In this document: positions 1-64,000 of the stretch, piece after piece
How positions within the stretch are numbered: the first letter of the stretch is position 1
Layout: each line of letters opens with the position of its first letter
Source of the DNA: Faecalibacterium sp. HTF-F
GTDB lineage: Bacteria > Bacillota > Clostridia > Oscillospirales > Ruminococcaceae
Assembly (NCBI RefSeq): GCF_023347535.1
Contig: NZ_CP094473.1
Coordinates: 2,170,001 to 2,234,000, forward strand
DNA: 64,000 nt
Direction of reading: 5' to 3'
Translations under genes and position numbers: made by a program
The notes under the pieces: generated by a model
Told to the model about the DNA's origin: nothing
The model's database searches: none
Seen by the model: only the letters and a program-made list of their open reading frames with translations

Positions 1-1181
1 ACGTGATCCACTGGAAGGACTTTATTGCACAGGGCAAGAATCAGAGCATGAACGCCGAACCCTACGACCCGCAGCACGCCTGCGTGGTGGTGCACACCGG
101 CGGCACCACCGGTTCGCCCAAGGGCGTTATGCTGACCGACGACAGCTTCAACTCTCTGGCCCACGAATTCATTGCCCAGAGCAACCTGTTCTGCCGCGGC
201 CAGAAGCTGATGAACGTCATGCCTCCGTTCATTGCCTACGGCTATGCCTGCGGCGTGCATATGCCGCTGGTCATGGGCCTGCACGTTGTCATCATCCCCA
301 ATCTGGACCCCGACAAGCTGGGGGCACTGATCTGGAAGCACAAGCCCGAGCACATGTTCGGCGTTCCGGCTCACTACCAGCAGATGGCAGCATCTCCGCT
401 GCTCAAGAAGAAGAAGGATCTCTCCTTCATCCGCAACTATGCCGCTGGCGGCGACTCGCTACCGCTGGGCGCTGAGCTGACCGTGAACGAGTTCCTGAAG
501 GCACACAACGTGGAGTATCCGCTGGCCAAGGGCTACGGCATGACCGAAGTCGCTTCTGCCGCTACCGTTGCCGCCGGCAATGTGACCAAGCCCGGCAGCG
601 TGGGCATCCCCATGCTGAATACGGTGGTGTCCATCTTCGAGCCCGGCACCGAGACCGAGCTGCCCATCGGGGAGCGCGGCGAGATCTGCATCTGCACCCC
701 CACCGTCATGAAGGGCTACTACAACAAGCCCGATGAGACCGATATGATCCTGCGCCGCCATGCAGACGGCCAGATCTGGGCACACACCGGCGATGTCGGC
801 TACATGGACGAGGACGGCTTTGTGTATCTGGACTCCCGCATCAAGCGCATGATCATCCGTCACGATGGCTTCAAGGTGTTCCCGTCCATGATCGAGAACG
901 TCATCAGCCGCCATCCGGCTGTGCATCAGTGCTCGGTGGTGGGCTGCACCGACAAGGACCATGTGCAGGGTCGCCTGCCCTTCGTCTACGTGGTGCTGGA
1001 CCCGGAGGCCGACAAAAAGAAGCGCCAGATCGTGCGCGAGCTGCGCCAGCTGTGCAAGGAAGAGCTGCCGGAGTACGTGCAGCCGGTGAGCTACAAGTTC
1101 ATCAGCGAAATGCCGATGACCCCCGTTGGCAAGGTGGACTACCGCAAGCTGGAGGAAGAGATCACTCCCCGCGATTATTGA
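1..1181 (+). CDS. AMP-dependent acyl-CoA synthetase/ligase (5' end outside window)
   Basis: This is the C-terminal 390 or so residues of an ANL-superfamily adenylating enzyme, which activates a carboxylic acid with ATP and usually passes it to CoA. Visible core motifs are the Thr/Gly-rich ATP loop TGGTTGSPKG, the GYGMTE motif, the HTGDVGYMDEDG segment followed by the hinge region DSRIKRMI, and the late catalytic Lys in PVGKVDYRKLE. The reading frame is open to the left edge, so the GTG at position 3 is not a credible start. Family members of this size are often annotated as long-chain fatty-acid or acyl-CoA ligases; the substrate cannot be read from the sequence. A terminator follows 30 bases after the stop. 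Confidence 0.85.
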   Translation, partial: VIHWKDFIAQGKNQSMNAEPYDPQHACVVVHTGGTTGSPKGVMLTDDSFNSLAHEFIAQSNLFCRGQKLMNVMPPFIAYGYACGVHMPLVMGLHVVIIPNLDPDKLGALIWKHKPEHMFGVPAHYQQMAASPLLKKKKDLSFIRNYAAGGDSLPLGAELTVNEFLKAHNVEYPLAKGYGMTEVASAATVAAGNVTKPGSVGIPMLNTVVSIFEPGTETELPIGERGEICICTPTVMKGYYNKPDETDMILRRHADGQIWAHTGDVGYMDEDGFVYLDSRIKRMIIRHDGFKVFPSMIENVISRHPAVHQCSVVGCTDKDHVQGRLPFVYVVLDPEADKKKRQIVRELRQLCKEELPEYVQPVSYKFISEMPMTPVGKVDYRKLEEEITPRDY

Positions 1182-1213
1182 TCCTGAACATCACCCTGTA
1201 ATTTTTCAGACAC

Positions 1214-1243
1214 TGAGCTCTCCCGCAAGGGAGAGCTTTTTTG
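1214..1243 (+). terminator. Rho-independent terminator
   Basis: Perfect 9-bp stem AGCTCTCCC/GGGAGAGCT with a GCAA loop followed by six T. It ends the acyl-CoA ligase transcript. Confidence 0.9.
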
Positions 1244-1386
1244 TATGGGAGAAACCGCAGAATACGGGCGCAGCGATGACCGCAATTTTTTGAATTTTGT
1301 CAGTTGACAATTTTTACTTTCCATCTTATCATAGAGACAACAGCTGTGCCGCACAGGTGCAGTCATTCCGGAAAGAAGGAATCACA

Positions 1387-2424
1387 ATGAAAAACAAAAA
1401 ATTTGCCAGCTTTCTGGCCGCAGCGGCAGCGCTTGTGCTGCTGGCCATGCCTGCATTTGCTGCCGACGAACAGACGGAGCTGCCTGCCGCCGAAGCAGCA
1501 GAAGTGCAGCAGGGGCAGACTGCAGCGCCTGCCGAGCAGGAGACTGCCCTGCCCGCCGATGCCCAGACAGCCGGCGAGCCGGAGCCGCAGCTCACCTATG
1601 TGGCGCTGGGCGACAGCATCACCTCCGGTGTCGGCCTTGCCGATATGAAATACAACATCGCCCAGATCGGCTACGATCTCCGGCCAAACTTCGAGGGCTA
1701 CTCTTCCCAGTGCTATACCGCCCTTGTGGGCAAGGGCCTTGGGCTGGACCGCCAGCACGCCATCAATCTGGGCCTGCCCAGCCTGATGAGCCCTGACATG
1801 CTGGATATGGTGCAGAACAGCGCCATGCCCAAGATGAATCAGGCTTCCGGCTCGTACTACGTCTACCCGGAATATCAGGAATATCTGCGCAAGGCCGATA
1901 TCATTTCCATCCAGATCGGCTCCAACGACGCGCTGGTGCCCTGCATCGTAGGTCTGGGCGAGGCCACCAACTGGAAGAGTGAGCAGCTGGCCGGGCTGAT
2001 GGTCAGCGGTGCCCTGCGTGATTTCAACTTCCAGAAGCTGGGGCTCTTCCTCAAAGCGCTGAACCGTATGACCCTTACCTTTGACGAGAGCCGCGCCACC
2101 AACCGCCTGCTGTTCCGCGGCATGGATGAGATCTGCGATCAAGCCTATACCAATGTGACCAACAGCCTGCCGCAGATCGTGGCCAGTATCCGCGCACTGA
2201 ACCCGGATGCCAAAATCGTGCTGCTGGGCTACACCAATCCGGTGCCTCTGCTGCCCGCATGGAACCGCTACTTCAGCAAACTGAACCGCTTTGCCAAAGA
2301 CCTTGCCGCACAGGAAGGCTTGATCTATGTGGACATTCCCCGCACCCAGACCGCTGCGGACGGCCACCCCACCGTCAAAGGCCACAAGTACATTGCACAG
2401 CAGATCCTGAATGCGATCCAGTAA
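1387..2424 (+). CDS. Secreted SGNH/GDSL-family hydrolase
   Basis: A 345-aa exported esterase- or lipase-like hydrolase. Residues 1-25 form a Sec signal peptide (KNKK, a hydrophobic run, then AFA-A). An Ala/Glu/Gln/Pro-rich linker runs to about residue 68. The catalytic blocks follow: YVALGDSIT with the nucleophile Ser at about 77, IQIGSND (block III), and DGHPTVKGH near the C terminus with the catalytic Asp and His. The ATG at 1387 was chosen because GAAAGAAGGA lies just upstream. Such enzymes deacylate polysaccharides, peptidoglycan or lipids outside the cell; the true substrate is not apparent. Confidence 0.88.
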   Translation: MKNKKFASFLAAAAALVLLAMPAFAADEQTELPAAEAAEVQQGQTAAPAEQETALPADAQTAGEPEPQLTYVALGDSITSGVGLADMKYNIAQIGYDLRPNFEGYSSQCYTALVGKGLGLDRQHAINLGLPSLMSPDMLDMVQNSAMPKMNQASGSYYVYPEYQEYLRKADIISIQIGSNDALVPCIVGLGEATNWKSEQLAGLMVSGALRDFNFQKLGLFLKALNRMTLTFDESRATNRLLFRGMDEICDQAYTNVTNSLPQIVASIRALNPDAKIVLLGYTNPVPLLPAWNRYFSKLNRFAKDLAAQEGLIYVDIPRTQTAADGHPTVKGHKYIAQQILNAIQ

Positions 2425-2438
2425 TTCTCTATGACCAA

Positions 2439-2473
2439 AAACAGCCGGCCTCCGCACAGGAGGCCGGCTGTTT
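2439..2473. terminator. Bidirectional terminator
   Basis: A 15-bp perfect inverted repeat (AAACAGCCGGCCTCC and its complement) around a 5-base loop, between the convergent SGNH hydrolase and ABC transporter genes. T-rich on the plus strand (TTTCTTTG). Confidence 0.88.
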
Positions 2474-2490
2474 CTTTGTAGAACCCGTTT

Positions 2491-4161
2491 TCAGCTCAGG
2501 CGGCCGCTTTCCACCGAAAAGCTGATGTCTGCCGCCGCCATGGTAGACTTTCGGTGGGAGACCAGCAGCACCGTTTTGTCTTTGCACTCTGCCCGCACAG
2601 CCTTGAGGATGACCCCCTCGTTCAGGCTGTCCAGATTGGAGGTAGGCTCGTCCAGCAGCAGAAACGGCGCATCGTGCAGGAACGCACGCGCCACACCGAT
2701 GCGCTGACGCTCGCCGCCGGAAAGGGCACCGCCCAGCTCACCCACCGGGGTGTCATAGCCCTTGGGCAGGCTGCGGATGAAGCCATCCAGTGCAGCTTTT
2801 TTGCAGGCCGCTTCCACCTCTTCCCGGGTGGCATCCCGCTTTGCAATGCGGATGTTGTTCTCGATGGTGTCATCGAACAGTTCGGTCTCCTGGGTCACAA
2901 GGCTCTCCTGCGCACGCAGGGCGGCGGTGTTCACTCGGCGGATGTCCTGTTCTCCAAAGCGGATGCTGCCGCCGGACACATCCCAGAATCGCATCAGCAG
3001 CCGCAGGAAGGTAGACTTTCCGCTGCCCGAACGGCCCGTGATGCCCACGATCTTCTTTTCCGGAATGGTCAGGCTCAGGTCATGCAGGATTTCTTCCTCT
3101 GCATAGGCAAAGCTCACCTGCTCTGCCGCAGCACCCGCAAAGGCGGTGTCTGTGCCATCGGTCACATCCGCAGTGACAGGCTCTTCCTCCAGCAGGTCCA
3201 GAACACGGTCGGCGCTGGCGAACACCTGCGTCAGGCCCACACCAAGGTTTGCCAGTGCCACCACCGGGCCAAAGGAGCTCAGGGCCGAAAGGGTGCACAC
3301 CAGCACTCCCTCGGCACCCAGTCTGCCGCTCTGGTAAAGGCTCAGGCTGGTGCCCAGCACGGCCAGCACCGTGAGCAGGATCAGGGTATTGGTCAGGGCC
3401 ACGGTCAGGCCCTCGCGGTACTTGAGGGACTTCTGTTTTTCGCCCAGCGTCTCACTGTGGGCCGTGATGCCCTCGGCACGGGCTGCGGTGTCCTGATACT
3501 GCAAGGTATCCTTCAGGCCCCGCAGGCTTTCCAACACATAGCTGTTGGTATCGGCCAGTGCCTGACGGTACTCCCGGGCGGCACGGTCGCCGCGCTTTGC
3601 GCTCCAGATGGGCAGGGCCGCGCCCACCAGCAGATAGCCCGCCAGCAGCACCAGCGCAGGCAGGATGTGCCAGCTGCCCACAAAGCCCGTCATGCCGATG
3701 ACGCAGATGCACGCGATGCAGATGGGCGAAATGGTGTGGGCGTAGAACACCTCCAGTGCCTCGATGTCGGCGGTGATGAGCGAGATCAGGTCGCCGCGGT
3801 CACGGCCTTCCAGCTTTGCAGGGGTCAGGCGGCGCAGCGCCCCGAACACCTTATCGCGGATCAGGGCCAGCAGCTTAAAGGCAATGTAGTGGTTGGACGC
3901 CTGCTCTGCGTAGCGCAGAACGCCGCGCAGCAGCGCAAACACCAGAATGCAGGCAAAGGCCGTGCCCACAGTCCTCACCGGGCTTGCAAGCCCCAGCGCA
4001 CGCAGGATGCCAAAGCCGCCGAAGATCGTAATGAAGGTGGCGCAGAAATGGCCTGCCACCCCCATCACGATCGCCGCCAGCATAACGGGCAGCATGGGCT
4101 TTACCAGTACGATAAGCCGTCCCACAATGGCAAAGGGGCTGCGATGATTGCTCTTGTTCAT
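2491..4161 (-). CDS. ABC transporter, fused permease/ATP-binding half (CydC-like)
   Basis: A 556-aa type IV (exporter-fold) half-transporter: an N-terminal six-helix membrane domain to about residue 310, then a nucleotide-binding domain. Visible are Walker A GRSGSGKST, signature LSGGERQR, Walker B FLLLDEPTSNLD and the switch His in LLVSHRKS. It begins 2 bases after the stop of the second half-transporter, so the two probably make a heterodimer. The closest general family is CydDC/MsbA-like. No cytochrome bd genes are nearby, whereas a DtxR-like regulator and iron genes are. A role in iron, heme or siderophore transport, like the exporter-fold importers IrtAB and YbtPQ, is therefore an inference worth weighing. 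Confidence 0.85.
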   Translation of the reverse strand: MNKSNHRSPFAIVGRLIVLVKPMLPVMLAAIVMGVAGHFCATFITIFGGFGILRALGLASPVRTVGTAFACILVFALLRGVLRYAEQASNHYIAFKLLALIRDKVFGALRRLTPAKLEGRDRGDLISLITADIEALEVFYAHTISPICIACICVIGMTGFVGSWHILPALVLLAGYLLVGAALPIWSAKRGDRAAREYRQALADTNSYVLESLRGLKDTLQYQDTAARAEGITAHSETLGEKQKSLKYREGLTVALTNTLILLTVLAVLGTSLSLYQSGRLGAEGVLVCTLSALSSFGPVVALANLGVGLTQVFASADRVLDLLEEEPVTADVTDGTDTAFAGAAAEQVSFAYAEEEILHDLSLTIPEKKIVGITGRSGSGKSTFLRLLMRFWDVSGGSIRFGEQDIRRVNTAALRAQESLVTQETELFDDTIENNIRIAKRDATREEVEAACKKAALDGFIRSLPKGYDTPVGELGGALSGGERQRIGVARAFLHDAPFLLLDEPTSNLDSLNEGVILKAVRAECKDKTVLLVSHRKSTMAAADISFSVESGRLS

Positions 4162-4163
4162 GC

Positions 4164-5894
4164 TCAGGCATCCTCCTCTTCCAGTGTTTCCAGCTGCCGC
4201 TGTGCCAGATACAGGCGGCTGTAAGCCCCCTGCTTTGCCAGCAGCTCGGCGTGGGTGCCCTGTTCGGTCACGCGGCCATTGCTCATTGCATAGATGCAGT
4301 CGCTGTGCACCACGTTTGCCAGACGGTGGGAGATCAGGATGATCGTCTTTTTCCCGGCAAGGCTGTGGATGGCCTGCATGATGTCGTTCTCGCTCTCTGC
4401 ATCCACGTTGGAGGTAGCCTCGTCGAAGAGGTAGATGGGCGTATCATGCAGCAGGGCCCGCGCCATGGCAAGGCGCTGGCGCTGACCGCCGGAAAGATTG
4501 CTGCCGCCCTCATGCAAGGCGGTCTGCAGGCCGTTCTGGCTGCGGCAGAAATCGGCCAGATTCACCTGTTCCAGTGCGTTCCACAGCTCTGTTTCGGTGG
4601 CATCCGGCTTTGCCATGCGCAGATTGCTCTCCACCGCACCTTTGAAGATGGCGGCGTTGTGGGGCACCAGCGTCAGGGTGCGCAGGCGCTGTTCCTGCTG
4701 CAGCTCCTGCACCGGCACGCCGCCCAGCGTCACGCTGCCGGTATAGCCGGTGCGGCTGCCGGACAGCAGCGCTGCGATCGTACTTTTGCCGCAGCCGCTC
4801 TCGCCCACCAGCGAGACAAAGCTGCCCTGCGGGATGGTGAGCGATACATCCTTCAGAATGGTGCGGTCTTTCTCGTAGCCAAAGGTGACATGATCCAGCT
4901 GCAGGGTGGTGTTTTCGCCGGGCAGGCGGTCGCCGTCGGCGGGCTCTTCCGCTGCCAGCAGCCGGAAGATCTTTTCTGCCGAAGCGGCGCCGTTCATGGC
5001 AATGTGGAAGTAGCTGCCCAGCAGCCGCAGCGGCAGGAAGAAGTCTGCCGCCAGCAGCACGATGGTCAATGTGGCGGTCAGGGTCAGCCGGCCTGCCGCA
5101 AAGGCAGCCACCGCGCTGATGATGCCAAGGCCCGCACCGCCGTAGGCCATCAGGTCCATCAGTGTCACCGAGTTCAGCTGCATGGTGAGCACCTTCATGG
5201 TGATCCTGCGGAAGCGCTCAGCCTGCGCGTTCATCTGCTCGTGCTTCCAGCCGTCTGCCTGATAGATCTTCAGGGTGGTCAGGCCCTGAATGTTCTCCAG
5301 AAAGCTGTCGCCAAGGGTGGTGTACTCGCCCCAGTAGTTCGCCAGCAGCTTTTTGGCAAACTTCTGCACCGCTACGATGGACATGGGGATCAGCGGCACG
5401 CAGCACAGCAGGATGATGGCAGACCGTGCGTGCACACCCACCAGCAGCGCGAACAGGGTAACAGGAGCCAGCAGGCTGTAGAACAGCTGCGGCAGGTACT
5501 TTGCAAAATAGGTATCGATCTGCTCCACGCCTTCGCTGGCCAGCATCACCACCTCGCTGGTGGCCGCCGTCTCGGTGTAGCTGGGGCCAAGGCGGGCAAG
5601 CTTTGCGTAGATGCTGCTGCGCAGGGTGCGCTTGACGTTTTTGGACGCCCAGTCGCTCATGCCGGAGGCCAGCATGGTGCAGGCAAAGCGCAGCGGCACC
5701 GTAGCAAGGCACAGCACCAGCTGCTGCCACAGCAGGGCGCTGGTCAGGCTACCCGCAAAGGCAGCACCGATGAGCCCCGCAACAGCCTTTACAAACACCA
5801 CATTGCACAGCATTCCCAGCCACTGGAACAGCACATTCAGCTCCACATACCGCAGCGCACCGCGGTCAAAGGACAGCAATTTTTTGTTGATCAC
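4164..5894 (-). CDS. ABC transporter, fused permease/ATP-binding half (CydD-like)
   Basis: A 576-aa partner of the downstream half-transporter. The membrane domain fills about residues 1-320. The ATPase domain shows Walker A GESGCGKST, signature LSGGQRQR, Walker B IYLFDEATSNVD and the H-loop LISHRLAN. Its start overlaps the end of the DtxR-like regulator gene by 4 bases, so translation is probably coupled and the order is regulator, this gene, second half-transporter. The co-transcribed regulator and the feo genes just upstream point towards metal-related transport, but nothing in the protein itself gives the substrate. Confidence 0.85.
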   Translation of the reverse strand: MINKKLLSFDRGALRYVELNVLFQWLGMLCNVVFVKAVAGLIGAAFAGSLTSALLWQQLVLCLATVPLRFACTMLASGMSDWASKNVKRTLRSSIYAKLARLGPSYTETAATSEVVMLASEGVEQIDTYFAKYLPQLFYSLLAPVTLFALLVGVHARSAIILLCCVPLIPMSIVAVQKFAKKLLANYWGEYTTLGDSFLENIQGLTTLKIYQADGWKHEQMNAQAERFRRITMKVLTMQLNSVTLMDLMAYGGAGLGIISAVAAFAAGRLTLTATLTIVLLAADFFLPLRLLGSYFHIAMNGAASAEKIFRLLAAEEPADGDRLPGENTTLQLDHVTFGYEKDRTILKDVSLTIPQGSFVSLVGESGCGKSTIAALLSGSRTGYTGSVTLGGVPVQELQQEQRLRTLTLVPHNAAIFKGAVESNLRMAKPDATETELWNALEQVNLADFCRSQNGLQTALHEGGSNLSGGQRQRLAMARALLHDTPIYLFDEATSNVDAESENDIMQAIHSLAGKKTIILISHRLANVVHSDCIYAMSNGRVTEQGTHAELLAKQGAYSRLYLAQRQLETLEEEDA

Positions 5895-6295
5895 TGGGCT
5901 TTCTCCACTTCTGCGTCATCCGCCGCTGTTCCGAACAGACGCTCATATTCGCCGGTAAAGATGCGCTCCGGCAATGCACTGGTCATGGCCAGCGCCGCCG
6001 CAAAGCGTTCCGCCTCTGACAGCGGCTCGCTGACCGGCGGGAAATGGGTCAGGATTGTTTTCAGCTGCCGGTCCACCTGCTTTGCCACCCAGATGCCCCG
6101 GTCGGTCATATAGATCTTGCCGTAATGCTCCTTTACGATCATGCCATGCTCCATAAGCAGGTTCATGATGCGCACCACCGAGGGCTTGGTGACCCCCAGC
6201 TTTTCCGCAATGCTGCGGGAGCTGATATCCAGATGGGTCTGGGAGACCTCGTAGATCGCCAGCAGATAGCGCAGATGCGCCGACGTAAGTTCCAT
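5891..6295 (-). CDS. DtxR/MntR-like winged-helix regulator, metal ligands apparently lost
   Basis: A 134-aa protein. Its first 70 residues match the DtxR/MntR N-terminal helix-turn-helix: an AIYEV helix, then ISSRSIAEKLGVTKPSVVRIMNLL cut here as two helices (IAEKLGVTKPSVVRIM is the recognition part), then the wing YGKIYMTDRG. The family's metal-binding residues are not where expected: the Asp/Glu pair of the first helix is Arg/Leu, the His after the wing is Gln, and the E..EH motif of the dimerisation domain is absent. ATG at 6295 is preferred over the upstream GTG (6304) because GAGAG lies 8 bases before it. First gene of an operon with two ABC half-transporters, with a GTTAC-N6-CTAAC palindrome just upstream. 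It may be an ordinary MarR-type regulator. Confidence 0.75.
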   Translation of the reverse strand: MELTSAHLRYLLAIYEVSQTHLDISSRSIAEKLGVTKPSVVRIMNLLMEHGMIVKEHYGKIYMTDRGIWVAKQVDRQLKTILTHFPPVSEPLSEAERFAAALAMTSALPERIFTGEYERLFGTAADDAEVEKAQ

Positions 6296-6320
6296 CCCGA
6301 TCACTCTCTTTCGTTTTGAT

Positions 6321-6336
6321 GTTACTCAAGGCTAAC
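6321..6336. promoter_or_regulatory. GTTAG-N6-CTAAC-type operator upstream of the DtxR-like gene
   Basis: GTTACTCAAGGCTAAC, a 16-bp near-palindrome, 25 bases before the start codon. The same half-sites with the same spacing recur at feoA and the DUF3793 gene, suggesting autoregulation. Confidence 0.55.
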
Positions 6337-6347
6337 TTTTTTCTTTT

Positions 6348-6386
6348 GAAAAAAGGGCGCGAGCCGAAAGTTCCAGCCCGCGCCCC
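6348..6386 (-). terminator. Terminator of the feo operon
   Basis: On the minus strand, a GC-rich stem (GCCCGCGCCC arm against GGGCGCGAGC) is followed by TTTTTTC. It lies between the Cys-rich FeoB partner and the DtxR-like gene. Confidence 0.82.
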
Positions 6387-6402
6387 TTGCGGTTTTTACC
6401 GA

Positions 6403-6573
6403 TCAGTGACAGCCGCTGCAGCCGCCGCAATTACCATTGCAGCCGCCCTCGCCGCAGCCACCGCAGCCGCCATGCTTGTGAGAGTGCCATGTGATCCAGC
6501 CCACACCGCCAAACACGATGACTGCCACAATGATCGTAGGCAGATTAAAGTTTGCTGCCAGAAATTCCATCAT
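6403..6573 (-). CDS. FeoB-associated Cys-rich membrane peptide
   Basis: A 56-aa protein. The N-terminal half is one membrane segment (NLPTIIVAVIVFGGVGWITW). The tail is a Cys/Gly/His cluster, HGGCGGCGEGGCNGNCGGC, with seven Cys in the last 20 or so residues. The start is a double ATG after AAAGGAGAG. It sits 29 bases downstream of feoB in the same direction, exactly where small FeoB-associated Cys-rich proteins are found in Firmicutes. The Cys tail probably binds iron or relays it near the transporter; this role is inferred from the family, not shown. Confidence 0.9.
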   Translation of the reverse strand: MMEFLAANFNLPTIIVAVIVFGGVGWITWHSHKHGGCGGCGEGGCNGNCGGCSGCH

Positions 6574-6602
6574 AAAGCATCTCTCCTTTCAGCAGACGAA
6601 GC

Positions 6603-8801
6603 TTACTTGTTTGCAGTGATCTTGGAAACGTCGATCTTGACCTCGTTGTCGCCGGTGTACTTGTTGGGACGAACCAGCAGGTAAATAAAGCAAGCCAGAA
6701 CCACAGCCGCCACGATGGTAAAGAAGTTGAAGCCAACCTCGCCGGTGATCAGGCCGCCAAGCTGGTAAACCACCAGAGCTGCGCAGTAAGCCAGAGCACA
6801 CATATAACCAATGGCGATGGCCGTCCATCTGCCGTTGTTCATCTCGCGCTTGATGGCGCCCATTGCAGCGAAGCAGGGAGCGCACAGCAGGTTGAAGATC
6901 ATGAAGGCGTAAGCCGACAGAGCGGTGTAGTCCTGCGCAACAGCAGCCCAGATCTCATCGCCGTTCTCAGACAGCTCGCCGCCGAAGTGATACAGAACAC
7001 CGAAGGTACCAACCACGTTCTCCTTTGCGATCAGGCCGGAGACGGAAGCGACGGTTGCACGCCAGTTGCCGAAGCCCAGAGGAGCAAAGATCCATGCGAC
7101 CTTGGTAGCGATAGCAGCCAGCACGGAGTTGTCCTGATCCTCGACCATACCGAAGGCACCGTTCTCGAAGCCGAAGCCCTGCATGAACCACAGCACAACG
7201 GTAGCGGCCAGAATGACGGAGCCTGCGCGCTTGATGAAGGACCAGCCGCGCTCCCAGGTTGCACGGAACACGTTGCCCCATGCAGGCACATGGTATGCGG
7301 GCAGCTCCATCACGAAGGGAGCGGGATCACCTGCGAAGAGCTTGGTCTTCTTCAGGATCACGCCGGAGCAGATGATGGCAGCCATGCCAATGAAGTAAGC
7401 AGAGACAGCCACCAGAGAAGAACCGCCGAACATCGCACCTGCGATGAGGCCGATGATGGGCATCTTTGCGCCGCAGGGGATGAAGCAGGTGGTCATGATG
7501 GTCATGCGGCGGTCGCGCTCGTTCTCGATGGTACGGGATGCCATGACGCCCGGGACGCCGCAGCCGGTGCCCACCAGAACAGGGATGAAGCTCTTACCGG
7601 ACAGGCCGAACTTGCGGAAGATACGGTCCATGATGAAGGCGACACGGGACATATAGCCCACATCCTCCAGAATGGACAGCAGGAAGAACAGCACCAGCAT
7701 CTGGGGAACGAAGCCCAGAACTGCGCCGACACCGGCAACGATGCCGTCCATAATCAGGCCGTACAGCCAGCCTGCCACGCCGATGCTCTCCAGCAAGCCG
7801 CCCAGAGCATTGGGAACGATCTCACCGAACAGAACATCGTTGGTCCAGTCGGTGGCAAAAGTACCGATGGCCCAGCCGCCGTCTGCAATGGAGGTACCCA
7901 TGGACAGAGAGTACATCAGGTACATGACCAGTGCGAAGATGGGCAGAGCCAGAATACGGTTGGTCACGATCTGGTCGATCTTATCGGAAACGGTCAGGTG
8001 CTCCACGCGGGCCTTCTTCTTGACAGCCTTGCCCACCACGGTGTTGATGTATGCATAGCGCTGGTTGGTGATGATGCTCTCTGCATCGTCGTCCAGCTCG
8101 GTCTCGCAATCCTTGATGTGCTGATCGATGTGATCCATCAGGGTCTTGTCCAGCTTCAGCTCATCCTGCACCTTGTCGTCGCGCTCGAACAGCTTGACAG
8201 CGTACCAGCGCAGGAAGCGGTCATCCACCTTGCCCTGAATGGACTCTTCGATGTGGGCAATGGCGTGCTCCACGCTGCCGGTGAACACGTGAGGCAGCTC
8301 GCCGGCCTTGGTAGCCTTGGCGGCAGCCACAGCAGCCTTTGCAGCGGCCTCGGTGCCCTCGCCCTTCAGTGCGCTGATCTCCACCGCCTGACAGCCCAGC
8401 TCTGCGCTCAGCTTCTTCAGGTCGATCTTATCGCCGTTCTTGCGCACCAGATCGATCATGTTCACCGCCATGACCACCGGGATGCCCAGCTCGATCAGCT
8501 GGGTGGTCAGGTACAGGTTGCGCTCGATGTTGGTGCCGTCGATGATGTTCAGGATGGCGTCGGGCTTCTCCTTGACCAGATAGGTACGGGAGACGACCTC
8601 TTCCAGCGTGTACGGAGACAGAGAGTAGATGCCGGGCAGGTCCTGAATGATAACATCCTTATCGCCCTTCAGCTTACCTTCCTTCTTTTCCACCGTAACG
8701 CCGGGCCAGTTGCCGACATACTGGTTGGAGCCGGTCAGATTGTTGAACAGGGTCGTTTTACCGCAGTTCGGGTTGCCGGCAAGTGCAATTTTAATGCTCA
8801 T
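6603..8801 (-). CDS. feoB: Ferrous iron transporter FeoB
   Basis: A 732-aa cytoplasmic-membrane Fe(II) importer. The N-terminal G domain has the P-loop GNPNCGKTT (residues 8-16), DLPGIYSL as G3 and a NMID-type G4, then a helical guanine-dissociation-inhibitor segment to about residue 270. The membrane part carries the two Gate motifs with conserved Cys, VGTGCGVPG and FIPCGAKMP. Full family length, no frameshift. It follows two feoA genes and precedes the Cys-rich partner. All four genes run on the minus strand from one promoter region with several GTTAG-type sites. Confidence 0.97.
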   Translation of the reverse strand: MSIKIALAGNPNCGKTTLFNNLTGSNQYVGNWPGVTVEKKEGKLKGDKDVIIQDLPGIYSLSPYTLEEVVSRTYLVKEKPDAILNIIDGTNIERNLYLTTQLIELGIPVVMAVNMIDLVRKNGDKIDLKKLSAELGCQAVEISALKGEGTEAAAKAAVAAAKATKAGELPHVFTGSVEHAIAHIEESIQGKVDDRFLRWYAVKLFERDDKVQDELKLDKTLMDHIDQHIKDCETELDDDAESIITNQRYAYINTVVGKAVKKKARVEHLTVSDKIDQIVTNRILALPIFALVMYLMYSLSMGTSIADGGWAIGTFATDWTNDVLFGEIVPNALGGLLESIGVAGWLYGLIMDGIVAGVGAVLGFVPQMLVLFFLLSILEDVGYMSRVAFIMDRIFRKFGLSGKSFIPVLVGTGCGVPGVMASRTIENERDRRMTIMTTCFIPCGAKMPIIGLIAGAMFGGSSLVAVSAYFIGMAAIICSGVILKKTKLFAGDPAPFVMELPAYHVPAWGNVFRATWERGWSFIKRAGSVILAATVVLWFMQGFGFENGAFGMVEDQDNSVLAAIATKVAWIFAPLGFGNWRATVASVSGLIAKENVVGTFGVLYHFGGELSENGDEIWAAVAQDYTALSAYAFMIFNLLCAPCFAAMGAIKREMNNGRWTAIAIGYMCALAYCAALVVYQLGGLITGEVGFNFFTIVAAVVLACFIYLLVRPNKYTGDNEVKIDVSKITANK

Positions 8802-8826
8802 TGCTTAATCCTTCCTCCCTTTGGGA

Positions 8827-9048
8827 TCAGACTACTTCGATCATTTCAGCATCGGCCTTGCGCACGCTCAGCTCGTAGTTGCGCACGGTCAGCTCCATGG
8901 GGTCGCCCAGAGGTGCCACCTTGCGGACATAGATCTCGACACCCTTGGTGATGCCCATGTCCATGATGCGGCGCTTGACCGGGCCTTCACCGTGCAGCTT
9001 TGCCACAGTAGCGGTCTCGCCGACCTTTACGTCTTTCAGAGTTTTCAT
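8827..9048 (-). CDS. feoA: FeoA-domain protein (second copy)
   Basis: A 73-aa SH3-like FeoA protein, a small cytoplasmic partner thought to act on FeoB. Typical features are the T-V-x-x-L-x-G-x-G-P-x-K-R-R-I-x-D-M-G-I segment (the central RRIMDMGITKG is plain) and VAPLGDPMEL. The start at 9048 (MKTLKDVKVG) has a purine-rich AGGATGG before it; longer frames upstream have no support. It lies 25 bases upstream of feoB. Confidence 0.92.
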   Translation of the reverse strand: MKTLKDVKVGETATVAKLHGEGPVKRRIMDMGITKGVEIYVRKVAPLGDPMELTVRNYELSVRKADAEMIEVV

Positions 9049-9130
9049 TCTTAACCATCCTCCTCTGCTTGTCTTTATAGAGAGACTATTCCAGTTTCGG
9101 AGCAGCTCCCAAACAGCGCCGGGGCACTGT

Positions 9131-9346
9131 TCAGCCAATCATGATACGGTTTGCCATCGTCTTGTCCAGCGCGATGCGGCTCTCCTTGACCTGCAGGATC
9201 AGGTTGCCTGCGATCTCGTTGACGACCGTTACCTCACTGTCCACCACAAAACCCAGCTCTGCCAGATGCAGCCGGATCTCGTCCTTGCCGGTGATCTTTT
9301 TGATGGTGACGGTCTCTCCTGCTTTTGCCATTGTCAAAGGCATCAT
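9131..9346 (-). CDS. feoA: FeoA-domain protein (first copy)
   Basis: A FeoA-like protein of about 71 aa. It shows AKAGETVTIKKITG, then RLHLAELGFVVDSEVTVV and a C-terminal basic MANRIMIG. It diverges clearly from the second FeoA, so the two are old paralogs and not a recent duplication. The start is one of two adjacent ATG codons (9346/9343) after AAGGGAAGCGG. First gene of the feo operon, 72 bases after the -10 element. Confidence 0.9.
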   Translation of the reverse strand: MMPLTMAKAGETVTIKKITGKDEIRLHLAELGFVVDSEVTVVNEIAGNLILQVKESRIALDKTMANRIMIG

Positions 9347-9387
9347 ACTTCCGCTTCCCTTCTTGTTTGAATCTGGGATATCGCTGC

Positions 9388-9482
9388 GGTTAGTCAGCCG
9401 CAACTACCAACGTGGATAGTTTACGCTTACTAACCTTTTATGTCAATAGTTTTTTCATATTTAAAAGTTAGTTCATATGAAC
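9388..9482 (-). promoter_or_regulatory. feo promoter with multiple GTTAG-type sites
   Basis: Minus-strand promoter TTGACA (9441-9446), 17-base spacer, TAAACT (9418-9423). Three 16-bp variants of GTTAG-N6-CTAAC overlap it: 9389-9404, 9419-9434 (GTTTACGCTTACTAAC, covering the -10) and 9467-9482 (GTTAGTTCATATGAAC, with a perfect 12-bp palindrome at its right side). The arrangement fits repression by an iron-responsive regulator. Confidence 0.65.
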
Positions 9483-9790
9483 AAACAATTTTTCTGCCCG
9501 AGTTTTTCCGTTTTTTCACCACAATCAACAATAACTAACTCAAATTATTGAATCAAAGTTAGCCATTGTTTACATTTTCTCGTTCTTTTTTGGCGGCATC
9601 TTGTAAACTATCACAAGGCTTTTCCCTACTCCTGCTGTGCTCTTTTGCAGCAAATGACACAGCCGCACGGTACAGTGGTCATTCTGCACCGCGCGGCCGC
9701 GTGTCAAAAGGAGGATTTCTTTCCTGCCGGTGCGTGGACACCGGCAGGCGCCAGGATAAAAAGAGAGTATTTGAAAAGAGAATGACAACA
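9483..9790. other. Intergenic region between feoA and DUF3793 genes
   Basis: No gene seen. It holds a further half-site pair (CTAACT at 9535-9540 and AGTTAG at 9557-9562), and downstream of the DUF3793 gene a 10-bp hairpin CCTGCCGGTG/CACCGGCAGG near 9723-9748 without a clear T-run on either strand. Confidence 0.5.
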
Positions 9791-10375
9791 TCAAGCCGCC
9801 ACGGCAAGGCGGAGAATGGGCGTTCCGCTGTGGAACAGCCGCAGATAGACAGCTGTGCATTTGCTCAGCTGGTCAAAGTGCTTCTGCGCTGCATCCGGGT
9901 CGCCGTAGGACTTCCAGCAGCCGCAGCAGGTAAAGTTCTTGCCGCGGTTCTCGATAAAGCCCACCACATCCCCCAGCGGATAGCCAAGGAACACCCCGAT
10001 CTCATGGGGAAAATCCTCCGAGCAGCACAGCCGGCGGGAGAGCTGGGTGAGCATGCCGCCCACATCCAGCGGTTCCCCCGCTTCCGGCAGACGGTATCCC
10101 TCCTGCCGCAGGAAGCTCTGCACCTTTTCGTCTGCCAGTACAGCAGACAGCCTGCTTTCGCGGTAGACGTACACAAGATACCGGTGGTTGCGCACGCAGC
10201 CCTTGAGCACCCGCACCCGCAGGCCCTTGGGCTGAAGCTGGACATTCCAGTTTTTCACGCGGCGTGCAAGGTCGGCGCAGTCGCGGGTCTCGTAGCGGAA
10301 CAGGCCCGCCGGTTTCAGGCTGGCCAGCACCGGGGCACACTGTTCGATCATGACCGTTTCAAAATTGCGTTCCAT
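9791..10375 (-). CDS. DUF3793 family protein
   Basis: A 194-aa soluble protein of unknown function. Recognisable family features are HEIGVFLGYPLGDVVGFI followed by a short loop and the CCGCWKSYGD segment. Cys are frequent in the C-terminal half (CC at about 119, CCGC near 150). No signal peptide or membrane segment. Two GTTAG-N6-CTAAC palindromes lie in its promoter and leader, so it appears to belong to the same regulon as feo. In Clostridia DUF3793 genes are often found near iron and flavodoxin genes (recollection, not checked). An iron- or redox-related role is inferred only. Confidence 0.8.
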   Translation of the reverse strand: MERNFETVMIEQCAPVLASLKPAGLFRYETRDCADLARRVKNWNVQLQPKGLRVRVLKGCVRNHRYLVYVYRESRLSAVLADEKVQSFLRQEGYRLPEAGEPLDVGGMLTQLSRRLCCSEDFPHEIGVFLGYPLGDVVGFIENRGKNFTCCGCWKSYGDPDAAQKHFDQLSKCTAVYLRLFHSGTPILRLAVAA

Positions 10376-10436
10376 GTCTGTGCCCTCCCGCCTTGTTTCT
10401 CCGGGCTATTGTTTCCCGGATGCACCGTGTTTATAA

Positions 10437-10452
10437 GTTAGATGTTTCTAAC
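10437..10452. promoter_or_regulatory. GTTAG-N6-CTAAC operator in the DUF3793 leader
   Basis: GTTAGATGTTTCTAAC: a perfect 6-bp-arm palindrome (GTTAGA/TCTAAC), about 60 bases before the start codon and downstream of the predicted transcription start. Confidence 0.65.
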
Positions 10453-10522
10453 CCAGATTTCAAAAAAGAAGCGGCTTTGCGCGGAGCAATCAAGGCTTCG
10501 GCCTGCCGATTGGTTTCTTGCG

Positions 10523-10575
10523 GTTAGTTATTTCTAACGTGACTGTATCTTACCACAGCCCGGGGGCATTGTCAA
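10523..10575 (-). promoter_or_regulatory. DUF3793 promoter with operator at +1
   Basis: Minus-strand TTGACA (10570-10575), 17-base spacer, TAAGAT (10547-10552). The palindrome GTTAGTTATTTCTAAC (10523-10538) covers the predicted start of transcription, a classical repressor position. Confidence 0.72.
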
Positions 10576-10704
10576 CACTTTTTTCCAAAAAAGTTATTTA
10601 TAGCAAACCATTATTTGCTTCGGCCTGTTTTTTGCGCATCCTACCGTTTTGAGGTACGGTATGGTATAATGAAAAAAAACTTTTTTCAAAGGAGCATGTT
10701 TCCC

Positions 10705-11322
10705 ATGGCGCAGAACATCACACCGGAAAGCCTGATCTCGATCCTCGCCGCCGCACTGGCCCAGAAGCCCACAAAGCCGTTGGTGCTGGCGCTGGATGGC
10801 CGCTGCGGCAGCGGCAAGACCACCCTTGCCGACGGGCTGACCCGGCAGTTTCCGGCCAGCATCGTCCTGCACACGGACGATTTCTATCTGCCGCCCGCCC
10901 AGCGTGTACGCGGCTGGGAAAAAACACCCTGCGCCAACATGGACCTTATCCGTCTGCGGGACGAAGCCCTGCGCCCGGCCTATGAAGGCCAGCCGGTGCT
11001 CTACCGCGCCTACTCCTGCCGGGCAGGCGCATACCAGCCTGTGCAGGAGCTTGCCGCACAGCCGCTGGTCATTCTGGAGGGCAGCTACAGCCACCACCCG
11101 CTGTTGGCCGGGTATGAGACCCTGCGGGTCTTTGTCACCTGCTCAAGAGAAGAGCAGACCCGCCGCCTGCAGGCACGGGAGGGTGAGCGGTACGCCAATT
11201 TTGCCGCCCGGTGGATCCCGCTGGAGGAGGGCTACTTTGCCCAGTACCGCATTGAGGAAACGGCAGATCTTGCGGTGGACACGACCGCAGCCAATGCCTG
11301 CGCAGGAATGATGTGCCGGTGA
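10705..11322 (+). CDS. Uridine-kinase-like P-loop protein
   Basis: A 205-aa nucleoside-kinase-like P-loop NTPase. Visible are a Walker A (ALDGRCGSGKTTLA), a substrate-side HTDDFYLP motif as in uridine kinases, LVILEGSYSHHPLL resembling the EG.Y/H motif of that family, and a lid-like R-rich segment (RRLQAREGERYANF). The ATG at 10705 has AAAGGAG 10 bases upstream; another ATG at 10696 would be only 1 base from it. Substrate unknown; it could equally be a small phosphotransferase related to phosphoribulokinase/uridine kinase. Confidence 0.75.
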   Translation: MAQNITPESLISILAAALAQKPTKPLVLALDGRCGSGKTTLADGLTRQFPASIVLHTDDFYLPPAQRVRGWEKTPCANMDLIRLRDEALRPAYEGQPVLYRAYSCRAGAYQPVQELAAQPLVILEGSYSHHPLLAGYETLRVFVTCSREEQTRRLQAREGERYANFAARWIPLEEGYFAQYRIEETADLAVDTTAANACAGMMCR

Positions 11323-11432
11323 AAAAAGGCACAGTTGTGAACTGCGCCCCTGTGGCATCGCTATCCAGCAAATCAGCAAACAAAAAAGACGGATATTCCG
11401 CAACATCTCAGATGCTGTAAGAATATCCGTCA

Positions 11433-11508
11433 TGGTCGGAGCAGCGGGATTTGAACCCACGGCCTCCTCGTCCCGAACGAGGCGCGCTACCAACTGCGCT
11501 ATGCCCCG
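11433..11508 (-). tRNA. tRNA-Pro (CGG)
   Basis: 76-nt cloverleaf with encoded CCA. Acceptor CGGGGCA/TGCTCCG, anticodon stem CCTCG/CGAGG around TTCGGGA, anticodon CGG, T-loop TTCAAAT. Directly downstream of tRNA-Gln. Confidence 0.95.
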
Positions 11509-11541
11509 AAAATACCGCAGCCAGTTGAGACTGCGGTTTTC

Positions 11542-11615
11542 TGGTTGGGGATGAGAGAATCGAACTCCCACAAGTAGAGTCAGAGTCTACCGCACTACCA
11601 CTATGCAAATCCCCA
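11542..11615 (-). tRNA. tRNA-Gln (CTG)
   Basis: 74-nt cloverleaf with encoded CCA. Acceptor TGGGGAT/ATCCCCA, anticodon stem GTAGA/TCTAC around CTCTGAC, anticodon CTG, T-loop TTCGATT. First of a two-tRNA unit with tRNA-Pro. Confidence 0.95.
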
Positions 11616-11658
11616 TTATTCTGTTTGTCTGCCACGCTGTGCGCTGCTGACAGGGAAT

Positions 11659-11687
11659 ATTATACTCGAAAGGGTCTTGCTTGTCAA
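11659..11687 (-). promoter_or_regulatory. Promoter of the tRNA-Gln/tRNA-Pro unit
   Basis: TTGACA (11682-11687), 17-base spacer, TATAAT (11659-11664) on the minus strand: a perfect consensus, about 40 bases before the tRNA. Confidence 0.9.
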
Positions 11688-11778
11688 CCATTTTTTTATT
11701 TTTTCCGTAAAACTTTTCTCCCATCTGCTCTGCCCGCAAAAACAGTCCGTGGGACCGTGTAAATTTTTTGCACTTCTC

Positions 11779-11813
11779 TTGACACGGTGCCCCATCCGGA
11801 ATAATCTTATACT
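11779..11813 (+). promoter_or_regulatory. Probable pfkA promoter
   Basis: TTGACA at 11779-11784. The best-spaced -10 is TAATCT (17 bases); a better-looking TATACT (11808-11813) is 23 bases away. The -10 assignment is therefore uncertain. Confidence 0.45.
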
Positions 11814-11895
11814 ATAAATAAGCGGGTTCCCGGGCAGACTGACTTTCGGAGCCGGAATGCACGGTGCTGAACAGCAAATGAAAGAGGGCTTTTGA

Positions 11896-12975
11896 ATGAA
11901 AAAACGTGTTGGAATCCTGACCTCCGGCGGTGATTGTCCGGGTCTGAACGCCACCATCCGCGGCGTAGCCAAAGCGCTGTATGCCCGCATGGGCGAGAAT
12001 GTGGAGATCGTGGGCATTCTGAACGGCTACAGCGGTCTCATCAACGGCGATTACAAAGAGATGTGTGAGGACGACTTCCGCGGCATCCTGACGCTGGGCG
12101 GCACCATTCTGGGCACCAAACGCACCCCCTTTAAAATGATGCGTGTGGTGGAGGACGACAACATTGATAAAGTCGCCGCCATGAAAAAGACCTACAAGGA
12201 AGCCAAGCTGGACTGCCTGCTGTGTCTGGGCGGCAATGGCACCCACAAAACCGCAAACCTGCTCTCGCAGGAGGGCCTGAACATCATCGGCCTGCCCAAG
12301 ACCATTGATAACGATATCTACGGCACCGACGTGACCTTCGGTTTCCACACCGCCGTGGACATTGCCACCGATGTCATCGACCGCATCCACACCACCGCCG
12401 GCAGCCACAGCCGCGTAATGTGCATCGAGATCATGGGCAACAAGGCCGGTTGGCTGACGCTGTACTCCGGCATTGCTGGCGGTGCAGACATCATCCTGCT
12501 GCCGGAACAGCCCTATGATATCGACCGTGTGTGCTCTGCCGTGGAGCGCCGCGCCAAAAAGGGTTCCAACTTCTCCATCATCGCTGTAGCCGAGGGTGCC
12601 ATCAACTGCGAGGAAGCCGGCATGAAGCGCAAGGAGTGGATGGCAAAGCGCGCCGAGGCAGGCTTTGGCACCACCGCCACCAACCGCATTGCACAGGCCG
12701 TGCAGAAAAAGACCGGCATGGAGACCCGTGTGTGCATCCCGGGCCACATGCAGCGCGGCGGCAGCCCCAGCGCCTACGACCGTGTTCTGGCCACCCAGTT
12801 CGGCAGCTATGCGGCAAAGCTGGTAGAGATCGAGCGCTACGGCGTAACAGTCGCCATGGTGAACGGTCACGTCACCCAGAACCGTCTGGCCGACATTGCA
12901 GGCAAGACCCGTAACGTGCCGGAGGGCTGCGAGCTGCTCACCGTCGCCCGCCGCATGGGCATCAGTCTGGGTTGA
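11896..12975 (+). CDS. pfkA: 6-phosphofructokinase
   Basis: A 359-aa phosphofructokinase of glycolysis, which phosphorylates fructose 6-phosphate. Motifs are GILTSGGDCPGLNA at the N terminus, LGGNGTHKTA (112-116 is the phosphoryl-donor loop), PKTIDNDI with the catalytic Asp, and the substrate segment MGNKAGWL. Lys135 replaces the Gly of ATP-dependent E. coli PfkA, and the donor loop reads GGNGT instead of GGDGS. Both changes are typical of the mixed group of PFKs, whose members use either ATP or pyrophosphate. The donor cannot be decided here. A structured 3' element follows within 10 bases of the stop. Confidence 0.93.
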   Translation: MKKRVGILTSGGDCPGLNATIRGVAKALYARMGENVEIVGILNGYSGLINGDYKEMCEDDFRGILTLGGTILGTKRTPFKMMRVVEDDNIDKVAAMKKTYKEAKLDCLLCLGGNGTHKTANLLSQEGLNIIGLPKTIDNDIYGTDVTFGFHTAVDIATDVIDRIHTTAGSHSRVMCIEIMGNKAGWLTLYSGIAGGADIILLPEQPYDIDRVCSAVERRAKKGSNFSIIAVAEGAINCEEAGMKRKEWMAKRAEAGFGTTATNRIAQAVQKKTGMETRVCIPGHMQRGGSPSAYDRVLATQFGSYAAKLVEIERYGVTVAMVNGHVTQNRLADIAGKTRNVPEGCELLTVARRMGISLG

Positions 12976-12977
12976 TC

Positions 12978-13090
12978 ACCATTTGAATGCTCTCCGCTTT
13001 GCTCTGAGCATTTTTAGCGGAATAATTATTTTTTATTGGGGATTCCTGAAAATCTGCGGATTTTTCAGGAATCCCTTTTTCACCGGAAGG
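12978..13090 (+). ncRNA. Structured 3' element, copy 1 (pseudoknot plus UGCG hairpin)
   Basis: Directly after the pfkA stop: TTTGA, then ATGCTC, TCCGCT, a loop, GAGCAT, T5, AGCGGA. This order (A, B, A', B') allows an H-type pseudoknot. After an A/T-rich spacer comes a long hairpin, GGGATTCCTGAAAATC closed by a TGCG loop, followed by CTTTTTCACCGGAAGG. It probably also terminates pfkA. Three related copies are in this window. Confidence 0.6.
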
Positions 13091-13139
13091 GTCCCAACCG
13101 GCAGATGCTTCAAACACACTGAATGCCGTTTTCCGCTGC

Positions 13140-13256
13140 GCCCTCTCCCGTGAAAATGCAGATCCCGGCAGGCCGCAGCCTGCCGGGATCTGCTCTATTT
13201 AGGAATCATATTTCCGCTGAATATGGCCAGAGTGCAACAGCGGCCATTCAAAATCG
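13140..13256 (-). ncRNA. Structured 3' element, copy 2 (after ldhD)
   Basis: On the minus strand, 14 bases after the ldhD stop: TTTTGA, ATGGCC/GGCCAT stem, an AGCGGA that can pair back with the CCGCT region, then a perfect 16-bp hairpin (13158-13193) with loop TGCG (minus-strand reading), then TTTTCACGGGAGAGGG. It has the same order of parts as the pfkA copy with different stem sequences. Confidence 0.6.
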
Positions 13257-13269
13257 TCTGCCTGACAAA

Positions 13270-14265
13270 TCAAAGATCCGTCACATCATGCCGGGTAGGC
13301 TGGTTCTGTTCAAAGGCCACGGCGCTTTCCAGCACACCGCGCACCATGCTCTCCACATCCTCGTGGGTGTAGAAAGCCGTGTGGTCGGTCAGGATCACAT
13401 TGGGCATGCTGCGCAGAACCGCCAGCTCCGGGTTCGGGATCACATCGCCCATGCGATTATAATAATACAGGCCGTTCTCGTTTTCCAGCACGTCCAGGCC
13501 CGCCGCGCCGATCTTGCCGCTTTCCAGCCCGGCGATCAGTGCATCACTGTCGATCAGCTTGCCGCGTGCGGTGTTGATGATGGTCACGCCCGGCTTCATG
13601 GTCTCAATGGCCTTGGCGTCGATGAGATGGTGGTTCTCCTCGGTGGCATTGGTGTGCAGGGTGATGACATCGCTTTCGGCCAGCAGTGTCTCCAGCGGCA
13701 CATACTCCGCGATCTTCTTCACCTCTGCATTGGGGTACAGATCGTAGGCCAGCAGACGGCAGCCAAAGCCAGACAGATGCTGCAATACCGTGCGGCCAAT
13801 GCGGCCGGTACCGATCACGCCCACCGTGCAGGTGGAGATGTCACGGCCGATCTTTCCCTGCAGCGAGTAGTCCTGCGCTTCCCCGCGCTTGAGGATGTGT
13901 CCCGCCTTGCGCAGGCTCATCAGCATGAGCATAATGGCAAAGTTCGCAACGCCGTTTGGGGGATAATCCACATTGGCCACCTTCATCCCCAGCGTCCGGG
14001 CAGTCTCGCGGTCCACATGGTCGTAGCCGATGGAGCGGCAGCAGATGGACTTTACGCCCAGTTCATGGAAGCGCTTTACCATGGGCGCGCTCATATCGCA
14101 GGGCGTTACCGATACAGCGTCATAGCCCTTTGCCAGCTCTGCATTTTCCAGTGTGGGATATTCCTGCGTATAGCCGAACTCGATATCCAGCTGCGGTGCC
14201 AGCCGCTGTGCAATGCTCAGCTCATCGTACGGACGCAGCGTGTAAAAAAAGACTTTTGTTGCCAT
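13270..14265 (-). CDS. ldhD: D-lactate dehydrogenase (D-2-hydroxyacid dehydrogenase)
   Basis: A 331-aa NAD-dependent dehydrogenase reducing pyruvate to D-lactate. The Rossmann motif GVIGTGRIG sits at about residue 149. The catalytic triad residues are visible as Arg in NTARGKL, Glu in DVLENEN and His in LTDHTAFYT. Length and the FFYTLRPYD N terminus fit D-lactate dehydrogenases of Firmicutes, which regenerate NAD+ in fermentation. A minor possibility is another D-2-hydroxyacid such as 2-hydroxyisocaproate. Alone in its transcription unit and divergent from pepT; a structured 3' element follows the stop. Confidence 0.9.
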   Translation of the reverse strand: MATKVFFYTLRPYDELSIAQRLAPQLDIEFGYTQEYPTLENAELAKGYDAVSVTPCDMSAPMVKRFHELGVKSICCRSIGYDHVDRETARTLGMKVANVDYPPNGVANFAIMLMLMSLRKAGHILKRGEAQDYSLQGKIGRDISTCTVGVIGTGRIGRTVLQHLSGFGCRLLAYDLYPNAEVKKIAEYVPLETLLAESDVITLHTNATEENHHLIDAKAIETMKPGVTIINTARGKLIDSDALIAGLESGKIGAAGLDVLENENGLYYYNRMGDVIPNPELAVLRSMPNVILTDHTAFYTHEDVESMVRGVLESAVAFEQNQPTRHDVTDL

Positions 14266-14395
14266 AGAACTTCCCTCCCGGCTGATTTTGTCTTTATTTT
14301 AACACGTTCTGCGCGGACTGACGCATTTTTAGTGGTGAATTATATTCATCTTTTGCATGAGGACGCATATTTCCATGCAGATGCTGCAAAAAGAG

Positions 14396-14424
14396 TTGTA
14401 AAAAATCGGAAAAGAGGGTATGAT
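14396..14424 (+). promoter_or_regulatory. pepT promoter
   Basis: TTGTAA (14396-14401), 17-base spacer, TATGAT (14419-14424), about 50 bases before the start codon. Confidence 0.7.
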
Positions 14425-14476
14425 AGAAGGAGCAAGTCGTAGTATACATCACTGAAACATAAAAGGAGTGTGCCTT

Positions 14477-15694
14477 ATGCGCGCTTATGAACGGCTTTTG
14501 AATTATGTCCGGGTGCACACCACCTCGGATGAGACCTCCGGCACTCACCCCTCCGCCGAGCGGGAGTTCGACCTTTCCCGCCAGCTGGTGGAGGAGATGA
14601 AGGCTCTTGGCATGGAGGATGCCCATGTGGACGAGCACTGCTACGTCTACGGCACCCTGCCCGCCACCCCGGGCTGCGAGGACAAGCACGCACTGGGGCT
14701 CATTGCCCACATGGACACCGCCGATGATGCCAGCGGCGAGAACGTGCAGCCCATCGTCTGGGAGAACTACAACGGCGGTGACGTGACCCTGCCTGCCACC
14801 GGCATGGTGATGAAGCCCTCCATGTTCCCCTTCCTCCCCTCCATGAAGGGGGAGACTCTTATCACCTCGGACGGCACCACTCTGCTGGGCGCCGACGACA
14901 AGGCCGGCATTGCGGAGATCCTCACCGCCGTGGAGACCCTGCAGCAAAAGGGCCTGCCCCACGGCAGACTGTGCGTAGCCTTTACGCCGGACGAGGAGAT
15001 CGGCGAGGGCGCAGAGCTGTTTGACATCCCCGGCTTCGGCGCAGACTTTGCCTACACTGTGGACGGCGGCGATGCCGGTTCCATTGAGTACGAGAACTTC
15101 AACGCCGCTTCTGCCACCGTGACCATCCACGGTTTCTCTGTCCACCCGGGCACTGCCAAGGACACCATGATCAACGCTTCCAATGTAGCCATGGAGTTCC
15201 ATCAGGCGCTGCCCATCACCGCCCGCCCCGAAACGACCGAGGGCCGGCAGGGCTTCTATCATCTGTGCCAGATGTACGGCGATGTGACCACCGCAAAACT
15301 GGGCTATATCCTGCGCGACCACAGCGCTGACAAGCTGCAGTTCAAAAAGGACAACATGCTGGACATTGCCGAGTTTTTGAACGGCAAGTACGGCGAAGGC
15401 ACCGTTGAGGTGGAGATCAAGGACAGCTACCGCAACATGCTGGAAAAGATCAAGCCGCATTTCCATTTAGTAGAAACCGCACGCAAGGCCACCCGCATGG
15501 CCGGGCTGGAACCGGAAGAGATTCCGGTGCGCGGCGGCACCGATGGCGCTATGCTGAGCTGGAAGGGCCTGCCCTGCCCGAACCTTGGCACCGGCGGCTT
15601 CAACTTCCACGGCGTGTGTGAGTGCATCACCGCCGAACGCATGGACCGCTGCACCGAGATCCTGCTGAACATCATTTCTCTGTACGCAGAGTGA
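14477..15694 (+). CDS. pepT: Peptidase T (tripeptide aminopeptidase)
   Basis: A 405-aa cytoplasmic M20B metallopeptidase that removes N-terminal residues from tripeptides. Zinc-site motifs are LIAHMDTADDASG (His and Asp), GADDKAGIAEI (bridging Asp), TPDEEIGEGAE (general base Glu and ligand Glu), VDGGDAGSIEYEN and the C-terminal HGVCECI His. The ATG at 14477 has AAGGAG 8 bases upstream; an in-frame GTG at 14468 would overlap that site. Monocistronic, with its own promoter and terminator. Confidence 0.95.
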   Translation: MRAYERLLNYVRVHTTSDETSGTHPSAEREFDLSRQLVEEMKALGMEDAHVDEHCYVYGTLPATPGCEDKHALGLIAHMDTADDASGENVQPIVWENYNGGDVTLPATGMVMKPSMFPFLPSMKGETLITSDGTTLLGADDKAGIAEILTAVETLQQKGLPHGRLCVAFTPDEEIGEGAELFDIPGFGADFAYTVDGGDAGSIEYENFNAASATVTIHGFSVHPGTAKDTMINASNVAMEFHQALPITARPETTEGRQGFYHLCQMYGDVTTAKLGYILRDHSADKLQFKKDNMLDIAEFLNGKYGEGTVEVEIKDSYRNMLEKIKPHFHLVETARKATRMAGLEPEEIPVRGGTDGAMLSWKGLPCPNLGTGGFNFHGVCECITAERMDRCTEILLNIISLYAE

Positions 15695-15713
15695 TTTTTT
15701 ATTCTTAATATAC

Positions 15714-15753
15714 AAAAAGTGAGTGCTGTTTTGGGATAGCATCCACTTTTATT
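15714..15753 (+). terminator. pepT terminator
   Basis: Imperfect stem AAAGTGAGTGCT/AGCATCCACTTT with following TTATTATA, 20 bases after the pepT stop. Confidence 0.65.
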
Positions 15754-15777
15754 ATACTCTGACGTTTGCCTTTACGA

Positions 15778-15868
15778 CTCTTCACGTGAAAACGCAAATC
15801 AGGGCAGACCGCAGTCTGCCCTGATTTGCTCTATTCATGCCCAACACGCCAGCGGAGGGCATTCAAAT
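15778..15868 (-). ncRNA. Structured 3' element, copy 3 (after ktrB)
   Basis: Minus strand, a few bases after the ktrB stop: ATTTGA, ATGCCC/GGGCAT stem with TCCGCT between, then a perfect 16-bp hairpin (15794-15829) with loop TGCG and a trailing TTTTCACGTGAAGAG. This copy lacks the AGCGGA partner, so it cannot form the pseudoknot and may be a shortened version. Confidence 0.55.
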
Positions 15869-15871
15869 CAT

Positions 15872-17257
15872 TTAACCCACATTGATATGTCCCACCGGCA
15901 TGATCTTCCGCTTGTTATCGTCGGGCTTTGCCGTCAGGCTCATGGCCAGCGACACCGGGCCCACACGGCCCATGAACATGACCGCCATATACAAAGCTTT
16001 CGCGCCCCGGTTCAGCTGGCTGGTAACGCCCACCGAAAGGCCCACCGTACCAAAGGCCGAGCAGGATTCAAAGATCGCGTCAATGATCGATACCGCCTCC
16101 GAAGTGTTGTAGTACACCACCACAGCCGAGCCAACCGCCGCCAGCCCGCCGAGCACGATAATGGTCAAAGCACGATAAACCGTCTTGGACTCGATGTGGT
16201 GCTCTGCGATCACACAGTCGTCGCGGCCCTGAGCCACGCTGCGGATGGTCAGGATGATGACGGCAAAGGTGGTCACCTTCACACCGCCGCCGGTGGAGCC
16301 GGGTGCCGCACCGATGAATTGCAGCACACTCATCAGCAGCTTGGTAATGGGCCCGCAGGCGGCAAGGTCGATGGTATTCATGCCCGCCGTACGGGTAGAC
16401 ACCGACTGGAACAGCGCCGCCATCAGCTTACCGGGCACAGAGAGCCCGCCCATGCTGGCAGGATTGTTCCACTCCATCAGCGCGATGAGCGCCGCACCGC
16501 CGAGCCACAGGATCACCGAGAAGCTCAGCACCACCTTAGCCTGCAGAGACAGGCGGTGTTTTTTGTGGTACTCGCCGATCTCCACCCAGACCATAAAGCC
16601 CAGACCGCCGGAAATGATCATGAACATCACAACGGCCTGTACATAGTAGTTGTTCACATAGGGCACCAGCGAGGAATACTGCCCGAACCGGCCAAACAGG
16701 TCAAAGCCCGCGTTGCAGAAGGCCGAAATTGCCGTAAACACACTGACCCAGATACCCTCCAGCCCAAACTGCGGCACAAAGACAAACAGCAGCAGCAGGA
16801 TACCGATGCCCTCAAACAGCCCGGCCAGACCCACCACGATCTTCAGCACGTCCTTTGCCTGCGCGTATCCGTCTGCCGAGACGCTCTCGCCCAGCAGCCG
16901 CAGGTCACGGAAGCCCATGCGCCGCCGCATGGCCAGCGCAAAAAAGCTGGTGAGCGTGACCAGACCAAGTCCGCCTACCTGAATGAGCAGCAGGATCACG
17001 GCCTGCCCGAAGAAGGTGAACTGCGTCCAGGTGTCCCGCACGATCAGGCCGGTAACGCAGGTGGCACTGGTGGCCGTGAACATGGCATCCAGCACATCCA
17101 GCTGCCCATGCCTGCTGGCAATGGGCAGGCTGAGCAGGAAAGTCCCCAGCGCGATCACGATGACAAAGCTCCCGCAGATGATCTGCGTAGGCGTATACCC
17201 TCCCTTGCGCTTGCCCGCCGGGCGGTAAAACAGCTTTTTCCTCTTTATCTTTTCCAT
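15872..17257 (-). CDS. ktrB: TrkH/KtrB-family potassium uptake protein
   Basis: A 461-aa membrane subunit of a K+ (or Na+/K+) channel-like transporter, with four M-P-M repeats. The first selectivity-filter segment is SATCVTGL; later pore turns include SAFCNAGFDLFG, STRTAGMNTID and CSAFGTVGLSVG. The ATG at 17257 follows GGAGGATCTT; an upstream in-frame ATG (17278) has no ribosome site. The cytoplasmic regulatory subunit KtrA/TrkA is not adjacent, so it must lie elsewhere if present. Confidence 0.9.
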   Translation of the reverse strand: MEKIKRKKLFYRPAGKRKGGYTPTQIICGSFVIVIALGTFLLSLPIASRHGQLDVLDAMFTATSATCVTGLIVRDTWTQFTFFGQAVILLLIQVGGLGLVTLTSFFALAMRRRMGFRDLRLLGESVSADGYAQAKDVLKIVVGLAGLFEGIGILLLLFVFVPQFGLEGIWVSVFTAISAFCNAGFDLFGRFGQYSSLVPYVNNYYVQAVVMFMIISGGLGFMVWVEIGEYHKKHRLSLQAKVVLSFSVILWLGGAALIALMEWNNPASMGGLSVPGKLMAALFQSVSTRTAGMNTIDLAACGPITKLLMSVLQFIGAAPGSTGGGVKVTTFAVIILTIRSVAQGRDDCVIAEHHIESKTVYRALTIIVLGGLAAVGSAVVVYYNTSEAVSIIDAIFESCSAFGTVGLSVGVTSQLNRGAKALYMAVMFMGRVGPVSLAMSLTAKPDDNKRKIMPVGHINVG

Positions 17258-17338
17258 AAGATCCTCCGCACGCGGCAAGACCTGCCGCGGCTATTTCATT
17301 TCTCCTATAGCATACACCATTTTGCTTTACGGTTCAAC

Positions 17339-17367
17339 TTGATTTTATCCGCAAAATGCTGTATTAT
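17339..17367 (+). promoter_or_regulatory. tRNA-Arg promoter
   Basis: TTGATT (17339-17344), 17-base spacer, TATTAT (17362-17367), 12 bases before the tRNA. Confidence 0.7.
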
Positions 17368-17379
17368 AATAGGGTATCT

Positions 17380-17456
17380 GTCTCCGTAGCTCAGCTGGAT
17401 AGAGCGTCCGCCTCCTAAGCGGAAGGCCGTGTGTTCGAATCACATCGGGGACGCCA
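17380..17456 (+). tRNA. tRNA-Arg (CCT)
   Basis: 77-nt cloverleaf with encoded CCA. Acceptor GTCTCCG/CGGGGAC, anticodon stem TCCGC/GCGGA around CTCCTAA, anticodon CCT reading AGG, T-loop TTCGAAT. Confidence 0.96.
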
Positions 17457-17463
17457 TTTCAAG

Positions 17464-17511
17464 AAAATGCGAAGGTCATTTTTCCATGGGAAAGACGATC
17501 TTCGCATTTTT
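17464..17511 (+). terminator. Terminator after tRNA-Arg
   Basis: AAAATGCGAAG at 17464-17474 pairs with CTTCGCATTTTT at 17500-17511. The long loop has an inner TTTCC/GGAAA stem. Confidence 0.8.
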
Positions 17512-17983
17512 CATTTTGAACCGATCGCCAAAATCAGCCAGCGAATGCCATTAGCAGAATTTTCGGTCCCTGCTAATAAAATCGGCTTTCCAGCTAATTG
17601 AGGCCAAAATCGCCGTTTTCTATGCTTTCTGCTAAAATTGGCAGACGCTCCCCTATAAACCGGTGTCAATCTATCTGGACGGGATGCTGTTCAAGTACAC
17701 CCAGCCCCGGCATCAGCCGGGCCATTTCTGTTTTCAGGACATTGCCACCCGAAAGAAAAGCCGGCAGAGAAAGTTCCTGAACTCTCTGCAAACGAAAGGG
17801 GTCTGCTGCACAAAATAATGTACAGCGGCCCTTATTTTTATAAAATACCGCTGCAAATGAATTGAAATCCTACTAAATAAATGGTATATTGATAGTATAA
17901 CAAACTGCAACAAATCCGCGTGGCACTTTTGTGACGATGCAGTGCCGCACATAGAAAGAAATAAGAAAGGCCGTGCAGGGATT
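17512..17983. other. Intergenic region with inverted repeat and a gene remnant
   Basis: A 28-base inverted repeat ATTAGCAG-N12-CTGCTAAT lies at 17550-17577, among further GCTAA...AAAATCG-like words up to 17640. An open frame of 60 codons without a start codon (17636-17818, containing IYLDGMLFKYTQPRHQPGHF) could be a decayed gene end. I cannot name its family. No complete gene seen. Confidence 0.35.
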
Positions 17984-18331
17984 ATGACGATTCAGGAGTG
18001 TTATAAAGAAATGGGCGCAGACTATGAAGAGGTATTTCATCGGCTGCCCCGTGAGAGTATGGTCCGTAAATTTGCGCTGATGTTTTTGAACGACGACAGC
18101 TATCCAAAGCTGGAGCAGTCACTGAAGGAAGGAAACGCACAGGAAGCATTCCGTGCGGCACACACGCTCAAGGGTGTATGCCAGAACCTTGGCTTTACCA
18201 ATCTCTATCAGCCCGCCTATGAGCTGACCGAGGTGCTGCGTGCGGGCACACTGGAAGGCTCCGGGGAATGGTTTGCCCGTGTGACGGAACAGTACAAGAT
18301 CACGACGGATGCCATCCGTGGGGTGCAGTAA
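17984..18331 (+). CDS. Stand-alone Hpt (histidine phosphotransfer) protein
   Basis: A 115-aa soluble four-helix phosphotransfer protein. The phosphorylatable His60 sits in the classical motif AAHTLKGVCQNLGF. The start at 17984 has GCAGGG 5 bases before it. It carries phosphate between receiver domains in multistep phosphorelays. The operon beginning 700 bases downstream on the opposite strand encodes two hybrid kinases and a receiver-containing c-di-GMP enzyme, none with its own Hpt domain, so it is a natural intermediate for them. Confidence 0.88.
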   Translation: MTIQECYKEMGADYEEVFHRLPRESMVRKFALMFLNDDSYPKLEQSLKEGNAQEAFRAAHTLKGVCQNLGFTNLYQPAYELTEVLRAGTLEGSGEWFARVTEQYKITTDAIRGVQ

Positions 18332-18656
18332 CGCAGGCTGCCCCCCACAGTTTTCCGCCCGCCATGTACGCCGATGCAAAGAAATCGGACACGCGTATTT
18401 TTTATGTATAAATACGTGAAAATTCATTAAAAATCCTTCATGGCAGTAGTAAAATATTTTTATGTTTCTGTCATTCTCTGCCCTTTCGCGGTAGAGGGAG
18501 AGTACAAAACAGGACACACGCAAAATATTTGCGGCATCCTTTCCGTGGGCGGGTTTTACAGCGCACACTCTTGCGGGCAGTGATGTACGACAAGTAGGCC
18601 AAAGCAGCTTTGCCGGAAAATGGCTGCTGCCCAAGAGTTGTGAGGAGAACGATTTA
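18332..18656. other. Intergenic region without recognised feature
   Basis: 325 bases between the Hpt gene and the chimeric pseudogene. I looked for a c-di-GMP riboswitch because of the neighbours and saw no convincing match. No gene found. Confidence 0.4.
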
Positions 18657-18975
18657 GTGAACAAAAGAACATTGCACCGCCTTATTTTACTGCTTGCGGC
18701 ATTGGTGATGGCGGTTTCCCTGCTGACCGGCTGCGGCACAAAAACCGCAGAACAGGTACAGCAGGAGGAGGACGCCCTAACCATTCAGGTGTACCGCCAC
18801 CCGGCAGATCCGCGCACTGGATGACCCCGCACTGGCAAAGATTCCGATCCTTGCCATGACCGCCAACGCATTCGACGAAGACCGCCGCAATGCCTTGGAA
18901 AGTGGCATGAATGGCTTTTTGTCCAAACCCATCGTGATCGGCGACCTTGTGCAGGAGCTGCGCAAGATCCTGTGA
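18657..18975 (+). pseudogene. Chimeric remnant: lipoprotein signal joined to receiver-domain end
   Basis: From GTG 18657 (after GTGAGGAG) runs a lipoprotein start: NKRTLHRLILLLAALV..., lipobox LLTGC, then about 25 residues and a stop at 18822-18824. In another frame from about 18796 to 18975 runs the end of a response-regulator domain: ATRQIRAL, then [23 protein letters not shown] with the conserved Lys-Pro, and ELRKIL before TGA. The receiver part closely resembles the C terminus of the hybrid kinase next door. The middle of a larger lipoprotein-plus-kinase locus appears to have been deleted, joining the two ends out of frame. Confidence 0.8.
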
Positions 18976-19000
18976 CCAACTGCCGTTCAGGCATAAAAAT

Positions 19001-19066
19001 AAAGCACCCACAGCAATTTGCTCACCGGAGGTCAAACCTCTGTGGCGCTTGCTGTGGGTGCTTTTG
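19001..19066. terminator. Bidirectional terminator
   Basis: AAAGCACCCACAGCAA pairs with TTGCTGTGGGTGCTTTT across about 32 bases that hold an inner GAGGT/ACCTC stem. Placed between the pseudogene and the convergent hybrid kinase. Confidence 0.88.
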
Positions 19067-19080
19067 CTTTTGGGCGCTGT

Positions 19081-21657
19081 TTATTTCAATACCTCTGCAA
19101 GGACCTGCAGCAGGTGCGGAATATCCAGCGGCTTTGCAATATGGCCGTTCATACCGGCTTTCAACGCATTCTGACGGTCTTCCTCAAAGGCATTTGCCGT
19201 CATTGCAAAGATGGGGATGCCCGCCTTTGCGGCATCCGGCAGGGCACGGATCTGCCGCGTTGCCTCGTAGCCGTCCATGTTGGGCATCTGGATGTCCATG
19301 AGGATCAGGTCATACTGTCCGTCTGCCGCCTGCTTCATCTTCCGGACGGCGATCTCACCATCCTCGGCCGATTCCACCTCAAAGCCTGCTTCCTTCAGGA
19401 TCTCCTGCGCGATCTCGCGGTTCAGCTCGTTGTCCTCCACCAGCAGGATCTTTTTCCCTTTGAAGGCCTCCGCATTCAGCTGCACCGGCCTGCGGGCAGG
19501 CTCTGCACCGAACGGCTCTGCCAGCACCCTGCGCAGCTCCGAGAGGAACAGCGGCTTTTCGCAGAAGGCGGTAACACCGGCAGCGCGGGCTTCCTCTTCA
19601 ATATCGGCCCAGTCGTAGGCCGTCAGGATGATGATGGGGCAACTTTTTCCGATCACCTTGCGGATCTGCCGCACGATCTCGATGCCGTTCATATCGGGGA
19701 TCAGCCAGTCGATGATGTAAACGCTGAATTCATCTCCCTGTTCCATGGCGTACCGGGTGCGGATCACCGCTTCCCTGCCGGAGATCGTCCACTCCGGCCG
19801 CATCCCGATCTTGGAGAGCATGGTGCTGACGCTCAGGCAGGTGTCGGTATCGTCGTCCGCCACCAGTGCCCGCAGCCCTTCCAGCTGCGGGAGCTGCCTG
19901 AGCTCCACCTTTTGTCCGCTGAGCGCAAAGCAGAGGTTCACGATGAACTCGCTGCCCTTGCCCGGCTCGCTCTCAATGGCGATGGTGCCGCCCATCAGAT
20001 CCACAATGTTCTTGGTGATGGACATGCCGAGGCCGGTGCCCTGAATGCCGCTGACGGTGGAGTTTTCCTCACGGGTGAACTCCTCAAAGATGTGCTTCTG
20101 GAACTCCTCGCTCATGCCGATGCCGTTGTCCTTGATGCGGAACTCATAGCAGGCCCGGCCCGCAGGCGCACCGTTTTTCTCGGCAATGCGGATGCTGATC
20201 ATGCCGCCTGTGGGGGTAAACTTGATGGCATTGGACAAAATGTTCAGCAGGATCTGGTTCAGCCGCAGCGGGTCGGTGATGATATCCTCGTTCTCCACAT
20301 CCATGGTATCGATGAAAAGCGACAGCCGCTTTGCCGAAATATTGGGCTGGATGATGGAGCGCACATCGTGGACGAGATCCGGCAGATGCACCGCTTTTTC
20401 CTCGATCTTTACCTTTCCGCTCTCGATGCGGCTCATATCCAGCACATCATTGATGAGGGAGAGCAGATGCTGGCTGGAAGTGGAGATCTTTTTCAGGTAG
20501 TCCAGCACCTGTTCCCTATTGTCGATATGGGTCGCAGCCAGCGAGGTGAAGCCGATGATGGCGTTCATGGGGGTGCGGATATCGTGGCTCATATTGAACA
20601 GGAACTCCCGCTTGGCGCGGTTTGCCGCCCCCTCGTGCTGGAGCGCGATCTCCAGCTTGCGGTTCTGCTCTTCCAGCTGGGTCTGATACTTCCTCTCCTG
20701 CTCTTTTTTCTGCTGTTCCATCTCCTGCACGGAGCGGCGGCGCAGCAGCTGAAGGACCATTACAAGCAGGCTGTAGCCGACCAGCGCAATCAGGACCAGC
20801 GAAAGCGACTCCCGGAAGATCATTTTTTCATCCGTGTACGCATAGAGATCGAAGGATCTGCCATGGCAGAACATCCCGAAATAGCAGCCGGAGCCGTTCC
20901 AATCCCGGGTATGGGTCAGCTTTTCTGCGGCACTGGCTTTGCGGATTCCCTGCACCAGCGGGCTGTCCGCAGTATCCTGCCCCATCAGCTCCGGGCGGTT
21001 TGCGGCAATGACCTGATTGTTCTGCACAATGAACAGCGTGCCGCTGGTTTCTGCCGGGTAGCCATCCAGTACGCTCTGGATGGACAGCGCCGTTTCCTCC
21101 ACAAATTCCGCCGGGGTATACCGGTAGGCAAGCAGGAGCAGCTCTGTGCTTTCTGCCCGGTGTGCCGCAACATCCACAGCAGAGCCATCTTCCAGCAGGA
21201 CGCGCTTCACATAGGTCTTTCGCGGGTAAGATAAAACATCCAGAATGGCGTCATTTTTCAGCTGGCCGCCAAACCGGGCATAGCCGATGCCATTGGTCGT
21301 GGACTCGCACCGGAGCGTGCCGTCCGGCCCCAGAACCGAAATGCCGGTGAGCCAGAGCTTTTCTGCCTGCCTGTTCAGGCACTGCGGGTCGGAGAGGTCG
21401 AGGGCAGGGTCCTCTGCCAGCTGATTGACCGCGACCGCCGTGCGGCGCAGTGCCTTTGCCGTGATGGTATCATTGTACTTTTCAAAGCTGGTGGACTGGG
21501 ATTTGACAAACTCAAGGGTCTGGCAAAAGCGTTCCTCCGCTGTACGCATTGCCCGCCAGCCGGAAAGAAATGTCACACCGATCATCAGGAGCACGCCGAC
21601 GATCAGATAGCCCGCCCATCTCCTTTTATCCGGGGTGGTTCTGTTTTTACGCGCCAA
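19081..21657 (-). CDS. Hybrid sensor histidine kinase with two receiver domains
   Basis: About 858 aa in the membrane. Order: TM1 near residues 13-32 ([15 protein letters not shown]), an extracytoplasmic sensor of about 270 residues, TM2 ([19 protein letters not shown]), coiled coil, HisKA with the H-box [17 protein letters not shown], HATPase with ILSNAIKF (N-box) and GTGLGMSI (G2), receiver 1 (phospho-Asp in [12 protein letters not shown]), and receiver 2 ([19 protein letters not shown]). The likely start is TTG 21657, 8 bases after GGAGG, overlapping the end of the upstream binding-protein gene by 11 bases. Last gene of the signalling operon. Confidence 0.88.
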
Positions 21658-22474
21658 TGGTGTCCACCTCCAGATACTGCGCAGCATTTTCAAGGTATCG
21701 GCCAATGATCCGCTCCAGCGTGCCGTCCGCGCGCATCTGCGCAAGGGTATCGGTCAGCTGGCTGTCCAGCCCGCGGGTGTCGTTTCTGGCAAAGGCGATG
21801 CCCAGCCCGGTGACCAGCAGCGGTTCCTCCAAAATGCGGAAGTCTACGGCATTGTCCTTCATATATTGCAGGATTCCTGTCTCGTGGGCGGCGATGCCGT
21901 CCACATAGCCGCAGGCCAGCATTGCGTACTGCACACTGCGGTTTTCGATGCTGAGCACCTCCACCGTCTGCGGGATGCGCGGGTCGGAGCCGCTGAGAAA
22001 GATCTCCTCCGGCTTGCCGGTGCTCTGCACGGCGATGGTCTTGCCGGCAAGGTCGCTGAGGGATCGGATGCTGCTGTCGGCATCCACCGCAACCACCTGA
22101 CGGCTCACCATGTAAGGCCCCGCCCAGCGGTATACCTCTTCGCGGCCATCCATGGAAAAGCAGCCCCAGATGCAGTCGATGGCACCGCTTTCCACAAGAT
22201 TTGTTTTCTGCTCCCAGTCGATCGTTTCAAACCGGGCAGCATACCCCATGCGGCGGAACGCCTCGGTGGCGATCTCCACATCGATCCCGGTGGGGACACC
22301 GTCATTGTTCAGATAAATATAAGGCGGGTAGGTGTCGCTTCCCACAACGAGTTGTGCAAGACCGCTGTCTTTTGCTTCCTTTCCTCCGCAGGAAGTCAGA
22401 CTGCCTACGGCAGCAGCTGCCGCCAGCAGCGTGCATCCGTTCAAGAATGCACGGCGTGAGATTCTGTGTTTCAT
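21647..22474 (-). CDS. Solute-binding lipoprotein, amino-acid type (SBP_bac_3)
   Basis: A 275-aa extracellular receptor. N-terminal [13 protein letters not shown], hydrophobic stretch, lipobox SLTSC. The mature part has family-3 features: [20 protein letters not shown], a DWEQ segment, [15 protein letters not shown] and a C-terminal IGRYLENA. An alternative start lies at 22507, but the chosen one gives the same M-K-x-I-S-R-R beginning as the other lipoproteins here. No permease or ATPase is nearby. The gene is directly coupled to the downstream hybrid kinase, so it probably presents a ligand to that sensor. Confidence 0.82.
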
Positions 22475-22514
22475 TCGGGCTTTTTTATACTCCTGTTTTG
22501 ATCGCATCCGCAGC

Positions 22515-24254
22515 TCAGTTTGGATGCCCCTGTAGCTCTTCTTTCAGGTCGGTCTGGATATCCGTCAGGCATTGCAGCAGCAACGGATTGAACGCCCCGC
22601 ACTCGCCGTTCAGGATCATCTGCACGGCTTTTTCGTGGGGGTAGGCTTTTTTGTAGCAGCGGTCGCTGGTCAGTGCATCGTACACATCGGCCAGCGAGAC
22701 CAGCTGTGCGCTGATGGGGATCTCATCGCCCTTCAGCCCATCCGGGTAGCCGCGGCCATCCCAGCGTTCGTGGTGCCAGCGGGCGATCTCGTAGGCGGTC
22801 TGCAGCAGCGGCTGCTCGGCAAAATCTTCCAGACCGTGCAGCATTTCGGCGCCCCGCATACTGTGGGTCTTGACCAGCTCAAATTCCTCCGGTGTCAGCC
22901 TGCCGGGCTTGTTGAGGATCTTTTCGTCAATGGCGATCTTGCCGATGTCGTGCAGGGCAGAGGCCAGCGGGATATGATCCTGCTGCTCCGCCGTGAGCGG
23001 ATATCTGCTGCTGATGTCCAGCAGATGGTGGAGCAGCAGTTCGGTGATGGTGCGGATGTGCCGCACATGGGGCCCGCTTTCGCCGTTGCGGAACTCCACG
23101 ATGTGGCTCAGCACGCCCACCAGAATATCCGTATCGTTTTCGCGGGCGCGGATCTGATCCGACACCATCTGTACCAGCCGCCGCTGCTTGGCGTACAGCT
23201 TGATGATGTTGGTCACCCGGCGGTATACGATGCGTGCATCAAAAGGACGGTTGACATAGTCGCTCGCACCCAGCTCATAGGACCGCCGGATCGCATCTTC
23301 GGAGTCCTCGCTGGAGATCATGATGACCGGGGTGTCCTCGATGGTATGGTTGGCATTCATGGCCCTCAGCACCTCAAAACCGTCCATTCCCGGCATATTG
23401 ATATCCAGCAGCACCAGTGCAATGTTTCCGGCTTCCTCCTGCAGTTTTTCCATGCATTCCTGTCCGTCCTTCGCTTCCAGAATGCGGTACTCCTGCCCCA
23501 GGATCTCCGACAGCATCACACGGTTCATTTCGGAGTCGTCCACCAGCAGGATCTGTGATTTTTCCTGCAAAAATCTTTCCAGCGCAGCCAGATCCTGCCC
23601 CGGGACCTCCACCGTGACGGTATTCTTGCGGCGCTTTGCCTGATACATCAGCCGGTCTGCACGGCGGACCACATTTTCCATCGGGTCGGTGATGGACTGC
23701 ATGGTTCCGCCGATGCTCAGCGAGATGCGGAAATGCGAGTAGCCGGGTACGGATGCCATCTGCACGGCGGTGCAGATCTGTTCCAGCTTGGTGCGCAGAA
23801 AATCTCCCGGAATGCCGGGCAGCACCAGCAGAAACTCGTCCCCGCCGCAGCGGATGAGCAGGTCCGACTTCCGGATGCGGGATTGAATGGCGTTTGCCGC
23901 CGTTTTCAGCGCCATATCTCCGGCATGATGCCCATAGGTATCGTTGCAGATCTTGAAATCGTCCACATCCAGCAGTGCGACACCCGCCGGGCCGATGATC
24001 TTGCGGACGACCTCTTCGTAATAGCGGCGGTTGTAGGCTCCTGTCAGCGGGTCCCGATAAAGCTCTTCCTTGAGCTTCTGCTCCCGTGCAGCATGCTGCT
24101 CGGCGGTTTCGTCCACCGGTGCTCTCTGATTTTCGGTCAATTGTTTCAGCTTCTGATTCGCTGCGGCAAGGGCTGCTTCCTGTTTGTGGAGCTTTTCGAT
24201 CAGCCGCCGCTCGCGCTTTTTGTAATAGACCTCGATCTCGGAAAGTGTATTCAC
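22515..24254 (-). CDS. c-di-GMP enzyme: GGDEF - receiver - HD-GYP
   Basis: A 579-aa cytoplasmic protein with opposing activities. A coiled coil (1-65) leads to a diguanylate cyclase domain with an intact GGDEF at 137-141 and the inhibitory I-site RKSD at 128-131, exactly five residues before it. A receiver domain follows (DD at 239-240, phospho-Asp284 in VLLDINMPGMDG); its usual Lys-Pro is Arg336-Pro. The C-terminal HD-GYP phosphodiesterase has LHDIGKI (HD at 435-436), then HHERWDGRGYP. All catalytic motifs are intact on both enzymes. The receiver makes it the likely output of the two neighbouring hybrid kinases. Confidence 0.93.
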   Translation of the reverse strand: MNTLSEIEVYYKKRERRLIEKLHKQEAALAAANQKLKQLTENQRAPVDETAEQHAAREQKLKEELYRDPLTGAYNRRYYEEVVRKIIGPAGVALLDVDDFKICNDTYGHHAGDMALKTAANAIQSRIRKSDLLIRCGGDEFLLVLPGIPGDFLRTKLEQICTAVQMASVPGYSHFRISLSIGGTMQSITDPMENVVRRADRLMYQAKRRKNTVTVEVPGQDLAALERFLQEKSQILLVDDSEMNRVMLSEILGQEYRILEAKDGQECMEKLQEEAGNIALVLLDINMPGMDGFEVLRAMNANHTIEDTPVIMISSEDSEDAIRRSYELGASDYVNRPFDARIVYRRVTNIIKLYAKQRRLVQMVSDQIRARENDTDILVGVLSHIVEFRNGESGPHVRHIRTITELLLHHLLDISSRYPLTAEQQDHIPLASALHDIGKIAIDEKILNKPGRLTPEEFELVKTHSMRGAEMLHGLEDFAEQPLLQTAYEIARWHHERWDGRGYPDGLKGDEIPISAQLVSLADVYDALTSDRCYKKAYPHEKAVQMILNGECGAFNPLLLQCLTDIQTDLKEELQGHPN

Positions 24255-24324
24255 GTTCTAACCTTCTCCTGCATCATTTACATCATTTGTGTGCTTTCTC
24301 TGCGGAAACGCGCTTGTCCGCTAT

Positions 24325-26586
24325 TTATTTTCGGGGGGGGGTAACACGAAAGCGTTTTACCGTCTGTTCCAGCGCAGCGATATCCACGGGTTTGGACAGA
24401 TGCTCGTCCATACCGGCTTCCCTGCTCTTCTGCATATCCTCAAGGAAGGCGTTGGCGGTCATGGCAAGGATGGGGATGATCCTGCCCAGCGGATTCTCGC
24501 CGCTGCGGATGCGGCGGGTGGCTTCCAAGCCGTCCATCACCGGCATCTGCACATCCATCAAAATCATGTCGTAATCGCCGGGCTTTACGCTGGCAAAGGC
24601 ATCCACGATCTCCTGACCGTTGGAGCAGATGGTGCAGCTTGCACCCTTGGCTTCCAGCAGCATTTCCAGAATTTCGGCGTTGATAGCGTTATCCTCGGCG
24701 CAGAGGAACTTCATGCCGGACAGGGGCGAAGTTTCTTCCGCTTCCTCCGGCAGGGCCTGCACCTGTTGCGCATGGTCTGCCTCGGCATCAATGGGAAATT
24801 CCAGCACCACCTCAAAGCGGGTGCCCTTGCCGGTGGCGCTCTCCACACCGATGGAGCCGCCCATCAGGTCCACAATGCTCTTTGTGATGGCCATGCCAAG
24901 GCCGGTGCCCTGCACCTTGTTGGTGCCGGAGCGCTCCTCGCGGGTAAAGGGATCAAAAAGAGTCTTCTGGTAGGCCTCGCTCATGCCAATGCCGTCATCC
25001 TGCACCACAAAGCGGTATCGGGCGTAGTGCTCGTTCCGGGGCAGCTCGTCCACCTCAAACCGGATATGTCCGCCGGTGGGTGTGTATTTGACTGCGTTGG
25101 AGAGAATATTCATCAGCACCCGATTCAGACGGTTGGGGTCTGCCAGCACATTTTCGTGCTGCAGATGGGTGTTTACCGTAAAGGTCTGGCGGCGCTGACC
25201 TGCCTGCTGGCGGATGATGCTGTCCAGCTGGCTGATCTGCTGGGGCAGATTCATTTTTTCCTCATTCAGGGTGGTCTTGCCGCTCTCGATGCGGCTCATA
25301 TCCAGAATATCGTTGATGATGCCCAGCAGCAGCTGGCCGGAGTTTTCCAGCTTGCCCAGATGTTCGGCCAGCTTTTCCGGCTGGTGCAGCTCGTTTTTCA
25401 TCAGGGTGGTAATGCCGATGATGGCGTTCATGGGGGTGCGGATATCGTGGCTCATGTTGGCAAGGAAGTCCGTCTTAGCCTTGCTGGCGCGCTCGGCGGA
25501 CTGCAGTGCCTCCGCGGCAATGTCCTGTGCCTGCCGCAGCTCATCGTTTGCCTGCGTCAGATGGATGTTGTATTGCTCAAGACGGAGGTTCGCTTCTTTT
25601 TCTGCCTGCAGCTCCTGCTGCTGCTTTTGCCGCAGGAGAGACCAGCCGACAAAAACTGTTATGACCGAGAACACCATCGCAATGACGATGATGATGACCA
25701 TGACGATGTTGACCAGCTTTTGGGTATTCACGGCCACATATTCTGCCGGAACAAGGAATGCCAGCGTCCACCAGGCGTTTTCCATCTGCTTCAGGGCGTA
25801 GAAATACTCGGTGCCGTCCAGCACGGCGTTGGAATAACAGGAACCTGTGCAGTCAAGCCGCTCCTTTGCCTCCGCAAAGGAAGAGCCGTGCAGATAGGAC
25901 ATCCGGGAGAGCACAGTGTATACGTTGTGTCCCTTCAGCAGTTCGGTATCGTTGGCGTTGAACAGCTTGAAACCATCGTCATCCAGCACATAGACGCTGT
26001 TGTTATTTTCGTAGGCATCACAGCGGAAATAATCGTTCAGCTGGGTCATGCTCTGCGAAATGCCAAAGTAGCGCAGGGTGATTCCTTTTTCTCCGCTTTG
26101 CAGTGTGATGGGGGTGGAGAGCTGTTCCAGGAACACCATCCGGGAATCGTCCACGGTCAGCGAGTTGGAAACATAGCTGACCCACTGCGGAGAGTCTGCC
26201 AGATAGTTCATTCCTCGCAGCAGCCCCATGCGGCCATTCTGAGTATAGTAATGTCCGGCAGAGTCCACGGCAATCAGTTCGATCTGTCTTTCATGGTAAT
26301 TGGAAAGCTCCGACAGCTTTTTCAGATAGCGATAGAACTCGGTATCGGTCTTTAACGGAGTGCAGTACAAATAATTGCATTGTACTTTCACCTCGCTCCA
26401 ATGGTTGTCGATCACATCCTCCAGACTGCGGAACATCTGATGGGTGACCTCTTCCATCTGGTTCAGCCGCTCATGGTAGACAAGGTTCTGGATGTAGGTC
26501 CGGCTCACGATAAAAAGGGTCAGGATGACCGCAACGATGACAACGCCGATGCCCCAAAGCAGCTTTTTATATAGTTTGTTGTTCAC
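24325..26586 (-). CDS. Hybrid sensor histidine kinase with one receiver domain
   Basis: 753 aa. TM1 at about residues 9-28, a roughly 260-residue extracytoplasmic sensor of the dCache type by size and position, TM2 (IVMVIIIVIAMVFSVITVF), coiled coil, HisKA H-box [18 protein letters not shown], HATPase with ILSNAVKY and GTGLGMAI, then a receiver with DMILMDVQMPVMDG. The GTG at 26586 is the start because CAGGAG lies 9 bases before it and no ATG fits. The last codons run through a C9 homopolymer. Starts 37 bases after the fused binding protein, its probable receptor partner. Confidence 0.88.
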   Translation of the reverse strand: MNNKLYKKLLWGIGVVIVAVILTLFIVSRTYIQNLVYHERLNQMEEVTHQMFRSLEDVIDNHWSEVKVQCNYLYCTPLKTDTEFYRYLKKLSELSNYHERQIELIAVDSAGHYYTQNGRMGLLRGMNYLADSPQWVSYVSNSLTVDDSRMVFLEQLSTPITLQSGEKGITLRYFGISQSMTQLNDYFRCDAYENNNSVYVLDDDGFKLFNANDTELLKGHNVYTVLSRMSYLHGSSFAEAKERLDCTGSCYSNAVLDGTEYFYALKQMENAWWTLAFLVPAEYVAVNTQKLVNIVMVIIIVIAMVFSVITVFVGWSLLRQKQQQELQAEKEANLRLEQYNIHLTQANDELRQAQDIAAEALQSAERASKAKTDFLANMSHDIRTPMNAIIGITTLMKNELHQPEKLAEHLGKLENSGQLLLGIINDILDMSRIESGKTTLNEEKMNLPQQISQLDSIIRQQAGQRRQTFTVNTHLQHENVLADPNRLNRVLMNILSNAVKYTPTGGHIRFEVDELPRNEHYARYRFVVQDDGIGMSEAYQKTLFDPFTREERSGTNKVQGTGLGMAITKSIVDLMGGSIGVESATGKGTRFEVVLEFPIDAEADHAQQVQALPEEAEETSPLSGMKFLCAEDNAINAEILEMLLEAKGASCTICSNGQEIVDAFASVKPGDYDMILMDVQMPVMDGLEATRRIRSGENPLGRIIPILAMTANAFLEDMQKSREAGMDEHLSKPVDIAALEQTVKRFRVTPPRK

Positions 26587-26623
26587 ATCTGGTATCTCCT
26601 GTCTGTTCTGTTTCAGATGCACC

Positions 26624-28411
26624 CTAGCTCCATGCGGTATCTGCCCGGCTGATGGTGGTGTATGCACCAAAGAAGGCTTTTGCAGCATCCATGCCCACCA
26701 CGCCGCTGTCTGTGACCGTGGTCTCCGCAGCCAGCTGGTCGCTCACACCGCAGATGGCAACCTGATAGGTCTTGCCCGCATCCGGCTGCACCGGGCTTAC
26801 CAGCACATAGGGATAGCCCTTGCCGTTGCCGTAGGCATCATAACCAGAAGCAAGCAGGTCGTTGATTTGCTGCCCGGTCAGGGCAACGGTCTGGATGGTG
26901 CGGTTCCAGCCGGTAGGTAAAATCACCGAAAGGTCGTAATCCGTAATGCCCTTGGCATACAGCTTGGCAGCTACGCCGTGATGGTTCTGTTCGGACGGGT
27001 TGCCGGGGATCCATGTGCTCAGCGACACCAGTGCAAGGTCGCTGCCGGTAGCCTGTGCAAAGCAACGGCCCACCAGCATGGCGCAGTCCTCCTGCGAAAG
27101 CTCCTCCGTAACGGTAGTGATGACATCCGGGGTGTTGTTCACCACACTATCCTGATCCTCGTCCAGCTGACGGATCACATCCTCCATGGTGGCGTTGCCC
27201 TTGATAAAGTCCAGCATTTTAAGGCCGGTGGTCACGATGGTGTTTTCCCAGCCGGAGTAGATAAAGGGCGCGGTGTTGCCTGCATTCAGGGCATCGGCGA
27301 TGTCGGCATAGTAGGTGCCGTCCGCTTTTGCGTCCTTAAAGGGCAGCAGGCTGCTTTTCAGCGCCGTTGCGGGCTGCAGAGCGCTGGTGCCTGCAACGGT
27401 GGATAGCACACGCATCACCTTGAGCGCATCTTCCAGCTTCTGGGGGTCCTGCTCCAGCTTTTTATTCAGACCGTAGAAGCGGTTCACATTCAGCACAAAA
27501 ACGTTCTGGGTGCCGTCCTCCGAGAGAAACGGCATCAGCCCGTATTTATCGGCGTTGCCGTCTGCCTCCACGATGCCGTTGGTGCCGCCCATCAGAAACA
27601 GGGTGTTGCCCTCGGTCATCCTCTGCCGGGTCACATTGTCGTCAAGAGCGTCGCCGGTGTCGTTCAGCATCCCGATGTCCTTCCACTTCTGGACATAGGC
27701 CATCGCCTGCATCATGCCGGGGGTATTGCTGACATTCGCCTTACCGGACAGATAATCCCGCTGCCACAGCCTGCCGTCCAGTGTGCCGAGGAAATCGGCG
27801 TCCGCAATGTTGCACAGGTACTGGAAACCGTAGCCCGGATACTGGATCTGCGGCAGACAGAGATCAACCCCTGCTTCCTTTGCCTTTGCCGCCAGTTCTT
27901 CCAGCTCCGCGAAAGAATTGGGCAGCTCCCAGCCGTATTTCTTCAGCAGGGTCTTGTTGTAGGTGATGCCGTAGCAGTTGTAGGTCGAGGGCAGCAGGTA
28001 GATGGCACCGTTATCGAACACGTCCTGAAGACGGGACTCCACATAGTTATCCGTAAAATCGTAGCCGGAAAGGTCCAGCAGTTTGTCGGAGACCAGATCG
28101 ATCCGGGGGTCGTAGTAGGTCAAGGTGCAGACGTCCGGCAGGTCGCCCGCCGCAAACATATTCTGCAAACAGGTGGTGGTGTTATCGCCGCTGTAGGGAA
28201 CGACCTCGATGTTCACTTCCGGGTAAACGCTGTGTACCTGCTCAATAAAGGCTTCTATCTCCTTATAAGGTGCCATAAAGGTGATGGCTTCGTGCGCATC
28301 GTCTTTTTTCGTCGTTTCGGTCTTACCGCCGCCGCAGGCGGTCAGCGCTGCCGTTGCCGCCGTAATGCCGCAAACCTGCAAAAACGAGCGGCGGGAGATC
28401 TTCTTCATCAT
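26624..28411 (-). CDS. Solute-binding lipoprotein fused to 5'-nucleotidase C-terminal-like domain
   Basis: 595 aa, extracellular. MMKKISRRSFLQ, hydrophobic core, lipobox ALTAC. Residues about 40-410 look like a family-1 (sugar/polyamine-type) binding protein: VPYSGDNTTT, AGDLPDVCTL, NCYGITYNKTLLKKYGW, then FLMGGTNGI. The last 165 residues resemble the non-catalytic C-terminal domain of 5'-nucleotidases: GSDLALVSLSTWIPG, KGITDYDLSVILPTGWNR, VALTGQQINDLLASGYD, then a typical Y-V-L-V strand. The nucleotidase metal domain is absent. First gene of the signalling operon, without transporter genes, so a sensory receptor role is inferred. Start is the first of two adjacent ATG codons. Confidence 0.75.
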   Translation of the reverse strand: MMKKISRRSFLQVCGITAATAALTACGGGKTETTKKDDAHEAITFMAPYKEIEAFIEQVHSVYPEVNIEVVPYSGDNTTTCLQNMFAAGDLPDVCTLTYYDPRIDLVSDKLLDLSGYDFTDNYVESRLQDVFDNGAIYLLPSTYNCYGITYNKTLLKKYGWELPNSFAELEELAAKAKEAGVDLCLPQIQYPGYGFQYLCNIADADFLGTLDGRLWQRDYLSGKANVSNTPGMMQAMAYVQKWKDIGMLNDTGDALDDNVTRQRMTEGNTLFLMGGTNGIVEADGNADKYGLMPFLSEDGTQNVFVLNVNRFYGLNKKLEQDPQKLEDALKVMRVLSTVAGTSALQPATALKSSLLPFKDAKADGTYYADIADALNAGNTAPFIYSGWENTIVTTGLKMLDFIKGNATMEDVIRQLDEDQDSVVNNTPDVITTVTEELSQEDCAMLVGRCFAQATGSDLALVSLSTWIPGNPSEQNHHGVAAKLYAKGITDYDLSVILPTGWNRTIQTVALTGQQINDLLASGYDAYGNGKGYPYVLVSPVQPDAGKTYQVAICGVSDQLAAETTVTDSGVVGMDAAKAFFGAYTTISRADTAWS

Positions 28412-28555
28412 ACGAATATTTTCCTCACATTTTCGGAGGCAGTACCACGCAAGTGCAGTAGCGCAGTGCTGCTTTAGCGATTCTTACACATCCCACAGGA
28501 ACCCCGACGCTTGCGAGCAGACCGCACTGAGTTTTGCATCGATTACCCCATAAAA

Positions 28556-28579
28556 GCAGTGTTATTATTTTAACACTGC
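28556..28579. promoter_or_regulatory. Inverted repeat upstream of the signalling operon
   Basis: GCAGTGTTA-N6-TAACACTGC: perfect 9-bp arms, 145 bases before the first gene. It could be an operator or the base of an RNA hairpin; the T-run needed for a terminator is absent. Confidence 0.45.
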
Positions 28580-28680
28580 AACAAAAGCGTTTCAAGCTAT
28601 TTGGGAATTTTTCGCACTTAAAAAGGTAAATTCCGGGCTTTTTATCGTTATTTTCCTTCCGGTGCGGCAAAAAAACGCAA

Positions 28681-28718
28681 AAAGCTGAGCACCTGTTCTT
28701 TCACAGATGCTCAGCTTT
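28681..28718 (-). terminator. Terminator of the NSS transporter gene
   Basis: AAAGCTGAGCA/TGCTCAGCTTT stem; on the minus strand it is followed by TTTTTGCGTTTTTTTG. Confidence 0.88.
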
Positions 28719-28779
28719 GCACGACTCTTCTGTTATTTACCGCTGCGTTTTCAGCATTCTTCCCGATGGTAACGGTTGC

Positions 28780-30153
28780 TTACATAGCGATCCAGCCAAG
28801 GGCATTTGCCACCGAGCTGACCAGAATGATGGCCGCAAAGATGGGGCACAGATACTGGATCATGAAGTTGAAGATCTTTTTACGGCGGAAGGGCTTGCCG
28901 CCCAGCGTCACCTCTTCTTCGATCTTCTGCACGCCGATCACGCGGGACACCAGCAGGCAGATAGCAATGGCTGCAATGGGCATCATGACAGAGTTGGTAA
29001 GGAAATCGAAGAAATCCAGAAACTGCATCCCGAACACCGTCACGCCCGCCAGCGGGCCGTAGCCCAGTGCGGACAGGCTGCCCAGCGCCACCATGATCAG
29101 GCCGATCAGTGCCGTTGCGCGCTCGCGGCTCCAGCCCAGCTCGTCCTCAAAGGTGGAGACCGCGCTCTCGGTCAGGGCAATGGAGCTGGTGACGGCTGCA
29201 AACAGCACCAGCAAAAAGAACAGGATGCCCACCACGTGGCCAAAGCCCATGCTCTCGAACACCTTGGGGATAGTAATGAACATCAGCGCCGGACCGGCCT
29301 GCAGGGTATCCGGGTCGCCGCCGGAGAAGGAGAACACCGCCGGAATGATCATCAGGCCCGCCATGATGGCAATGGCCGTGTCGAACAGTTCCACGTTCTC
29401 GGTGGATTCCTCAATGGAGACATCCTTTTTCATATAGGAGCCAAAAGTGACCAGAATGCCCATGGCGATGGACAGCGAATAGAACATCTGACCCATGGCT
29501 GTGACCACCGTCATCCAGGAGAAGTTTGCCACATTCGGCACCAGAAAATATCTGACGCCGGCCAGTGCGCCCGGGCGCGTGACCGAATAGCCCGCAATGA
29601 CCACCGAAAGCACCACCAGCACCGGCATCATCACCTTGGAAACACGCTCCACGCCGTTGCGCACACCGGCAAAGATGATGGCCAGCGTAAAGGCCGTGAA
29701 GATCAGAAAGCACACCTCTGCCGACAGTCCGCTGGAAATGAAATTGGAAAAATAACCGTCCTGCGAAAGCTCACTGCCATGGCCGCTGATATACTCCGAC
29801 AGATAGCGGATGACCCAGCCGCCGATGACCGAATAGTACGGCACGATCAGAATGGGGATGACCGCATTGATCCAGCCGCCGAACCGCAGGCCGCCCTTTT
29901 TGCCAAAGGCGCCAAAGGCACCCACCGGGCTTTTGTGGGTCATGCGGCCCAGTGCCGTTTCGGCCACGATCATCGTGTAGCCAAAGGTGACGGCCAGCAC
30001 GATGTACACCAGCAGAAAAATGCCGCCGCCGTATTTCGCGGCGAGGTACGGAAACCGCCAGATATTGCCAAGGCCCACCGAAGCGCCTGCGGCCGACAGC
30101 ACAAAGCCGATCTTGCCGGAAAAAGCGCTGCGCTTTTGTTTTTGTGTATCCAT
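28780..30153 (-). CDS. Sodium-dependent transporter, NSS/SNF family
   Basis: A 457-aa membrane symporter with about 11-12 helices that imports amino acids or similar solutes with Na+. The family hallmark in TM1 is plain: GASVGLGNIWRFPYL. Other NSS features are FLLVYIVLAV in TM2, ALGRMTHKSPVGAF and the SGGDPDT loop near mid-protein. It stands alone with its own terminator. Bacterial members include tryptophan and tyrosine transporters; the solute is not evident here. Confidence 0.92.
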   Translation of the reverse strand: MDTQKQKRSAFSGKIGFVLSAAGASVGLGNIWRFPYLAAKYGGGIFLLVYIVLAVTFGYTMIVAETALGRMTHKSPVGAFGAFGKKGGLRFGGWINAVIPILIVPYYSVIGGWVIRYLSEYISGHGSELSQDGYFSNFISSGLSAEVCFLIFTAFTLAIIFAGVRNGVERVSKVMMPVLVVLSVVIAGYSVTRPGALAGVRYFLVPNVANFSWMTVVTAMGQMFYSLSIAMGILVTFGSYMKKDVSIEESTENVELFDTAIAIMAGLMIIPAVFSFSGGDPDTLQAGPALMFITIPKVFESMGFGHVVGILFFLLVLFAAVTSSIALTESAVSTFEDELGWSRERATALIGLIMVALGSLSALGYGPLAGVTVFGMQFLDFFDFLTNSVMMPIAAIAICLLVSRVIGVQKIEEEVTLGGKPFRRKKIFNFMIQYLCPIFAAIILVSSVANALGWIAM

Positions 30154-30257
30154 GTTGCAGATCCTCTTTTCCTATATTCCTATACACAAGTGGTTTTAGT
30201 GTACCATATCTGTCGGCCAAATACAACGGTTCCGCCTGTTTGCGTACAGAAAAACAA

Positions 30258-30283
30258 ACAGCGCCCCGCAAGGGAGCGCTGCC
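30258..30283 (-). terminator. Terminator of the TRAP operon
   Basis: CAGCGCCCC/GGGAGCGCTG hairpin with GCAA loop; minus-strand reading continues TTTGTTTTTC. Confidence 0.8.
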
Positions 30284-30312
30284 TGTCTTTATAAGAGGTA
30301 TACGCGTTGAGC

Positions 30313-31605
30313 TCAGAAGATGCTGTAGCCCAGCAGCTGCGGCAGGGCGGTGGTAAGCGGGCCCCACAGGCTGATGGAGATCAGAACGATCACATTGCAG
30401 ATCACGTAGGGCGCTGCGCCCTTGAAGATCTCAATGATGGGCATGCGGTTGATCTTGTTGCAGGCGTTCAGGCACATGCCGACCGGCGGGGTGACCAGAC
30501 CAATGGCCAGACCGGTGATCATCATGGCACCGAACTGCAGCGGCGAGAATCCGTACTGCACCATGACCGGCAGCAGGATGGGGGTGAGTAGCAGGATGGC
30601 CGGGCTGACGTCGATGAAGGTGCCGATCATCAGAATCAGCACATCAAAGATCAGCGCAATGGCCCACGCGGGCATGTTCAGGGACATGAAGAAGGCACCC
30701 ACCGTCTGCGGCACCTTCTGCATGGTCAGCACCCATGTAAAGATGGTGGTAAAGCCGATGATGAGCATGATGGAGGAAGAAGAGATCAGGGTCTTTTTCA
30801 AAGCCTCCCAGACGCCCTTCCATGTCAGCTCCCTGTAGACGAAGAAGCCCACCAGCATGGAATACAGCACGGCCACACCGGCACTTTCGGATGCAGTGCA
30901 CACGCCGAAGGAAACGCAGACGATGATGAACAGCGGCATGATGAGGGCAGGAATGCCGGAAAGCAGGCTCTTGGCGGCGCGCTTGCCGTCAAACTTGACC
31001 TTTTCCGGGTGCCAGCCCTTCTTGGCACTGATGATGTACACCAGCACCAGCTGGGTCAGGCCGATCAGGATGCCGGGCACGGCACCTGCCACGAACAGTG
31101 CACCCACCGATGCGCCGGAGATCATGGAGTAAACGATCATGGGCGTAGAGGGCGGGATGATCATGCCCATGGTGGAGGATGCCACCGTGATGCCCGCAGA
31201 AGCTTCCGGCGGGTAGCCTTCCTTCTCCATGGCGGGGATCAGGATGGAACCCAGCGCCGATGTGTCGGCCACGGAGGAGCCGGAAATGCCGCCGAAGATC
31301 ATGGAAGCCACGATGTTCACTTCGCCCAGACCGCCGCGGACGGGGCGCAGCAGCTCCATGCAGAAGTTGATGATGCGCTGGGTGATGCCGCCGGTGTTCA
31401 TCAGCTCACCAGCCAGCATGAACAGCGGCATGGCGATCATCAGCTCACTGTAGGCACCGTTCCACACGCGCTGCGGCAGCATAGTAATAAAGGTAGGTGC
31501 ATAGATCAGAATATAGGTCACGCAGGAAGCGCCGATGGCGAAGGCCAGCGGGATGCCCAGCGCGGCAAAGAAGATCAGCAGCACCAGAAGGATGAGCATT
31601 GCCAT
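30313..31605 (-). CDS. dctM: TRAP transporter large permease (DctM)
   Basis: A 430-aa, 12-helix membrane subunit that imports organic acids using a sodium gradient. Characteristic are the N-terminal LILLVLLIFFAALGIPLAF, the SGSSVADTSALGSILIPAM scaffold motif and the symmetric GTFIDVSPAILLLTPILLP segment in the second half. It starts 24 bases after dctQ and ends the operon dctP-dctQ-dctM. The substrate is probably a carboxylate, unspecified. Confidence 0.95.
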   Translation of the reverse strand: MAMLILLVLLIFFAALGIPLAFAIGASCVTYILIYAPTFITMLPQRVWNGAYSELMIAMPLFMLAGELMNTGGITQRIINFCMELLRPVRGGLGEVNIVASMIFGGISGSSVADTSALGSILIPAMEKEGYPPEASAGITVASSTMGMIIPPSTPMIVYSMISGASVGALFVAGAVPGILIGLTQLVLVYIISAKKGWHPEKVKFDGKRAAKSLLSGIPALIMPLFIIVCVSFGVCTASESAGVAVLYSMLVGFFVYRELTWKGVWEALKKTLISSSSIMLIIGFTTIFTWVLTMQKVPQTVGAFFMSLNMPAWAIALIFDVLILMIGTFIDVSPAILLLTPILLPVMVQYGFSPLQFGAMMITGLAIGLVTPPVGMCLNACNKINRMPIIEIFKGAAPYVICNVIVLISISLWGPLTTALPQLLGYSIF

Positions 31606-31629
31606 AGTTGTGTATTCTCCCCTTTCCGC

Positions 31630-32094
31630 TTATGCGTCGTCACGGCTCAGCGCCTGATTCTTGGGCGCAAAGTAGGAAATGTCGGCCTTGTACAGGGTGA
31701 TGATCTTGATCACGACACAGATGGCACAGATGATGCCGCACACCGGCATGATGCCGTACATGTACATCATGGGGATCTCCATGCCCTGACTGATCTGCTT
31801 ACCGGCAACACCCACATACTTGAAGCCCTGATAGGTGAACACCAGCACCACAGCCAGCACGATGAGGTAGTTGATGATGGCAAGCCAGCGCTTGCGGGCA
31901 GGCTTCACGCCGTCGTAAAGGATGTCGATCATGACGTGCTCGTCCTTGATCACGTTGATACCCATGCCCCAGAAGGTGGTAAAGGCAAACAGGGTGGTGT
32001 TGAACTCTGCCAGCTGCTTCCAGCTCAGGGAGAAGCAGTAGCGCGCAATAACGGTAAAGATCACAAGAGCCGCCAGCAGTGCCATGGCGATCAC
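31630..32094 (-). CDS. dctQ: TRAP transporter small permease (DctQ)
   Basis: The four-helix small membrane subunit. Visible are the ALLVIFTVIARY-like first helix, FWGMGINVIKDEHVMIDI between helices, and YMYGIMPVCGIICAICVVI as the last. Position 32094 is a GTG without a ribosome site. The reading frame stays open 66 bases further upstream and encodes a plausible amphipathic lead (STIEKLKKIGKKLFDIYFTI) but has no ATG, GTG or TTG. GAAAGGGG sits just before CTG (32160), and an ATC follows at 32151. The real start may therefore be a rare codon. Confidence 0.85.
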   Translation of the reverse strand: MIAMALLAALVIFTVIARYCFSLSWKQLAEFNTTLFAFTTFWGMGINVIKDEHVMIDILYDGVKPARKRWLAIINYLIVLAVVLVFTYQGFKYVGVAGKQISQGMEIPMMYMYGIMPVCGIICAICVVIKIITLYKADISYFAPKNQALSRDDA

Positions 32095-32206
32095 GCCGAT
32101 GGTAAAGTATATGTCAAACAGCTTCTTGCCGATTTTTTTCAGCTTTTCGATGGTGCTCAGCCCCTTTCGGTTATTTTACAACTTTTTCCATTGGCCTGTT
32201 ACAGCA

Positions 32207-32230
32207 GAGGGCAGCCCGCAGGCTGCCCTC
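32207..32230 (-). promoter_or_regulatory. Intercistronic hairpin between dctP and dctQ
   Basis: GAGGGCAGCC/GGCTGCCCTC perfect 10-bp stem with a CGCA loop and no T-run. More likely an mRNA-stabilising or processing structure protecting the dctP message than a terminator. Confidence 0.6.
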
Positions 32231-32276
32231 TCGCCTTTACCGTAACATGGCCGTTCTTGCCTTTGGTCGTTTCTGC

Positions 32277-33377
32277 TTATGCCTTTGCAACGATATCCTG
32301 CATCTCCTTGATCTCGTCGGCGGTGCAGATTCCCTCGGTGACACACTGGTCGTACACGGACTGCACAGCGGCCTGGAAGGCCTTCAGCTCATCGGCAGAG
32401 GGCTCGTAGACTTCGCAGCCGTAGTCCACGATGGTCTGCTTTGCGGCGCTGGAGTTCTTGTCGATCAGCTCGTCGTTGTACTCGCCCATCTTGGTGGCGC
32501 ACTCGGTAATGATATCGCGGTACTCCTCGGGCAGGCCGTTCCACCATGCTGCGTTCACATAGAAGGGGTCCGGATGGAACTGGTAGTTGACCTCGGTGAA
32601 GTACTTCTGCACTTCATAGAACTTCATGCCTTCCACGTTGACCCAGGGGTTCTCCTGACCGTCTGCAACGCCGGTCTTCAGGCCCATGTACAGGTCGGAG
32701 TACGGGATGGTAGTGGTGGTAGCACCCATTGCCTGGAAGGTCATGTCAATGGTCTTCATGCCGTTGGTACGCATCTTCAGGCCCTTCAGGTCTGCAGGAG
32801 CCTTGATGGCATGCTTGGAGTTGGAGAACTGGCGGTAGCCGCCTGCATCGCACAGGTTGATGATGACGGTGCCGGTCTCGCCCTCGGCCTCAGCGCACAC
32901 CTTCTGTGCCAGGTCGCTCTGCAGCAGAGCCGTGACCTGTGCACGGGTATTGGTCAGGAAGGGCAGGGTAAACATCAGCAGGCGGGGGCTGAAGTCGAAC
33001 TGACCGCCGCGCATGCCCTGCACGGTACCGGCCACGACCTGCTCCAGCATCTCCTTCTCGGTGCCCAGCTGGCCGTTGCCGTAAACTTCGATCTTCACAT
33101 GGCCGTTGGTGGCCTCTGCCACATCGGCGGCAAACTGCTCCATGGAAACAAAGCGGGGGTTGCCCTCGGGCTGTGCATGACCCACGGTCATGGTGAAATC
33201 GCCCAGAGATGCAAACTTGTCCTCACCGGCTGCTGCGGCACTTGCTGCAGTGCTGGTGGATGCTGCACCGGAAGCAGCCGGAGTGGATGCACCGGAACCG
33301 CCGCAGGCTGCCAGAGCACCTGCAGCTGCCATTGCACCAGATACCTTCAGGAAATTGCGACGAGAGATCTTTTTCAT
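32277..33377 (-). CDS. dctP: TRAP transporter substrate-binding lipoprotein (DctP)
   Basis: 366 aa, extracellular. MKKISRRNFLKVSG, hydrophobic segment, lipobox GALAAC, then a Ser/Ala/Thr-rich linker to about residue 55. The DctP fold is recognisable from GHAQPEGNPRFVSMEQFA, the conserved Arg region in LKGLKMRTNGMKTIDMTFQ, DLYMGLKTGVADGQENPW and the C-terminal YRDIITECA. The ATG at 33377 follows AGGAGGAAG. First gene of the TRAP operon, facing a divergent GntR regulator. Confidence 0.95.
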   Translation of the reverse strand: MKKISRRNFLKVSGAMAAAGALAACGGSGASTPAASGAASTSTAASAAAAGEDKFASLGDFTMTVGHAQPEGNPRFVSMEQFAADVAEATNGHVKIEVYGNGQLGTEKEMLEQVVAGTVQGMRGGQFDFSPRLLMFTLPFLTNTRAQVTALLQSDLAQKVCAEAEGETGTVIINLCDAGGYRQFSNSKHAIKAPADLKGLKMRTNGMKTIDMTFQAMGATTTTIPYSDLYMGLKTGVADGQENPWVNVEGMKFYEVQKYFTEVNYQFHPDPFYVNAAWWNGLPEEYRDIITECATKMGEYNDELIDKNSSAAKQTIVDYGCEVYEPSADELKAFQAAVQSVYDQCVTEGICTADEIKEMQDIVAKA

Positions 33378-33442
33378 AATCTTCCTCCTTGTTTCAGGGG
33401 TGCCGTTTTGCCTCATACGCCAGCAAAGTTTTTGGTATGCCC

Positions 33443-33452
33443 CTGTATACAG
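33443..33452. promoter_or_regulatory. TGTATACA operator in the dctP leader
   Basis: CTGTATACAG, a perfect palindrome about 20 bases downstream of the predicted dctP transcription start. It shares its core with two sites near the regulator gene. Confidence 0.55.
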
Positions 33453-33470
33453 CATTTTCATTGCACGCTA

Positions 33471-33499
33471 ATCGTAACAGAAAATTCACATCCGCACAA
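33471..33499 (-). promoter_or_regulatory. dctP promoter
   Basis: Minus-strand TTGTGC (33494-33499), 17-base spacer, TACGAT (33471-33476). Confidence 0.5.
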
Positions 33500-33661
33500 G
33501 AGCCAAACTTCACCAACTTCGTAAAGTTTCTTTGTGCATAACTAACAATCTTATCCGTTTCTCGTGGAAACTGTTACAATTTGATGACACAATTCCGTCC
33601 ATTTTCATCTGATATATCAATCTTTTGTCAAAAATGATAAATTTCGGAGCTTTTCCTATGC

Positions 33662-33684
33662 TTGTATACAGGCTATTGTATACT
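33662..33684. promoter_or_regulatory. Paired TTGTATAC operators upstream of the GntR gene
   Basis: TTGTATACA (33662-33670) and TTGTATACT (33676-33684), 14 bases centre to centre. TTGTATACAA-like words are typical sites of GntR/FCD regulators (recollection). They lie just upstream of the -35 of the regulator gene. Confidence 0.6.
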
Positions 33685-33697
33685 TCATTCCCATGCG

Positions 33698-33726
33698 TTG
33701 ACAATCTCTTTTGGGCAGGCTAAAAT
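33698..33726 (+). promoter_or_regulatory. GntR gene promoter
   Basis: TTGACA (33698-33703), 17-base spacer, TAAAAT (33721-33726). Confidence 0.8.
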
Positions 33727-33768
33727 AGAAATATCTTATCATCAACTGTATAAATGGAGTGTGAGCAC

Positions 33769-34458
33769 ATGGCTGAACAGCTGCATCCGGAGGACATCTA
33801 CCAGACGTTGGAACATGATATCGTTACGCTGAAGATCAAGCCCGGAGAGACCATCAGCGAAAATCAGCTGTGCAAACGGTTCGGCATTTCGCGCACACCG
33901 GTGCGTGCTGCCCTGCAGCGGCTGGAACAGAACGGCTTTGTGCAGATCATTCCCTGCAAGGGCACCATCGTCACCCCCATCAATCTGGATATCGTGGATC
34001 AGATCGCATACCAGCGCACAGCCGTTGAAAGCATGGTGCTGCGCGATTTCATTCAGGTCTGTTCGCCCAAAGAGTACATCGAGATCAAACACAAATATGA
34101 CCTGCTGGAGGAAATGGCCCAGACCATGACCGACCCGGAGAATGTGGATATCAACGCCTTCCTCATGCTGGATCTGGAAATGCACGCCATCTGGTTTTGC
34201 AGCATGAACAAGTGGTACATCTGGCAGAGCCTGACCAAGCCGCAGCCGGACTACTCCCGCTTCACCCGTCTGGATGTGGTGCGGGCCAACAATGTGCCGG
34301 ATGTGCTCAGCGAGCACCGGGAGATCCTGCGCGTGATCCGGGAAAAGGATGTGGACGCCATTGAACCGCTGATCCGGCATCACCTGTACGGCGGCCTGCG
34401 CCGCATGGGCACCCAGCTGTACGCAGAAAAGTACAAATCCTATTTTACCGGTATCTGA
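33769..34458 (+). CDS. GntR-family (FCD) transcriptional regulator
   Basis: A 229-aa repressor-type regulator. Residues about 10-75 form the winged helix (ENQLCKRFGISRTPVRAALQ, then LEQNGFVQIIPCKGTIVT). The rest is an all-helical FCD ligand domain with the metal-site residues in LDLEMHAIWF (Asp, His), SEHREILRVI and IRHHLYGG. FCD proteins commonly sense organic acids. The start at 33769 has GGAG 10 bases upstream. Divergent from the TRAP operon with TGTATACA sites on both sides, so it most likely controls uptake of the acid it senses. Confidence 0.9.
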   Translation: MAEQLHPEDIYQTLEHDIVTLKIKPGETISENQLCKRFGISRTPVRAALQRLEQNGFVQIIPCKGTIVTPINLDIVDQIAYQRTAVESMVLRDFIQVCSPKEYIEIKHKYDLLEEMAQTMTDPENVDINAFLMLDLEMHAIWFCSMNKWYIWQSLTKPQPDYSRFTRLDVVRANNVPDVLSEHREILRVIREKDVDAIEPLIRHHLYGGLRRMGTQLYAEKYKSYFTGI

Positions 34459-34465
34459 ACCAATG

Positions 34466-34516
34466 AAAAACAGGCGCATCCGCCAGCCTTTCGGCCTTTG
34501 GATGCGCCTGTTTTGT
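34466..34516. terminator. Bidirectional terminator
   Basis: CAGGCGCATCC (34471-34481) pairs with GGATGCGCCTG (34500-34510), followed by TTTTGTTTTTTG on the plus strand and preceded by AAAAA, between convergent GntR and DUF1846 genes. Confidence 0.88.
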
Positions 34517-34528
34517 TTTTTGTATGAT

Positions 34529-36022
34529 TTACTGCTTGTGGTACTTGCGGTCCTCTTCCTCGTAAACGGGGTCACAGGTCAGGTACATTCCCAGCCGGTT
34601 CAGGGTGCTGGTATCCACACTCGAGAGCAGCACAGTGGAGTGCACATCGCAGCCCTTGAGGTTCGGCAGCTGGTGCATGGCCGCTGCGGCCTGCTCATTG
34701 TTGGCTGCAGAGCTGGACAGGGCAATGAGGATCTCATCGGTGTGCAGGCGGGGATTCTTGCCGCCCAGATAGTTGGTCTTGAGGGTCTGGATGGGCTCAA
34801 TGGAAGCCGCACTCACAAGGTCGGTCTCCTGCGGGATGCCGGCCAGCACCTTGAGGGCGTTCATCAGGGCAGATGCAGCCGCACCCAGCAGGGGGCCGGT
34901 CTTGCCGGTAACAACGGTACCGTCCGGCAGCTCAATGGCGGCAGCGGGGGCCCCGCCGGTGCTCTCGCTGCGGGCATGAGCCTGCTTTTCCACTTCGCGC
35001 TGGCCCACGGTCAGGTCGGCCTGATTCAGCAGCAGCTCCAGCTTGTAGCGCTCGGTCTCCTTGACCGTGCCGGTGATCTTCTGCTCACACAGGCACTTGA
35101 AGTAACGGCGCAGGATCTCCTTGCGGGATGCTTCGCGGCAGACCGCATCGTCCACGATGCAGTTGCCTGCCATGTTGACGCCCATATCCGTGGGGCTCTT
35201 GTAGGGGCTCTTGCCCGCGATGAGCTCGAACATGGCGTTCACCACCGGGAAGATCTCAATGTCGCGGTTGTAGTTGACGGTGGTCACGCCGTAGGCTTCC
35301 AGATGGAACGGGTCGATCATGTTCACATCGTTCAGGTCGGCCGTGGCGGCCTCGTAGGCCAGATTCACCGGGTGCTTGAGGGGAATGTTCCAGATGGGGA
35401 AGGTCTCGAACTTGGCGTAACCGGCCTTGACGCCGCGCTTGTACTCGTGGTACAGCTGGGAAAGGCAGGTCGCCATTTTTCCGCTGCCGGGGCCGGGGGC
35501 CGTGATGACCACCAGCGGGCGCTGAGTCTCGATGTAATCGTTCTTGCCGTAGCCTTCATCGCTGACGATGCGGGCCACATCGTTGGGGTAGCCGGGAATT
35601 TTGTAGTGGCGGAAGGTGCGGATGCCCAGACCGTTCAGCCGCTTTTCAAAGGCCTCCACCTCCGGTGCGGCGGCGTACTTGGTCACGCACACGCTGCCCA
35701 CATACAGGCCCACCTCCTGAAACGCGTCGATCAGGCGCAGCACGTCCAGATCGTAGGTGATGCCGTAGTCGCCGCGGATCTTGTTGCTGATGATGTCCTC
35801 GGCGCTGATAACGATGACCACCTCGGCTTGATCCTTCAGCTGAAGCAGCATCTGCAGTTTGGAATCGGGCTGAAAACCCGGCAGCACACGGGATGCATGG
35901 TAATCATCGAACAGCTTGCCGCCGAATTCCAGATAGAGCTTGTTGTCGAACTTCTTGATGCGCTCACGGATGTGCTCCGACTGCATCGAAAGATATTTAT
36001 CGTTGTCAAATCCAATTTTCAT
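34529..36022 (-). CDS. DUF1846 domain-containing protein
   Basis: 497 aa, cytoplasmic, a conserved Firmicutes protein of uncertain function. It starts MKIGFDNDKYLSMQ, which is characteristic of the family, and has a P-loop-like APGPGSGKMATCLSQLYHE at about residue 180. Later blocks are FETFPIWNIPLKHPVN and NMAGNCIVDDAVC. A structure from Streptococcus shows a nucleotide-binding-like fold, but no reaction is established (recollection). The ATG at 36022 follows AAGGAAAC. Monocistronic. Confidence 0.88.
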   Translation of the reverse strand: MKIGFDNDKYLSMQSEHIRERIKKFDNKLYLEFGGKLFDDYHASRVLPGFQPDSKLQMLLQLKDQAEVVIVISAEDIISNKIRGDYGITYDLDVLRLIDAFQEVGLYVGSVCVTKYAAAPEVEAFEKRLNGLGIRTFRHYKIPGYPNDVARIVSDEGYGKNDYIETQRPLVVITAPGPGSGKMATCLSQLYHEYKRGVKAGYAKFETFPIWNIPLKHPVNLAYEAATADLNDVNMIDPFHLEAYGVTTVNYNRDIEIFPVVNAMFELIAGKSPYKSPTDMGVNMAGNCIVDDAVCREASRKEILRRYFKCLCEQKITGTVKETERYKLELLLNQADLTVGQREVEKQAHARSESTGGAPAAAIELPDGTVVTGKTGPLLGAAASALMNALKVLAGIPQETDLVSAASIEPIQTLKTNYLGGKNPRLHTDEILIALSSSAANNEQAAAAMHQLPNLKGCDVHSTVLLSSVDTSTLNRLGMYLTCDPVYEEEDRKYHKQ

Positions 36023-36200
36023 CGTTCGTTTCCTTTTCCTCTTTGCTGTGCCCGGCACACCGCACCGGAACTTTTCCATAACAGAAACAGTATACCACAC
36101 TCAAAAACCGGGTGCAATCCAAAAGGAGGCCCGAGAGGCTTTTTCCAGCAAATGCGGCGTTTCGCCTTATTCTTTGCCCTGTTTTTTGTGAAAATGGTTC

Positions 36201-36230
36201 TTGCCGCCTTTTTGACAACGGGTGTATAAT
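36201..36230 (+). promoter_or_regulatory. Promoter of the GNAT gene
   Basis: TTGCCG (36201-36206), 18-base spacer, TATAAT (36225-36230). Confidence 0.55.
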
Positions 36231-36275
36231 GGAGCTGTTCGGCAAACGTCTTTGAAAACAGAGAGGAAGTCTATC

Positions 36276-37484
36276 ATGAACTCTGTCGAGGATTATACAT
36301 ACCGTTATCTCGAGACCGACGATCTCGATCAGTATAACGCCCTGCTGCGCTATACCTTTCAGGTGACCGAGGAAGAGCTTACCGCCACCGGCTGGAAGGA
36401 CGACGAGATCAAGCAGTCCAAGTTTCCTGTGCTGGAACGCGCCGATGTGCTGGGCTGCTTTGACGGCAAAAACCTCGTCTCACAGTTCGCGGTCTACCCG
36501 CTGAAAATGAACATCTACGACACGGTATATCACGTAGGCTTTGTGACCAGCGTGTGTACCTACCCGGAGTACACCGGCAACGGCATCATGAAGCGGCTGA
36601 TGATCCAGGGACTGACCCAGATGCACAAGGAGGGCAAGAGCTTCGCCCTGCTCTACCCCTACTCCATCCCGCTGTACCATCACCTTGGGTGGGAGATCAT
36701 CTCCAACAAGATCTCCTTCAACATCAAGGACCGGCAGATCCCCACAAAGGTCTCCGCGCCCGGCTATGTGCGGCGCGTCGCATGGGACAACACCGAATTC
36801 CACGAGCTGCACTCGCACTTTGCTTCCATCACGCACGGGTGCCTGTTCCGCAACGCGCTGGCATGGGAAGAATACTGGCGCTGGGATGAGGACGACACCA
36901 ACGTTGCCGTCTATTATAATGTAAAAGACAAGCCCTGCGGCTACATGGTGTACCTCATCAAGAACGACATCATGCACATCAAGGAAATGATCTACCTGAA
37001 CCGCGAGGCCCAGAAGGGCCTGTGGGAGTACATCCATGCCCACGATTCCATGATCGATGAGGTGCACGGCAATACTTATTTCAGTGAGCCCATCGCCTTT
37101 GAAATGGACGACGGCGACATCAAAGAGGCCATCCGCCCCTATGCCATGGGCCGTATCGTGGATGTGGCCGGCTTTCTGGAGGATTACCCCTGCGACCCGG
37201 ACGGCGGCGAGCTGTGCATCGAGTTGGAGATTGCGGACACTCTTCTGCCCTGGAACAACCGCACCTTCCGCATCCGATTTGCAGACGGCGGCTGCAAGCT
37301 GACCAATGCCCCCGCCGAATACCACCTGAAAATGGGCATCGGCACCCTTTCCACCCTGCTGCTGGGCTACAAGACCGCAGAACGCCTGTTTGAGCTGGAA
37401 CGCATCGAGGGCCGGGAGGAAGCCGTGGAACGGCTGGACGATGTGCTGTTCCATAAGATCCCGTACATTTCGGATTATATCTGA
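36276..37484 (+). CDS. Eis-like GNAT N-acetyltransferase
   Basis: 402 aa. The N-terminal GNAT domain shows VTSVCTYPEYTGNGIMKRLM, where the loop after the conserved Pro corresponds to the acetyl-CoA pyrophosphate site (R/Q-x-x-G-x-G/A, here degenerate). A second GNAT-like half follows, and the last 100 residues look like the sterol-carrier-type domain of Eis proteins (ELEIADTLLPWNNRTFRI). The family acetylates lysine or amine groups of diverse substrates, in some species aminoglycosides; no such role can be claimed here. The ATG at 36276 follows GAGAGGAAG. Confidence 0.85.
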   Translation: MNSVEDYTYRYLETDDLDQYNALLRYTFQVTEEELTATGWKDDEIKQSKFPVLERADVLGCFDGKNLVSQFAVYPLKMNIYDTVYHVGFVTSVCTYPEYTGNGIMKRLMIQGLTQMHKEGKSFALLYPYSIPLYHHLGWEIISNKISFNIKDRQIPTKVSAPGYVRRVAWDNTEFHELHSHFASITHGCLFRNALAWEEYWRWDEDDTNVAVYYNVKDKPCGYMVYLIKNDIMHIKEMIYLNREAQKGLWEYIHAHDSMIDEVHGNTYFSEPIAFEMDDGDIKEAIRPYAMGRIVDVAGFLEDYPCDPDGGELCIELEIADTLLPWNNRTFRIRFADGGCKLTNAPAEYHLKMGIGTLSTLLLGYKTAERLFELERIEGREEAVERLDDVLFHKIPYISDYI

Positions 37485-37507
37485 TTCTAAAATTATCTGT
37501 AGTTTTG

Positions 37508-37624
37508 CAGGACAGCAGGAAGTTTCTCCAGCGAATGACCGGGAAGTGGGGCCCTGCCACCGCAGGTGGTGGGGCGGAACCGTGGGTTCCGGGCTGTTCG
37601 CGGAGAAAACTTCCTGCCGTCCTG
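37508..37624 (+). repeat. Structured intergenic element, type 2, copy 1
   Basis: A long closing stem, CAGGACAGCAGGAAGTTT with CTCC, pairs with GGAG and AAACTTCCTGCCGTCCTG. Inside is a hairpin CCCTGCCACC-GCA-GGTGGTGGGG. It lies 23 bases after the GNAT stop. A second copy with a covarying inner hairpin follows metI. Confidence 0.65.
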
Positions 37625-37640
37625 CCGGGTAACTGGATAC

Positions 37641-37672
37641 AGCAAGCCCCCGGGGAGACCCGGGGGCTTGCT
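37641..37672. terminator. Hairpin between GNAT and fruA genes
   Basis: AGCAAGCCCCCGG against CCGGGGGCTTGCT, a very stable stem between convergent genes. T-runs are weak on both sides. Confidence 0.65.
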
Positions 37673-37712
37673 GCGGCTTTATGAAGTATCTCGAATATGG
37701 AGGGAATAGCGT

Positions 37713-39638
37713 TTATTCTGCGTCGGTACGGTTTTTCTTGAGCAGGCTCAGGATCACGGCACCCAGCACGCTGCCCACGGCCAGTGCCACACAGTACAGC
37801 ACCGCGTGGTCAACCACAGGGAACACGAAGATGCCGCCGTGCGGTGCACGCAGAGCGCAGCCGAAGGTCATGGAGAGCGCACCGGCCACCGCTGCACCGG
37901 CCACGCAGCTGGGCAGGACGCGCAGGGGATCTGCTGCTGCATAAGGGATCGCGCCCTCGGTAACGAAGCACAGGCCCATGACGTAGTTCACGATGCCGTT
38001 GCGGCGCTCGTCGGCCGTCCACTTCTTGGGGCAGAAGGTGGTGGACAGGGCGATGGCGATGGGAGGGACCATGCCGCCCACCATGACAGCGGCCATCACC
38101 TCATAGTTGCCGGAGGCAAGGGCTGCCGTGCCAAAGACGTAAGCTGCCTTGTTGAAGGGGCCGCCCATATCAATGCTCATCATACCGGCTACGATGGCAC
38201 CCAGCAGCACCTTGGAGGTGCCGCCCATGGCGTTCAGGCAATCGGTCATGGCCGTGTTGATCATGCCCATGACCGGGTTGATGCCGCACATCACCGCGCC
38301 GAGGATGAGCATACCGCCCAGCGGATAGATGAGCATGGGGCGGATGCCGTTCAGGCTGGCAGGCAGCTTTTCGGTGATCTTTTTCAGCAGCTCAACGATG
38401 TAGCCTGCAGCAAAACCGGCCAGCAGCGCCGCAAGGAAGCCGCCGGAAACACCGGTGGTCTCACCCGCTGCAATGCCTGCAAAGTTGGTGCCGTTCATGG
38501 CCAGCACACCGCCCGCAAAGCCGACTGCCAGACCCGGACGGTCTGCAATGGACATGGCAATGAAGGCCGACAGAATGGGCAGCATGTAACCGAAGGCTGC
38601 GCTGCCCACCGTCTTAAAGAAGGCAGCGACCGGGGTGTTCATGCCAAAGTTGGAGGGATCGATGGTGTAATCGTCCAGCAGGAACGCCAGTGCGATCATG
38701 ATGCCGCCGCCCACCACGAAGGGCAGCATGTGGGAGACACCGTTCATCAGGTTCTTGTACAGGGTGCGGCCAAAGCTGTCCTTGCTGGAAGCATCCTCGG
38801 CAGCCTGTGCGCCGCCCTCGGCGTGGTAAACAGGCACCTCGCCGTGCACGATCTTCTTGATGAGCTCCTCCGGCTTGTGGATGCCATCGTCCACCCGGGT
38901 GAACAGCACCGGCTTGCCGTCGAAGCGTGCGGTCTCCACCTTCTTTTCTGCCGCCACGATGATGCCATCGCAGTTTGCGATCTCTTCTCTGGTGAGGATG
39001 TTCTTGGCACCGTCCGAGCCATTGGTCTCCACCTTGGTGGGCAGGCCCAGCTTGTCGCCGGCCTTGGTCAGGGCTTCCGCTGCCATATAGGTGTGGGCAA
39101 TGCCGTTGACGCAGGCGGTCACGGCCAGAATACGGTAGCCGTTCTGGGGGATCTCCTGCTGGGTGAAGCTCTCCGCACCGAACTGAGCCTCCTCCTGTGC
39201 ATCGATGCAGTCAAGGAACTCTGCCGGGGTCTTTGCGGCCTTCAGCTTTTCTACAAAGTCCTCGTTCATCAGCATCTGCATCATACGGGCCAGCATGTCC
39301 ACATGCAGGCTTCCGTTTTCCGGAGCTGCAATGGCAAACAGCAGGTCGGTGGTGCCGTCGTCCTCGGCATTGTACTGCACCGGGCTGCTCAACCGCAGCG
39401 CCGCCAGACTGGGCCGGGTGACTACATTGGTCTTGGCGTGGGGCACCGTGATGCCGTTGTCCACATAGGTGGAGCCCTCCGCCTCACGGGCATAAAGGGC
39501 CTTTTTGTAGGCTTCCTTGTCCGTGATGTTGCCATGGGTGGCCTGCAGCTCCACCAGACGGCTGATGATCTGCTCCTGATCGGTCAGAGCCTCATCCAGT
39601 GCGATGGACTGCGCGGTGAATAATTCCGTAATACGCAT
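37713..39638 (-). CDS. fruA: PTS fructose transporter, fused IIA-IIB-IIC
   Basis: 641 aa. The IIA domain has its phospho-His67 in GITVPHAKT. The IIB domain has the phospho-Cys in VTACVNGIAHTYMAAE (normally CPTG; here CVNG). The IIC membrane domain begins near residue 300 (MNGVSHMLPFVVGGGIMIAL) and includes the SIDMGGPFNKAAY loop. It imports fructose and phosphorylates it to fructose 1-phosphate. The ATG at 39638 was chosen for the GGGAG 7 bases upstream. Last gene of fruR-fruK-fruA. Confidence 0.95.
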   Translation of the reverse strand: MRITELFTAQSIALDEALTDQEQIISRLVELQATHGNITDKEAYKKALYAREAEGSTYVDNGITVPHAKTNVVTRPSLAALRLSSPVQYNAEDDGTTDLLFAIAAPENGSLHVDMLARMMQMLMNEDFVEKLKAAKTPAEFLDCIDAQEEAQFGAESFTQQEIPQNGYRILAVTACVNGIAHTYMAAEALTKAGDKLGLPTKVETNGSDGAKNILTREEIANCDGIIVAAEKKVETARFDGKPVLFTRVDDGIHKPEELIKKIVHGEVPVYHAEGGAQAAEDASSKDSFGRTLYKNLMNGVSHMLPFVVGGGIMIALAFLLDDYTIDPSNFGMNTPVAAFFKTVGSAAFGYMLPILSAFIAMSIADRPGLAVGFAGGVLAMNGTNFAGIAAGETTGVSGGFLAALLAGFAAGYIVELLKKITEKLPASLNGIRPMLIYPLGGMLILGAVMCGINPVMGMINTAMTDCLNAMGGTSKVLLGAIVAGMMSIDMGGPFNKAAYVFGTAALASGNYEVMAAVMVGGMVPPIAIALSTTFCPKKWTADERRNGIVNYVMGLCFVTEGAIPYAAADPLRVLPSCVAGAAVAGALSMTFGCALRAPHGGIFVFPVVDHAVLYCVALAVGSVLGAVILSLLKKNRTDAE

Positions 39639-39686
39639 GATTTTTCTCCCTTCCTGTATAACTGCAACCCTCTCCGTCACAGAGGG

Positions 39687-40592
39687 TCAGATTTTCTTCA
39701 TCAGTTCGTCGATTTTTTCTTTGGTGGCAAGACCCAGACTGAACGCGGTGGCGCTGCCGCAGGCGGTGCCCAGACGCAGTGCAAAGGAATAGCTCCGGGT
39801 CTGCATCCAGCCAGCCACAAAGCCGGCCACCATGCTGTCGCCTGCGCCCACGCTGTTTACAACCTTTCCCTTGGGGCAGCCGATGCGGTGTACCTGTCCC
39901 TGCTCGTCCACCAGCAGAGCACCGTCCCCCGCCATGCTCACCAGCACGTTGCGGGCGCCCTTTTCCTGCAGGGTGCGGGCCGCAGCAATGATCTCTTCCT
40001 CTGTTTTCAGCACCTTGCCCACGATCTCGCCCAGCTCGTGATTGTTGGGTTTGATGAGGAAGGGGTGATACTGCAGAACATTCACCAGCAGGTCGCGGGT
40101 GGCATCCACCACCGCGCGCACGCCCCTGCCCTGCAGCCGGGCCAGCAGCCGCTCGTAGGTATCCTGCGGCAGGCTCTTGGGAATGCTGCCCGCCAGAATG
40201 AGGATATCATCCTCGTTCAGGCTGTCCAGTTTCTTTTCCAGCTCCTGCATGGCGCTCTCCGGGATGTCGGGGCCCGCCCCGTTCAGCTCGGTCTCCTGCC
40301 CGGCTTTGATCTTTACATTGATGCGGGTCATGCCCTGCTCCAGATGCACAAAGTCGGTCTTCATGCCCTGTGCCGCAAGGCCCCGCTCCAGCCATGCACC
40401 GGTCTCGCCCGCCACAAAGCCCAGTGCCACGCTCCCGCAGCCCAGCTGTGCCAGCACGCCGGACACGTTGATGCCCTTGCCGCCCAGCACGCAGTCCTCA
40501 CCGGCTGCGCGGTTCACCTCGCCTACTTCCAGCGGTGCTTCCAAGCGCACCACATAATCGATGGCCGGATTGAATGTAACTGTGTAGATCAT
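39687..40592 (-). CDS. fruK: 1-phosphofructokinase
   Basis: A 301-aa PfkB-family kinase converting fructose 1-phosphate to the 1,6-bisphosphate. It starts MIYTVTFNPAIDYVV, has GGKGINVSGVLAQLG and the signature SVGAGDSMVAGFVAG with the catalytic Asp. Four-base overlap with fruR upstream, and 48 bases before fruA, so all three are co-transcribed. Confidence 0.96.
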   Translation of the reverse strand: MIYTVTFNPAIDYVVRLEAPLEVGEVNRAAGEDCVLGGKGINVSGVLAQLGCGSVALGFVAGETGAWLERGLAAQGMKTDFVHLEQGMTRINVKIKAGQETELNGAGPDIPESAMQELEKKLDSLNEDDILILAGSIPKSLPQDTYERLLARLQGRGVRAVVDATRDLLVNVLQYHPFLIKPNNHELGEIVGKVLKTEEEIIAAARTLQEKGARNVLVSMAGDGALLVDEQGQVHRIGCPKGKVVNSVGAGDSMVAGFVAGWMQTRSYSFALRLGTACGSATAFSLGLATKEKIDELMKKI

Positions 40593-41344
40593 ACTTCTGT
40601 CTCCTTTACCAGTGTGAACTGTTTGTATTTCGGATTGGGGCAGCGGTTGGTGAGGATGGCACCGCCCTGCAGGTCGGCGATGACCGCCGGGTAAATGCGG
40701 GCAAACTTGGCGTCATCCACAAGGAACCATGTTTCCCGTGCCCGGTGCACCGCTGCCGCCTTGACGGCGGCTTCTTCCGGGTCCGGGGTGGTAAAGCCTG
40801 CTTCCAGCGCCACACCGTTGGCGCCCATGAAGGCCTTGGTGAAATTGTATTGCTGGATAATGCTCACGGTAGGCGCACCCACAATGGCCTCGGTCTGGGG
40901 CCGCAGCAGTCCTCCGGGCAGATACACCCGGCAGCCCTTCTGGGCCAGCGCCCGGGCGTGGGCCACGCCGTTGGTCAGATAGCTGGCCTTGAGGGCATCT
41001 CCGGTCAGGACCCGCACCAGCTCCAGCGTGGTGGAACCGGCATCGATGAACACAAAATCGTTCGCGTTGATGAGCTGCGCCGCAGCCTGTGCGATGCTGC
41101 GCTTCTGCTCCACTGCCAGCGTTTCCTTTGCTTCCATGGTGGGTTCGTCTGCCAGAAAGCGGCTGTCCGGCAGCGTGGCACCGCCATGCACCTTGTTCAG
41201 CTTGCCCTGCCGATCCAGCTCGGTCAGGTCGCGGCGGATGGTGGATTCGCTGGTGTTCAGCGCCTCACACAGCTCCTGCACCGTGACGGTGCGTTTGCGG
41301 TCCAGCTGTTCCATGATCAGGCTGAAGCGTTCTTCTGCCAGCAT
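40589..41344 (-). CDS. fruR: DeoR-family regulator of the fructose operon
   Basis: A 251-aa repressor. N-terminal DeoR helix-turn-helix (TVTVQELCEALNTSESTIRRDL), then the sugar-phosphate sensor domain with DAGSTTLELVRVL and the FMGANGVALEAGFT segment. Fructose 1-phosphate is the usual inducer in this family. The ATG at 41344 has AAGGAG 9 bases upstream, better than the GTG at 41350. First gene of the operon, presumably autoregulated through 10-bp repeats in its promoter. Confidence 0.92.
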   Translation of the reverse strand: MLAEERFSLIMEQLDRKRTVTVQELCEALNTSESTIRRDLTELDRQGKLNKVHGGATLPDSRFLADEPTMEAKETLAVEQKRSIAQAAAQLINANDFVFIDAGSTTLELVRVLTGDALKASYLTNGVAHARALAQKGCRVYLPGGLLRPQTEAIVGAPTVSIIQQYNFTKAFMGANGVALEAGFTTPDPEEAAVKAAAVHRARETWFLVDDAKFARIYPAVIADLQGGAILTNRCPNPKYKQFTLVKETEV

Positions 41345-41422
41345 CTGCACCCTCTCCTTTGGCTTTATTTTTGTTTGACGGTTTGTGACCGTTTGTGCGT
41401 TGTTTTGGTTGATTGCATCTTT

Positions 41423-41488
41423 ATTATAGCAAATACAGTGCCGAAATCAATCACTTTCAGTCACTTTCGTTCATTTTCGTTCACAAAA
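41423..41488 (-). promoter_or_regulatory. fru promoter with 10-bp phased operator repeats
   Basis: Minus-strand -35 TTGATT (41445-41450), 16-base spacer, -10 TATAAT (41423-41428). From 41449 to 41488 run four 10-bp units (plus strand AATCACTTTC, AGTCACTTTC, GTTCATTTTC, GTTCACAAAA), in minus-strand sense TGAnnGAAA-like words one helical turn apart, touching the -35. Confidence 0.72.
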
Positions 41489-41548
41489 AATTGTCTTGAA
41501 ATTTGTGCAGGGAGCACAAAAGCTGGGATACAAGCATTTTGTGCAAAC

Positions 41549-41583
41549 AAAAAAGCCGCCGTGCGTACCAATCGCACAGCGGC
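41549..41583 (-). terminator. Terminator of the orphan binding-protein gene
   Basis: GCCGCCGTGCG/CGCACAGCGGC stem; the minus-strand reading ends in TTTTTTGTTTG. Confidence 0.85.
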
Positions 41584-41611
41584 CGGAGAGAAGGTCTGGT
41601 TCAGGAAAGGC

Positions 41612-42664
41612 TTACTCGGCAGCCCAGTAGAAATCGTCGCCGGGCATTGCGCCGCCCACCGCCTTGGGGTCGGCGTCAAACAGCACCTGCAGATAAGCGG
41701 ATGCGTTGGTCTTGAGCTCGTCGCCGGTCAGGCATACGATGTTGCACTCGGGCAGAGCCTTCTTTGCGATCGCAGCCTTGGCCACAACGCCCTGCTCCTC
41801 GCACAGAGCAGCGGTGCCGTCCAGATCGGTATTGGCAGCTTCCACGCTCTTGGCGTAGTCGGTCAGGAATGCAGCCACCACGTCCGGGTGTTCCTCGGCA
41901 TACTCCTTGCGCACCACGGTCACGCCCGTGATGAGCTGGGTATCGGCCACCTTGTTCCACTCCTCGGTCAGGTCCAGAGCCACACGCAGGGTGTCGTCCT
42001 GCAGGCCTGCAGCGGTCACATAAGGCTGGGGCAGGACGGCAATGGCATCCTCGGTATTGGCCATCTGAGCCGTGACCTCGGTGGCCTCGCTGTAGTATTC
42101 AATGGTCACGTCCTTGTCCGGGTCAATGCCGTTCTGGGTCAGCAGGTAGCGCAGCACGTACTCGGGCGTGGTGCCCTTGCCGGTGGACAGGATGGTTCGG
42201 CCCTTCAGATCTGCCATGGACTGGACCGTATCGCCGCCTTTTTCCACTACGTACAGCACGCCCAGCGTGTTGACGGCAACAGCCTGAATGCCGCCCTCCG
42301 TCTTCTGATACAGAGTCGCAGCCAGATTTGCCGGGATGGCAGCCATGTCCAGCTCGCCCTTCATCAGCAGGGGCACGATCTCATCGGCAGCACCGTAGAG
42401 CTGCAGGTCGTAGTCCATGGAAGCAGTTCCGTCCTCTTCCATGCTCAGCAGGTTCACCAGACCCATGGTGGTGGGGCCCTTCAGGCCGGCGATGCGCAGC
42501 GCATCGTTGGTGGACAGCTCCTTGGCTTCCTCGCTGGAAGCAGCTTCGGAGACGGCTTCGCCAGAGGCAGCGCTGGAAGCAGTTGTGCCGGATGCTGCGC
42601 CGCCGCAGGCGGCAAGGCTCAGCGCAAGGGCCAGAGCCAGCAGCACAGATGTCAGTTTTTTCAT
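41612..42664 (-). CDS. Orphan NitT/TauT-like substrate-binding lipoprotein
   Basis: 350 aa. A standard Sec lipoprotein signal (KKLTSVLLALALALSLAAC), unlike the twin-Arg type used by other lipoproteins here, then a Ser/Ala/Glu-rich linker. The mature domain resembles SsuA/THI5-type binding proteins: LKGPTTMGLVNLL, MKGELDMAAIPANLAATLY, LKGRTILSTGKGTTPEYVL. Its ATPase and permease genes are not adjacent; fruR lies downstream and a divergent Crp-type regulator upstream. Ligand unknown. Confidence 0.83.
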   Translation of the reverse strand: MKKLTSVLLALALALSLAACGGAASGTTASSAASGEAVSEAASSEEAKELSTNDALRIAGLKGPTTMGLVNLLSMEEDGTASMDYDLQLYGAADEIVPLLMKGELDMAAIPANLAATLYQKTEGGIQAVAVNTLGVLYVVEKGGDTVQSMADLKGRTILSTGKGTTPEYVLRYLLTQNGIDPDKDVTIEYYSEATEVTAQMANTEDAIAVLPQPYVTAAGLQDDTLRVALDLTEEWNKVADTQLITGVTVVRKEYAEEHPDVVAAFLTDYAKSVEAANTDLDGTAALCEEQGVVAKAAIAKKALPECNIVCLTGDELKTNASAYLQVLFDADPKAVGGAMPGDDFYWAAE

Positions 42665-42756
42665 GCGGGGTTCCCTCTTTTCCTCATCAGACAGCGCGAT
42701 TCCTGTGCCGCAAAACTTTGCACAGAATCATCGGACTGTCTTTTTATATTTTTTAC

Positions 42757-42836
42757 AAAGCAAATTTGCAAAATCATTTGCTTTGCGGGTCTAAGTTTAC
42801 TATAATAGAATCAAAAATACCGTTGCGTGTGCAACG
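42757..42836. promoter_or_regulatory. Divergent control region with two palindromes
   Basis: Plus-strand promoter TTGCTT (42778-42783), 17-base spacer, TATAAT (42801-42806). AAAGCAAAT-N10-ATTTGCTTT (42757-42784) overlaps the -35, and CGTTGC-GTGT-GCAACG (42821-42836) lies in the leader. Either may be the site of the Crp-type regulator. Confidence 0.6.
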
Positions 42837-42885
42837 GAATTGCAGGAGGGCTGTGGAGACCCCAGGTCTTTCCCACAAATTTGCG

Positions 42886-43566
42886 ATGAAAAACTATCTT
42901 TCGCTGTTATGCTCCACCTCATTATTCAATGGTCTGACCGCCGAAGAGCTGCAGACCCTGCTAAGCCAGCTGGGCGCCGTGGTGCGCAGCTACGGCAAGG
43001 GCGAGGCCCTTGTGCTGGCGGGCGAACCCAGCCGCCGGGTAGGCATCGTGCTGAACGGCGAGCTGGAAGCCTACCGTCCCGGGCCGCAGGGCACCCGCAT
43101 TCCCATCACCCACATGGAGCCTGGCGGGGTATTCGGTGATGTGCTGGGCGGTTCCAGCCGGACCAGCCCGGTCACGGTGGTGGCATCGGCCCCCTGCGAG
43201 GTGCTGCTCATCCCCTACGAGCAGCTTCTGCTGTCGGACGGCAGCCCGGCGCATCAGCTGGCGCTGCGCAATCTGGTGCGCACCATCAGCGATAAATATT
43301 TTTCCCTCTCCCGCCGGGTAGACCTGCTGGTGCTCAAAAGTCTGCGGGCCAAGGTGTGCGCCTATCTTCTGAGCGAGAGCGAACGGGCCGGAAGCCTGAC
43401 CTTCAGCATCCCGTTCTCCCGCATCCAGCTGGCAGATTACCTGAACTGTGACCGCAGCGCCCTCAGCCGTGAGCTGAGCCAGATGCAGCGGGACGGCCTG
43501 CTGGATACCTACAAGAGCAGCTTCAAACTGCTGAAACCCGAGGTGTTGAAGCAGATGGTGCAGTGA
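42886..43566 (+). CDS. Crp/Fnr-family transcriptional regulator
   Basis: 226 aa. Cyclic-nucleotide-binding-like beta roll in the N-terminal half (VLAGEPSRRVGIVLNGELEA, then GGVFGDVLGG), a dimer helix and a C-terminal winged helix (FSRIQLADYLNCDRSALSRE). The cAMP-contacting Arg/Ser pair of Crp and the Fe-S cysteines of Fnr are not evident, so the signal is unknown. The ATG at 42886 matches the family N terminus (M-K-x-Y-L) but lacks a ribosome site. An in-frame GTG at 42853 follows AGGAGGG closely and is the alternative. Confidence 0.85.
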   Translation: MKNYLSLLCSTSLFNGLTAEELQTLLSQLGAVVRSYGKGEALVLAGEPSRRVGIVLNGELEAYRPGPQGTRIPITHMEPGGVFGDVLGGSSRTSPVTVVASAPCEVLLIPYEQLLLSDGSPAHQLALRNLVRTISDKYFSLSRRVDLLVLKSLRAKVCAYLLSESERAGSLTFSIPFSRIQLADYLNCDRSALSRELSQMQRDGLLDTYKSSFKLLKPEVLKQMVQ

Positions 43567-43680
43567 CCATTTGAATAGCCGCCGCGTGCGCTTTGGCTGT
43601 ATTCAGCGGAAATTTTATTTTTATATTTGAGTTTTAGAAAAATCTGCGGATTTTTCTAAAACTCTTTTTCACTGGAAGGC
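43567..43680 (+). ncRNA. Structured 3' element, copy 4 (after the Crp-type gene)
   Basis: Right after the stop: TTTGA, ATAGCC pairing with GGCTGT, CCGC able to pair with GCGG of AGCGGA, A/T spacer, then the hairpin GAGTTTTAGAAAAATC with TGCG loop (43629-43664) and CTTTTTCACTGGAAGG. Same parts as the pfkA copy, with different stems. Confidence 0.6.
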
Positions 43681-43730
43681 CGTAACCGTCAGCGGCATTA
43701 TCTTGTTATTTTTAAGGAGTATTTTTAAAT

Positions 43731-44711
43731 ATGTCAAAACCGATTTTATGGATCGTGATCCCCTGCTACAACGAAGAGCAGGTGCTGCCCATCACAGCAC
43801 CCATGTTTCTGGAAAAGATCCATTCTCTGGCCGCACAGGGCCTTGTGAGTGAAAAGAGCCGGGTGCTGTTCGTGAACGACGGCTCCAAAGACAAGACATG
43901 GGAGCTGATCCAGAATTTTGCCGCGCAGGATGAGCACTATATCGGCATCGCCCAGAGCCGCAACCGCGGCCACCAGAACGCCGTGCTGGCCGGTCTGATG
44001 GAGGCGCTGCACAGCGGCACCTGCGACATTACCATTTCCATCGACTGTGATGGTCAGGATGACATCAACGCCATGGACGAGATGGTAAAAAAGTATCTGG
44101 ACGGTGCCGAGGTGGTCTACGGTGTGCGCAGCCGCCGCGATACGGACACCTTCTTCAAGCGGTTCACCGCCGAGGGCTTTTATCACGTGATGAACGCTCT
44201 GGGTGCGGACATCGTGTTCAACCATGCAGACTACCGCCTCATTAGCACCCGTGTGCTGGAAAGCTTTGCCGACTACAGGGAAGTGAACATTTTCCTGCGC
44301 GGCATGGTGCCTCTGGTGGGCTTCCGGAGCGATGTTGTCACCTACGAGCGCCATGAGCGCCTTGCCGGTGAGAGCCACTACCCCCTGAGCAAGATGCTGG
44401 CACTGGCCTTTGACGGCATCACCAGCCTTTCCAACAAGCCCATCCGCATCATTACCGGGGCAGGCATCGCCGTGAGCCTGGTCGGCTTTATCGGAGTCAT
44501 CTGGGCCATCGTGTGTGCCGCCATGGGCAGCAGCGTGGCCGGCTGGGCCTCCATCGTGTGCATCGTCTGCTTCATGAGCGGCGTGCAGCTGGTGTGTCTG
44601 GGCGTCATCGGTGAATATATCGGTAAGATCTATATGGAGACCAAGGCCCGTCCGCGCTACATCATCAGTGAGCGCACCTGGGCCCCCTACGAAAGGAAGT
44701 ATCACGGATGA
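43731..44711 (+). CDS. Glycosyltransferase family 2, GtrB/DPM1-like
   Basis: A 326-aa membrane-anchored transferase that loads a sugar onto a polyprenyl phosphate in this family. N-terminal GT-A domain: WIVIPCYNEEQVLP, VNDGSKDKTWELI, then SIDCDGQDD in place of the DXD. The acceptor-side R-x-x-D/D-x-D region is VVYGVRSRRDTDTFFK. Two C-terminal membrane helices (IITGAGIAVSLVGFIG and ASIVCIVCFMSGVQLVCLG). It overlaps the flavin reductase gene by 4 bases, an unexplained pairing. Confidence 0.9.
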   Translation: MSKPILWIVIPCYNEEQVLPITAPMFLEKIHSLAAQGLVSEKSRVLFVNDGSKDKTWELIQNFAAQDEHYIGIAQSRNRGHQNAVLAGLMEALHSGTCDITISIDCDGQDDINAMDEMVKKYLDGAEVVYGVRSRRDTDTFFKRFTAEGFYHVMNALGADIVFNHADYRLISTRVLESFADYREVNIFLRGMVPLVGFRSDVVTYERHERLAGESHYPLSKMLALAFDGITSLSNKPIRIITGAGIAVSLVGFIGVIWAIVCAAMGSSVAGWASIVCIVCFMSGVQLVCLGVIGEYIGKIYMETKARPRYIISERTWAPYERKYHG

Positions 44712-45292
44712 GCAAACAGAGCTGGCGCGGCAGCACCCTGCTGAACCCGGAACCGCCGGTACTGGTGTCCTGCGGCGGGCTGGAAAAGCCCAATCTCATC
44801 ACCATCGGCTGGACGGGCACCATCTGCACCCAGCCCAGCATGGTATCCATCAGCGTTCGGCCGGAACGCTACAGCCACCACCTCATTCAGGAAAGCGGAC
44901 AGTTTGCCATCAATCTGCCCACCGAAGCGCTGGTGCGTTCGGTGGACTGGTGTGGCGTGAAAAGCGGCCGTGACGTGGACAAGTTTGCCGCCTGCGGCCT
45001 GCACGCCGCCCCCGGCACCGTGCTGACCGACTGCCCCATTCTGGAAGAAAGCCCGGTGAACCTTGAGTGCAGGGTGACCCAGGTGATCCCGCTGGGCAGC
45101 CACGATTTGTTCCTTGCCGAAGTGGTGGCCTGTGATGTGGACGAAAGCCTGCTGGACGAAAACGGCAAGCTGTGTCTCGAAAAGGCAAAGCTCATCGTCT
45201 ACAGCCACGGTGACTATCTGGCTCTGGGCCGGAAGCTGGGCACCTTTGGCTACAGCGTGCGCAAGAAAAAGCCGGTAAGGCGTAAAAAATAA
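44708..45292 (+). CDS. Flavin reductase family protein
   Basis: A 194-aa FMN-binding split-barrel protein. LLNPEPPVLVSCGG at the start, NLITIGWTGTICTQPSMVSISV (flavin-binding loop) and FAINLPTEALVRSVDWCG are typical of the flavin reductase/DIM6-NTAB group, with LGTFGYSVRKK at the end. Such proteins reduce flavin with NAD(P)H or serve as flavoprotein electron carriers. Translationally coupled to the glycosyltransferase upstream. Confidence 0.88.
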   Translation: MSKQSWRGSTLLNPEPPVLVSCGGLEKPNLITIGWTGTICTQPSMVSISVRPERYSHHLIQESGQFAINLPTEALVRSVDWCGVKSGRDVDKFAACGLHAAPGTVLTDCPILEESPVNLECRVTQVIPLGSHDLFLAEVVACDVDESLLDENGKLCLEKAKLIVYSHGDYLALGRKLGTFGYSVRKKKPVRRKK

Positions 45293-45307
45293 TTTGCATT
45301 TCATCGC

Positions 45308-45335
45308 TTGACTTTTGCCCAAAACTGCATATACT
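45308..45335 (+). promoter_or_regulatory. Promoter of antisense RNA 1
   Basis: TTGACT (45308-45313), 16-base spacer, TATACT (45330-45335). The whole segment TTGACTTTTGCCC...GCATATA is conserved at the second locus (63691-63718). Confidence 0.75.
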
Positions 45336-45341
45336 AAAGAT

Positions 45342-45424
45342 AGGCAATGAGATGAAGGCCTGTTCCGTGGTTACCACGAAAAAACCAAAAGCCCCCCGGT
45401 ACTGATACTACCGGGGGGCTTCTT
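45342..45424 (+). ncRNA. Candidate antitoxin small RNA 1
   Basis: Predicted RNA of about 80 nt from the promoter above to the shared terminator. Its 5' part contains AATGAGATGAAGGC and TGGTTACCAC, both repeated in the same orientation at 45516-45541 over the peptide start codon. The RNA is therefore complementary to the mRNA on both sides of the start. Ends are estimates. Confidence 0.7.
45390..45420. terminator. Shared bidirectional terminator of locus 1
   Basis: AGCCCCCCGGTA/TACCGGGGGGCT, 12 bp, 7-base loop. The minus-strand reading is followed by TTTGGTTTTTT (peptide mRNA), the plus by TCTTGGGTT (small RNA). Confidence 0.88.
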
Positions 45425-45427
45425 GGG

Positions 45428-45532
45428 TTAGTGCTTACTGCCCTTGAAGAACAGGCTGTCAAGCCACTTGCACAGATAGTAGGCAACTACCTCTGCTCCG
45501 ACAGTCTGTATAAATGAGATGAAGGCTTCCAT
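45428..45532 (-). CDS. 34-aa membrane peptide, candidate type I toxin 1
   Basis: A tiny hydrophobic protein: MEAFISFIQTVGAEVVAYYL, then CKWLDSLFF and a basic KGSKH tail. One membrane helix with a charged C terminus is typical of type I toxins. Strong ribosome site AGGAGG 9 bases before ATG. A near-identical 34-aa paralog (same I-S-F-I-Q-T-V, VVAYYLC, W-x-D and GSKH) occurs at 63804-63908 in the same arrangement. A convergent small RNA faces it. Toxicity is inferred from layout only. Confidence 0.78.
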   Translation of the reverse strand: MEAFISFIQTVGAEVVAYYLCKWLDSLFFKGSKH

Positions 45533-45584
45533 TGGTTACCACCTCCTTTCCGCGGTTAGGGGAATGGAGAAGGGCCGCAGGAAC

Positions 45585-45613
45585 AGTATAGCACAAAAAC
45601 CGGTATCGCGCAA
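45585..45613 (-). promoter_or_regulatory. Promoter of toxin-like peptide 1
   Basis: Minus-strand TTGCGC (45608-45613), 17-base spacer ending TTGTGC, TATACT (45585-45590). Confidence 0.7.
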
Positions 45614-45643
45614 TTTTGACGCAATACCGGTTTTCTTTTGCAT

Positions 45644-46576
45644 TTATTCGTGCTTTACGCGCTGGATCTCGCCCAGATCATAGGGGGTGTTCTGGTAGAC
45701 ATAGTAGTTCAGCCAGTTCTCATACAGCAGGTGGGCGTGGGCACGCCAGCGGAACAGCGGCGGTTTGGACGGGTCATCATCCGGGTAGTAATTCACCGGC
45801 ACATGGATGGGCAGGCCCTTGTCCACATCGCGGCGGTATTCCGAATCCAGCGTGTACTTGTCGTACTCCGGGTGGCCGGTGACAAAGATCTGCCGTCCGT
45901 TCTCGGTGCTCATGAGGAAAGGCCCGGCCACATCGCTCTCGGCAAGGATGCGCAGAGCCTTGCAGTTGTCCACATCCTCGCGGCTGATGCCGGTATGGCG
46001 GCTGTGGGGCGCATAGAACACCTCGTCAAAGCCGCGCACCAGAGGGTTCGACGGGCGGACGACCCGGTGCTCGAACACGCCGAACATCTTTTCCGGCAGC
46101 AACTGCTTGTGCACGCCGTAGTGATAGTACAGGCCCGCCTGTGCGCCCCAGCACACATGCAGGGTGGAGTAGACATTCGTCTCGCTGAAGTCCATGATCT
46201 CGCACAGTTCCTGCCAGTAATCCACCTGCTCAAAGTCCATGGTCTCCACCGGTGCACCGGTGATGATCATGCCATCGTAGCGGTTGTTTTTTACCTCGCC
46301 AAAGTTCTTATAGAACGATTCGAGGTGTGCCGCCGAAACGTGGGTCGCCGCATGGCTGGCCGTCTGCAGCAGGGTCATGTGCACCTGCAGCGGGGTATTT
46401 GCCAGCAGACGGGCGATCTGGGTCTCGGTGGTGATCTTGGTGGGCATCAGGTTCAGGATCAGGATCTCCAGCGGCCGGATGTGCTGGGCGAGGGCGCGCT
46501 CGCGATGCATGACAAAGACGTTCTCCTTGTACAGGGCATCGTAAGCAGGCAGAGTCTTGGGAATGATCAGCGGCAT
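45644..46576 (-). CDS. metA: Homoserine O-acetyltransferase (MetA-type)
   Basis: 310 aa, first step of methionine synthesis from homoserine. Starts [15 protein letters not shown]; the catalytic Cys142 is in [13 protein letters not shown]. Residue 111, in [11 protein letters not shown], is Glu, the residue associated with acetyl-CoA use in this family, where E. coli MetA has Gly and uses succinyl-CoA. This fits the O-acetylhomoserine-using MetY encoded just upstream. The ATG at 46576 follows AGGAG. Confidence 0.94.
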
Positions 46577-46614
46577 AGTGTCGTACTCCTTTGGTGCGGA
46601 TATTGATAGCGGCC

Positions 46615-46750
46615 TCGCCCTCTCCGTCACGGCTTACGCCGTGCCACCTCCCCCAAAGTGGGAGGCCTTGGCAAAACCACAAAGTTTACTTTTTCGCCAG
46701 CGGCTCCCCCCTTGGGGGAGCTGCTGAACGAAGTGAAGCTGAGAGGGCGA
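46615..46750 (-). repeat. Structured intergenic repeat, type 3
   Basis: TCGCCCTCTC (46615-46624) and GAGAGGGCGA (46741-46750) close a multi-branched element. Inside are hairpins with GCTCCCCC/GGGGGAGC, CCTCCC/GGGAGG and CACGGC/GCCGTG arms. It lies between metY and metA. A partial relative lies at 63621-63669. Confidence 0.6.
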
Positions 46751-46763
46751 ACCCGTTTGCCTT

Positions 46764-48038
46764 TTAGATCTTATCCAGCGCCTGTGCGATATCCGCAATG
46801 AGATCCTCGCTGCTTTCCAGACCGCAGCTCATGCGCACCAGCTCTGCGGGCACACCAGCAGCCTTCAGCTGCTCATCGTTCATCTGGCGGTGGGTGCTGG
46901 ATGCAGGGTTCAGGCAGCAGGTGCGGGCATCGGCCACATGGGTCTCGATGGCTGCCAGCTTCAGATTCTTCATAAAGATGCTTGCAGCCTCACGACCGCC
47001 GGCCAGACCAAAGCTGACCACGCCGCAGCTGCCATTCGGCAGATACTTCTCCGCCAGTGCATGGTACGGGCTGGACTCCAGACCGCAGTAGTTCACGTAG
47101 GCCACCTTGGGATGGCTCTCAAGGAACTCTGCCACGGCCATACCGTTGGCGCAGTGGCGCTGCATCCGGACATGCAGGCTTTCCAGACCGAGGTTCAGCA
47201 TGTAGGCGTTCATGGGCGACTGCATGGAGCCAAAATCACGCATCAGCTGCGCGGTCGCCTTGGTGATAAAGGCACCCTCTTTGCCGAAGCGCTCAGCATA
47301 GGTGATGCCGTGGTAGCTGTCGTCCGGGGTGCACAGGCCGGGGAACTTGTCGGCGTGGGCCATCCAATCGAACTTGCCGCCGTCCACGATGGCACCGCCC
47401 AGCACTGCGCCGTGGCCGTCCATGTACTTGGTGGTGGAGTGGGTCACGATATCCGCGCCCCACTCAAAGGGGCGGCAGTTGACCGGCGTGGGGAAGGTGT
47501 TGTCCACGATCAGCGGCACGCCGTGGGCGTGAGCAGCCTTGGCAAACTTCTCGATGTCCAGCACGGTCAGGGCCGGGTTTGCGATGGTCTCGCCGAACAC
47601 TACCTTGGTATTGGGCCGGAATGCGGCGTTCAGCTCTTCCTCGGTGCACAGCGGGTCCACGAAGGTGGCTTCAATGCCCATCTTCTTCATGGTGACAGAG
47701 ATCAGGTTGAAGGTACCGCCGTAAATGGTGCTGGATGCCACGATGTGGTCGCCTGCTTCGCAGAGGTTGAACAGAGCAAAGAAGTTTGCAGCCTGACCGC
47801 TGCTGGTCAGCATTGCGGCCGTGCCGCCTTCCAGCTCACAGATCTTTTTGGCCACAAGGTCGCAGGTGGGGTTCTGCAAACGGGAATAGAAATAGCCGTC
47901 GGCTTCCAGATCGAACAGCTTGCCCATGTCCTCGCTGGTGGCGTACTTGAAGGTGGTGGACTGGATAATGGGGATCTGGCGGGGTTCGCCATTGCCGGGG
48001 GTATAACCGCCCTGCACACAGATGGTATCACGATTCAT
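46764..48038 (-). CDS. metY: O-acetylhomoserine sulfhydrylase (MetY-type)
   Basis: A 424-aa PLP enzyme of the Cys/Met metabolism family that makes homocysteine from O-acetylhomoserine and sulfide (or methionine with methanethiol). Motifs are PIIQSTTFKY, YSRLQNPTCDLV, MLTSSGQAANFFAL, and the PLP Lys in VTHSTTKYMDGHG. The acidic and aromatic insert AERFGKEGAFITK is typical of the OAH sulfhydrylase branch. The ATG at 48038 follows AAGGAG. Upstream of metA on the same strand. Confidence 0.95.
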   Translation of the reverse strand: MNRDTICVQGGYTPGNGEPRQIPIIQSTTFKYATSEDMGKLFDLEADGYFYSRLQNPTCDLVAKKICELEGGTAAMLTSSGQAANFFALFNLCEAGDHIVASSTIYGGTFNLISVTMKKMGIEATFVDPLCTEEELNAAFRPNTKVVFGETIANPALTVLDIEKFAKAAHAHGVPLIVDNTFPTPVNCRPFEWGADIVTHSTTKYMDGHGAVLGGAIVDGGKFDWMAHADKFPGLCTPDDSYHGITYAERFGKEGAFITKATAQLMRDFGSMQSPMNAYMLNLGLESLHVRMQRHCANGMAVAEFLESHPKVAYVNYCGLESSPYHALAEKYLPNGSCGVVSFGLAGGREAASIFMKNLKLAAIETHVADARTCCLNPASSTHRQMNDEQLKAAGVPAELVRMSCGLESSEDLIADIAQALDKI

Positions 48039-48157
48039 ACTACATACTCCTTTACTGGGTTTGTCTGTATAACACAATTCCCCGCAGGAGTGCAGCAGCC
48101 TCCGGCGGGGAATTGAAACGTTAAATTTTACTTCCCATCGGGGGCTTAGAGAGCAAG

Positions 48158-48276
48158 CAGGCCATCAAGGAGCTTTCTCCGCGAAATTTCGGGGCTTCCA
48201 GCTCCCGCCCTACTTCCTTCGGAAGCAGGGTCCCACCCCAGCGGACGGTCCTCGGAGAAACTCCCGGCCCGCCGCC
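48158..48276 (-). repeat. Structured intergenic element, type 2, copy 2
   Basis: Read on the minus strand, 16 bases after metI: GGGCCGGGAGTTTCTCC closes with GGAGAAAGCTCC, with inner hairpin CCCTGCTTCC-GAA-GGAAGTAGGG. It matches the copy at 37508-37624 in order and in the fixed words GTTTCTCC, CCCTGC and TTCGCGGAGAAA, while the inner stem differs by paired changes. Confidence 0.65.
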
Positions 48277-48291
48277 CGGTCAGATGCAGAC

Positions 48292-48948
48292 TTACTTCCG
48301 CAGCCTCTTATCGCTTCTGGTGGCCCATGCGGTGCCCACCGTCTGGAACACCTGAACCATCAGCACCAGCAACACAACGCAGACGATCATGATGTTGGTC
48401 TGATAGCGGTAATAGCCGTAGGACAAAGCGATCTTGCCCAGACCGCCGCCGCCGATGACACCGGACATGGCCGAGTAGCCCAGAATGGTGGTCAGGGCGG
48501 TGGTCATGCTGGAGATCAGGCCCGGCAGGCACTCCGGGATCATCACCTTGGTAATGATCTGGAAGGGGGTCGCGCCCATGCTCTGGGCGGCTTCCACCAC
48601 GCCCTCGTCCAGCTCGCGCAGGCTGGTCTCCACCAGACGCGCCACGAACGGGAAGGCTGCCACCACCAGCGGAACGATGGTGGCCGTGGTGCCCACCGTG
48701 GTGCCCACAATGGCACGGGTGAGCGGGAACACGCAGATCATCAAGATCAGGAACGGCACACTGCGCAGGATGTTGATGATGATGTTCAGGGTATGCATCA
48801 GCCAGCCGGGCAGCGGCAGGACGCCGTCCTTATCACCCGCTACCAGCAGCACACCCAGCGGCAGGCCCAGCACCAGCGCAAACGCAGTGGAAAGGACCGT
48901 CACGTAAAAGGTCTCCCAGATGGCAAAGCCGTAATCTGCAATACTCAT
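48292..48948 (-). CDS. metI: Methionine ABC transporter permease
   Basis: A 218-aa inner-membrane subunit with five helices. The coupling motif region is VVEAAQSMGATPFQIITKVMIPECLPGL, here broken as EAAQSMGATPFQIITKVMIP. Overlaps metN by 4 bases and ends the metQNI operon. Confidence 0.94.
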   Translation of the reverse strand: MSIADYGFAIWETFYVTVLSTAFALVLGLPLGVLLVAGDKDGVLPLPGWLMHTLNIIINILRSVPFLILMICVFPLTRAIVGTTVGTTATIVPLVVAAFPFVARLVETSLRELDEGVVEAAQSMGATPFQIITKVMIPECLPGLISSMTTALTTILGYSAMSGVIGGGGLGKIALSYGYYRYQTNIMIVCVVLLVLMVQVFQTVGTAWATRSDKRLRK

Positions 48949-49958
48949 TCGCCGGTCACCTCCTCTACCGTAATGCCGGGCTGGGCGCGCATATAGGCCG
49001 CAGCCTGCTTTGCCTGCTCCACATCAGCGGGCAGCTTGAGCAGCATGGAGCCATAGCACTGACCGCTCAGGTCGCGGGTATCGGCGCTGAGCACCGACAC
49101 CAGAATGCCTTTTTCTGCAGCAAGGCTTGCCACCAGCGGCTTTGCTGTGGACGAACCGTTGAAGGTGACGCGCACCACATGGTCGTCCGGGGCAAAGCTG
49201 GAAAGGTCCCGCGCAGCGCTGCCGCCGTTGGGGGCCACCAGACGCCTTGCTGCGGGCGTTTTGGGGTTCGAGAAGATCTCCTGTACGGAGCCCTCCTCCA
49301 CCACGACGCCGCCATCCAGAATGGCAACGTGATCGCAGATCTCCTCCACAACGCTCATCTGATGGGTGATGACCACCACCGTGATGCCCAGCTTCTTGTT
49401 GATGTCCTTGATCAGGGTCAGGATGGCATGAGTGGTGTTGGGGTCCAGCGCACTGGTAGCCTCGTCGCACAGCAGGACCTTGGGGTCCGTTGCCAGTGCG
49501 CGGGCAATGGCGATGCGCTGCTTCTGACCGCCGGACAGCTGTGCCGGGTAGGCATTGGCCTTATCCGGCAGGCCCACCACCTCCAGCAGCTCTCTGGCGC
49601 GCTTTTCGGCATCTGCCTTCTTTACACCGGCCAGCTCCATGGGGAAGCAGATGTTCTTCAGGCAGCTGCGCTGCATCAGCAGGTTGAACTGCTGGAAGAT
49701 CATGGTGATCTCACGGCGGCGCTCACGCAGCTGGGCCGGGTTCAGGGTCTCCATCGCGGTGCCGTCAATGACAACGCTGCCCTCGGTGGGGCGCTCCAGC
49801 AGATTGATGCAGCGCACCAGCGTGGATTTGCCCGCACCGGACATGCCAATGATGCCGTAAATCGAACCATCCGGAATGGTGAGGTTGATGTCCTTCAGCG
49901 CATTCACTGCGCCGTCCTTCATCTGGAAGGTCTTGGAAAGATGTTTGATCTCGATCAC
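48945..49958 (-). CDS. metN: Methionine ABC transporter ATPase
   Basis: 337 aa. Walker A GMSGAGKST, signature LSGGQKQR, Walker B VLLCDEATSALD, and the switch His in VVITHQMSVV. A C-terminal NIL domain from about residue 255 (VRVTFNGSSTAKPLVASL) is the part that binds methionine and inhibits transport in this family. Located between metQ and metI. Confidence 0.95.
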   Translation of the reverse strand: MIEIKHLSKTFQMKDGAVNALKDINLTIPDGSIYGIIGMSGAGKSTLVRCINLLERPTEGSVVIDGTAMETLNPAQLRERRREITMIFQQFNLLMQRSCLKNICFPMELAGVKKADAEKRARELLEVVGLPDKANAYPAQLSGGQKQRIAIARALATDPKVLLCDEATSALDPNTTHAILTLIKDINKKLGITVVVITHQMSVVEEICDHVAILDGGVVVEEGSVQEIFSNPKTPAARRLVAPNGGSAARDLSSFAPDDHVVRVTFNGSSTAKPLVASLAAEKGILVSVLSADTRDLSGQCYGSMLLKLPADVEQAKQAAAYMRAQPGITVEEVTGE

Positions 49959-50024
49959 AGAAATTGCTCCTTGCTGTTGAATAAGCTCCTTCAGTCAAAC
50001 CCTTGCGGTGACTGTGGAGTTTGC

Positions 50025-50945
50025 TTAGCCCTGGATCGGTGCCAGGCTGTCCTGCTTGCCGCCGTAGATGCCCATGGGCTCCACATGGATGCCGGCAACG
50101 GTCACCAGATGGGTGCCCTTTTCCTCGTTGAAGTTGTCCAGATACGGCTGATGCTGGAAGTAGTTGGTGTCGCACTGGCCGTCCTCAACGATGGTGTTGG
50201 GGATCACATAGTCATCGTACTCCTGAATGTCCAGAGTGATGCCCTTGGCAGCCAGAATGTCCTTGCAGACCTCCAGCACCTCGCAGTGGGGAGCCGGGGT
50301 AGCAGCGCAGCTGACGGTCTCGCCGTTCAGTGCATCGTAGTCGATGGAAGAGTCGTAGCCGTCGGTGGGGTTCTCCACAACAGAGACCACAGCGCCCTTG
50401 TAGTTTTCATCCATGAAGTCCTTGACCTGCTGGCTCTGCAGAGCAGCCACCAGCGCCTTGATCTTGGGCTCGTTCTCGTTGCCCTCCTTGCAGACCAGCA
50501 CGTTGACGTAATCAGAGGAGCCGTCCTCCATTGCCAGAGCGTCGGTCATGGGGTCCAGACCAGCAGGAATTGCGTAGTTGGAGTTGATAACGGCGTAGTC
50601 CTCATCCTGCAGGACGTTGGGCACCTGAGCGGCCTCCACCTCATCAACGGTGACATTCAGGGGGTTCTCCTCGATGTCGTTCTTGGTAGCGGTCAGGCCG
50701 GCGTCTGCCTTCAGCTTAAAGAAGCCGTTCTTCTCCAGCAGGGTCAGAGCACGTGCCTCGTTGGTGGTATCGTTGGGCACAGCCACCTTCACCTTATCCA
50801 GCTTTGCTGCAGTGGAAGCAGCTGCAGAAGAAGCAGTGCCGGAAGCAGCGGAAGATGCGGTGGAAGAAGATCCGCCGCATGCGGTCAGGGCAGCTGCAGC
50901 AGCTGCGACGCCAGAAACCTTCAGAAAATCACGACGAGTAATCAT
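50025..50945 (-). CDS. metQ: Methionine-binding lipoprotein
   Basis: 306 aa, NlpA family. MITRRDFLKVSG with twin Arg, lipobox AALTAC, Ser/Ala linker, then KVAVPNDTTNEARALTLLEK, VDEVEAAQVPNVLQDEDYAV (binding loop: NxN/S region NSNYAIPAGL) and YDDYVIPNTIVEDGQCD. The last segment is common to MetQ proteins. First gene after a methionine T-box, so expression rises when tRNA-Met is uncharged. Confidence 0.94.
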   Translation of the reverse strand: MITRRDFLKVSGVAAAAAALTACGGSSSTASSAASGTASSAAASTAAKLDKVKVAVPNDTTNEARALTLLEKNGFFKLKADAGLTATKNDIEENPLNVTVDEVEAAQVPNVLQDEDYAVINSNYAIPAGLDPMTDALAMEDGSSDYVNVLVCKEGNENEPKIKALVAALQSQQVKDFMDENYKGAVVSVVENPTDGYDSSIDYDALNGETVSCAATPAPHCEVLEVCKDILAAKGITLDIQEYDDYVIPNTIVEDGQCDTNYFQHQPYLDNFNEEKGTHLVTVAGIHVEPMGIYGGKQDSLAPIQG

Positions 50946-51030
50946 AGTTTTGTTCCCTCTCTATTGCTTAATAAAATGTACTGCGGCCCGCACGGCACAG
51001 TTCCGCACGCGGCCTGTGAACGCAAGCATG

Positions 51031-51335
51031 AAAAAAGCTCCCGTCCTTGACTTTGCGCCATAACGCTCAGCAAGGACGGGAGCATAACATACTTCCGTGG
51101 TACCACCTTGGTTTACCGTACCCTCACGGGCACAGCCTCGATGCTGCGGCAGCAATGCTGCTTACAGCCGGACGCTGTAACGGGCGCTCCCGTTGCAGAC
51201 TTAGCACTCATGCGCCTCGCCCGCACGGCTCCGAGACCATTTTCAGCTTCCTGTTTCCCGCCCTTTTCCATCGCCCGGGCTTTCTGGTAAGGATCAATGC
51301 GAAGGCCTACTCTTCTCTTCACAGCCATTTTTGTG
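51031..51335 (-). promoter_or_regulatory. Methionine T-box riboswitch leader
   Basis: Minus-strand leader of metQNI. Conserved T-box sequence AAGGTGGTACCACGG (51095-51109). Terminator hairpin CTCCCGTCCTTG/CAAGGACGGGAG with CTTTTTTC (51031-51083). Stem I begins near GAAGAGAAGAGTA. The specifier loop reads TGAAAATGG with ATG at 51238-51240, the Met codon. Uncharged tRNA-Met pairing with the T-box bulge would prevent termination. Confidence 0.93.
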
Positions 51336-51346
51336 ATATTGCATTT

Positions 51347-51375
51347 ATAATAACCCCATCTGCCGGATTTGTCAA
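51347..51375 (-). promoter_or_regulatory. Promoter of the metQNI T-box leader
   Basis: TTGACA (51370-51375), 17-base spacer, TATTAT (51347-51352) on the minus strand. Confidence 0.85.
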
Positions 51376-51424
51376 CAGGCAAAACGAAGTTTTTCGGTAG
51401 GAAATTGTGATTTTTATCCCCTGA

Positions 51425-51453
51425 TTGCGAAGTCTGACGATCTATGTTATACT
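51425..51453 (+). promoter_or_regulatory. Promoter of small membrane peptide A
   Basis: TTGCGA (51425-51430), 17-base spacer, TATACT (51448-51453). The TTGCGN-17-TATANT form recurs at peptides B and 1. Confidence 0.65.
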
Positions 51454-51590
51454 GGTCTTGCCGCTTCGGCGGTGTTAAGGTGTTATCTGCAAGTGCAGGT
51501 GGTCTAGCTTCCTCCGGCAAGCGTCGGGGGACGTAAAAAGCTTGTTGTTTTTGATTCCCCCGTCCGCAAACGCGAAAGGGGGGATGCCTC

Positions 51591-51701
51591 ATGGGATGGA
51601 ATGACGTACTGACACTGCTCACCGCCATTGGCGGTGCGGTCTACATGACGTTTCAGATCACATGGACGATCTTCAAAGAGATCCATAACAATAAGAAATG
51701 A
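51591..51701 (+). CDS. 36-aa membrane peptide A, candidate type I toxin
   Basis: MGWNDVLTLLTAIGGAVYMT, then FQITWTIFKEIHNNKK: one hydrophobic helix and a basic tail. GGGGGG 7 bases before the ATG serves as ribosome site, with a long structured leader (about 130 bases; CGGGGGACG can pair with CCCCCGTCC near the ribosome site). The stop codon lies in the stem of a terminator shared with a convergent small RNA. Function inferred from layout only. Confidence 0.65.
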   Translation: MGWNDVLTLLTAIGGAVYMTFQITWTIFKEIHNNKK

Positions 51702-51733
51702 CCGCCCCAGAGTCCCAATCCTGAGCGGTCATT
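51697..51733. terminator. Shared bidirectional terminator of locus A
   Basis: AATGACCGC (51697-51705) pairs with GCGGTCATT (51725-51733), plus inner CAG/CTG pairs. T-rich on both sides. Confidence 0.82.
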
Positions 51734-51782
51734 CTTATTGACTAGCCAGAGGGAGCTGACCATTGCGGACAGCACCTTTTCT
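51700..51782 (-). ncRNA. Candidate small RNA A
   Basis: Minus-strand RNA of about 80 nt running from a consensus promoter (TTGACA 51812-51817, 17 bases, TATACT 51789-51794) to the shared terminator. Its 5' part (AAAAGGTGCTG...GGTCAGCTCC) resembles that of small RNA B, which starts divergently 170 bases away. Confidence 0.65.
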
Positions 51783-51788
51783 ATGTAC

Positions 51789-51948
51789 AGTATAGCCTGT
51801 TTTCCACGCATTGTCAAGGAAAACTGAGGGTTGCCATGGACATCCGCTTTTGCAGCCTGATCCTAGACAAATGCCTTTATTCGGGAAATCAGTTTCCGTG
51901 GACTGTCTGATGCTTTTGCTTGACAATACGCTCAAAAAAAGCTATACT
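51789..51948. promoter_or_regulatory. Back-to-back small RNA promoters
   Basis: Minus-strand TTGACA-17-TATACT (51789-51817) and plus-strand TTGACA-17-TATACT (51920-51948) diverge. Both match consensus almost perfectly, implying strong constitutive transcription of both small RNAs. Confidence 0.85.
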
Positions 51949-51954
51949 ATGATT

Positions 51955-52046
51955 ACAAAAGGCACTGCGACAAGCGGTCAGCCCTTTTGGTTTTGGTTTA
52001 GCTTTTGTTCAAAGAAAACCGTCACCTGCCGGGGTGGCGGTTTTTA
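51955..52046 (+). ncRNA. Candidate small RNA B
   Basis: Plus-strand RNA of about 90 nt from the promoter at 51920-51948 to the hairpin AAAACCGTCACC/GGTGGCGGTTTT (52015-52044) with T5. Begins AAAAGGCACTG...GGTCAGCCC, like small RNA A. It converges on peptide B. Confidence 0.65.
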
Positions 52047-52106
52047 CTTTCTTACCTTGATCGTAAATGTAAATCCAAATAGATGGAATGTCAAAGTAAT
52101 AGGCAT
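52044..52106 (-). CDS. 20-aa peptide B
   Basis: MPITLTFHLFGFTFTIKVRK: a beta-branched, amphipathic mini-protein with a basic end. A strong AAGGAGG lies 7 bases before the ATG, and a promoter TTGCGG-17-TATAAT (52188-52216) precedes a leader of about 75 bases. The stop codon abuts the shared terminator. No homology can be claimed; the ribosome site and layout are the evidence that it is translated. Confidence 0.6.
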   Translation of the reverse strand: MPITLTFHLFGFTFTIKVRK

Positions 52107-52187
52107 CCTCTCACCTCCTTCCGGAAGTGAGGGCCAACCGCCTGCCGTATGTGCAGTGCCTTTCAGCCGCTTTTCTGCGGCAAAATG

Positions 52188-52216
52188 ATTATAACATATC
52201 ATGATCGTTTCCGCAA
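52188..52216 (-). promoter_or_regulatory. Promoter of peptide B
   Basis: TTGCGG (52211-52216), 17-base spacer, TATAAT (52188-52193) on the minus strand. Confidence 0.7.
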
Positions 52217-52218
52217 GA

Positions 52219-52244
52219 AAGCTCTGGTATTCCCAGAGCTTTTT
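52219..52244 (+). terminator. Terminator-like hairpin before the ThrE promoter
   Basis: AAGCTCTGG/CCAGAGCTT followed by TTTATTAT. No plus-strand gene ends nearby; it may insulate the exporter operon. Confidence 0.55.
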
Positions 52245-52255
52245 ATTATATCCCC

Positions 52256-52284
52256 TTGTATGCGGCTGGCGGACATGGTAGAAT
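52256..52284 (+). promoter_or_regulatory. Promoter of the ThrE-type exporter operon
   Basis: TTGTAT (52256-52261), 17-base spacer, TAGAAT (52279-52284). Confidence 0.65.
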
Positions 52285-52316
52285 AAGACGACATTCATCA
52301 CAAGGGAGGTGCAGCA

Positions 52317-53108
52317 ATGACCGGCAGAGAGGTCTTTCCGGACGAGGAGCTGCGCCGCCGCATCATGGATTTTATCATGGCGGCGGGGCAGACACTGCTG
52401 GAAAACGGTGCCGAGGTGTTCCGGGTGGAGCAGACCATGGAGATCATGGCCCGGTCGTTCCATCTGCGGGAGTTCCACGTTTATGTGCTGACCAACGGCA
52501 TCTTTGCCAGTGCGGGCACCGCCGAGATCAGCGAGGTGCGCAATGTGCCCAGCCGCACCACCCATCTGAGCCGGGTGGCGGCGGTGAACGCCCTCTCCCG
52601 CGAGATCGCCGAGGGCAATATGACTCTGGACGAGGCCGAGAGCCGCCTTGTGCTGGCACGGCGCATCCCCTTCCCCAAGGACTGGGTGCAGCTGGTCTCC
52701 GGCATGTGCGGCGCGTTCTGCTTTGCACTGATCTTCGGCGGCACGCTGCGCAGCGCATTGGCGGCGGCACTGGCAGGCTTTCTTGCCAGCGGGTATCTGC
52801 TGCTGTGCGGCCGGCACGACCTGCCCGGCGGCTTTTGCAAAATCAGCTGTGCGGCGCTCATCACGCTGGCGTGCATTCTGGGCTGCAACCTGCTGGGCAC
52901 GTCCGCCAGCCACGCCATCATCGGTTCGCTGATGATCCTGACGCCGGGCATCGCGTTCACCATGGGCATCCGGGATTTCGTGCAAGGCGACTACCTTTCC
53001 GGCACCATCCGTATGATCGATGCACTGCTCATTGCGGCCAGCATTGCCATTGGCACCGGCCTTGTGCTGAGCCTTTATACATTCTTTACGGGGGTGGTGG
53101 TCGCATGA
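52317..53108 (+). CDS. ThrE-family exporter, N-terminal half (DUF1212)
   Basis: 263 aa. A cytoplasmic N-terminal region (LLENGAEVFRVEQTMEIMAR, then YVLTNGIFAS) typical of DUF1212, then about five membrane helices (CGAFCFALIFGGTLRSALAAAL onward, TPGIAFTMGIRDFVQGDY). With the next gene it makes the two-part version of threonine/serine exporter ThrE. GGGAGG 7 bases before the ATG. Four-base overlap with its partner. Confidence 0.92.
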   Translation: MTGREVFPDEELRRRIMDFIMAAGQTLLENGAEVFRVEQTMEIMARSFHLREFHVYVLTNGIFASAGTAEISEVRNVPSRTTHLSRVAAVNALSREIAEGNMTLDEAESRLVLARRIPFPKDWVQLVSGMCGAFCFALIFGGTLRSALAAALAGFLASGYLLLCGRHDLPGGFCKISCAALITLACILGCNLLGTSASHAIIGSLMILTPGIAFTMGIRDFVQGDYLSGTIRMIDALLIAASIAIGTGLVLSLYTFFTGVVVA

Positions 53109-53563
53109 TGCTCACCAGTACACAGATCGGAGAGCTGGCGGCGCAGTTCTTCATTGCAGGGGTCGGCACCCTGTGCTTTGCCGTCCTGTTTGCGTGCCCC
53201 CGCAAAAGCCTGTTCTTCTGCGGGTTAGTAGGGGCCGTAGGCTGGTTCGTCTACGAGCTGGCCGTAATGCTGGGGGCAGACAGTGCCGCAGCCTCCCTGC
53301 TGGCGGTGATCCCCCTTACCCTGCTCACCCGGGTGTTCGCCATCACCCTCAAAATGCCGGTGACGGTGTTCCTGCTGTCCGGCATCTTCCCGCTGGTGCC
53401 CGGCGCGGGCATCTACTACACCGCCTACTATTTTATACAGGGCAACAATGCGCTGGCCCTTTCCAACGGCATCAGCACCTTTAAGGTAGCGGTTGCGCTG
53501 GCCATCGGCATCAGTCTGGTGCTCAGCGTGCCCATCCCAAAGCGGCACCGGAATAAAGCGTGA
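53105..53563 (+). CDS. ThrE-family exporter, C-terminal half (DUF3815)
   Basis: A 152-aa membrane protein with about five helices. ACPRKSLFFCGLVGAVGWFVY and FLLSGIFPLVPGAGIYYTAYY are diagnostic of the ThrE second half. Starts with two ATG codons inside the stop of the preceding gene. Substrate by family: small hydroxylated or dipeptide amino acids. Confidence 0.92.
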   Translation: MMLTSTQIGELAAQFFIAGVGTLCFAVLFACPRKSLFFCGLVGAVGWFVYELAVMLGADSAAASLLAVIPLTLLTRVFAITLKMPVTVFLLSGIFPLVPGAGIYYTAYYFIQGNNALALSNGISTFKVAVALAIGISLVLSVPIPKRHRNKA

Positions 53564-53638
53564 GATTTACGGATACAGCGTAGCTGCCGCAAACGAAAAA
53601 CACTTCGGCATCCTGCGCAAAAAAACATACAAAAGCAG

Positions 53639-53690
53639 AAACCCGGAGCCCTTCCGAGCCATTCAGGCCCTGAAAAGGTTCCGGGTTTTA
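53639..53690 (+). terminator. Terminator of the ThrE-type operon
   Basis: AACCCGGAGCC pairs with GGTTCCGGGTT and ends TTTATG; the long loop contains GGCCCTTCC-like pairs. Confidence 0.7.
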
Positions 53691-53736
53691 TGCATGATCG
53701 ATTCAGAGAGCCGTTTTACGGCAATTCCCTTTTTTC

Positions 53737-53952
53737 TTACAGCTTAATCTTCACTTTAACGCGGATGGTGTTATTGGTGATAACAAAATAAGCACTGTCA
53801 TCATCAATTACGTATGTAACCAGTCCGTCCTTGATTTCCTTAGGCAGCAGTTTCTTCTCCACAACCGTTTTGCTCTGCAGAACATTCACCGTACCAGTGG
53901 CAACGTCAACGTCTATGTTACCAATCCGTGTCTTTCTATTCTTTTGCTGCGC
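53737..53952 (-). pseudogene. Remnant of a small secreted protein
   Basis: 71 sense codons in an open frame with no start codon: N-I-D-V-D-V-A-T-G, LPKEIKDGLVTYVIDDDSAY, then basic KVKIKL and stop. It lies just downstream of two small lipoprotein genes on the same strand and could be the end of a third such gene that lost its signal peptide. No family recognised. Confidence 0.5.
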
Positions 53953-53965
53953 TTAATGTTAGTGC

Positions 53966-54322
53966 TCAGGAGCGCTTAAGCAGCTTGACCTGAGCGACCG
54001 GAGTCTCGCCCGTCCAGTCGATTTCAATTTCCTCCGGTGCCTTATCAGCGCTGTAGCCCTCGTCCTGGCACACAGAACCCAGATTCTTCAGCTGCTCTTT
54101 CTTGATGGTTTTCTGACCCTTCACAACGCTGATGGTCTCGTCATACTCACCATCCTCGCCAAGCGGAACATATTGGTAGGTTTTAAACCCGAAATACTTT
54201 ACAGTAACATCCACCATTTCCGGAGCACTGGAACCACAGCCAGTCAGCATACCGGCAGCAGCCACAGCCAGAGCAGCCACACCTGCGCCCTTGAGGAACT
54301 TACGACGAGAAATGTTAGACAT
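53966..54322 (-). CDS. Small lipoprotein (paralog 1)
   Basis: 118 aa. MSNISRRKFLKGAGVAALAV, lipobox MLTGC, then a short domain with the words GSSAPEMVDVTVKY, ISVVKGQK, LKNLGSVCQDE and PEEIEIDW. About 60% of the first 35 residues match the next gene upstream, and the same frame of conserved words (SAPEMV, VVKG, LKNL, P-x-E-I-x-x-D-W) runs through both. Function unknown. GAGGTTG before ATG 54322. Confidence 0.75.
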   Translation of the reverse strand: MSNISRRKFLKGAGVAALAVAAAGMLTGCGSSAPEMVDVTVKYFGFKTYQYVPLGEDGEYDETISVVKGQKTIKKEQLKNLGSVCQDEGYSADKAPEEIEIDWTGETPVAQVKLLKRS

Positions 54323-54451
54323 AAGAATCAACCTCACAATCTTTTCTGCATGCTCCGATCACTTTTTTGTGGAGCCTGCTTTTCCTATATAATACCCCCC
54401 CTCGGTAACTATTTGTCAAGTAGTTTTGGCATCTTTGGCCGCCGGATGCAG

Positions 54452-54487
54452 AAAAAGGGCAGCAGTCCTGTGACTACCGCCCTTTTG
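54452..54487 (-). terminator. Terminator after lipoprotein paralog 2
   Basis: AAAGGGC/GCCCTTT stem with inner AGTC/GACT pairs; the minus-strand reading ends CCCTTTTTCTG. Confidence 0.75.
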
Positions 54488-54511
54488 TGCATTTTGATTT
54501 TTCTTATTTTA

Positions 54512-54859
54512 TTAGAGGGACAGAATGACCTTTGCAGTAGCGGTTTCCCAATCAACATCGATTTCATCGGGAACATCCTTCGCGCTGTAGGCCGTAGAGC
54601 CGTTGCATGCAGCCTGAAGATTTTTCAAATCGCTCTTTTTCACCTTGCTGCCCTTTACGACAGAAACAACCTCTGCATACTTGTCAGCATCCTGAATAGG
54701 CTTAACATCGCCAAAGAAGTCCTTATAATAATAGCCCACATGGACCTCCACCATTTCCGGAGCACTGGAACCACAGCCAGCCAGCATACCGGCAGCAGCC
54801 ACAACCAGAGCAGCCACGCCTGCGCCCTTGATGAAATTGCGGCGAGAAATCTTAGACAT
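54512..54859 (-). CDS. Small lipoprotein (paralog 2)
   Basis: 115 aa. MSKISRRNFIKGAGVAALVV, lipobox MLAGC, then SAPEMVEVHVGYYYKDFFG, VSVVKGSKVKKSDLKNL, a single Cys, and VPDEIDVDW. Clearly duplicated with the gene downstream. The promoter carries a GTTAGTT...AACTAAC palindrome like those of the iron block, so regulation by metal is possible. Function unknown. Confidence 0.75.
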   Translation of the reverse strand: MSKISRRNFIKGAGVAALVVAAAGMLAGCGSSAPEMVEVHVGYYYKDFFGDVKPIQDADKYAEVVSVVKGSKVKKSDLKNLQAACNGSTAYSAKDVPDEIDVDWETATAKVILSL

Positions 54860-54930
54860 CGTTCTATCCTCCTGATTTTCCTGCTATTTGTACTTTTCCA
54901 TAGCGAAACAGACTAACCAAGAATGTCACG

Positions 54931-54982
54931 GTTAGTTTGCTTTAACTAACAGCAAGATACCATACTGTTTTTTGATTGTCAA
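54931..54982 (-). promoter_or_regulatory. Lipoprotein promoter with GTTAG/CTAAC palindrome
   Basis: Minus-strand TTGACA (54977-54982), 17-base spacer, TATCTT (54954-54959). GTTAGTTTGCTTTAACTAAC (54931-54950), 7-bp arms, covers the predicted start of transcription. Half-sites equal those at feo, but the spacing is N10 instead of N6. Confidence 0.65.
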
Positions 54983-55047
54983 GATTTTCACGGCAAGTTA
55001 ATCCATCACAACTTTTCAAGCGCATCTGTGTTGTTTTTCATTCATCC

Positions 55048-55173
55048 TCAGCATGTCCCGTTTTCATCTCTCGTTTGCTCATGTTCCCCTCTTGCCGCAT
55101 GCATCAGGCCTGCCGTCACAAAGCCCACATTGATCCCCACCAAAAAAAGCACAAGCCCAACCACCAGTTTCAT
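55048..55173 (-). CDS. 41-aa membrane peptide (DUF3789-like)
   Basis: MKLVVGLVLFLVGINVGFVT, then AGLMHAARGEHEQ and a polar tail ending in Cys. A strong AAGGAGG precedes the ATG. One N-terminal helix with G-x-N-x-G, then A-x-x-x-A-x-R, resembles the short DUF3789 proteins of Clostridia. Function unknown. Confidence 0.6.
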   Translation of the reverse strand: MKLVVGLVLFLVGINVGFVTAGLMHAARGEHEQTRDENGTC

Positions 55174-55375
55174 GGTTTCTTCCTCCTTCTTTGTTTTTCA
55201 CAGGTTACCATGTTCCCTTTGTCAGATGGGGTCAAAGCCGGTCGTGCGCCGCAAATTTTTCTGCCCGGGCGCGCGGTTTTTCTGCTGCAGTGTTGCAGAG
55301 CCCTGCCGCATCTGCTATACTGCTGTCAGTATACCACCGATTTTACGAGATTTTCAGCGAAACGAGGGATTTTTT

Positions 55376-55951
55376 ATGTCTGTCATGGAGCTTCTTGCTT
55401 CCCGCCGCACCTACCGCCGCTTTGAGCAGAAGGCGGTGCCGCAGGACGTGGTGGAGGATATCATCGAGGCCCTCCGGCTTTCCTCCTGCGGGGCCAACCG
55501 TCAGGCCGTGCGTCTGGTGGTGGTGAACAGGCCCGAGGACGTGGCCAGGGTACAGCCGCTGGTCAAGTGGGCCGCCTATCTGCCGCCGGAGCAGGGCACC
55601 CCCAAGGCGGACGAGCTGCCCACCCTGTACGTGGCAGTGGTGCAGGACACCTCCATCCCCGGCGACCTTGCCACCGATACCGGCATCGCACTGGCCAACA
55701 TGACCCTTGCCGCATGGGCCAAGGGCGTGGGCAGCTGCATCATGGGTGCCATCAACAAGCCCGCGCTCACCCAGCTGCTGGGCATTGAAGAGCCGCAGAA
55801 GCTGGCGTTCATGGTGGCCTTCGGCTACCCGGCCCACAAGGCCGGCATCGTGCCGCTGACCGAACAGACCGGCGTGAAGTATTATCTGGACGAAAACCGG
55901 GATTACTGCGTGCCCAAGCGGAGCAGGGAGGAGATCGCAAGGTATCTGTAA
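55376..55951 (+). CDS. Nitroreductase-family protein
   Basis: A 191-aa FMN-dependent oxidoreductase. FMN-contact motif LASRRTYRRF at the start, LSSCGANRQAVRLVVV, a glycine-rich AWAKGVGSCIMGAI in the second half and AFGYPAHKAG near the end. The ATG at 55376 follows GAGGG by 9 bases. Shorter than most nitroreductases (about 200-220 aa). Natural substrate unknown. It stands alone. Confidence 0.88.
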   Translation: MSVMELLASRRTYRRFEQKAVPQDVVEDIIEALRLSSCGANRQAVRLVVVNRPEDVARVQPLVKWAAYLPPEQGTPKADELPTLYVAVVQDTSIPGDLATDTGIALANMTLAAWAKGVGSCIMGAINKPALTQLLGIEEPQKLAFMVAFGYPAHKAGIVPLTEQTGVKYYLDENRDYCVPKRSREEIARYL

Positions 55952-56068
55952 CGGGAAACGGCATCCGCCGTGGCGGAAGGAGTTTTTGCATATATGCAGC
56001 TTTTCTTTCTCCGCAATGCATAATTGTTATCAATTCGGTTTCAAATCGTCAGATTTTTTGCACAAGTA

Positions 56069-56097
56069 TTGACTTTTCAATTTGTACAATCTATACT
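56069..56097 (+). promoter_or_regulatory. Promoter of the amino-acid ABC operon
   Basis: TTGACT (56069-56074), 17-base spacer, TATACT (56092-56097), about 80 bases before the first gene. Confidence 0.78.
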
Positions 56098-56179
56098 AAA
56101 TCCGTTCACCGGTTGTTCGATGAATCGCATCGTTCCGGTGGGCCGGAAACTATACAGTACATTTGAGGAGTGTTTGAAT

Positions 56180-57016
56180 ATGAAAAAGATCTCTCGTCGC
56201 AGCTTTCTGGCTGCTGCCGGTCTGTCCGTTGCTGCTCTGGCTCTGACCGCCTGCGGCGGTTCCGCTTCCAGCGTGGCTTCCTCCGTGGCAAGCTCTGCTT
56301 CTTCCGCAGCTGCTTCCACCAGCGCTGCCGCTGGCGAGCTGACCACCGTTGAGGCCGGCAAGCTGACCATGGCCACCAACGCTGCCTTCCCTCCGTACGA
56401 GATGACCACCGATGCAGGCGATTTTGAGGGTATCGACATCGAGACCGCTCAGGCCATCGCTGATAAGCTGGGTCTGGAGCTGCAGATCGATGATATGGAC
56501 TTTGACGCCGCTCTGCTGAGCGTGCAGCAGGGTAAGGCCGACATCGTTATGGCCGGCGTTACCGTTACCGACGAGCGCAAGGCTGTGATGGACTTCTCCG
56601 ACAGCTACGCTACCGGCATCCAGTCCATCATCGTTCCCGAGGGCTCTGACATTGCTTCCCCGGATGATCTGGCAGGCAAGAAAATCGGCACCCAGCGCGG
56701 CACCACTGGCTACATCTACTGCTCCGATGATTTCGGTGATGAAAACGTCGTGGCTTACGACGACGGTCTGACCGCTGTGCAGGCTCTGAACAACGGTCAG
56801 GTGGATGCCGTTGTCATCGACAACGCTCCCGCCCAGGAGTTCGTTGCTGCCAACCCCGGCCTGAAGATCCTGGATACCAGCTACGCCGAGGAAGATTACG
56901 CCATCGGCATGGCAAAGAACTCTCCGCTGGAGGACGCCGTTAACTCCGCTCTGGAAGAGCTGAAGGCTGACGGCACCCTGCAGGCCATCGTGGACAAGTA
57001 CATCACCGCCGAATAA
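56180..57016 (+). CDS. Polar amino acid ABC transporter, binding lipoprotein
   Basis: 278 aa, SBP_bac_3. MKKISRRSFLAAAG, lipobox ALTAC, Ser/Ala linker. The mature domain has ATNAAFPPYEMTTDAGDFEG, FDAALLSVQQGKADIVMAG (ligand-site loop), VTVTDERKAVMDFSDSY, and a C-terminal LQAIVDKYIT. GAGGAG 9 bases before ATG. First gene of the transporter operon. Ligand likely a polar or charged amino acid; not resolved. Confidence 0.94.
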   Translation: MKKISRRSFLAAAGLSVAALALTACGGSASSVASSVASSASSAAASTSAAAGELTTVEAGKLTMATNAAFPPYEMTTDAGDFEGIDIETAQAIADKLGLELQIDDMDFDAALLSVQQGKADIVMAGVTVTDERKAVMDFSDSYATGIQSIIVPEGSDIASPDDLAGKKIGTQRGTTGYIYCSDDFGDENVVAYDDGLTAVQALNNGQVDAVVIDNAPAQEFVAANPGLKILDTSYAEEDYAIGMAKNSPLEDAVNSALEELKADGTLQAIVDKYITAE

Positions 57017-57040
57017 TCCGGCGGCTGACATCTGAGCCAC

Positions 57041-57078
57041 GGGGAGGCAGCCCCCAACTGGGGCACCTCCCCTTTTTT
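57041..57078 (+). terminator. Intra-operon attenuator hairpin
   Basis: GGGGAGGCAGCCCC/GGGGCACCTCCCC followed by T6, between the binding-protein and permease genes. A partial terminator here would give more binding protein than membrane components. Confidence 0.8.
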
Positions 57079-57134
57079 GGAAATAAGTGGTTACAAAAGA
57101 TTAACAAAATCAGAACAGGAAAGTGAGGATGCGA

Positions 57135-57899
57135 ATGGCTGCACAGTACGAACTGCTCAAAGAGCTGCTCAACAGCGGCACTACGCTCAACTTCGAGCAG
57201 GAATTCTTTTTCAAGTTTTATCAGGCGTTCATCCTGAAAGACCGCTGGCTCCAGTACATCAACGGCGTGGGCACCACCCTGCTGGTCACTGCCATTGCGC
57301 TGGCACTGGGCATCGTGCTGGGCAGCGTGGTGGCACTGGTGCGTGTGGCACACGACCAGCAGCGCCCCGGCCGCAGAAACCCGGTGCTGGGCTTCTTCAA
57401 TGCGGTGTGTCAGGTGTACACCACCATCATCCGCGGCACGCCCATGATGGTGCAGCTGCTCATCATGAGCATGGTCATCTTTGCCAACAGCCGCAACTTT
57501 ACCATGGTGGGTGCGCTGGCACTGGGCATCAACTCGGGTGCCTATGTGTCCGAGATCATCCGCGGCGGCCTGATGGCCGTTGACCCCGGCCAGATGGAGG
57601 CCGGACGCAGCCTTGGCCTGAACTACATGACCACCATGGTGGTCATCATCATCCCGCAGGCCATCCGTGCGGTGCTGCCTGCTCTGGGCAACGAGTTCAT
57701 CGTCCTGCTGAAGGATACCTCCCTGATCACGGTCATCGGCGGCAAGGAGCTGCTGTACGCCGCGCAGGGCATCATGAACCGCACCTACGAGGCCATGTTC
57801 CCGCTGCTGGGCGTTGCACTGGTCTACCTTGTGCTGGTCATGCTGTTCACCCGTCTGCTGGCAAAGTTTGAGAGGAGGCTTGCTCAAAGTGACCGATAA
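57135..57899 (+). CDS. Polar amino acid ABC transporter, permease
   Basis: A 254-aa His/Glu/Gln/Arg/opine-type permease: [20 protein letters not shown], the [15 protein letters not shown] motif and the [20 protein letters not shown] coupling loop. Two ATG codons are possible (57129, 57135); both follow AGGAAAGTGAGG. Overlaps the ATPase gene by 11 bases. Confidence 0.93.
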
Positions 57900-58653
57900 G
57901 ATTCTGGAAGTCCGCGGCCTGACAAAGACCTACGGCGGCGAAAAAAAGCAGGGCGCAAAGCAGCCCACCCCCACTCTGGACGTGCTGAAGGGCATTGATA
58001 TCGATATCTACCGCGGCGACGTGGTCTGCCTGATCGGCCCCTCCGGCTGCGGCAAATCCACCTTTCTGCGCTGCCTGAACCGGCTGGAGATCCCCTCCTC
58101 CGGCAGCATCAAATTTGAGGGCACCGAGGTGGACGAGGCCCACATCGACGCTGTGCGCCAGAAGATGGGCATGGTGTTCCAGCACTTCAACCTCTTCCCT
58201 CACCTGACCGTGAAGAAAAACCTTGAGCTGGCCCCCACCCTGCTCAAGCTCAAGGATAAGCAGGCCATTTCCGACAAGGCCGATGAGCTGCTGGCCCGCG
58301 TGGGCCTGTCCGACAAGGCCGACGCCTACCCCAAGAGCCTTTCCGGCGGCCAGCAGCAGCGCATTGCCATTGCCCGTGCCCTTGCCATGGACCCGGACGT
58401 GATCCTGTTCGACGAGCCCACCAGCGCCCTCGACCCCGAAATGGTGGGCGAGGTTCTGGAGCTGATGAAGGAGCTGGCCCACACCGGCATCACCATGCTG
58501 GTGGTCACCCACGAAATGGGCTTTGCCCGTGAGGTGTCCAACCGCGTCATCTTCATCGACGACGGCAAGATCCAGGAGGACGAGCCGCCGCAGGAACTGT
58601 TCACCAACCCGAAGCATCCCAGACTGAAAGCGTTCCTTTCCAAGATGCTGTAA
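57889..58653 (+). CDS. Polar amino acid ABC transporter, ATPase
   Basis: 254 aa. Walker [11 protein letters not shown]-loop [12 protein letters not shown], signature LSGGQQQR, Walker [14 protein letters not shown]-loop VVTHEMGFA. The GTG at 57889 lies 10 bases after AGGAGG and inside the permease gene. There is a short insert ([13 protein letters not shown]) between strands 1 and 2. Ends the operon. Confidence 0.95.
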
Positions 58654-58665
58654 GGCTTTTTCCAA

Positions 58666-58712
58666 CAACAAAAACGCTCCGCTGTGCAAAATGCAGCGGA
58701 GCGTTTTTGTTG
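58666..58712. terminator. Terminator of the amino-acid ABC operon
   Basis: CAACAAAAACGCTCCGCTG pairs with its complement ending GCGTTTTTGTTG: a 19-bp perfect stem. Confidence 0.92.
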
Positions 58713-58726
58713 CAATAGTTGCTTTT

Positions 58727-58778
58727 TTGACATCTTATGATATTATAAATATGATATTATAAATATGATATTATAAAT
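58727..58778 (+). promoter_or_regulatory. Promoter built on a 14-bp tandem repeat
   Basis: ATGATATTATAAAT occurs three times in a row (58737-58750, 58751-58764, 58765-58778). TTGACA (58727-58732) is followed after 17 bases by TATGAT (58750-58755) at the junction of units 1 and 2. The same word recurs 14 bases before and after. Confidence 0.7.
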
Positions 58779-58820
58779 CTGTATCTGTTCTTTCCAAAAA
58801 TCGTCAAATCATATATTCCA

Positions 58821-60338
58821 TTGAAAAGAGGGAACTTCGTGCACAATCTGCTTTCCAAAACTGTAAAAGAAAAATACTCTGTTCTGAAAGTATTTTTTCT
58901 TGTTCTCTTATTTTTCGGTGCAAATGTTTTTTTGTCTTTTTCCACTGACTCCTATTCTACCCTTTCTGCTGGTTTCCATACTGCGGCGCAGGATATGCTG
59001 GAACGGAATGGCCGCCCCATCATTGCACTGATCTACAAGCTGCATTCCCTCAGCGGTTTGCCCGGCATCTCATTTTACTATATCTCATCCGGCCTTGCCT
59101 TGCTGTTTCTGGGCATTGCCGTCTGGCTCTATCAGAAGCTGCTTGCCCGTTACAGTCTACCGGAAAACATCCGCATTCTGCTGGCCTTTGCATCCATTGC
59201 CAACATCTATATTATTGAATATTTCATGTTCATTGAAAAATGCGGCTTTATGCTTGCCATTCTTTTCAATGTAATTGCCGTCCAGTGTATCTGTGGTTTT
59301 TTTGAGAGGAAAAACACCCACCCCTGTAACGTTTTTCTTCTTTGTGCTGTACTGGCTATGACACTTGCGGTATTCACCTATCAGGGCACCGTTGCGCTGT
59401 TTGTGGTCTTGAGCATTCCGTTCGCTTTCTATCATGCAAAAAACTTCAGGGAGTACGTCTGCAACATCATTTCCATCGGGGTGTGCTATGCCGTCCCGGT
59501 CCTTCTGGCTTTTGCTGCATTCAAATGGGTGTTCAACGGTACGAGACTCCAGACAGATTTTAACCTTCTCGCCAACCTAAAGGAGTTCTTCGGCGGGCTT
59601 TGGATGTGCAATATGGAAACATTTGACATTTTTCCGCACTACATTTTTCTACTGGCTGTTCTGCTTATTCTGGCGGCGGCGGTCATTTCTGCACGCGGTA
59701 CCGATAAACCCGCCTTCCTCGAAAAGCTGCACATCCTTGTTCTTTTTGCAGCCGCCTGTGTCTTCCCCGCCGCGACCATCCTGCAGGGATCCGGCTGGTG
59801 GACACCACGGACTGTTTACCCTCTGGCAAGCATCGCAGGGGTACTGGCCATCAATTCCTTTATCAATCATCCCATCCAGCCTGATAGCACAGCTTCCGTC
59901 TGCATAGCAAAACGCGTTTCCATCGCCGTTATCGCAGTGCTGCTTGTTGTGCAGTACTTCGGGTTCACCAGACTGTATATTGACAAATACAAGCTGAATG
60001 CGCTGGATGAAAGCCGCTGCTGTTATGTCGGCCAGGCCATCTCCGAGTATGAGGAAACCAGCGGTATTGAAATCAGAAAAATTGCGTTTTACACCGACGC
60101 CGAAAGCGCAATTCCCACCTATCCGCATCTGTACAGTCACACAGGCGATTTGATTTGCAGTTCCTTTAACCAGAGCTGGAGCGACCTCAGCGCCCTGAAT
60201 TATTATCTCGGGACTAATTATGAAAAGGTTGACCCAGTGGAAAAATACGACATTTATTTTTCTGAAAAAAACTGGGATCATCTATCGCAAGGACAGCTGA
60301 TCTTTGACGGCGACACGTTGCACCTTTGCATATATTGA
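58821..60338 (+). CDS. GtrII-like membrane glucosyltransferase
   Basis: 505 aa, polytopic. At least nine hydrophobic segments (FFLVLLFFGANVFLSF first) and a soluble C-terminal region from about residue 380. Features of the GtrII (glucosyltransferase domain) family are the DSYSTLS loop after TM1, HTAAQDMLERNGRPI, and an aromatic-rich GSGWWTPRTVYPLAS loop. Such enzymes add a sugar from a polyprenyl carrier to a surface polysaccharide. ATG 58821 with GAAAAGAGGG-like purines overlapping the start; the exact start is uncertain. The GtrB gene that should follow is only a stub. Confidence 0.8.
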   Translation: MKRGNFVHNLLSKTVKEKYSVLKVFFLVLLFFGANVFLSFSTDSYSTLSAGFHTAAQDMLERNGRPIIALIYKLHSLSGLPGISFYYISSGLALLFLGIAVWLYQKLLARYSLPENIRILLAFASIANIYIIEYFMFIEKCGFMLAILFNVIAVQCICGFFERKNTHPCNVFLLCAVLAMTLAVFTYQGTVALFVVLSIPFAFYHAKNFREYVCNIISIGVCYAVPVLLAFAAFKWVFNGTRLQTDFNLLANLKEFFGGLWMCNMETFDIFPHYIFLLAVLLILAAAVISARGTDKPAFLEKLHILVLFAAACVFPAATILQGSGWWTPRTVYPLASIAGVLAINSFINHPIQPDSTASVCIAKRVSIAVIAVLLVVQYFGFTRLYIDKYKLNALDESRCCYVGQAISEYEETSGIEIRKIAFYTDAESAIPTYPHLYSHTGDLICSSFNQSWSDLSALNYYLGTNYEKVDPVEKYDIYFSEKNWDHLSQGQLIFDGDTLHLCIY

Positions 60339-60378
60339 TCGCTTGATACTATCTGAAATCAGTGAGGTGTTTTGTTCC

Positions 60379-60465
60379 ATGGACATTTCGATCATTGTTC
60401 CATGCTATAATGAGGAAGCTTCGATTCCTCTGTTTTATAAGGATTCCTTTGTGAACATCCGCTGA
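60379..60465 (+). pseudogene. Truncated GtrB-like glycosyltransferase
   Basis: The first 28 codons of a family-2 transferase: MDISIIVPCYNEEASIPLFY, then KDSFVNIR and a stop. GTGAGG precedes it, but the rest of the 300-codon gene is missing and the DnaK terminator follows at once. This is the partner that would make the lipid-linked sugar for the GtrII-like enzyme. Confidence 0.8.
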
Positions 60466-60484
60466 TCTTCGCTGTACCATAAAA

Positions 60485-60523
60485 AAAGCCATGGGCCTGT
60501 CCGTTCATCAGACCCATGGCTTT
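60485..60523. terminator. Bidirectional terminator
   Basis: AAAGCCATGGG pairs with CCCATGGCTTT; A-rich before, T-rich after. Between the gtr remnant and dnaK. Confidence 0.88.
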
Positions 60524-60540
60524 CGATTTTTATTTACGTG

Positions 60541-62358
60541 TTACAGATTATTTTCTCCGTTATCGCTGCCGTCCTGCTCACTGGTATAAAGCACCATCAG
60601 ATGGTTTGCGCTCTCTTCCAGCTGGGTCTTGGCCTGACGCAGGGCAGCTTCCTCGTTTTCGTTCATTTTTTCGGGCTTATCCTTGCGCAGGCAGCGGCGG
60701 AGGTTGGCAAGATCCGTTTTGATGCGGTTCTTCTCGTCCTTGTCCAGCTCCTTTTTGCATTTGGAAAGAGCCTCGTCCACCTTGTAGGCCAGCACCTCGG
60801 CCTGATTGTGCAGGTCTAAGCGCTCTTTGCGGCGGCTGTCCTCGGCCTCGTAGGCGGCAGCGTCCGCCATGGCGCGCTGGATCTCGTTCTCAGAAAGGTT
60901 CGTGCTGCCGGTGATGGTGATGTTCTGCTCCCGGCCGGTGCCAAGGTCCTTGGCAGATACCTTCACCACGCCGTTCACGTCGATATCAAAGGTAACTTCG
61001 ATCTGCGGCTTGGAAGAAAAGCTTGCCCGGATGCCGGTGAGCTTGAATTTGCCCAGACTCTTGTTGTCGCGGGCAAAATGGCGCTCGCCCTGCAGCACGT
61101 TGATCTCCACGCTGGTCTGCATGGGCCGTGCGGTGGTAAAGATCTGGCTCTTGCGGGTGGGGATCATGCTGTTGCGGGTAATCAAAGGGGTTGCCACGCC
61201 GCCCAGCGTCTCAATGGAGAGGGTCAGCGGGGTCACATCCATCAGCACAAGGCCCTGCGCGGCTGCGCCGGTGGCACCGGCCAGCTTGCCGCCGCCCTGC
61301 AGCAGACCGCCCTGCACGGCAGCGCCCATGGCAACGCACTCGTCGGGGTTCAGGTTGTGGCTGGGTTCGCAGCCCAGCAGCTCCTTCACCTGACGCTCCA
61401 CCGCAGGCATCCGGGTGCTGCCGCCCACCAGCAGCACCTTACCCAGCTGGCTGGCGGAAATGCCTGCATCCCGCAGGGCATTCTGCACGGGAGCCACTGT
61501 GCGGGCCAGCAGGTCGCCGGTCATCATCTCAAACTGCGGGCGAGACAGCGAAAGGTCCAGATGGTGCGGGCCATCCTTGCCCACCGCAATGAACGGCAGG
61601 TTCAGCTGTGCGGACGGCGCGGCGGAAAGCTCCTTCTTGGCCTTTTCGGCCTCTTCCTTCAGGCGGCCCATGGCAGCGGGGTCGCGGCTGAGGTCGATGC
61701 GGTCAGACTTCTTGAACTCTGCCACGGCATACTCCACGATGCGCTGGTCGAAGTCGTCGCCGCCCAGATGGGTGTCGCCGCCGGTGGCAAGCACCGTAAA
61801 AGTCCCGTCCTCGATCTCGATGATGGACACATCAAAGGTGCCGCCGCCCAGATCATAAACAAGGATCTTCTGCGCTGCTTCGTTGTCCAGACCGTAGGCC
61901 ACAGCAGCGGCAGTAGGCTCGTTGATGATGCGCAGCACGTTCAGGCCCGCGATGCGGCCCGCGTCCTGCGTGGCCTTGCGCTGGCTGTCGTCAAAGTAGG
62001 CGGGCACCGTGATGACCGCCTCGGTCACCGGCTCACCCAGATAGCTCTCGGCATCGCGGCGGATCTTGGCTAAGATCATGGCGCTGATCTCCTGCGGGGT
62101 CAGGTCCTTGCCGTCGATGTGCACCCGGTAATCGGAGCCCATGTGTCGCTTGATGCTGGAAATGGTGCGCCCGGAGTTGGTGGCGATCTGGCGCTTGGCT
62201 GCGCCGCCCACCAGACGCTCCCCGTCTTTGGTAAAGGCCACAACGCTGGGGGTGGTGCGCTCGCCCTCCGCATTGGTGATGACCACGGGCTTGCCGCCCT
62301 CCACCACTGCCACACAGGAATTGGTCGTGCCCAGATCAATGCCGATCACTTTGCTCAT
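60541..62358 (-). CDS. dnaK: Hsp70 chaperone DnaK
   Basis: 605 aa. ATPase domain with [15 protein letters not shown], the [15 protein letters not shown] motif and [13 protein letters not shown]. Substrate domain with [13 protein letters not shown], and a lid ending in a short polar tail ([10 protein letters not shown]). ATG 62358 follows GAGAGGAAAC. grpE, dnaJ and hrcA are not next to it, so this may be a second DnaK or a relocated one. The neighbour upstream is an SseB/Sel1 protein read in the same direction, 84 bases away. Confidence 0.93.
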
Positions 62359-62442
62359 ATCGTCTGTTTCCTCTCCGGTGCCGTTTCTGCACAGAATTTT
62401 TATCATTTTCTGATTATTGTAGCGTATCTGTATGACGCTTTT

Positions 62443-63543
62443 TTAGTCCAATTGTAAAGAATCCATGTCATAGGCTGCAGGCTGTGCAGGCGGCTCAGCG
62501 GTCAACTCCCGGATGAGCTGTTCCGCCTCGGCCAGCCACTGGGCCGCGTCCGGCTCCTGTTCCCGGGCCAGAAGGGCAAAACCCTGCCTTGCTTCTGCCG
62601 CAAGCGCCAGCGCCTTTTTGCGGCTGGTATAGCGGGTCTCGGTCTGCGCCATGCGCAGGCACACCTGCGGGGTGTACTCGATATCCGGCATGCGGGCAGC
62701 GGCTTCCCGCGCTTTTCGGTACCAGATCAGCGCTCTGCCCGTCTCACCCCGGGCGGCGCAGTCATCGCCCAAAGCGATCATAGAGAGTACCTCGCCGCTC
62801 TCTGCGGCTTCCTTCCACATGCGGCGGGCCTGTGTGCGGCCGGGCCGGGTGCCGCGGCCCTTATAAATGCAGTCTGCCAGCCGGGAAAGTCCCATGGCGC
62901 TGCCAAGCTCGGCGGCTTTTTCAAAGCATTCCACCGCCTGTTCCCAGCAGCCCTTGCGGGCGGCTTCCTTTCCGGCGTCTGCCTCCGCGTCTCCGGGTTC
63001 CTCGGGGGTGTGGCCCGCGTGCAGCAGACCGTTGAGCAGTGCCCCATCCAGCGTAGCCGAGTGGCTCCACGGGTCCAGCACAACGCCATCGATGCCCGGG
63101 GTGCTGAGGGCCAGCTCCATGGCATCCTGCAGCGTGTAGTCCGCCATAGGCCGGGCGGCGGTGCTGCGGTCGCCGCAGGCCGCAGCGCCGGAGGTGAACA
63201 GCGGCAGCCATGTGCGGCCCTTGTCATTGCGCAGGGTCCACAGCTGCAGGCCCTTTGCCTTTTCGGCGGGGACCGGGTGCTCCGTCCATGGAGCGGGCAT
63301 GTTGTGCACGGTCAGAGCCGTCTGCAGCGGCACCAGAACATGGGTCTCCATTTCCAGCGCATAGTTCAGTGCGCCCATCAGCGTCCAGAACGCTTCCTCG
63401 TTCTGGCCCTTGTAAAGATTTTCCACTGCCTGCTCAAAGGCCGGGCAGCCGGTCCCCGCCGGGCTGTAGGTCGGGGCGGTCTGCCGGCGCTTGTGGGTGC
63501 CCACCGGGCGCAGCCGGATGCCGCCATCTGCTCTTCTTGCCAT
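62443..63543 (-). CDS. SseB-domain protein with Sel1-like repeats
   Basis: 366 aa, cytoplasmic. After a basic N terminus, residues about 45-185 resemble SseB N-terminal domains: FWTLMGALNYALEMETHVLV, GRTWLPLFTSGAAAC, then GIDGVVLDPWS. From about residue 205 come helical Sel1/TPR repeats (WEQAVECFEKAAELGSAMG, LSRLADCIYKGRG, ARRMWKEAAESGEV, ALGDDCAARGETGRALIWY). Sel1 repeats bind proteins, so it could be a scaffold or co-chaperone for the adjacent DnaK; this is inference. Confidence 0.75.
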   Translation of the reverse strand: MARRADGGIRLRPVGTHKRRQTAPTYSPAGTGCPAFEQAVENLYKGQNEEAFWTLMGALNYALEMETHVLVPLQTALTVHNMPAPWTEHPVPAEKAKGLQLWTLRNDKGRTWLPLFTSGAAACGDRSTAARPMADYTLQDAMELALSTPGIDGVVLDPWSHSATLDGALLNGLLHAGHTPEEPGDAEADAGKEAARKGCWEQAVECFEKAAELGSAMGLSRLADCIYKGRGTRPGRTQARRMWKEAAESGEVLSMIALGDDCAARGETGRALIWYRKAREAAARMPDIEYTPQVCLRMAQTETRYTSRKKALALAAEARQGFALLAREQEPDAAQWLAEAEQLIRELTAEPPAQPAAYDMDSLQLD

Positions 63544-63620
63544 CTGCTCACCATTCTTCCAGTTTCTGTAATCTATTTCAGTATAACAGGTTTTGCGCAA
63601 TTTCTCAATCAACAGTTGAA

Positions 63621-63669
63621 ACCCTCTCAGTCAAACCCTACGGGTTTGCCAGCTCTCCCGAAGGGCAAG
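63621..63669. repeat. Partial type 3 repeat
   Basis: ACCCTCTCAGT, then CAAACCCTACGGGTTTG, then CAGCTCTCCCGAAGGGCAAG. It resembles one end of the element at 46615-46750 (CCCTCTCAG...CAGCTCCCCC). The closing arm is missing. Confidence 0.45.
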
Positions 63670-63690
63670 TGTTAAATTTTTCGCTCCACC

Positions 63691-63718
63691 TTGACTTTTG
63701 CCCTGAAGCGCATATAAT
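63691..63718 (+). promoter_or_regulatory. Promoter of antisense RNA 2
   Basis: TTGACT (63691-63696), 16-base spacer, TATAAT (63713-63718), closely matching the promoter at 45308-45335. Confidence 0.78.
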
Positions 63719-63724
63719 AAGGGT

Positions 63725-63803
63725 AGGCAATGAGATGAGCGTTCTCAAGGGATTCATGCCAAAAGCGAAGCCCCCCGGTATTCGGAGTACCGGGGGGCTT
63801 CTT
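63725..63803 (+). ncRNA. Candidate antitoxin small RNA 2
   Basis: About 80 nt from the promoter above to the shared hairpin. Its 5' words AATGAGATGAGCGT and CAAGG recur as AATGAAATGAGCGT and CAAGG at 63889-63910 over the start codon of peptide 2, so it can pair with that mRNA. The words match its own locus and not locus 1. Confidence 0.7.
63767..63801. terminator. Shared bidirectional terminator of locus 2
   Basis: GAAGCCCCCCGGTA (63767-63780) pairs with TACCGGGGGGCTTC (63788-63801), then TTTTAG. Near-identical to the hairpin at 45390-45420. Confidence 0.88.
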
Positions 63804-63908
63804 TTAGTGTTTGCTGCCCTTGCCTATCTTGCCGTCGATCCAGCTGCAAAGGTAGTAGGCAACTACCTGCGCTGCAACGGTTTGAATAAATGAAATGAGC
63901 GTATGCAA
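63804..63908 (-). CDS. 34-aa membrane peptide, candidate type I toxin 2
   Basis: M-H-T-L-I-S-F-I-Q-T-V-A-A-Q-V-V-A-Y-Y-L, then CSWIDGKIGKGSKH. Start is TTG at 63908, 8 bases after AGGAGG; a GTG three codons earlier lies inside that ribosome site. Same length, helix and tail as the peptide at 45428-45532. Promoter TTGAAT-17-TATACT at 63960-63988 on the minus strand. Role as toxin inferred from the convergent antisense RNA. Confidence 0.75.
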   Translation of the reverse strand: MHTLISFIQTVAAQVVAYYLCSWIDGKIGKGSKH

Positions 63909-63959
63909 GGAACTCACCTCCTTTCCGCGACTGGGGGATCGGAGAAGGGCCGCAGAGAC

Positions 63960-63988
63960 AGTATAGCACAAGGTCCGACAACATTCAA
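63960..63988 (-). promoter_or_regulatory. Promoter of toxin-like peptide 2
   Basis: Minus-strand TTGAAT (63983-63988), 17-base spacer ending CTTGTGC, TATACT (63960-63965); the TTGTGCTATACTGT block equals that of locus 1. Confidence 0.68.
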
Positions 63989-64000
63989 TTTTGTGCTTTC

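What the first reader, a model, noticed from the sequence alone, without database searches (positions are those of the whole stretch)
45308..45613. Convergent small RNA and 34-aa membrane peptide: par-like type I toxin-antitoxin locus 1
Seen: a 34-codon hydrophobic peptide gene on the minus strand and a convergent plus-strand promoter share one bidirectional terminator. Two words in the small RNA (AATGAGATGAAGGC and TGGTTACCAC) are repeated, in the same orientation, across the peptide's start codon, so the RNA can pair with the mRNA on both sides of the ATG. Known: this is the layout of the Enterococcus par locus (Fst/RNA II), with direct repeats and a shared terminator. Inference: a chromosomal type I toxin-antitoxin system with an unrelated toxin sequence.
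Basis: partly seen in the sequence, partly recalled or inferred. Interest (0 to 1): 0.85.

Follow-up and report, generated by a model that had tools for sequence, protein, structure and literature searches.

The report
Overlooked antisense-RNA toxin–antitoxin modules in Faecalibacterium
A 34-amino-acid membrane peptide gene is matched by a facing small RNA that can pair with its own start region; the same pairing code, with different letters at each copy, recurs in many gut bacteria and on small plasmids and phages, so this is very probably a poorly annotated branch of a known kind of bacterial addiction module.

Summary
On the minus strand, 45428-45532 encodes a 34-aa membrane peptide. A facing plus-strand promoter (45308-45335) drives a short RNA toward the same hairpin (45387-45423). 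Two words of that RNA repeat on both sides of the peptide's start codon.

I tested the interpretation on 165 non-redundant relatives found by peptide alone. The words differ between loci but match within a locus: the own small RNA is the best predicted partner (ties included) for 129 of 165 mRNAs. Of 166 transition mismatches between the word copies, 134 are of the kind a G-U pair tolerates; in non-matching controls 228 of 460 are. This supports RNA-RNA pairing in the proposed direction. Promoter, hairpin and peptide are conserved beyond controls.

The architecture is that of Enterococcus par/Fst. 'Unrelated toxin' is not supported: profile comparison, a bridging peptide and the Rfam SpF66 model link it to Fst/Ldr. 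It lacks the PxxxG motif and falls below the curated Fst models. Transcription and toxicity were not tested.

The parts
45428..45532 (-). Toxin ORF, 34 aa MEAFISFIQTVGAEVVAYYLCKWLDSLFFKGSKH (locus 1)
   Evidence: coding selection in the family: 71% synonymous among single-change codons against 25% expected
45542..45549 (-). Shine-Dalgarno AAAGGAGG of the toxin, predicted to be paired with the 5' UTR
   Evidence: fold of RNA I
45585..45613 (-). Toxin promoter: -10 TATACT (45590-45585), weak -35 TTGCGC (45613-45608), 17-nt spacer
   Evidence: read by eye; -10 position; not found by the scan. In relatives 61 of 165 have a >=10/12 promoter upstream against 6 of 165 shuffled
45385..45578 (-). Predicted toxin mRNA (RNA I-like), about 194 nt; ends inferred
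   Evidence: inferred from -10 and terminator; fold z -3.27
45308..45335 (+). Antitoxin RNA promoter TTGACT-16-TATACT
   Evidence: >=10/12 promoter on this strand downstream of the ORF in 134 of 165 relatives against 9 of 165 mononucleotide shuffles
45342..45427 (+). Predicted antitoxin RNA (RNA II-like), about 86 nt; ends inferred
   Evidence: fold z -4.36
45346..45359 (+). Pairing word 1 in the antitoxin RNA (AATGAGATGAAGGC)
45513..45526 (-). Same word in the toxin mRNA, codons 3-7
45368..45377 (+). Pairing word 2 in the antitoxin RNA (TGGTTACCAC)
45533..45542 (-). Same word in the toxin mRNA, from the end of the Shine-Dalgarno to the ATG
45387..45423 (.). Shared terminator hairpin
   Evidence: strong hairpin after the stop codon in 118 of 165 relatives against 1 of 165 shuffled
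63804..63908 (-). Toxin ORF of locus 2, 34 aa, TTG start
63691..63718 (+). Antitoxin promoter of locus 2 (TTGACT...TATAAT)
63729..63756 (+). Pairing words of locus 2 in the antitoxin RNA; 22 of 28 positions equal to 63889-63916
63889..63916 (-). Pairing words of locus 2 across the toxin start codon
63768..63800 (.). Shared terminator hairpin of locus 2

Best explanation
It is a chromosomal type I toxin-antitoxin module built like Enterococcus par. The minus strand encodes a short membrane peptide, presumably toxic when over-produced. The plus strand encodes an antisense RNA that ends at the same hairpin. The two RNAs share complementary terminator stem-loops and two further complementary words, one just upstream of the AUG and one in codons 3-7. 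Pairing over these words would close the ribosome's landing site. The Shine-Dalgarno is also predicted to be folded away inside the mRNA, and the mRNA 5' end to pair with the last codons. Each copy has its own words and hence its own specificity. Shown by sequence: the anatomy, the co-variation of the words, the G-U asymmetry, and selection for coding. Inferred: transcription, membrane toxicity, RNA stability differences, any addiction role.
For: Words differ between loci yet match within loci: cognate score strictly best in 102 of 165 and in the top 5% in 149 of 165; by duplex energy best or tied best in 129 of 165 from the mRNA side and 137 of 165 from the small-RNA side, 0 of 5000 permutations reach the cognate mean. 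G-U asymmetry of the transition mismatches 134:32, p 2.4e-16, non-cognate control 228:232; by locus 80:12 with 73 tied or without mismatch. Antisense promoter and hairpin conserved. The four intact modules of the own genome are mutually orthogonal in predicted energy: cognate -47.5 to -56.7, others -24.7 to -33.7 kcal/mol; 44 of 53 modules from 15 genomes have their own RNA as best. At one chromosomal site toxin, terminator and words changed together while flanks and both promoters stayed similar. A related genome has two mismatches, both G-U compatible (L011). The peptide is under coding selection. Annotated Fst plasmid loci show the same anatomy (repeats in register at the start used in 3 of 4).
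Against: No transcript or toxicity data here. 11 of 165 relatives have no repeat segment of score 10 or more. The Shine-Dalgarno occlusion signal across the family is weak (96 of 165 paired against 81 with a shuffled UTR, p 0.018). The window locus alone does not reach the SpF66 cut-off, and chance models score as high there. The plus-side U-tract of the terminator is weak. Of the 308 mismatches between word copies 142 are transversions, which break pairs. The loci are related by descent, so p-values are nominal.
Confidence: 0.88

Rival explanations
1. The repeats are DNA elements (protein-binding sites, recombination relics) and not pairing sites of two RNAs.
For: Direct repeats near promoters can bind regulators; whole modules are exchanged at one site.
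Against: Transition mismatches between the copies fall on the side a G-U pair tolerates (134:32, control 228:232). DNA binding or recombination predicts no such polarity. The words differ between loci.
Confidence: 0.03
2. The antisense pairing is real, but the peptide is a harmless or regulatory small membrane protein, or the mRNA itself is the functional RNA.
For: No toxicity data. The related pneumococcal RNA was catalogued as a small RNA (Rfam RF02442; PMC12323649, passages seen).
Against: Strong coding selection; remote relation to the Fst/Ldr toxins; presence on very small plasmids; one ortholog in which the toxin start is lost but the antitoxin promoter kept, the order of decay expected for a toxin.
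Confidence: 0.08
3. It is a C. difficile-type type I system (convergent, long overlap, RNA degradation).
For: NCBIfam CD_typeI_toxin touches 23 of 50 members, best E 2.1e-5.
Against: Of 10 members looked at singly 3 match, at most 24.8 bits against a cut-off of 60, and 0 of 31 genus genomes are over the cut-off; the matches start in the hydrophobic part. The C. difficile antitoxins are described as sharing a long complementary region with the toxin mRNA (PMC6563280, passages), not start-codon repeats.
Confidence: 0.02

Closest known systems
Enterococcus par / Fst type I toxin-antitoxin system (pAD1; NCBIfam NF033608, Pfam PF13955)
   Same: Convergent promoters, shared terminator, two repeats read in opposite directions across the start codon, sequestered Shine-Dalgarno and 5' end, a roughly 30-aa helix with a conserved Trp and a charged tail (PMC7472228, passages; four Fst loci read).
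   Different: No PxxxG in the membrane helix of the 165 peptides, a conserved (A/S)YYICKWLD instead; below the Fst models' cut-offs; no gene listed under any of the 30 plasmid hits shown, though the PLSDB gene table is incomplete.
Streptococcus pneumoniae SpF66 RNA (Rfam RF02442; srn502/F66) and its annotated Fst-family modules
   Same: The RNA model covers the full toxin mRNA of several members, over the cut-off for L284, L290 and the Faecalibacterium L016; the model's consensus line, read by eye, contains a frame ending in CKWLDG. D39V annotates Fst-family modules SPV_2447-2450 in that region (PMC6212727, passages).
   Different: A streptococcal RNA family; the window locus itself scores 24.7 bits against 42. 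That F66 belongs to these modules is my inference: the two papers use different coordinates, and an offset of about 456 nt taken from a neighbouring RNA puts F66 inside SPV_2447 and F67 inside SPV_2449. The 2025 paper itself names only F67 (M18) as annotated Fst family in the passages seen.
Ldr toxins of enterobacteria (Pfam PF13940)
   Same: Best hit of the peptide profile among PDB chains is LdrD, E 0.075; Ldr_toxin touches 4 of 50 members, best E 0.0051.
   Different: Regulation described as distinct from Fst (PMC7472228, passages); scores too weak to prove kinship.
C. difficile type I toxins (NF047374)
   Same: Convergent layout, small membrane toxins, prophage association (PMC7699646, passages).
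   Different: Toxins of 34 to 53 aa with lysine-rich tails and long-overlap pairing (passages); cut-off not met.

Membership tests
par/Fst system (architecture) | Convergent promoters and shared bidirectional terminator | tested here: met
   (window); 134 of 165 antisense promoters, 61 of 165 toxin promoters at >=10/12, 118 of 165 hairpins
par/Fst system (architecture) | Two direct repeats read in opposite directions, covering the toxin start | tested here: met
   204 segments in 154 of 165 loci, so many loci show only one segment at that score
par/Fst system (architecture) | Shine-Dalgarno sequestered by an intramolecular stem (5'-SL) | tested here: inconclusive
   paired in the window locus; across 165 loci only weakly better than a shuffled UTR, p 0.018
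par/Fst system (architecture) | 5' end of RNA I sequestered by intramolecular pairing (5'-UH) | tested here: met
   predicted; own 5' end fits own 3' end better, 0 of 2000 permutations, but the effect is moderate: 41 of 165 loci have under 5% of non-cognate ends as good; not recovered by the consensus fold
par/Fst system (architecture) | U-turn motif in the terminator loop | not tested
   described as not universal in PMC7472228 (passages)
Fst/Ldr toxin family | PxxxG motif in the transmembrane helix | tested here: not met
   1 of 165 peptides matches P...G, and that one lies in the tail; the bridging peptide L279/L215, outside the 165, has it
Fst/Ldr toxin family | Curated model cut-off (NF033608, PF13955) | tested here: not met
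   window peptide: no match; NF033608 touches 7 of 50 members, best E 0.013; no match in G000 with NF033608 or PF13955. PF13955 was searched in only 6 genomes, and one search shows 25 of 31 Pfam families
Fst/Ldr toxin family | Conserved Trp after the helix and a charged tail | tested here: met
   W, then L/I/F/V/M, then D/N/E/G/S/K in 163 of 165; mean 3.8 charged residues in the last 8; W aligned with the Fst W by hhalign, probability 92
Fst/Ldr toxin family | Toxic when over-produced, relieved by the antitoxin RNA | not testable with these tools
   needs an expression experiment
C. difficile type I toxin NF047374 | Score above the curated cut-off of 60 bits | tested here: not met
   best 24.8 bits among 10 members; 0 of 31 genomes over the cut-off
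Rfam SpF66 (RF02442) | Score above the gathering cut-off of 42 bits | tested here: not met
   window 24.7 bits; 1 of 31 genus genomes over it; relatives L284 93.8, L290 65.1, L016 44.8 are over it

The most novel reading that the evidence does not exclude
The clostridial branch is a large set of mutually insulated antisense specificities that behaves like a transferable code. Modules drop into intergenic sites, are swapped for others of different specificity at the same site, form tandem arrays, and ride on tiny plasmids and a filamentous phage. Chromosomal copies, and copies whose toxin has died while the antitoxin promoter survives, may protect the cell against incoming elements that use matching words.
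Probability: 0.15. Interest if true: 0.75.

Novelty: new variant of a known kind. Interest (0 to 1): 0.52.

Why it matters
It extends par-type addiction modules to a prominent group of human gut commensals, where a published search is reported to have found Fst-like sequences in only two clostridial species (PMC6563280, passages, citing Fozo 2010). Because the current family models miss these peptides, they are easily left unannotated, also on completely sequenced small plasmids. The co-variation and the G-U asymmetry give a sequence-only test of antisense regulation that could be applied to other small convergent loci. Practically, the modules could affect gene knock-outs, plasmid stability and strain engineering in Faecalibacterium.

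Tried and rejected
'Unrelated toxin': rejected. Stronger insulation among modules of one genome: tested and not seen; non-cognate pairs within a genome bind slightly better, not worse, than between genomes (mean -30.3 against -28.9 kcal/mol), and cross-pairs within 3 kcal of the cognate are 11 of 196 within and 68 of 2560 between genomes. PADLOC defence link: 0 of 50 members match. PHROG_738 touches 37 of 50 members at weak E (best 7.2e-5) but has no function assigned. Rfam fstAT matched only a Staphylococcus Fst control, below its cut-off. Consensus RNA folding recovered the terminator and a hairpin in the coding region but not the 5'-UH; I take the misaligned ends as the reason. Literature, seen as listings: the motif words occur only in an unrelated engineering paper; the three papers with Faecalibacterium and 'type I toxin-antitoxin' do not look to be about such a locus by title; the broader searches list 15 of 14,232 and 8 of 85 papers and decide nothing. 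All cover only the open-licence PMC library. Two key papers (Fozo 2010, Weaver 2009) are not held, so what they list for Clostridia is known here only through the review.

Full report
WHAT IS THERE. The window lies in a complete 2.78 Mb genome. Three genomes of its genus have contigs that coincide in length and position with named Faecalibacterium records (L014, L018 and L023; L090, L093 and L089), so the genus is Faecalibacterium. Between a flavin-reductase-like gene (44708-45292, plus; PF01613) and metA (45644-46630, minus) lies a unit of about 310 bp. It has a 34-codon ORF on the minus strand (45428-45532), a sigma-70-type promoter on the plus strand (45308-45335), a shared hairpin (45387-45423), and two words repeated on either side of the start codon. 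The 14-nt word was reached by 0 of 2000 shuffles. The ORF has a good Shine-Dalgarno. Its promoter (TATACT, 45590-45585, by eye) overlaps the terminator of metA and has a weak -35.

RELATIVES. The peptide has five matches in its own genome: four intact-looking modules, including a second one in this window at 63804-63908, and one decayed copy. In the genus, 10 of 31 genomes have it at E <= 0.01 (10 of 22 good assemblies), with up to 10 matches per genome, some partial. In the family it is found in 27 of 247 genomes and in the phylum in 21 of 398; both counts include some weak hits inside long frames. Their titles name Lachnospiraceae, Oscillospiraceae, Erysipelotrichaceae, Veillonella, Selenomonas, Blautia, Hungatella and others; this sample is biased toward the query. 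In viral contigs 54 of 89 stretches encode a relative. On plasmids a composed consensus query hit 69 of 72,556 records at E <= 1; in all 30 listed rows no gene is shown under the match, but the tool warns that the PLSDB gene table is incomplete. Plasmids opened include ones of 2.4 to 6.9 kb from Streptococcus pluranimalium, Mogibacterium, Waltera and Mediterraneibacter. Of 11 phage records hit at E <= 1, three are bajarodino viruses; the one opened is a filamentous phage (Inoviridae).

TEST OF THE PAIRING. Relatives were collected by peptide similarity only, so promoter, repeats and terminator are independent tests. From 210 loci I took 184 distinct elements. Ten lacked full flanks and nine were at least 85% identical at the start to another, leaving 165. 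The best ungapped match between a locus's start region and its own downstream region scores 12.2 on average, against 6.8 for regions of other loci. The own region is strictly best in 102 of 165 and in the top 5% in 149 of 165. With RNA duplex energies the own small RNA is best or tied best for 129 of 165 mRNAs and in the best 5% for 155; 0 of 5000 permutations reach the cognate mean.

POLARITY OF THE MISMATCHES. If the downstream copy acts through the RNA of the opposite strand, then T in the mRNA against C in the copy, and G against A, remain G-U pairs, while the reverse changes break the pair. Among 166 transition mismatches in 204 segments (154 of 165 loci), 134 are of the tolerated kind and 32 of the other (p 2.4e-16). 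A further 142 mismatches are transversions. The same count on segments from 3000 non-cognate pairs gives 228 and 232. Three other score settings gave 67:11, 59:8 and 101:30. Counted by locus, 80 lean one way, 12 the other, and 73 are tied or have none. A bias in G+C content cannot produce this, because the tolerated kinds go in opposite G+C directions. I regard this as the strongest evidence that two RNAs pair, and in the orientation proposed. The loci share ancestry, so the p-values are nominal.

OTHER SELECTED FEATURES. A promoter with at least 10 of 12 consensus bases is found on the antisense strand in 134 of 165 loci (9 when mononucleotides are shuffled, 16 on the sense strand); its -10 lies a median of 11 nt from the pairing word (155 loci). 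A strong hairpin follows the stop codon in 118 of 165 (1 when shuffled). Within the ORF core of 163 of 165 loci, 71% of single-change codons are synonymous against 25% expected, in pairwise counts that overlap, so the peptide is very probably translated under selection. The predicted toxin mRNA of the window folds with its Shine-Dalgarno paired and its 5' end paired to the last codons. The second feature is supported across the family (0 of 2000 permutations) with a moderate effect; the first only weakly.

NATURAL EXPERIMENTS. Of 30 genus genomes with the flavin-reductase gene (of 31 searched), five have metA within 400 nt of it: four with a module between (G000, G028, G012, G029) and one (G009) with an empty site of 84 nt. 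In five more, metA is 1.2-1.4 kb away, and in 20 no metA was found in the stretch held. In G029 the flanks are 85-100% identical to the window in 50-nt steps (70% in the last step) and the two promoter steps 92-100%, but toxin, terminator and both words are of another type (54-74%). In G012 the mRNA word has two changes, both G-U compatible. The decayed copy of the own genome (475.9 kb) has lost its start region by an insertion or replacement, while the antisense promoter remains; its ortholog in G029 is intact. The four intact modules of the window's genome are predicted to be mutually orthogonal, and so, with exceptions, are modules in tandem arrays. There is no sign that modules sharing a genome are more insulated than those of different genomes.

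WHAT IT IS RELATED TO. Annotated Fst loci from four plasmids show the same anatomy by eye (repeats in register in three, the start of the fourth was misassigned by my script). The features match the published description of par (PMC7472228, passages read), including the statement that DRa and DRb vary between paralogs, presumably giving specificity. The peptides do not reach the cut-off of any model seen: the window peptide has no Pfam or NCBIfam match, and for 50 members the listed matches are weak. Profile comparison with six Fst sequences gives probability 92% over 31 columns; its E-value is pairwise only. One relative, containing FPIIAGVITHLICKWLD, has both the Fst motif and the ICKWLD end. 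The best PDB hit of the profile is LdrD at E 0.075. Rfam SpF66, a pneumococcal RNA, matches 11 of the 15 family sources searched (E <= 0.5 and <= 0.1), end to end, and over its cut-off in L284, L290 and the Faecalibacterium L016. It misses L285, L002, L010 and L101, and it also weakly touches one of four Fst controls (L294). In the window it scores 24.7 against 42, and other, surely unrelated, models score as high, so that single hit is not evidence. In S. pneumoniae D39V, modules annotated as Fst family lie in the region of F66 and F67 (PMC6212727 and PMC12323649, passages); that F66 is one of them is my inference from coordinates. Hence I call it a divergent branch that works like par, and do not file it as a member of Fst proper, since PxxxG and the cut-offs were tested and not met.

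LIMITS. No transcript, toxicity or stability data exist here. 

Noticed in passing
L303 1296-1355 (genome G002, same flavin-reductase site): Downstream of the same flavin-reductase gene another Faecalibacterium genome has a different convergent unit: a strong promoter, a hairpin and a facing 19-codon ORF MRITFHIGEFTITIIVKKR with a good Shine-Dalgarno. The site may be a hotspot for small toxin-like modules.
   Followed up: partly
L274 (G609), L275 (G468), L276 and L277 (G599): Head-to-tail arrays of three to six modules about 330-620 bp apart, most with their own matching words.
   Followed up: partly
L289, 4501-4593: A filamentous phage genome (Inoviridae, bajarodino virus 15) carries an intact-looking module with a perfect 15-nt word and no annotation.
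   Followed up: partly
L005 (own genome 475.9 kb) against L029: Toxin start region lost in the window's genome, antisense promoter retained.
   Followed up: yes
L066, L070, L163, L170 (ATA); L078 (ATT); L036, L077, L081, L129 at 2871 (ACG); L079, L080 (AGC, then ATC): Copies from viral contigs and genomes with no ATG, GTG or TTG at the expected start position although a Shine-Dalgarno-like stretch precedes it. Possible non-canonical starts, or decay.
   Followed up: partly
alignment A4, columns 82-138: A conserved hairpin within the coding region around the AYYICKWLD codons, with changes on both sides of several pairs.
   Followed up: no
45596-45634: The metA terminator hairpin overlaps the -35 region of the toxin promoter, so metA termination and toxin transcription may interfere.
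   Followed up: no
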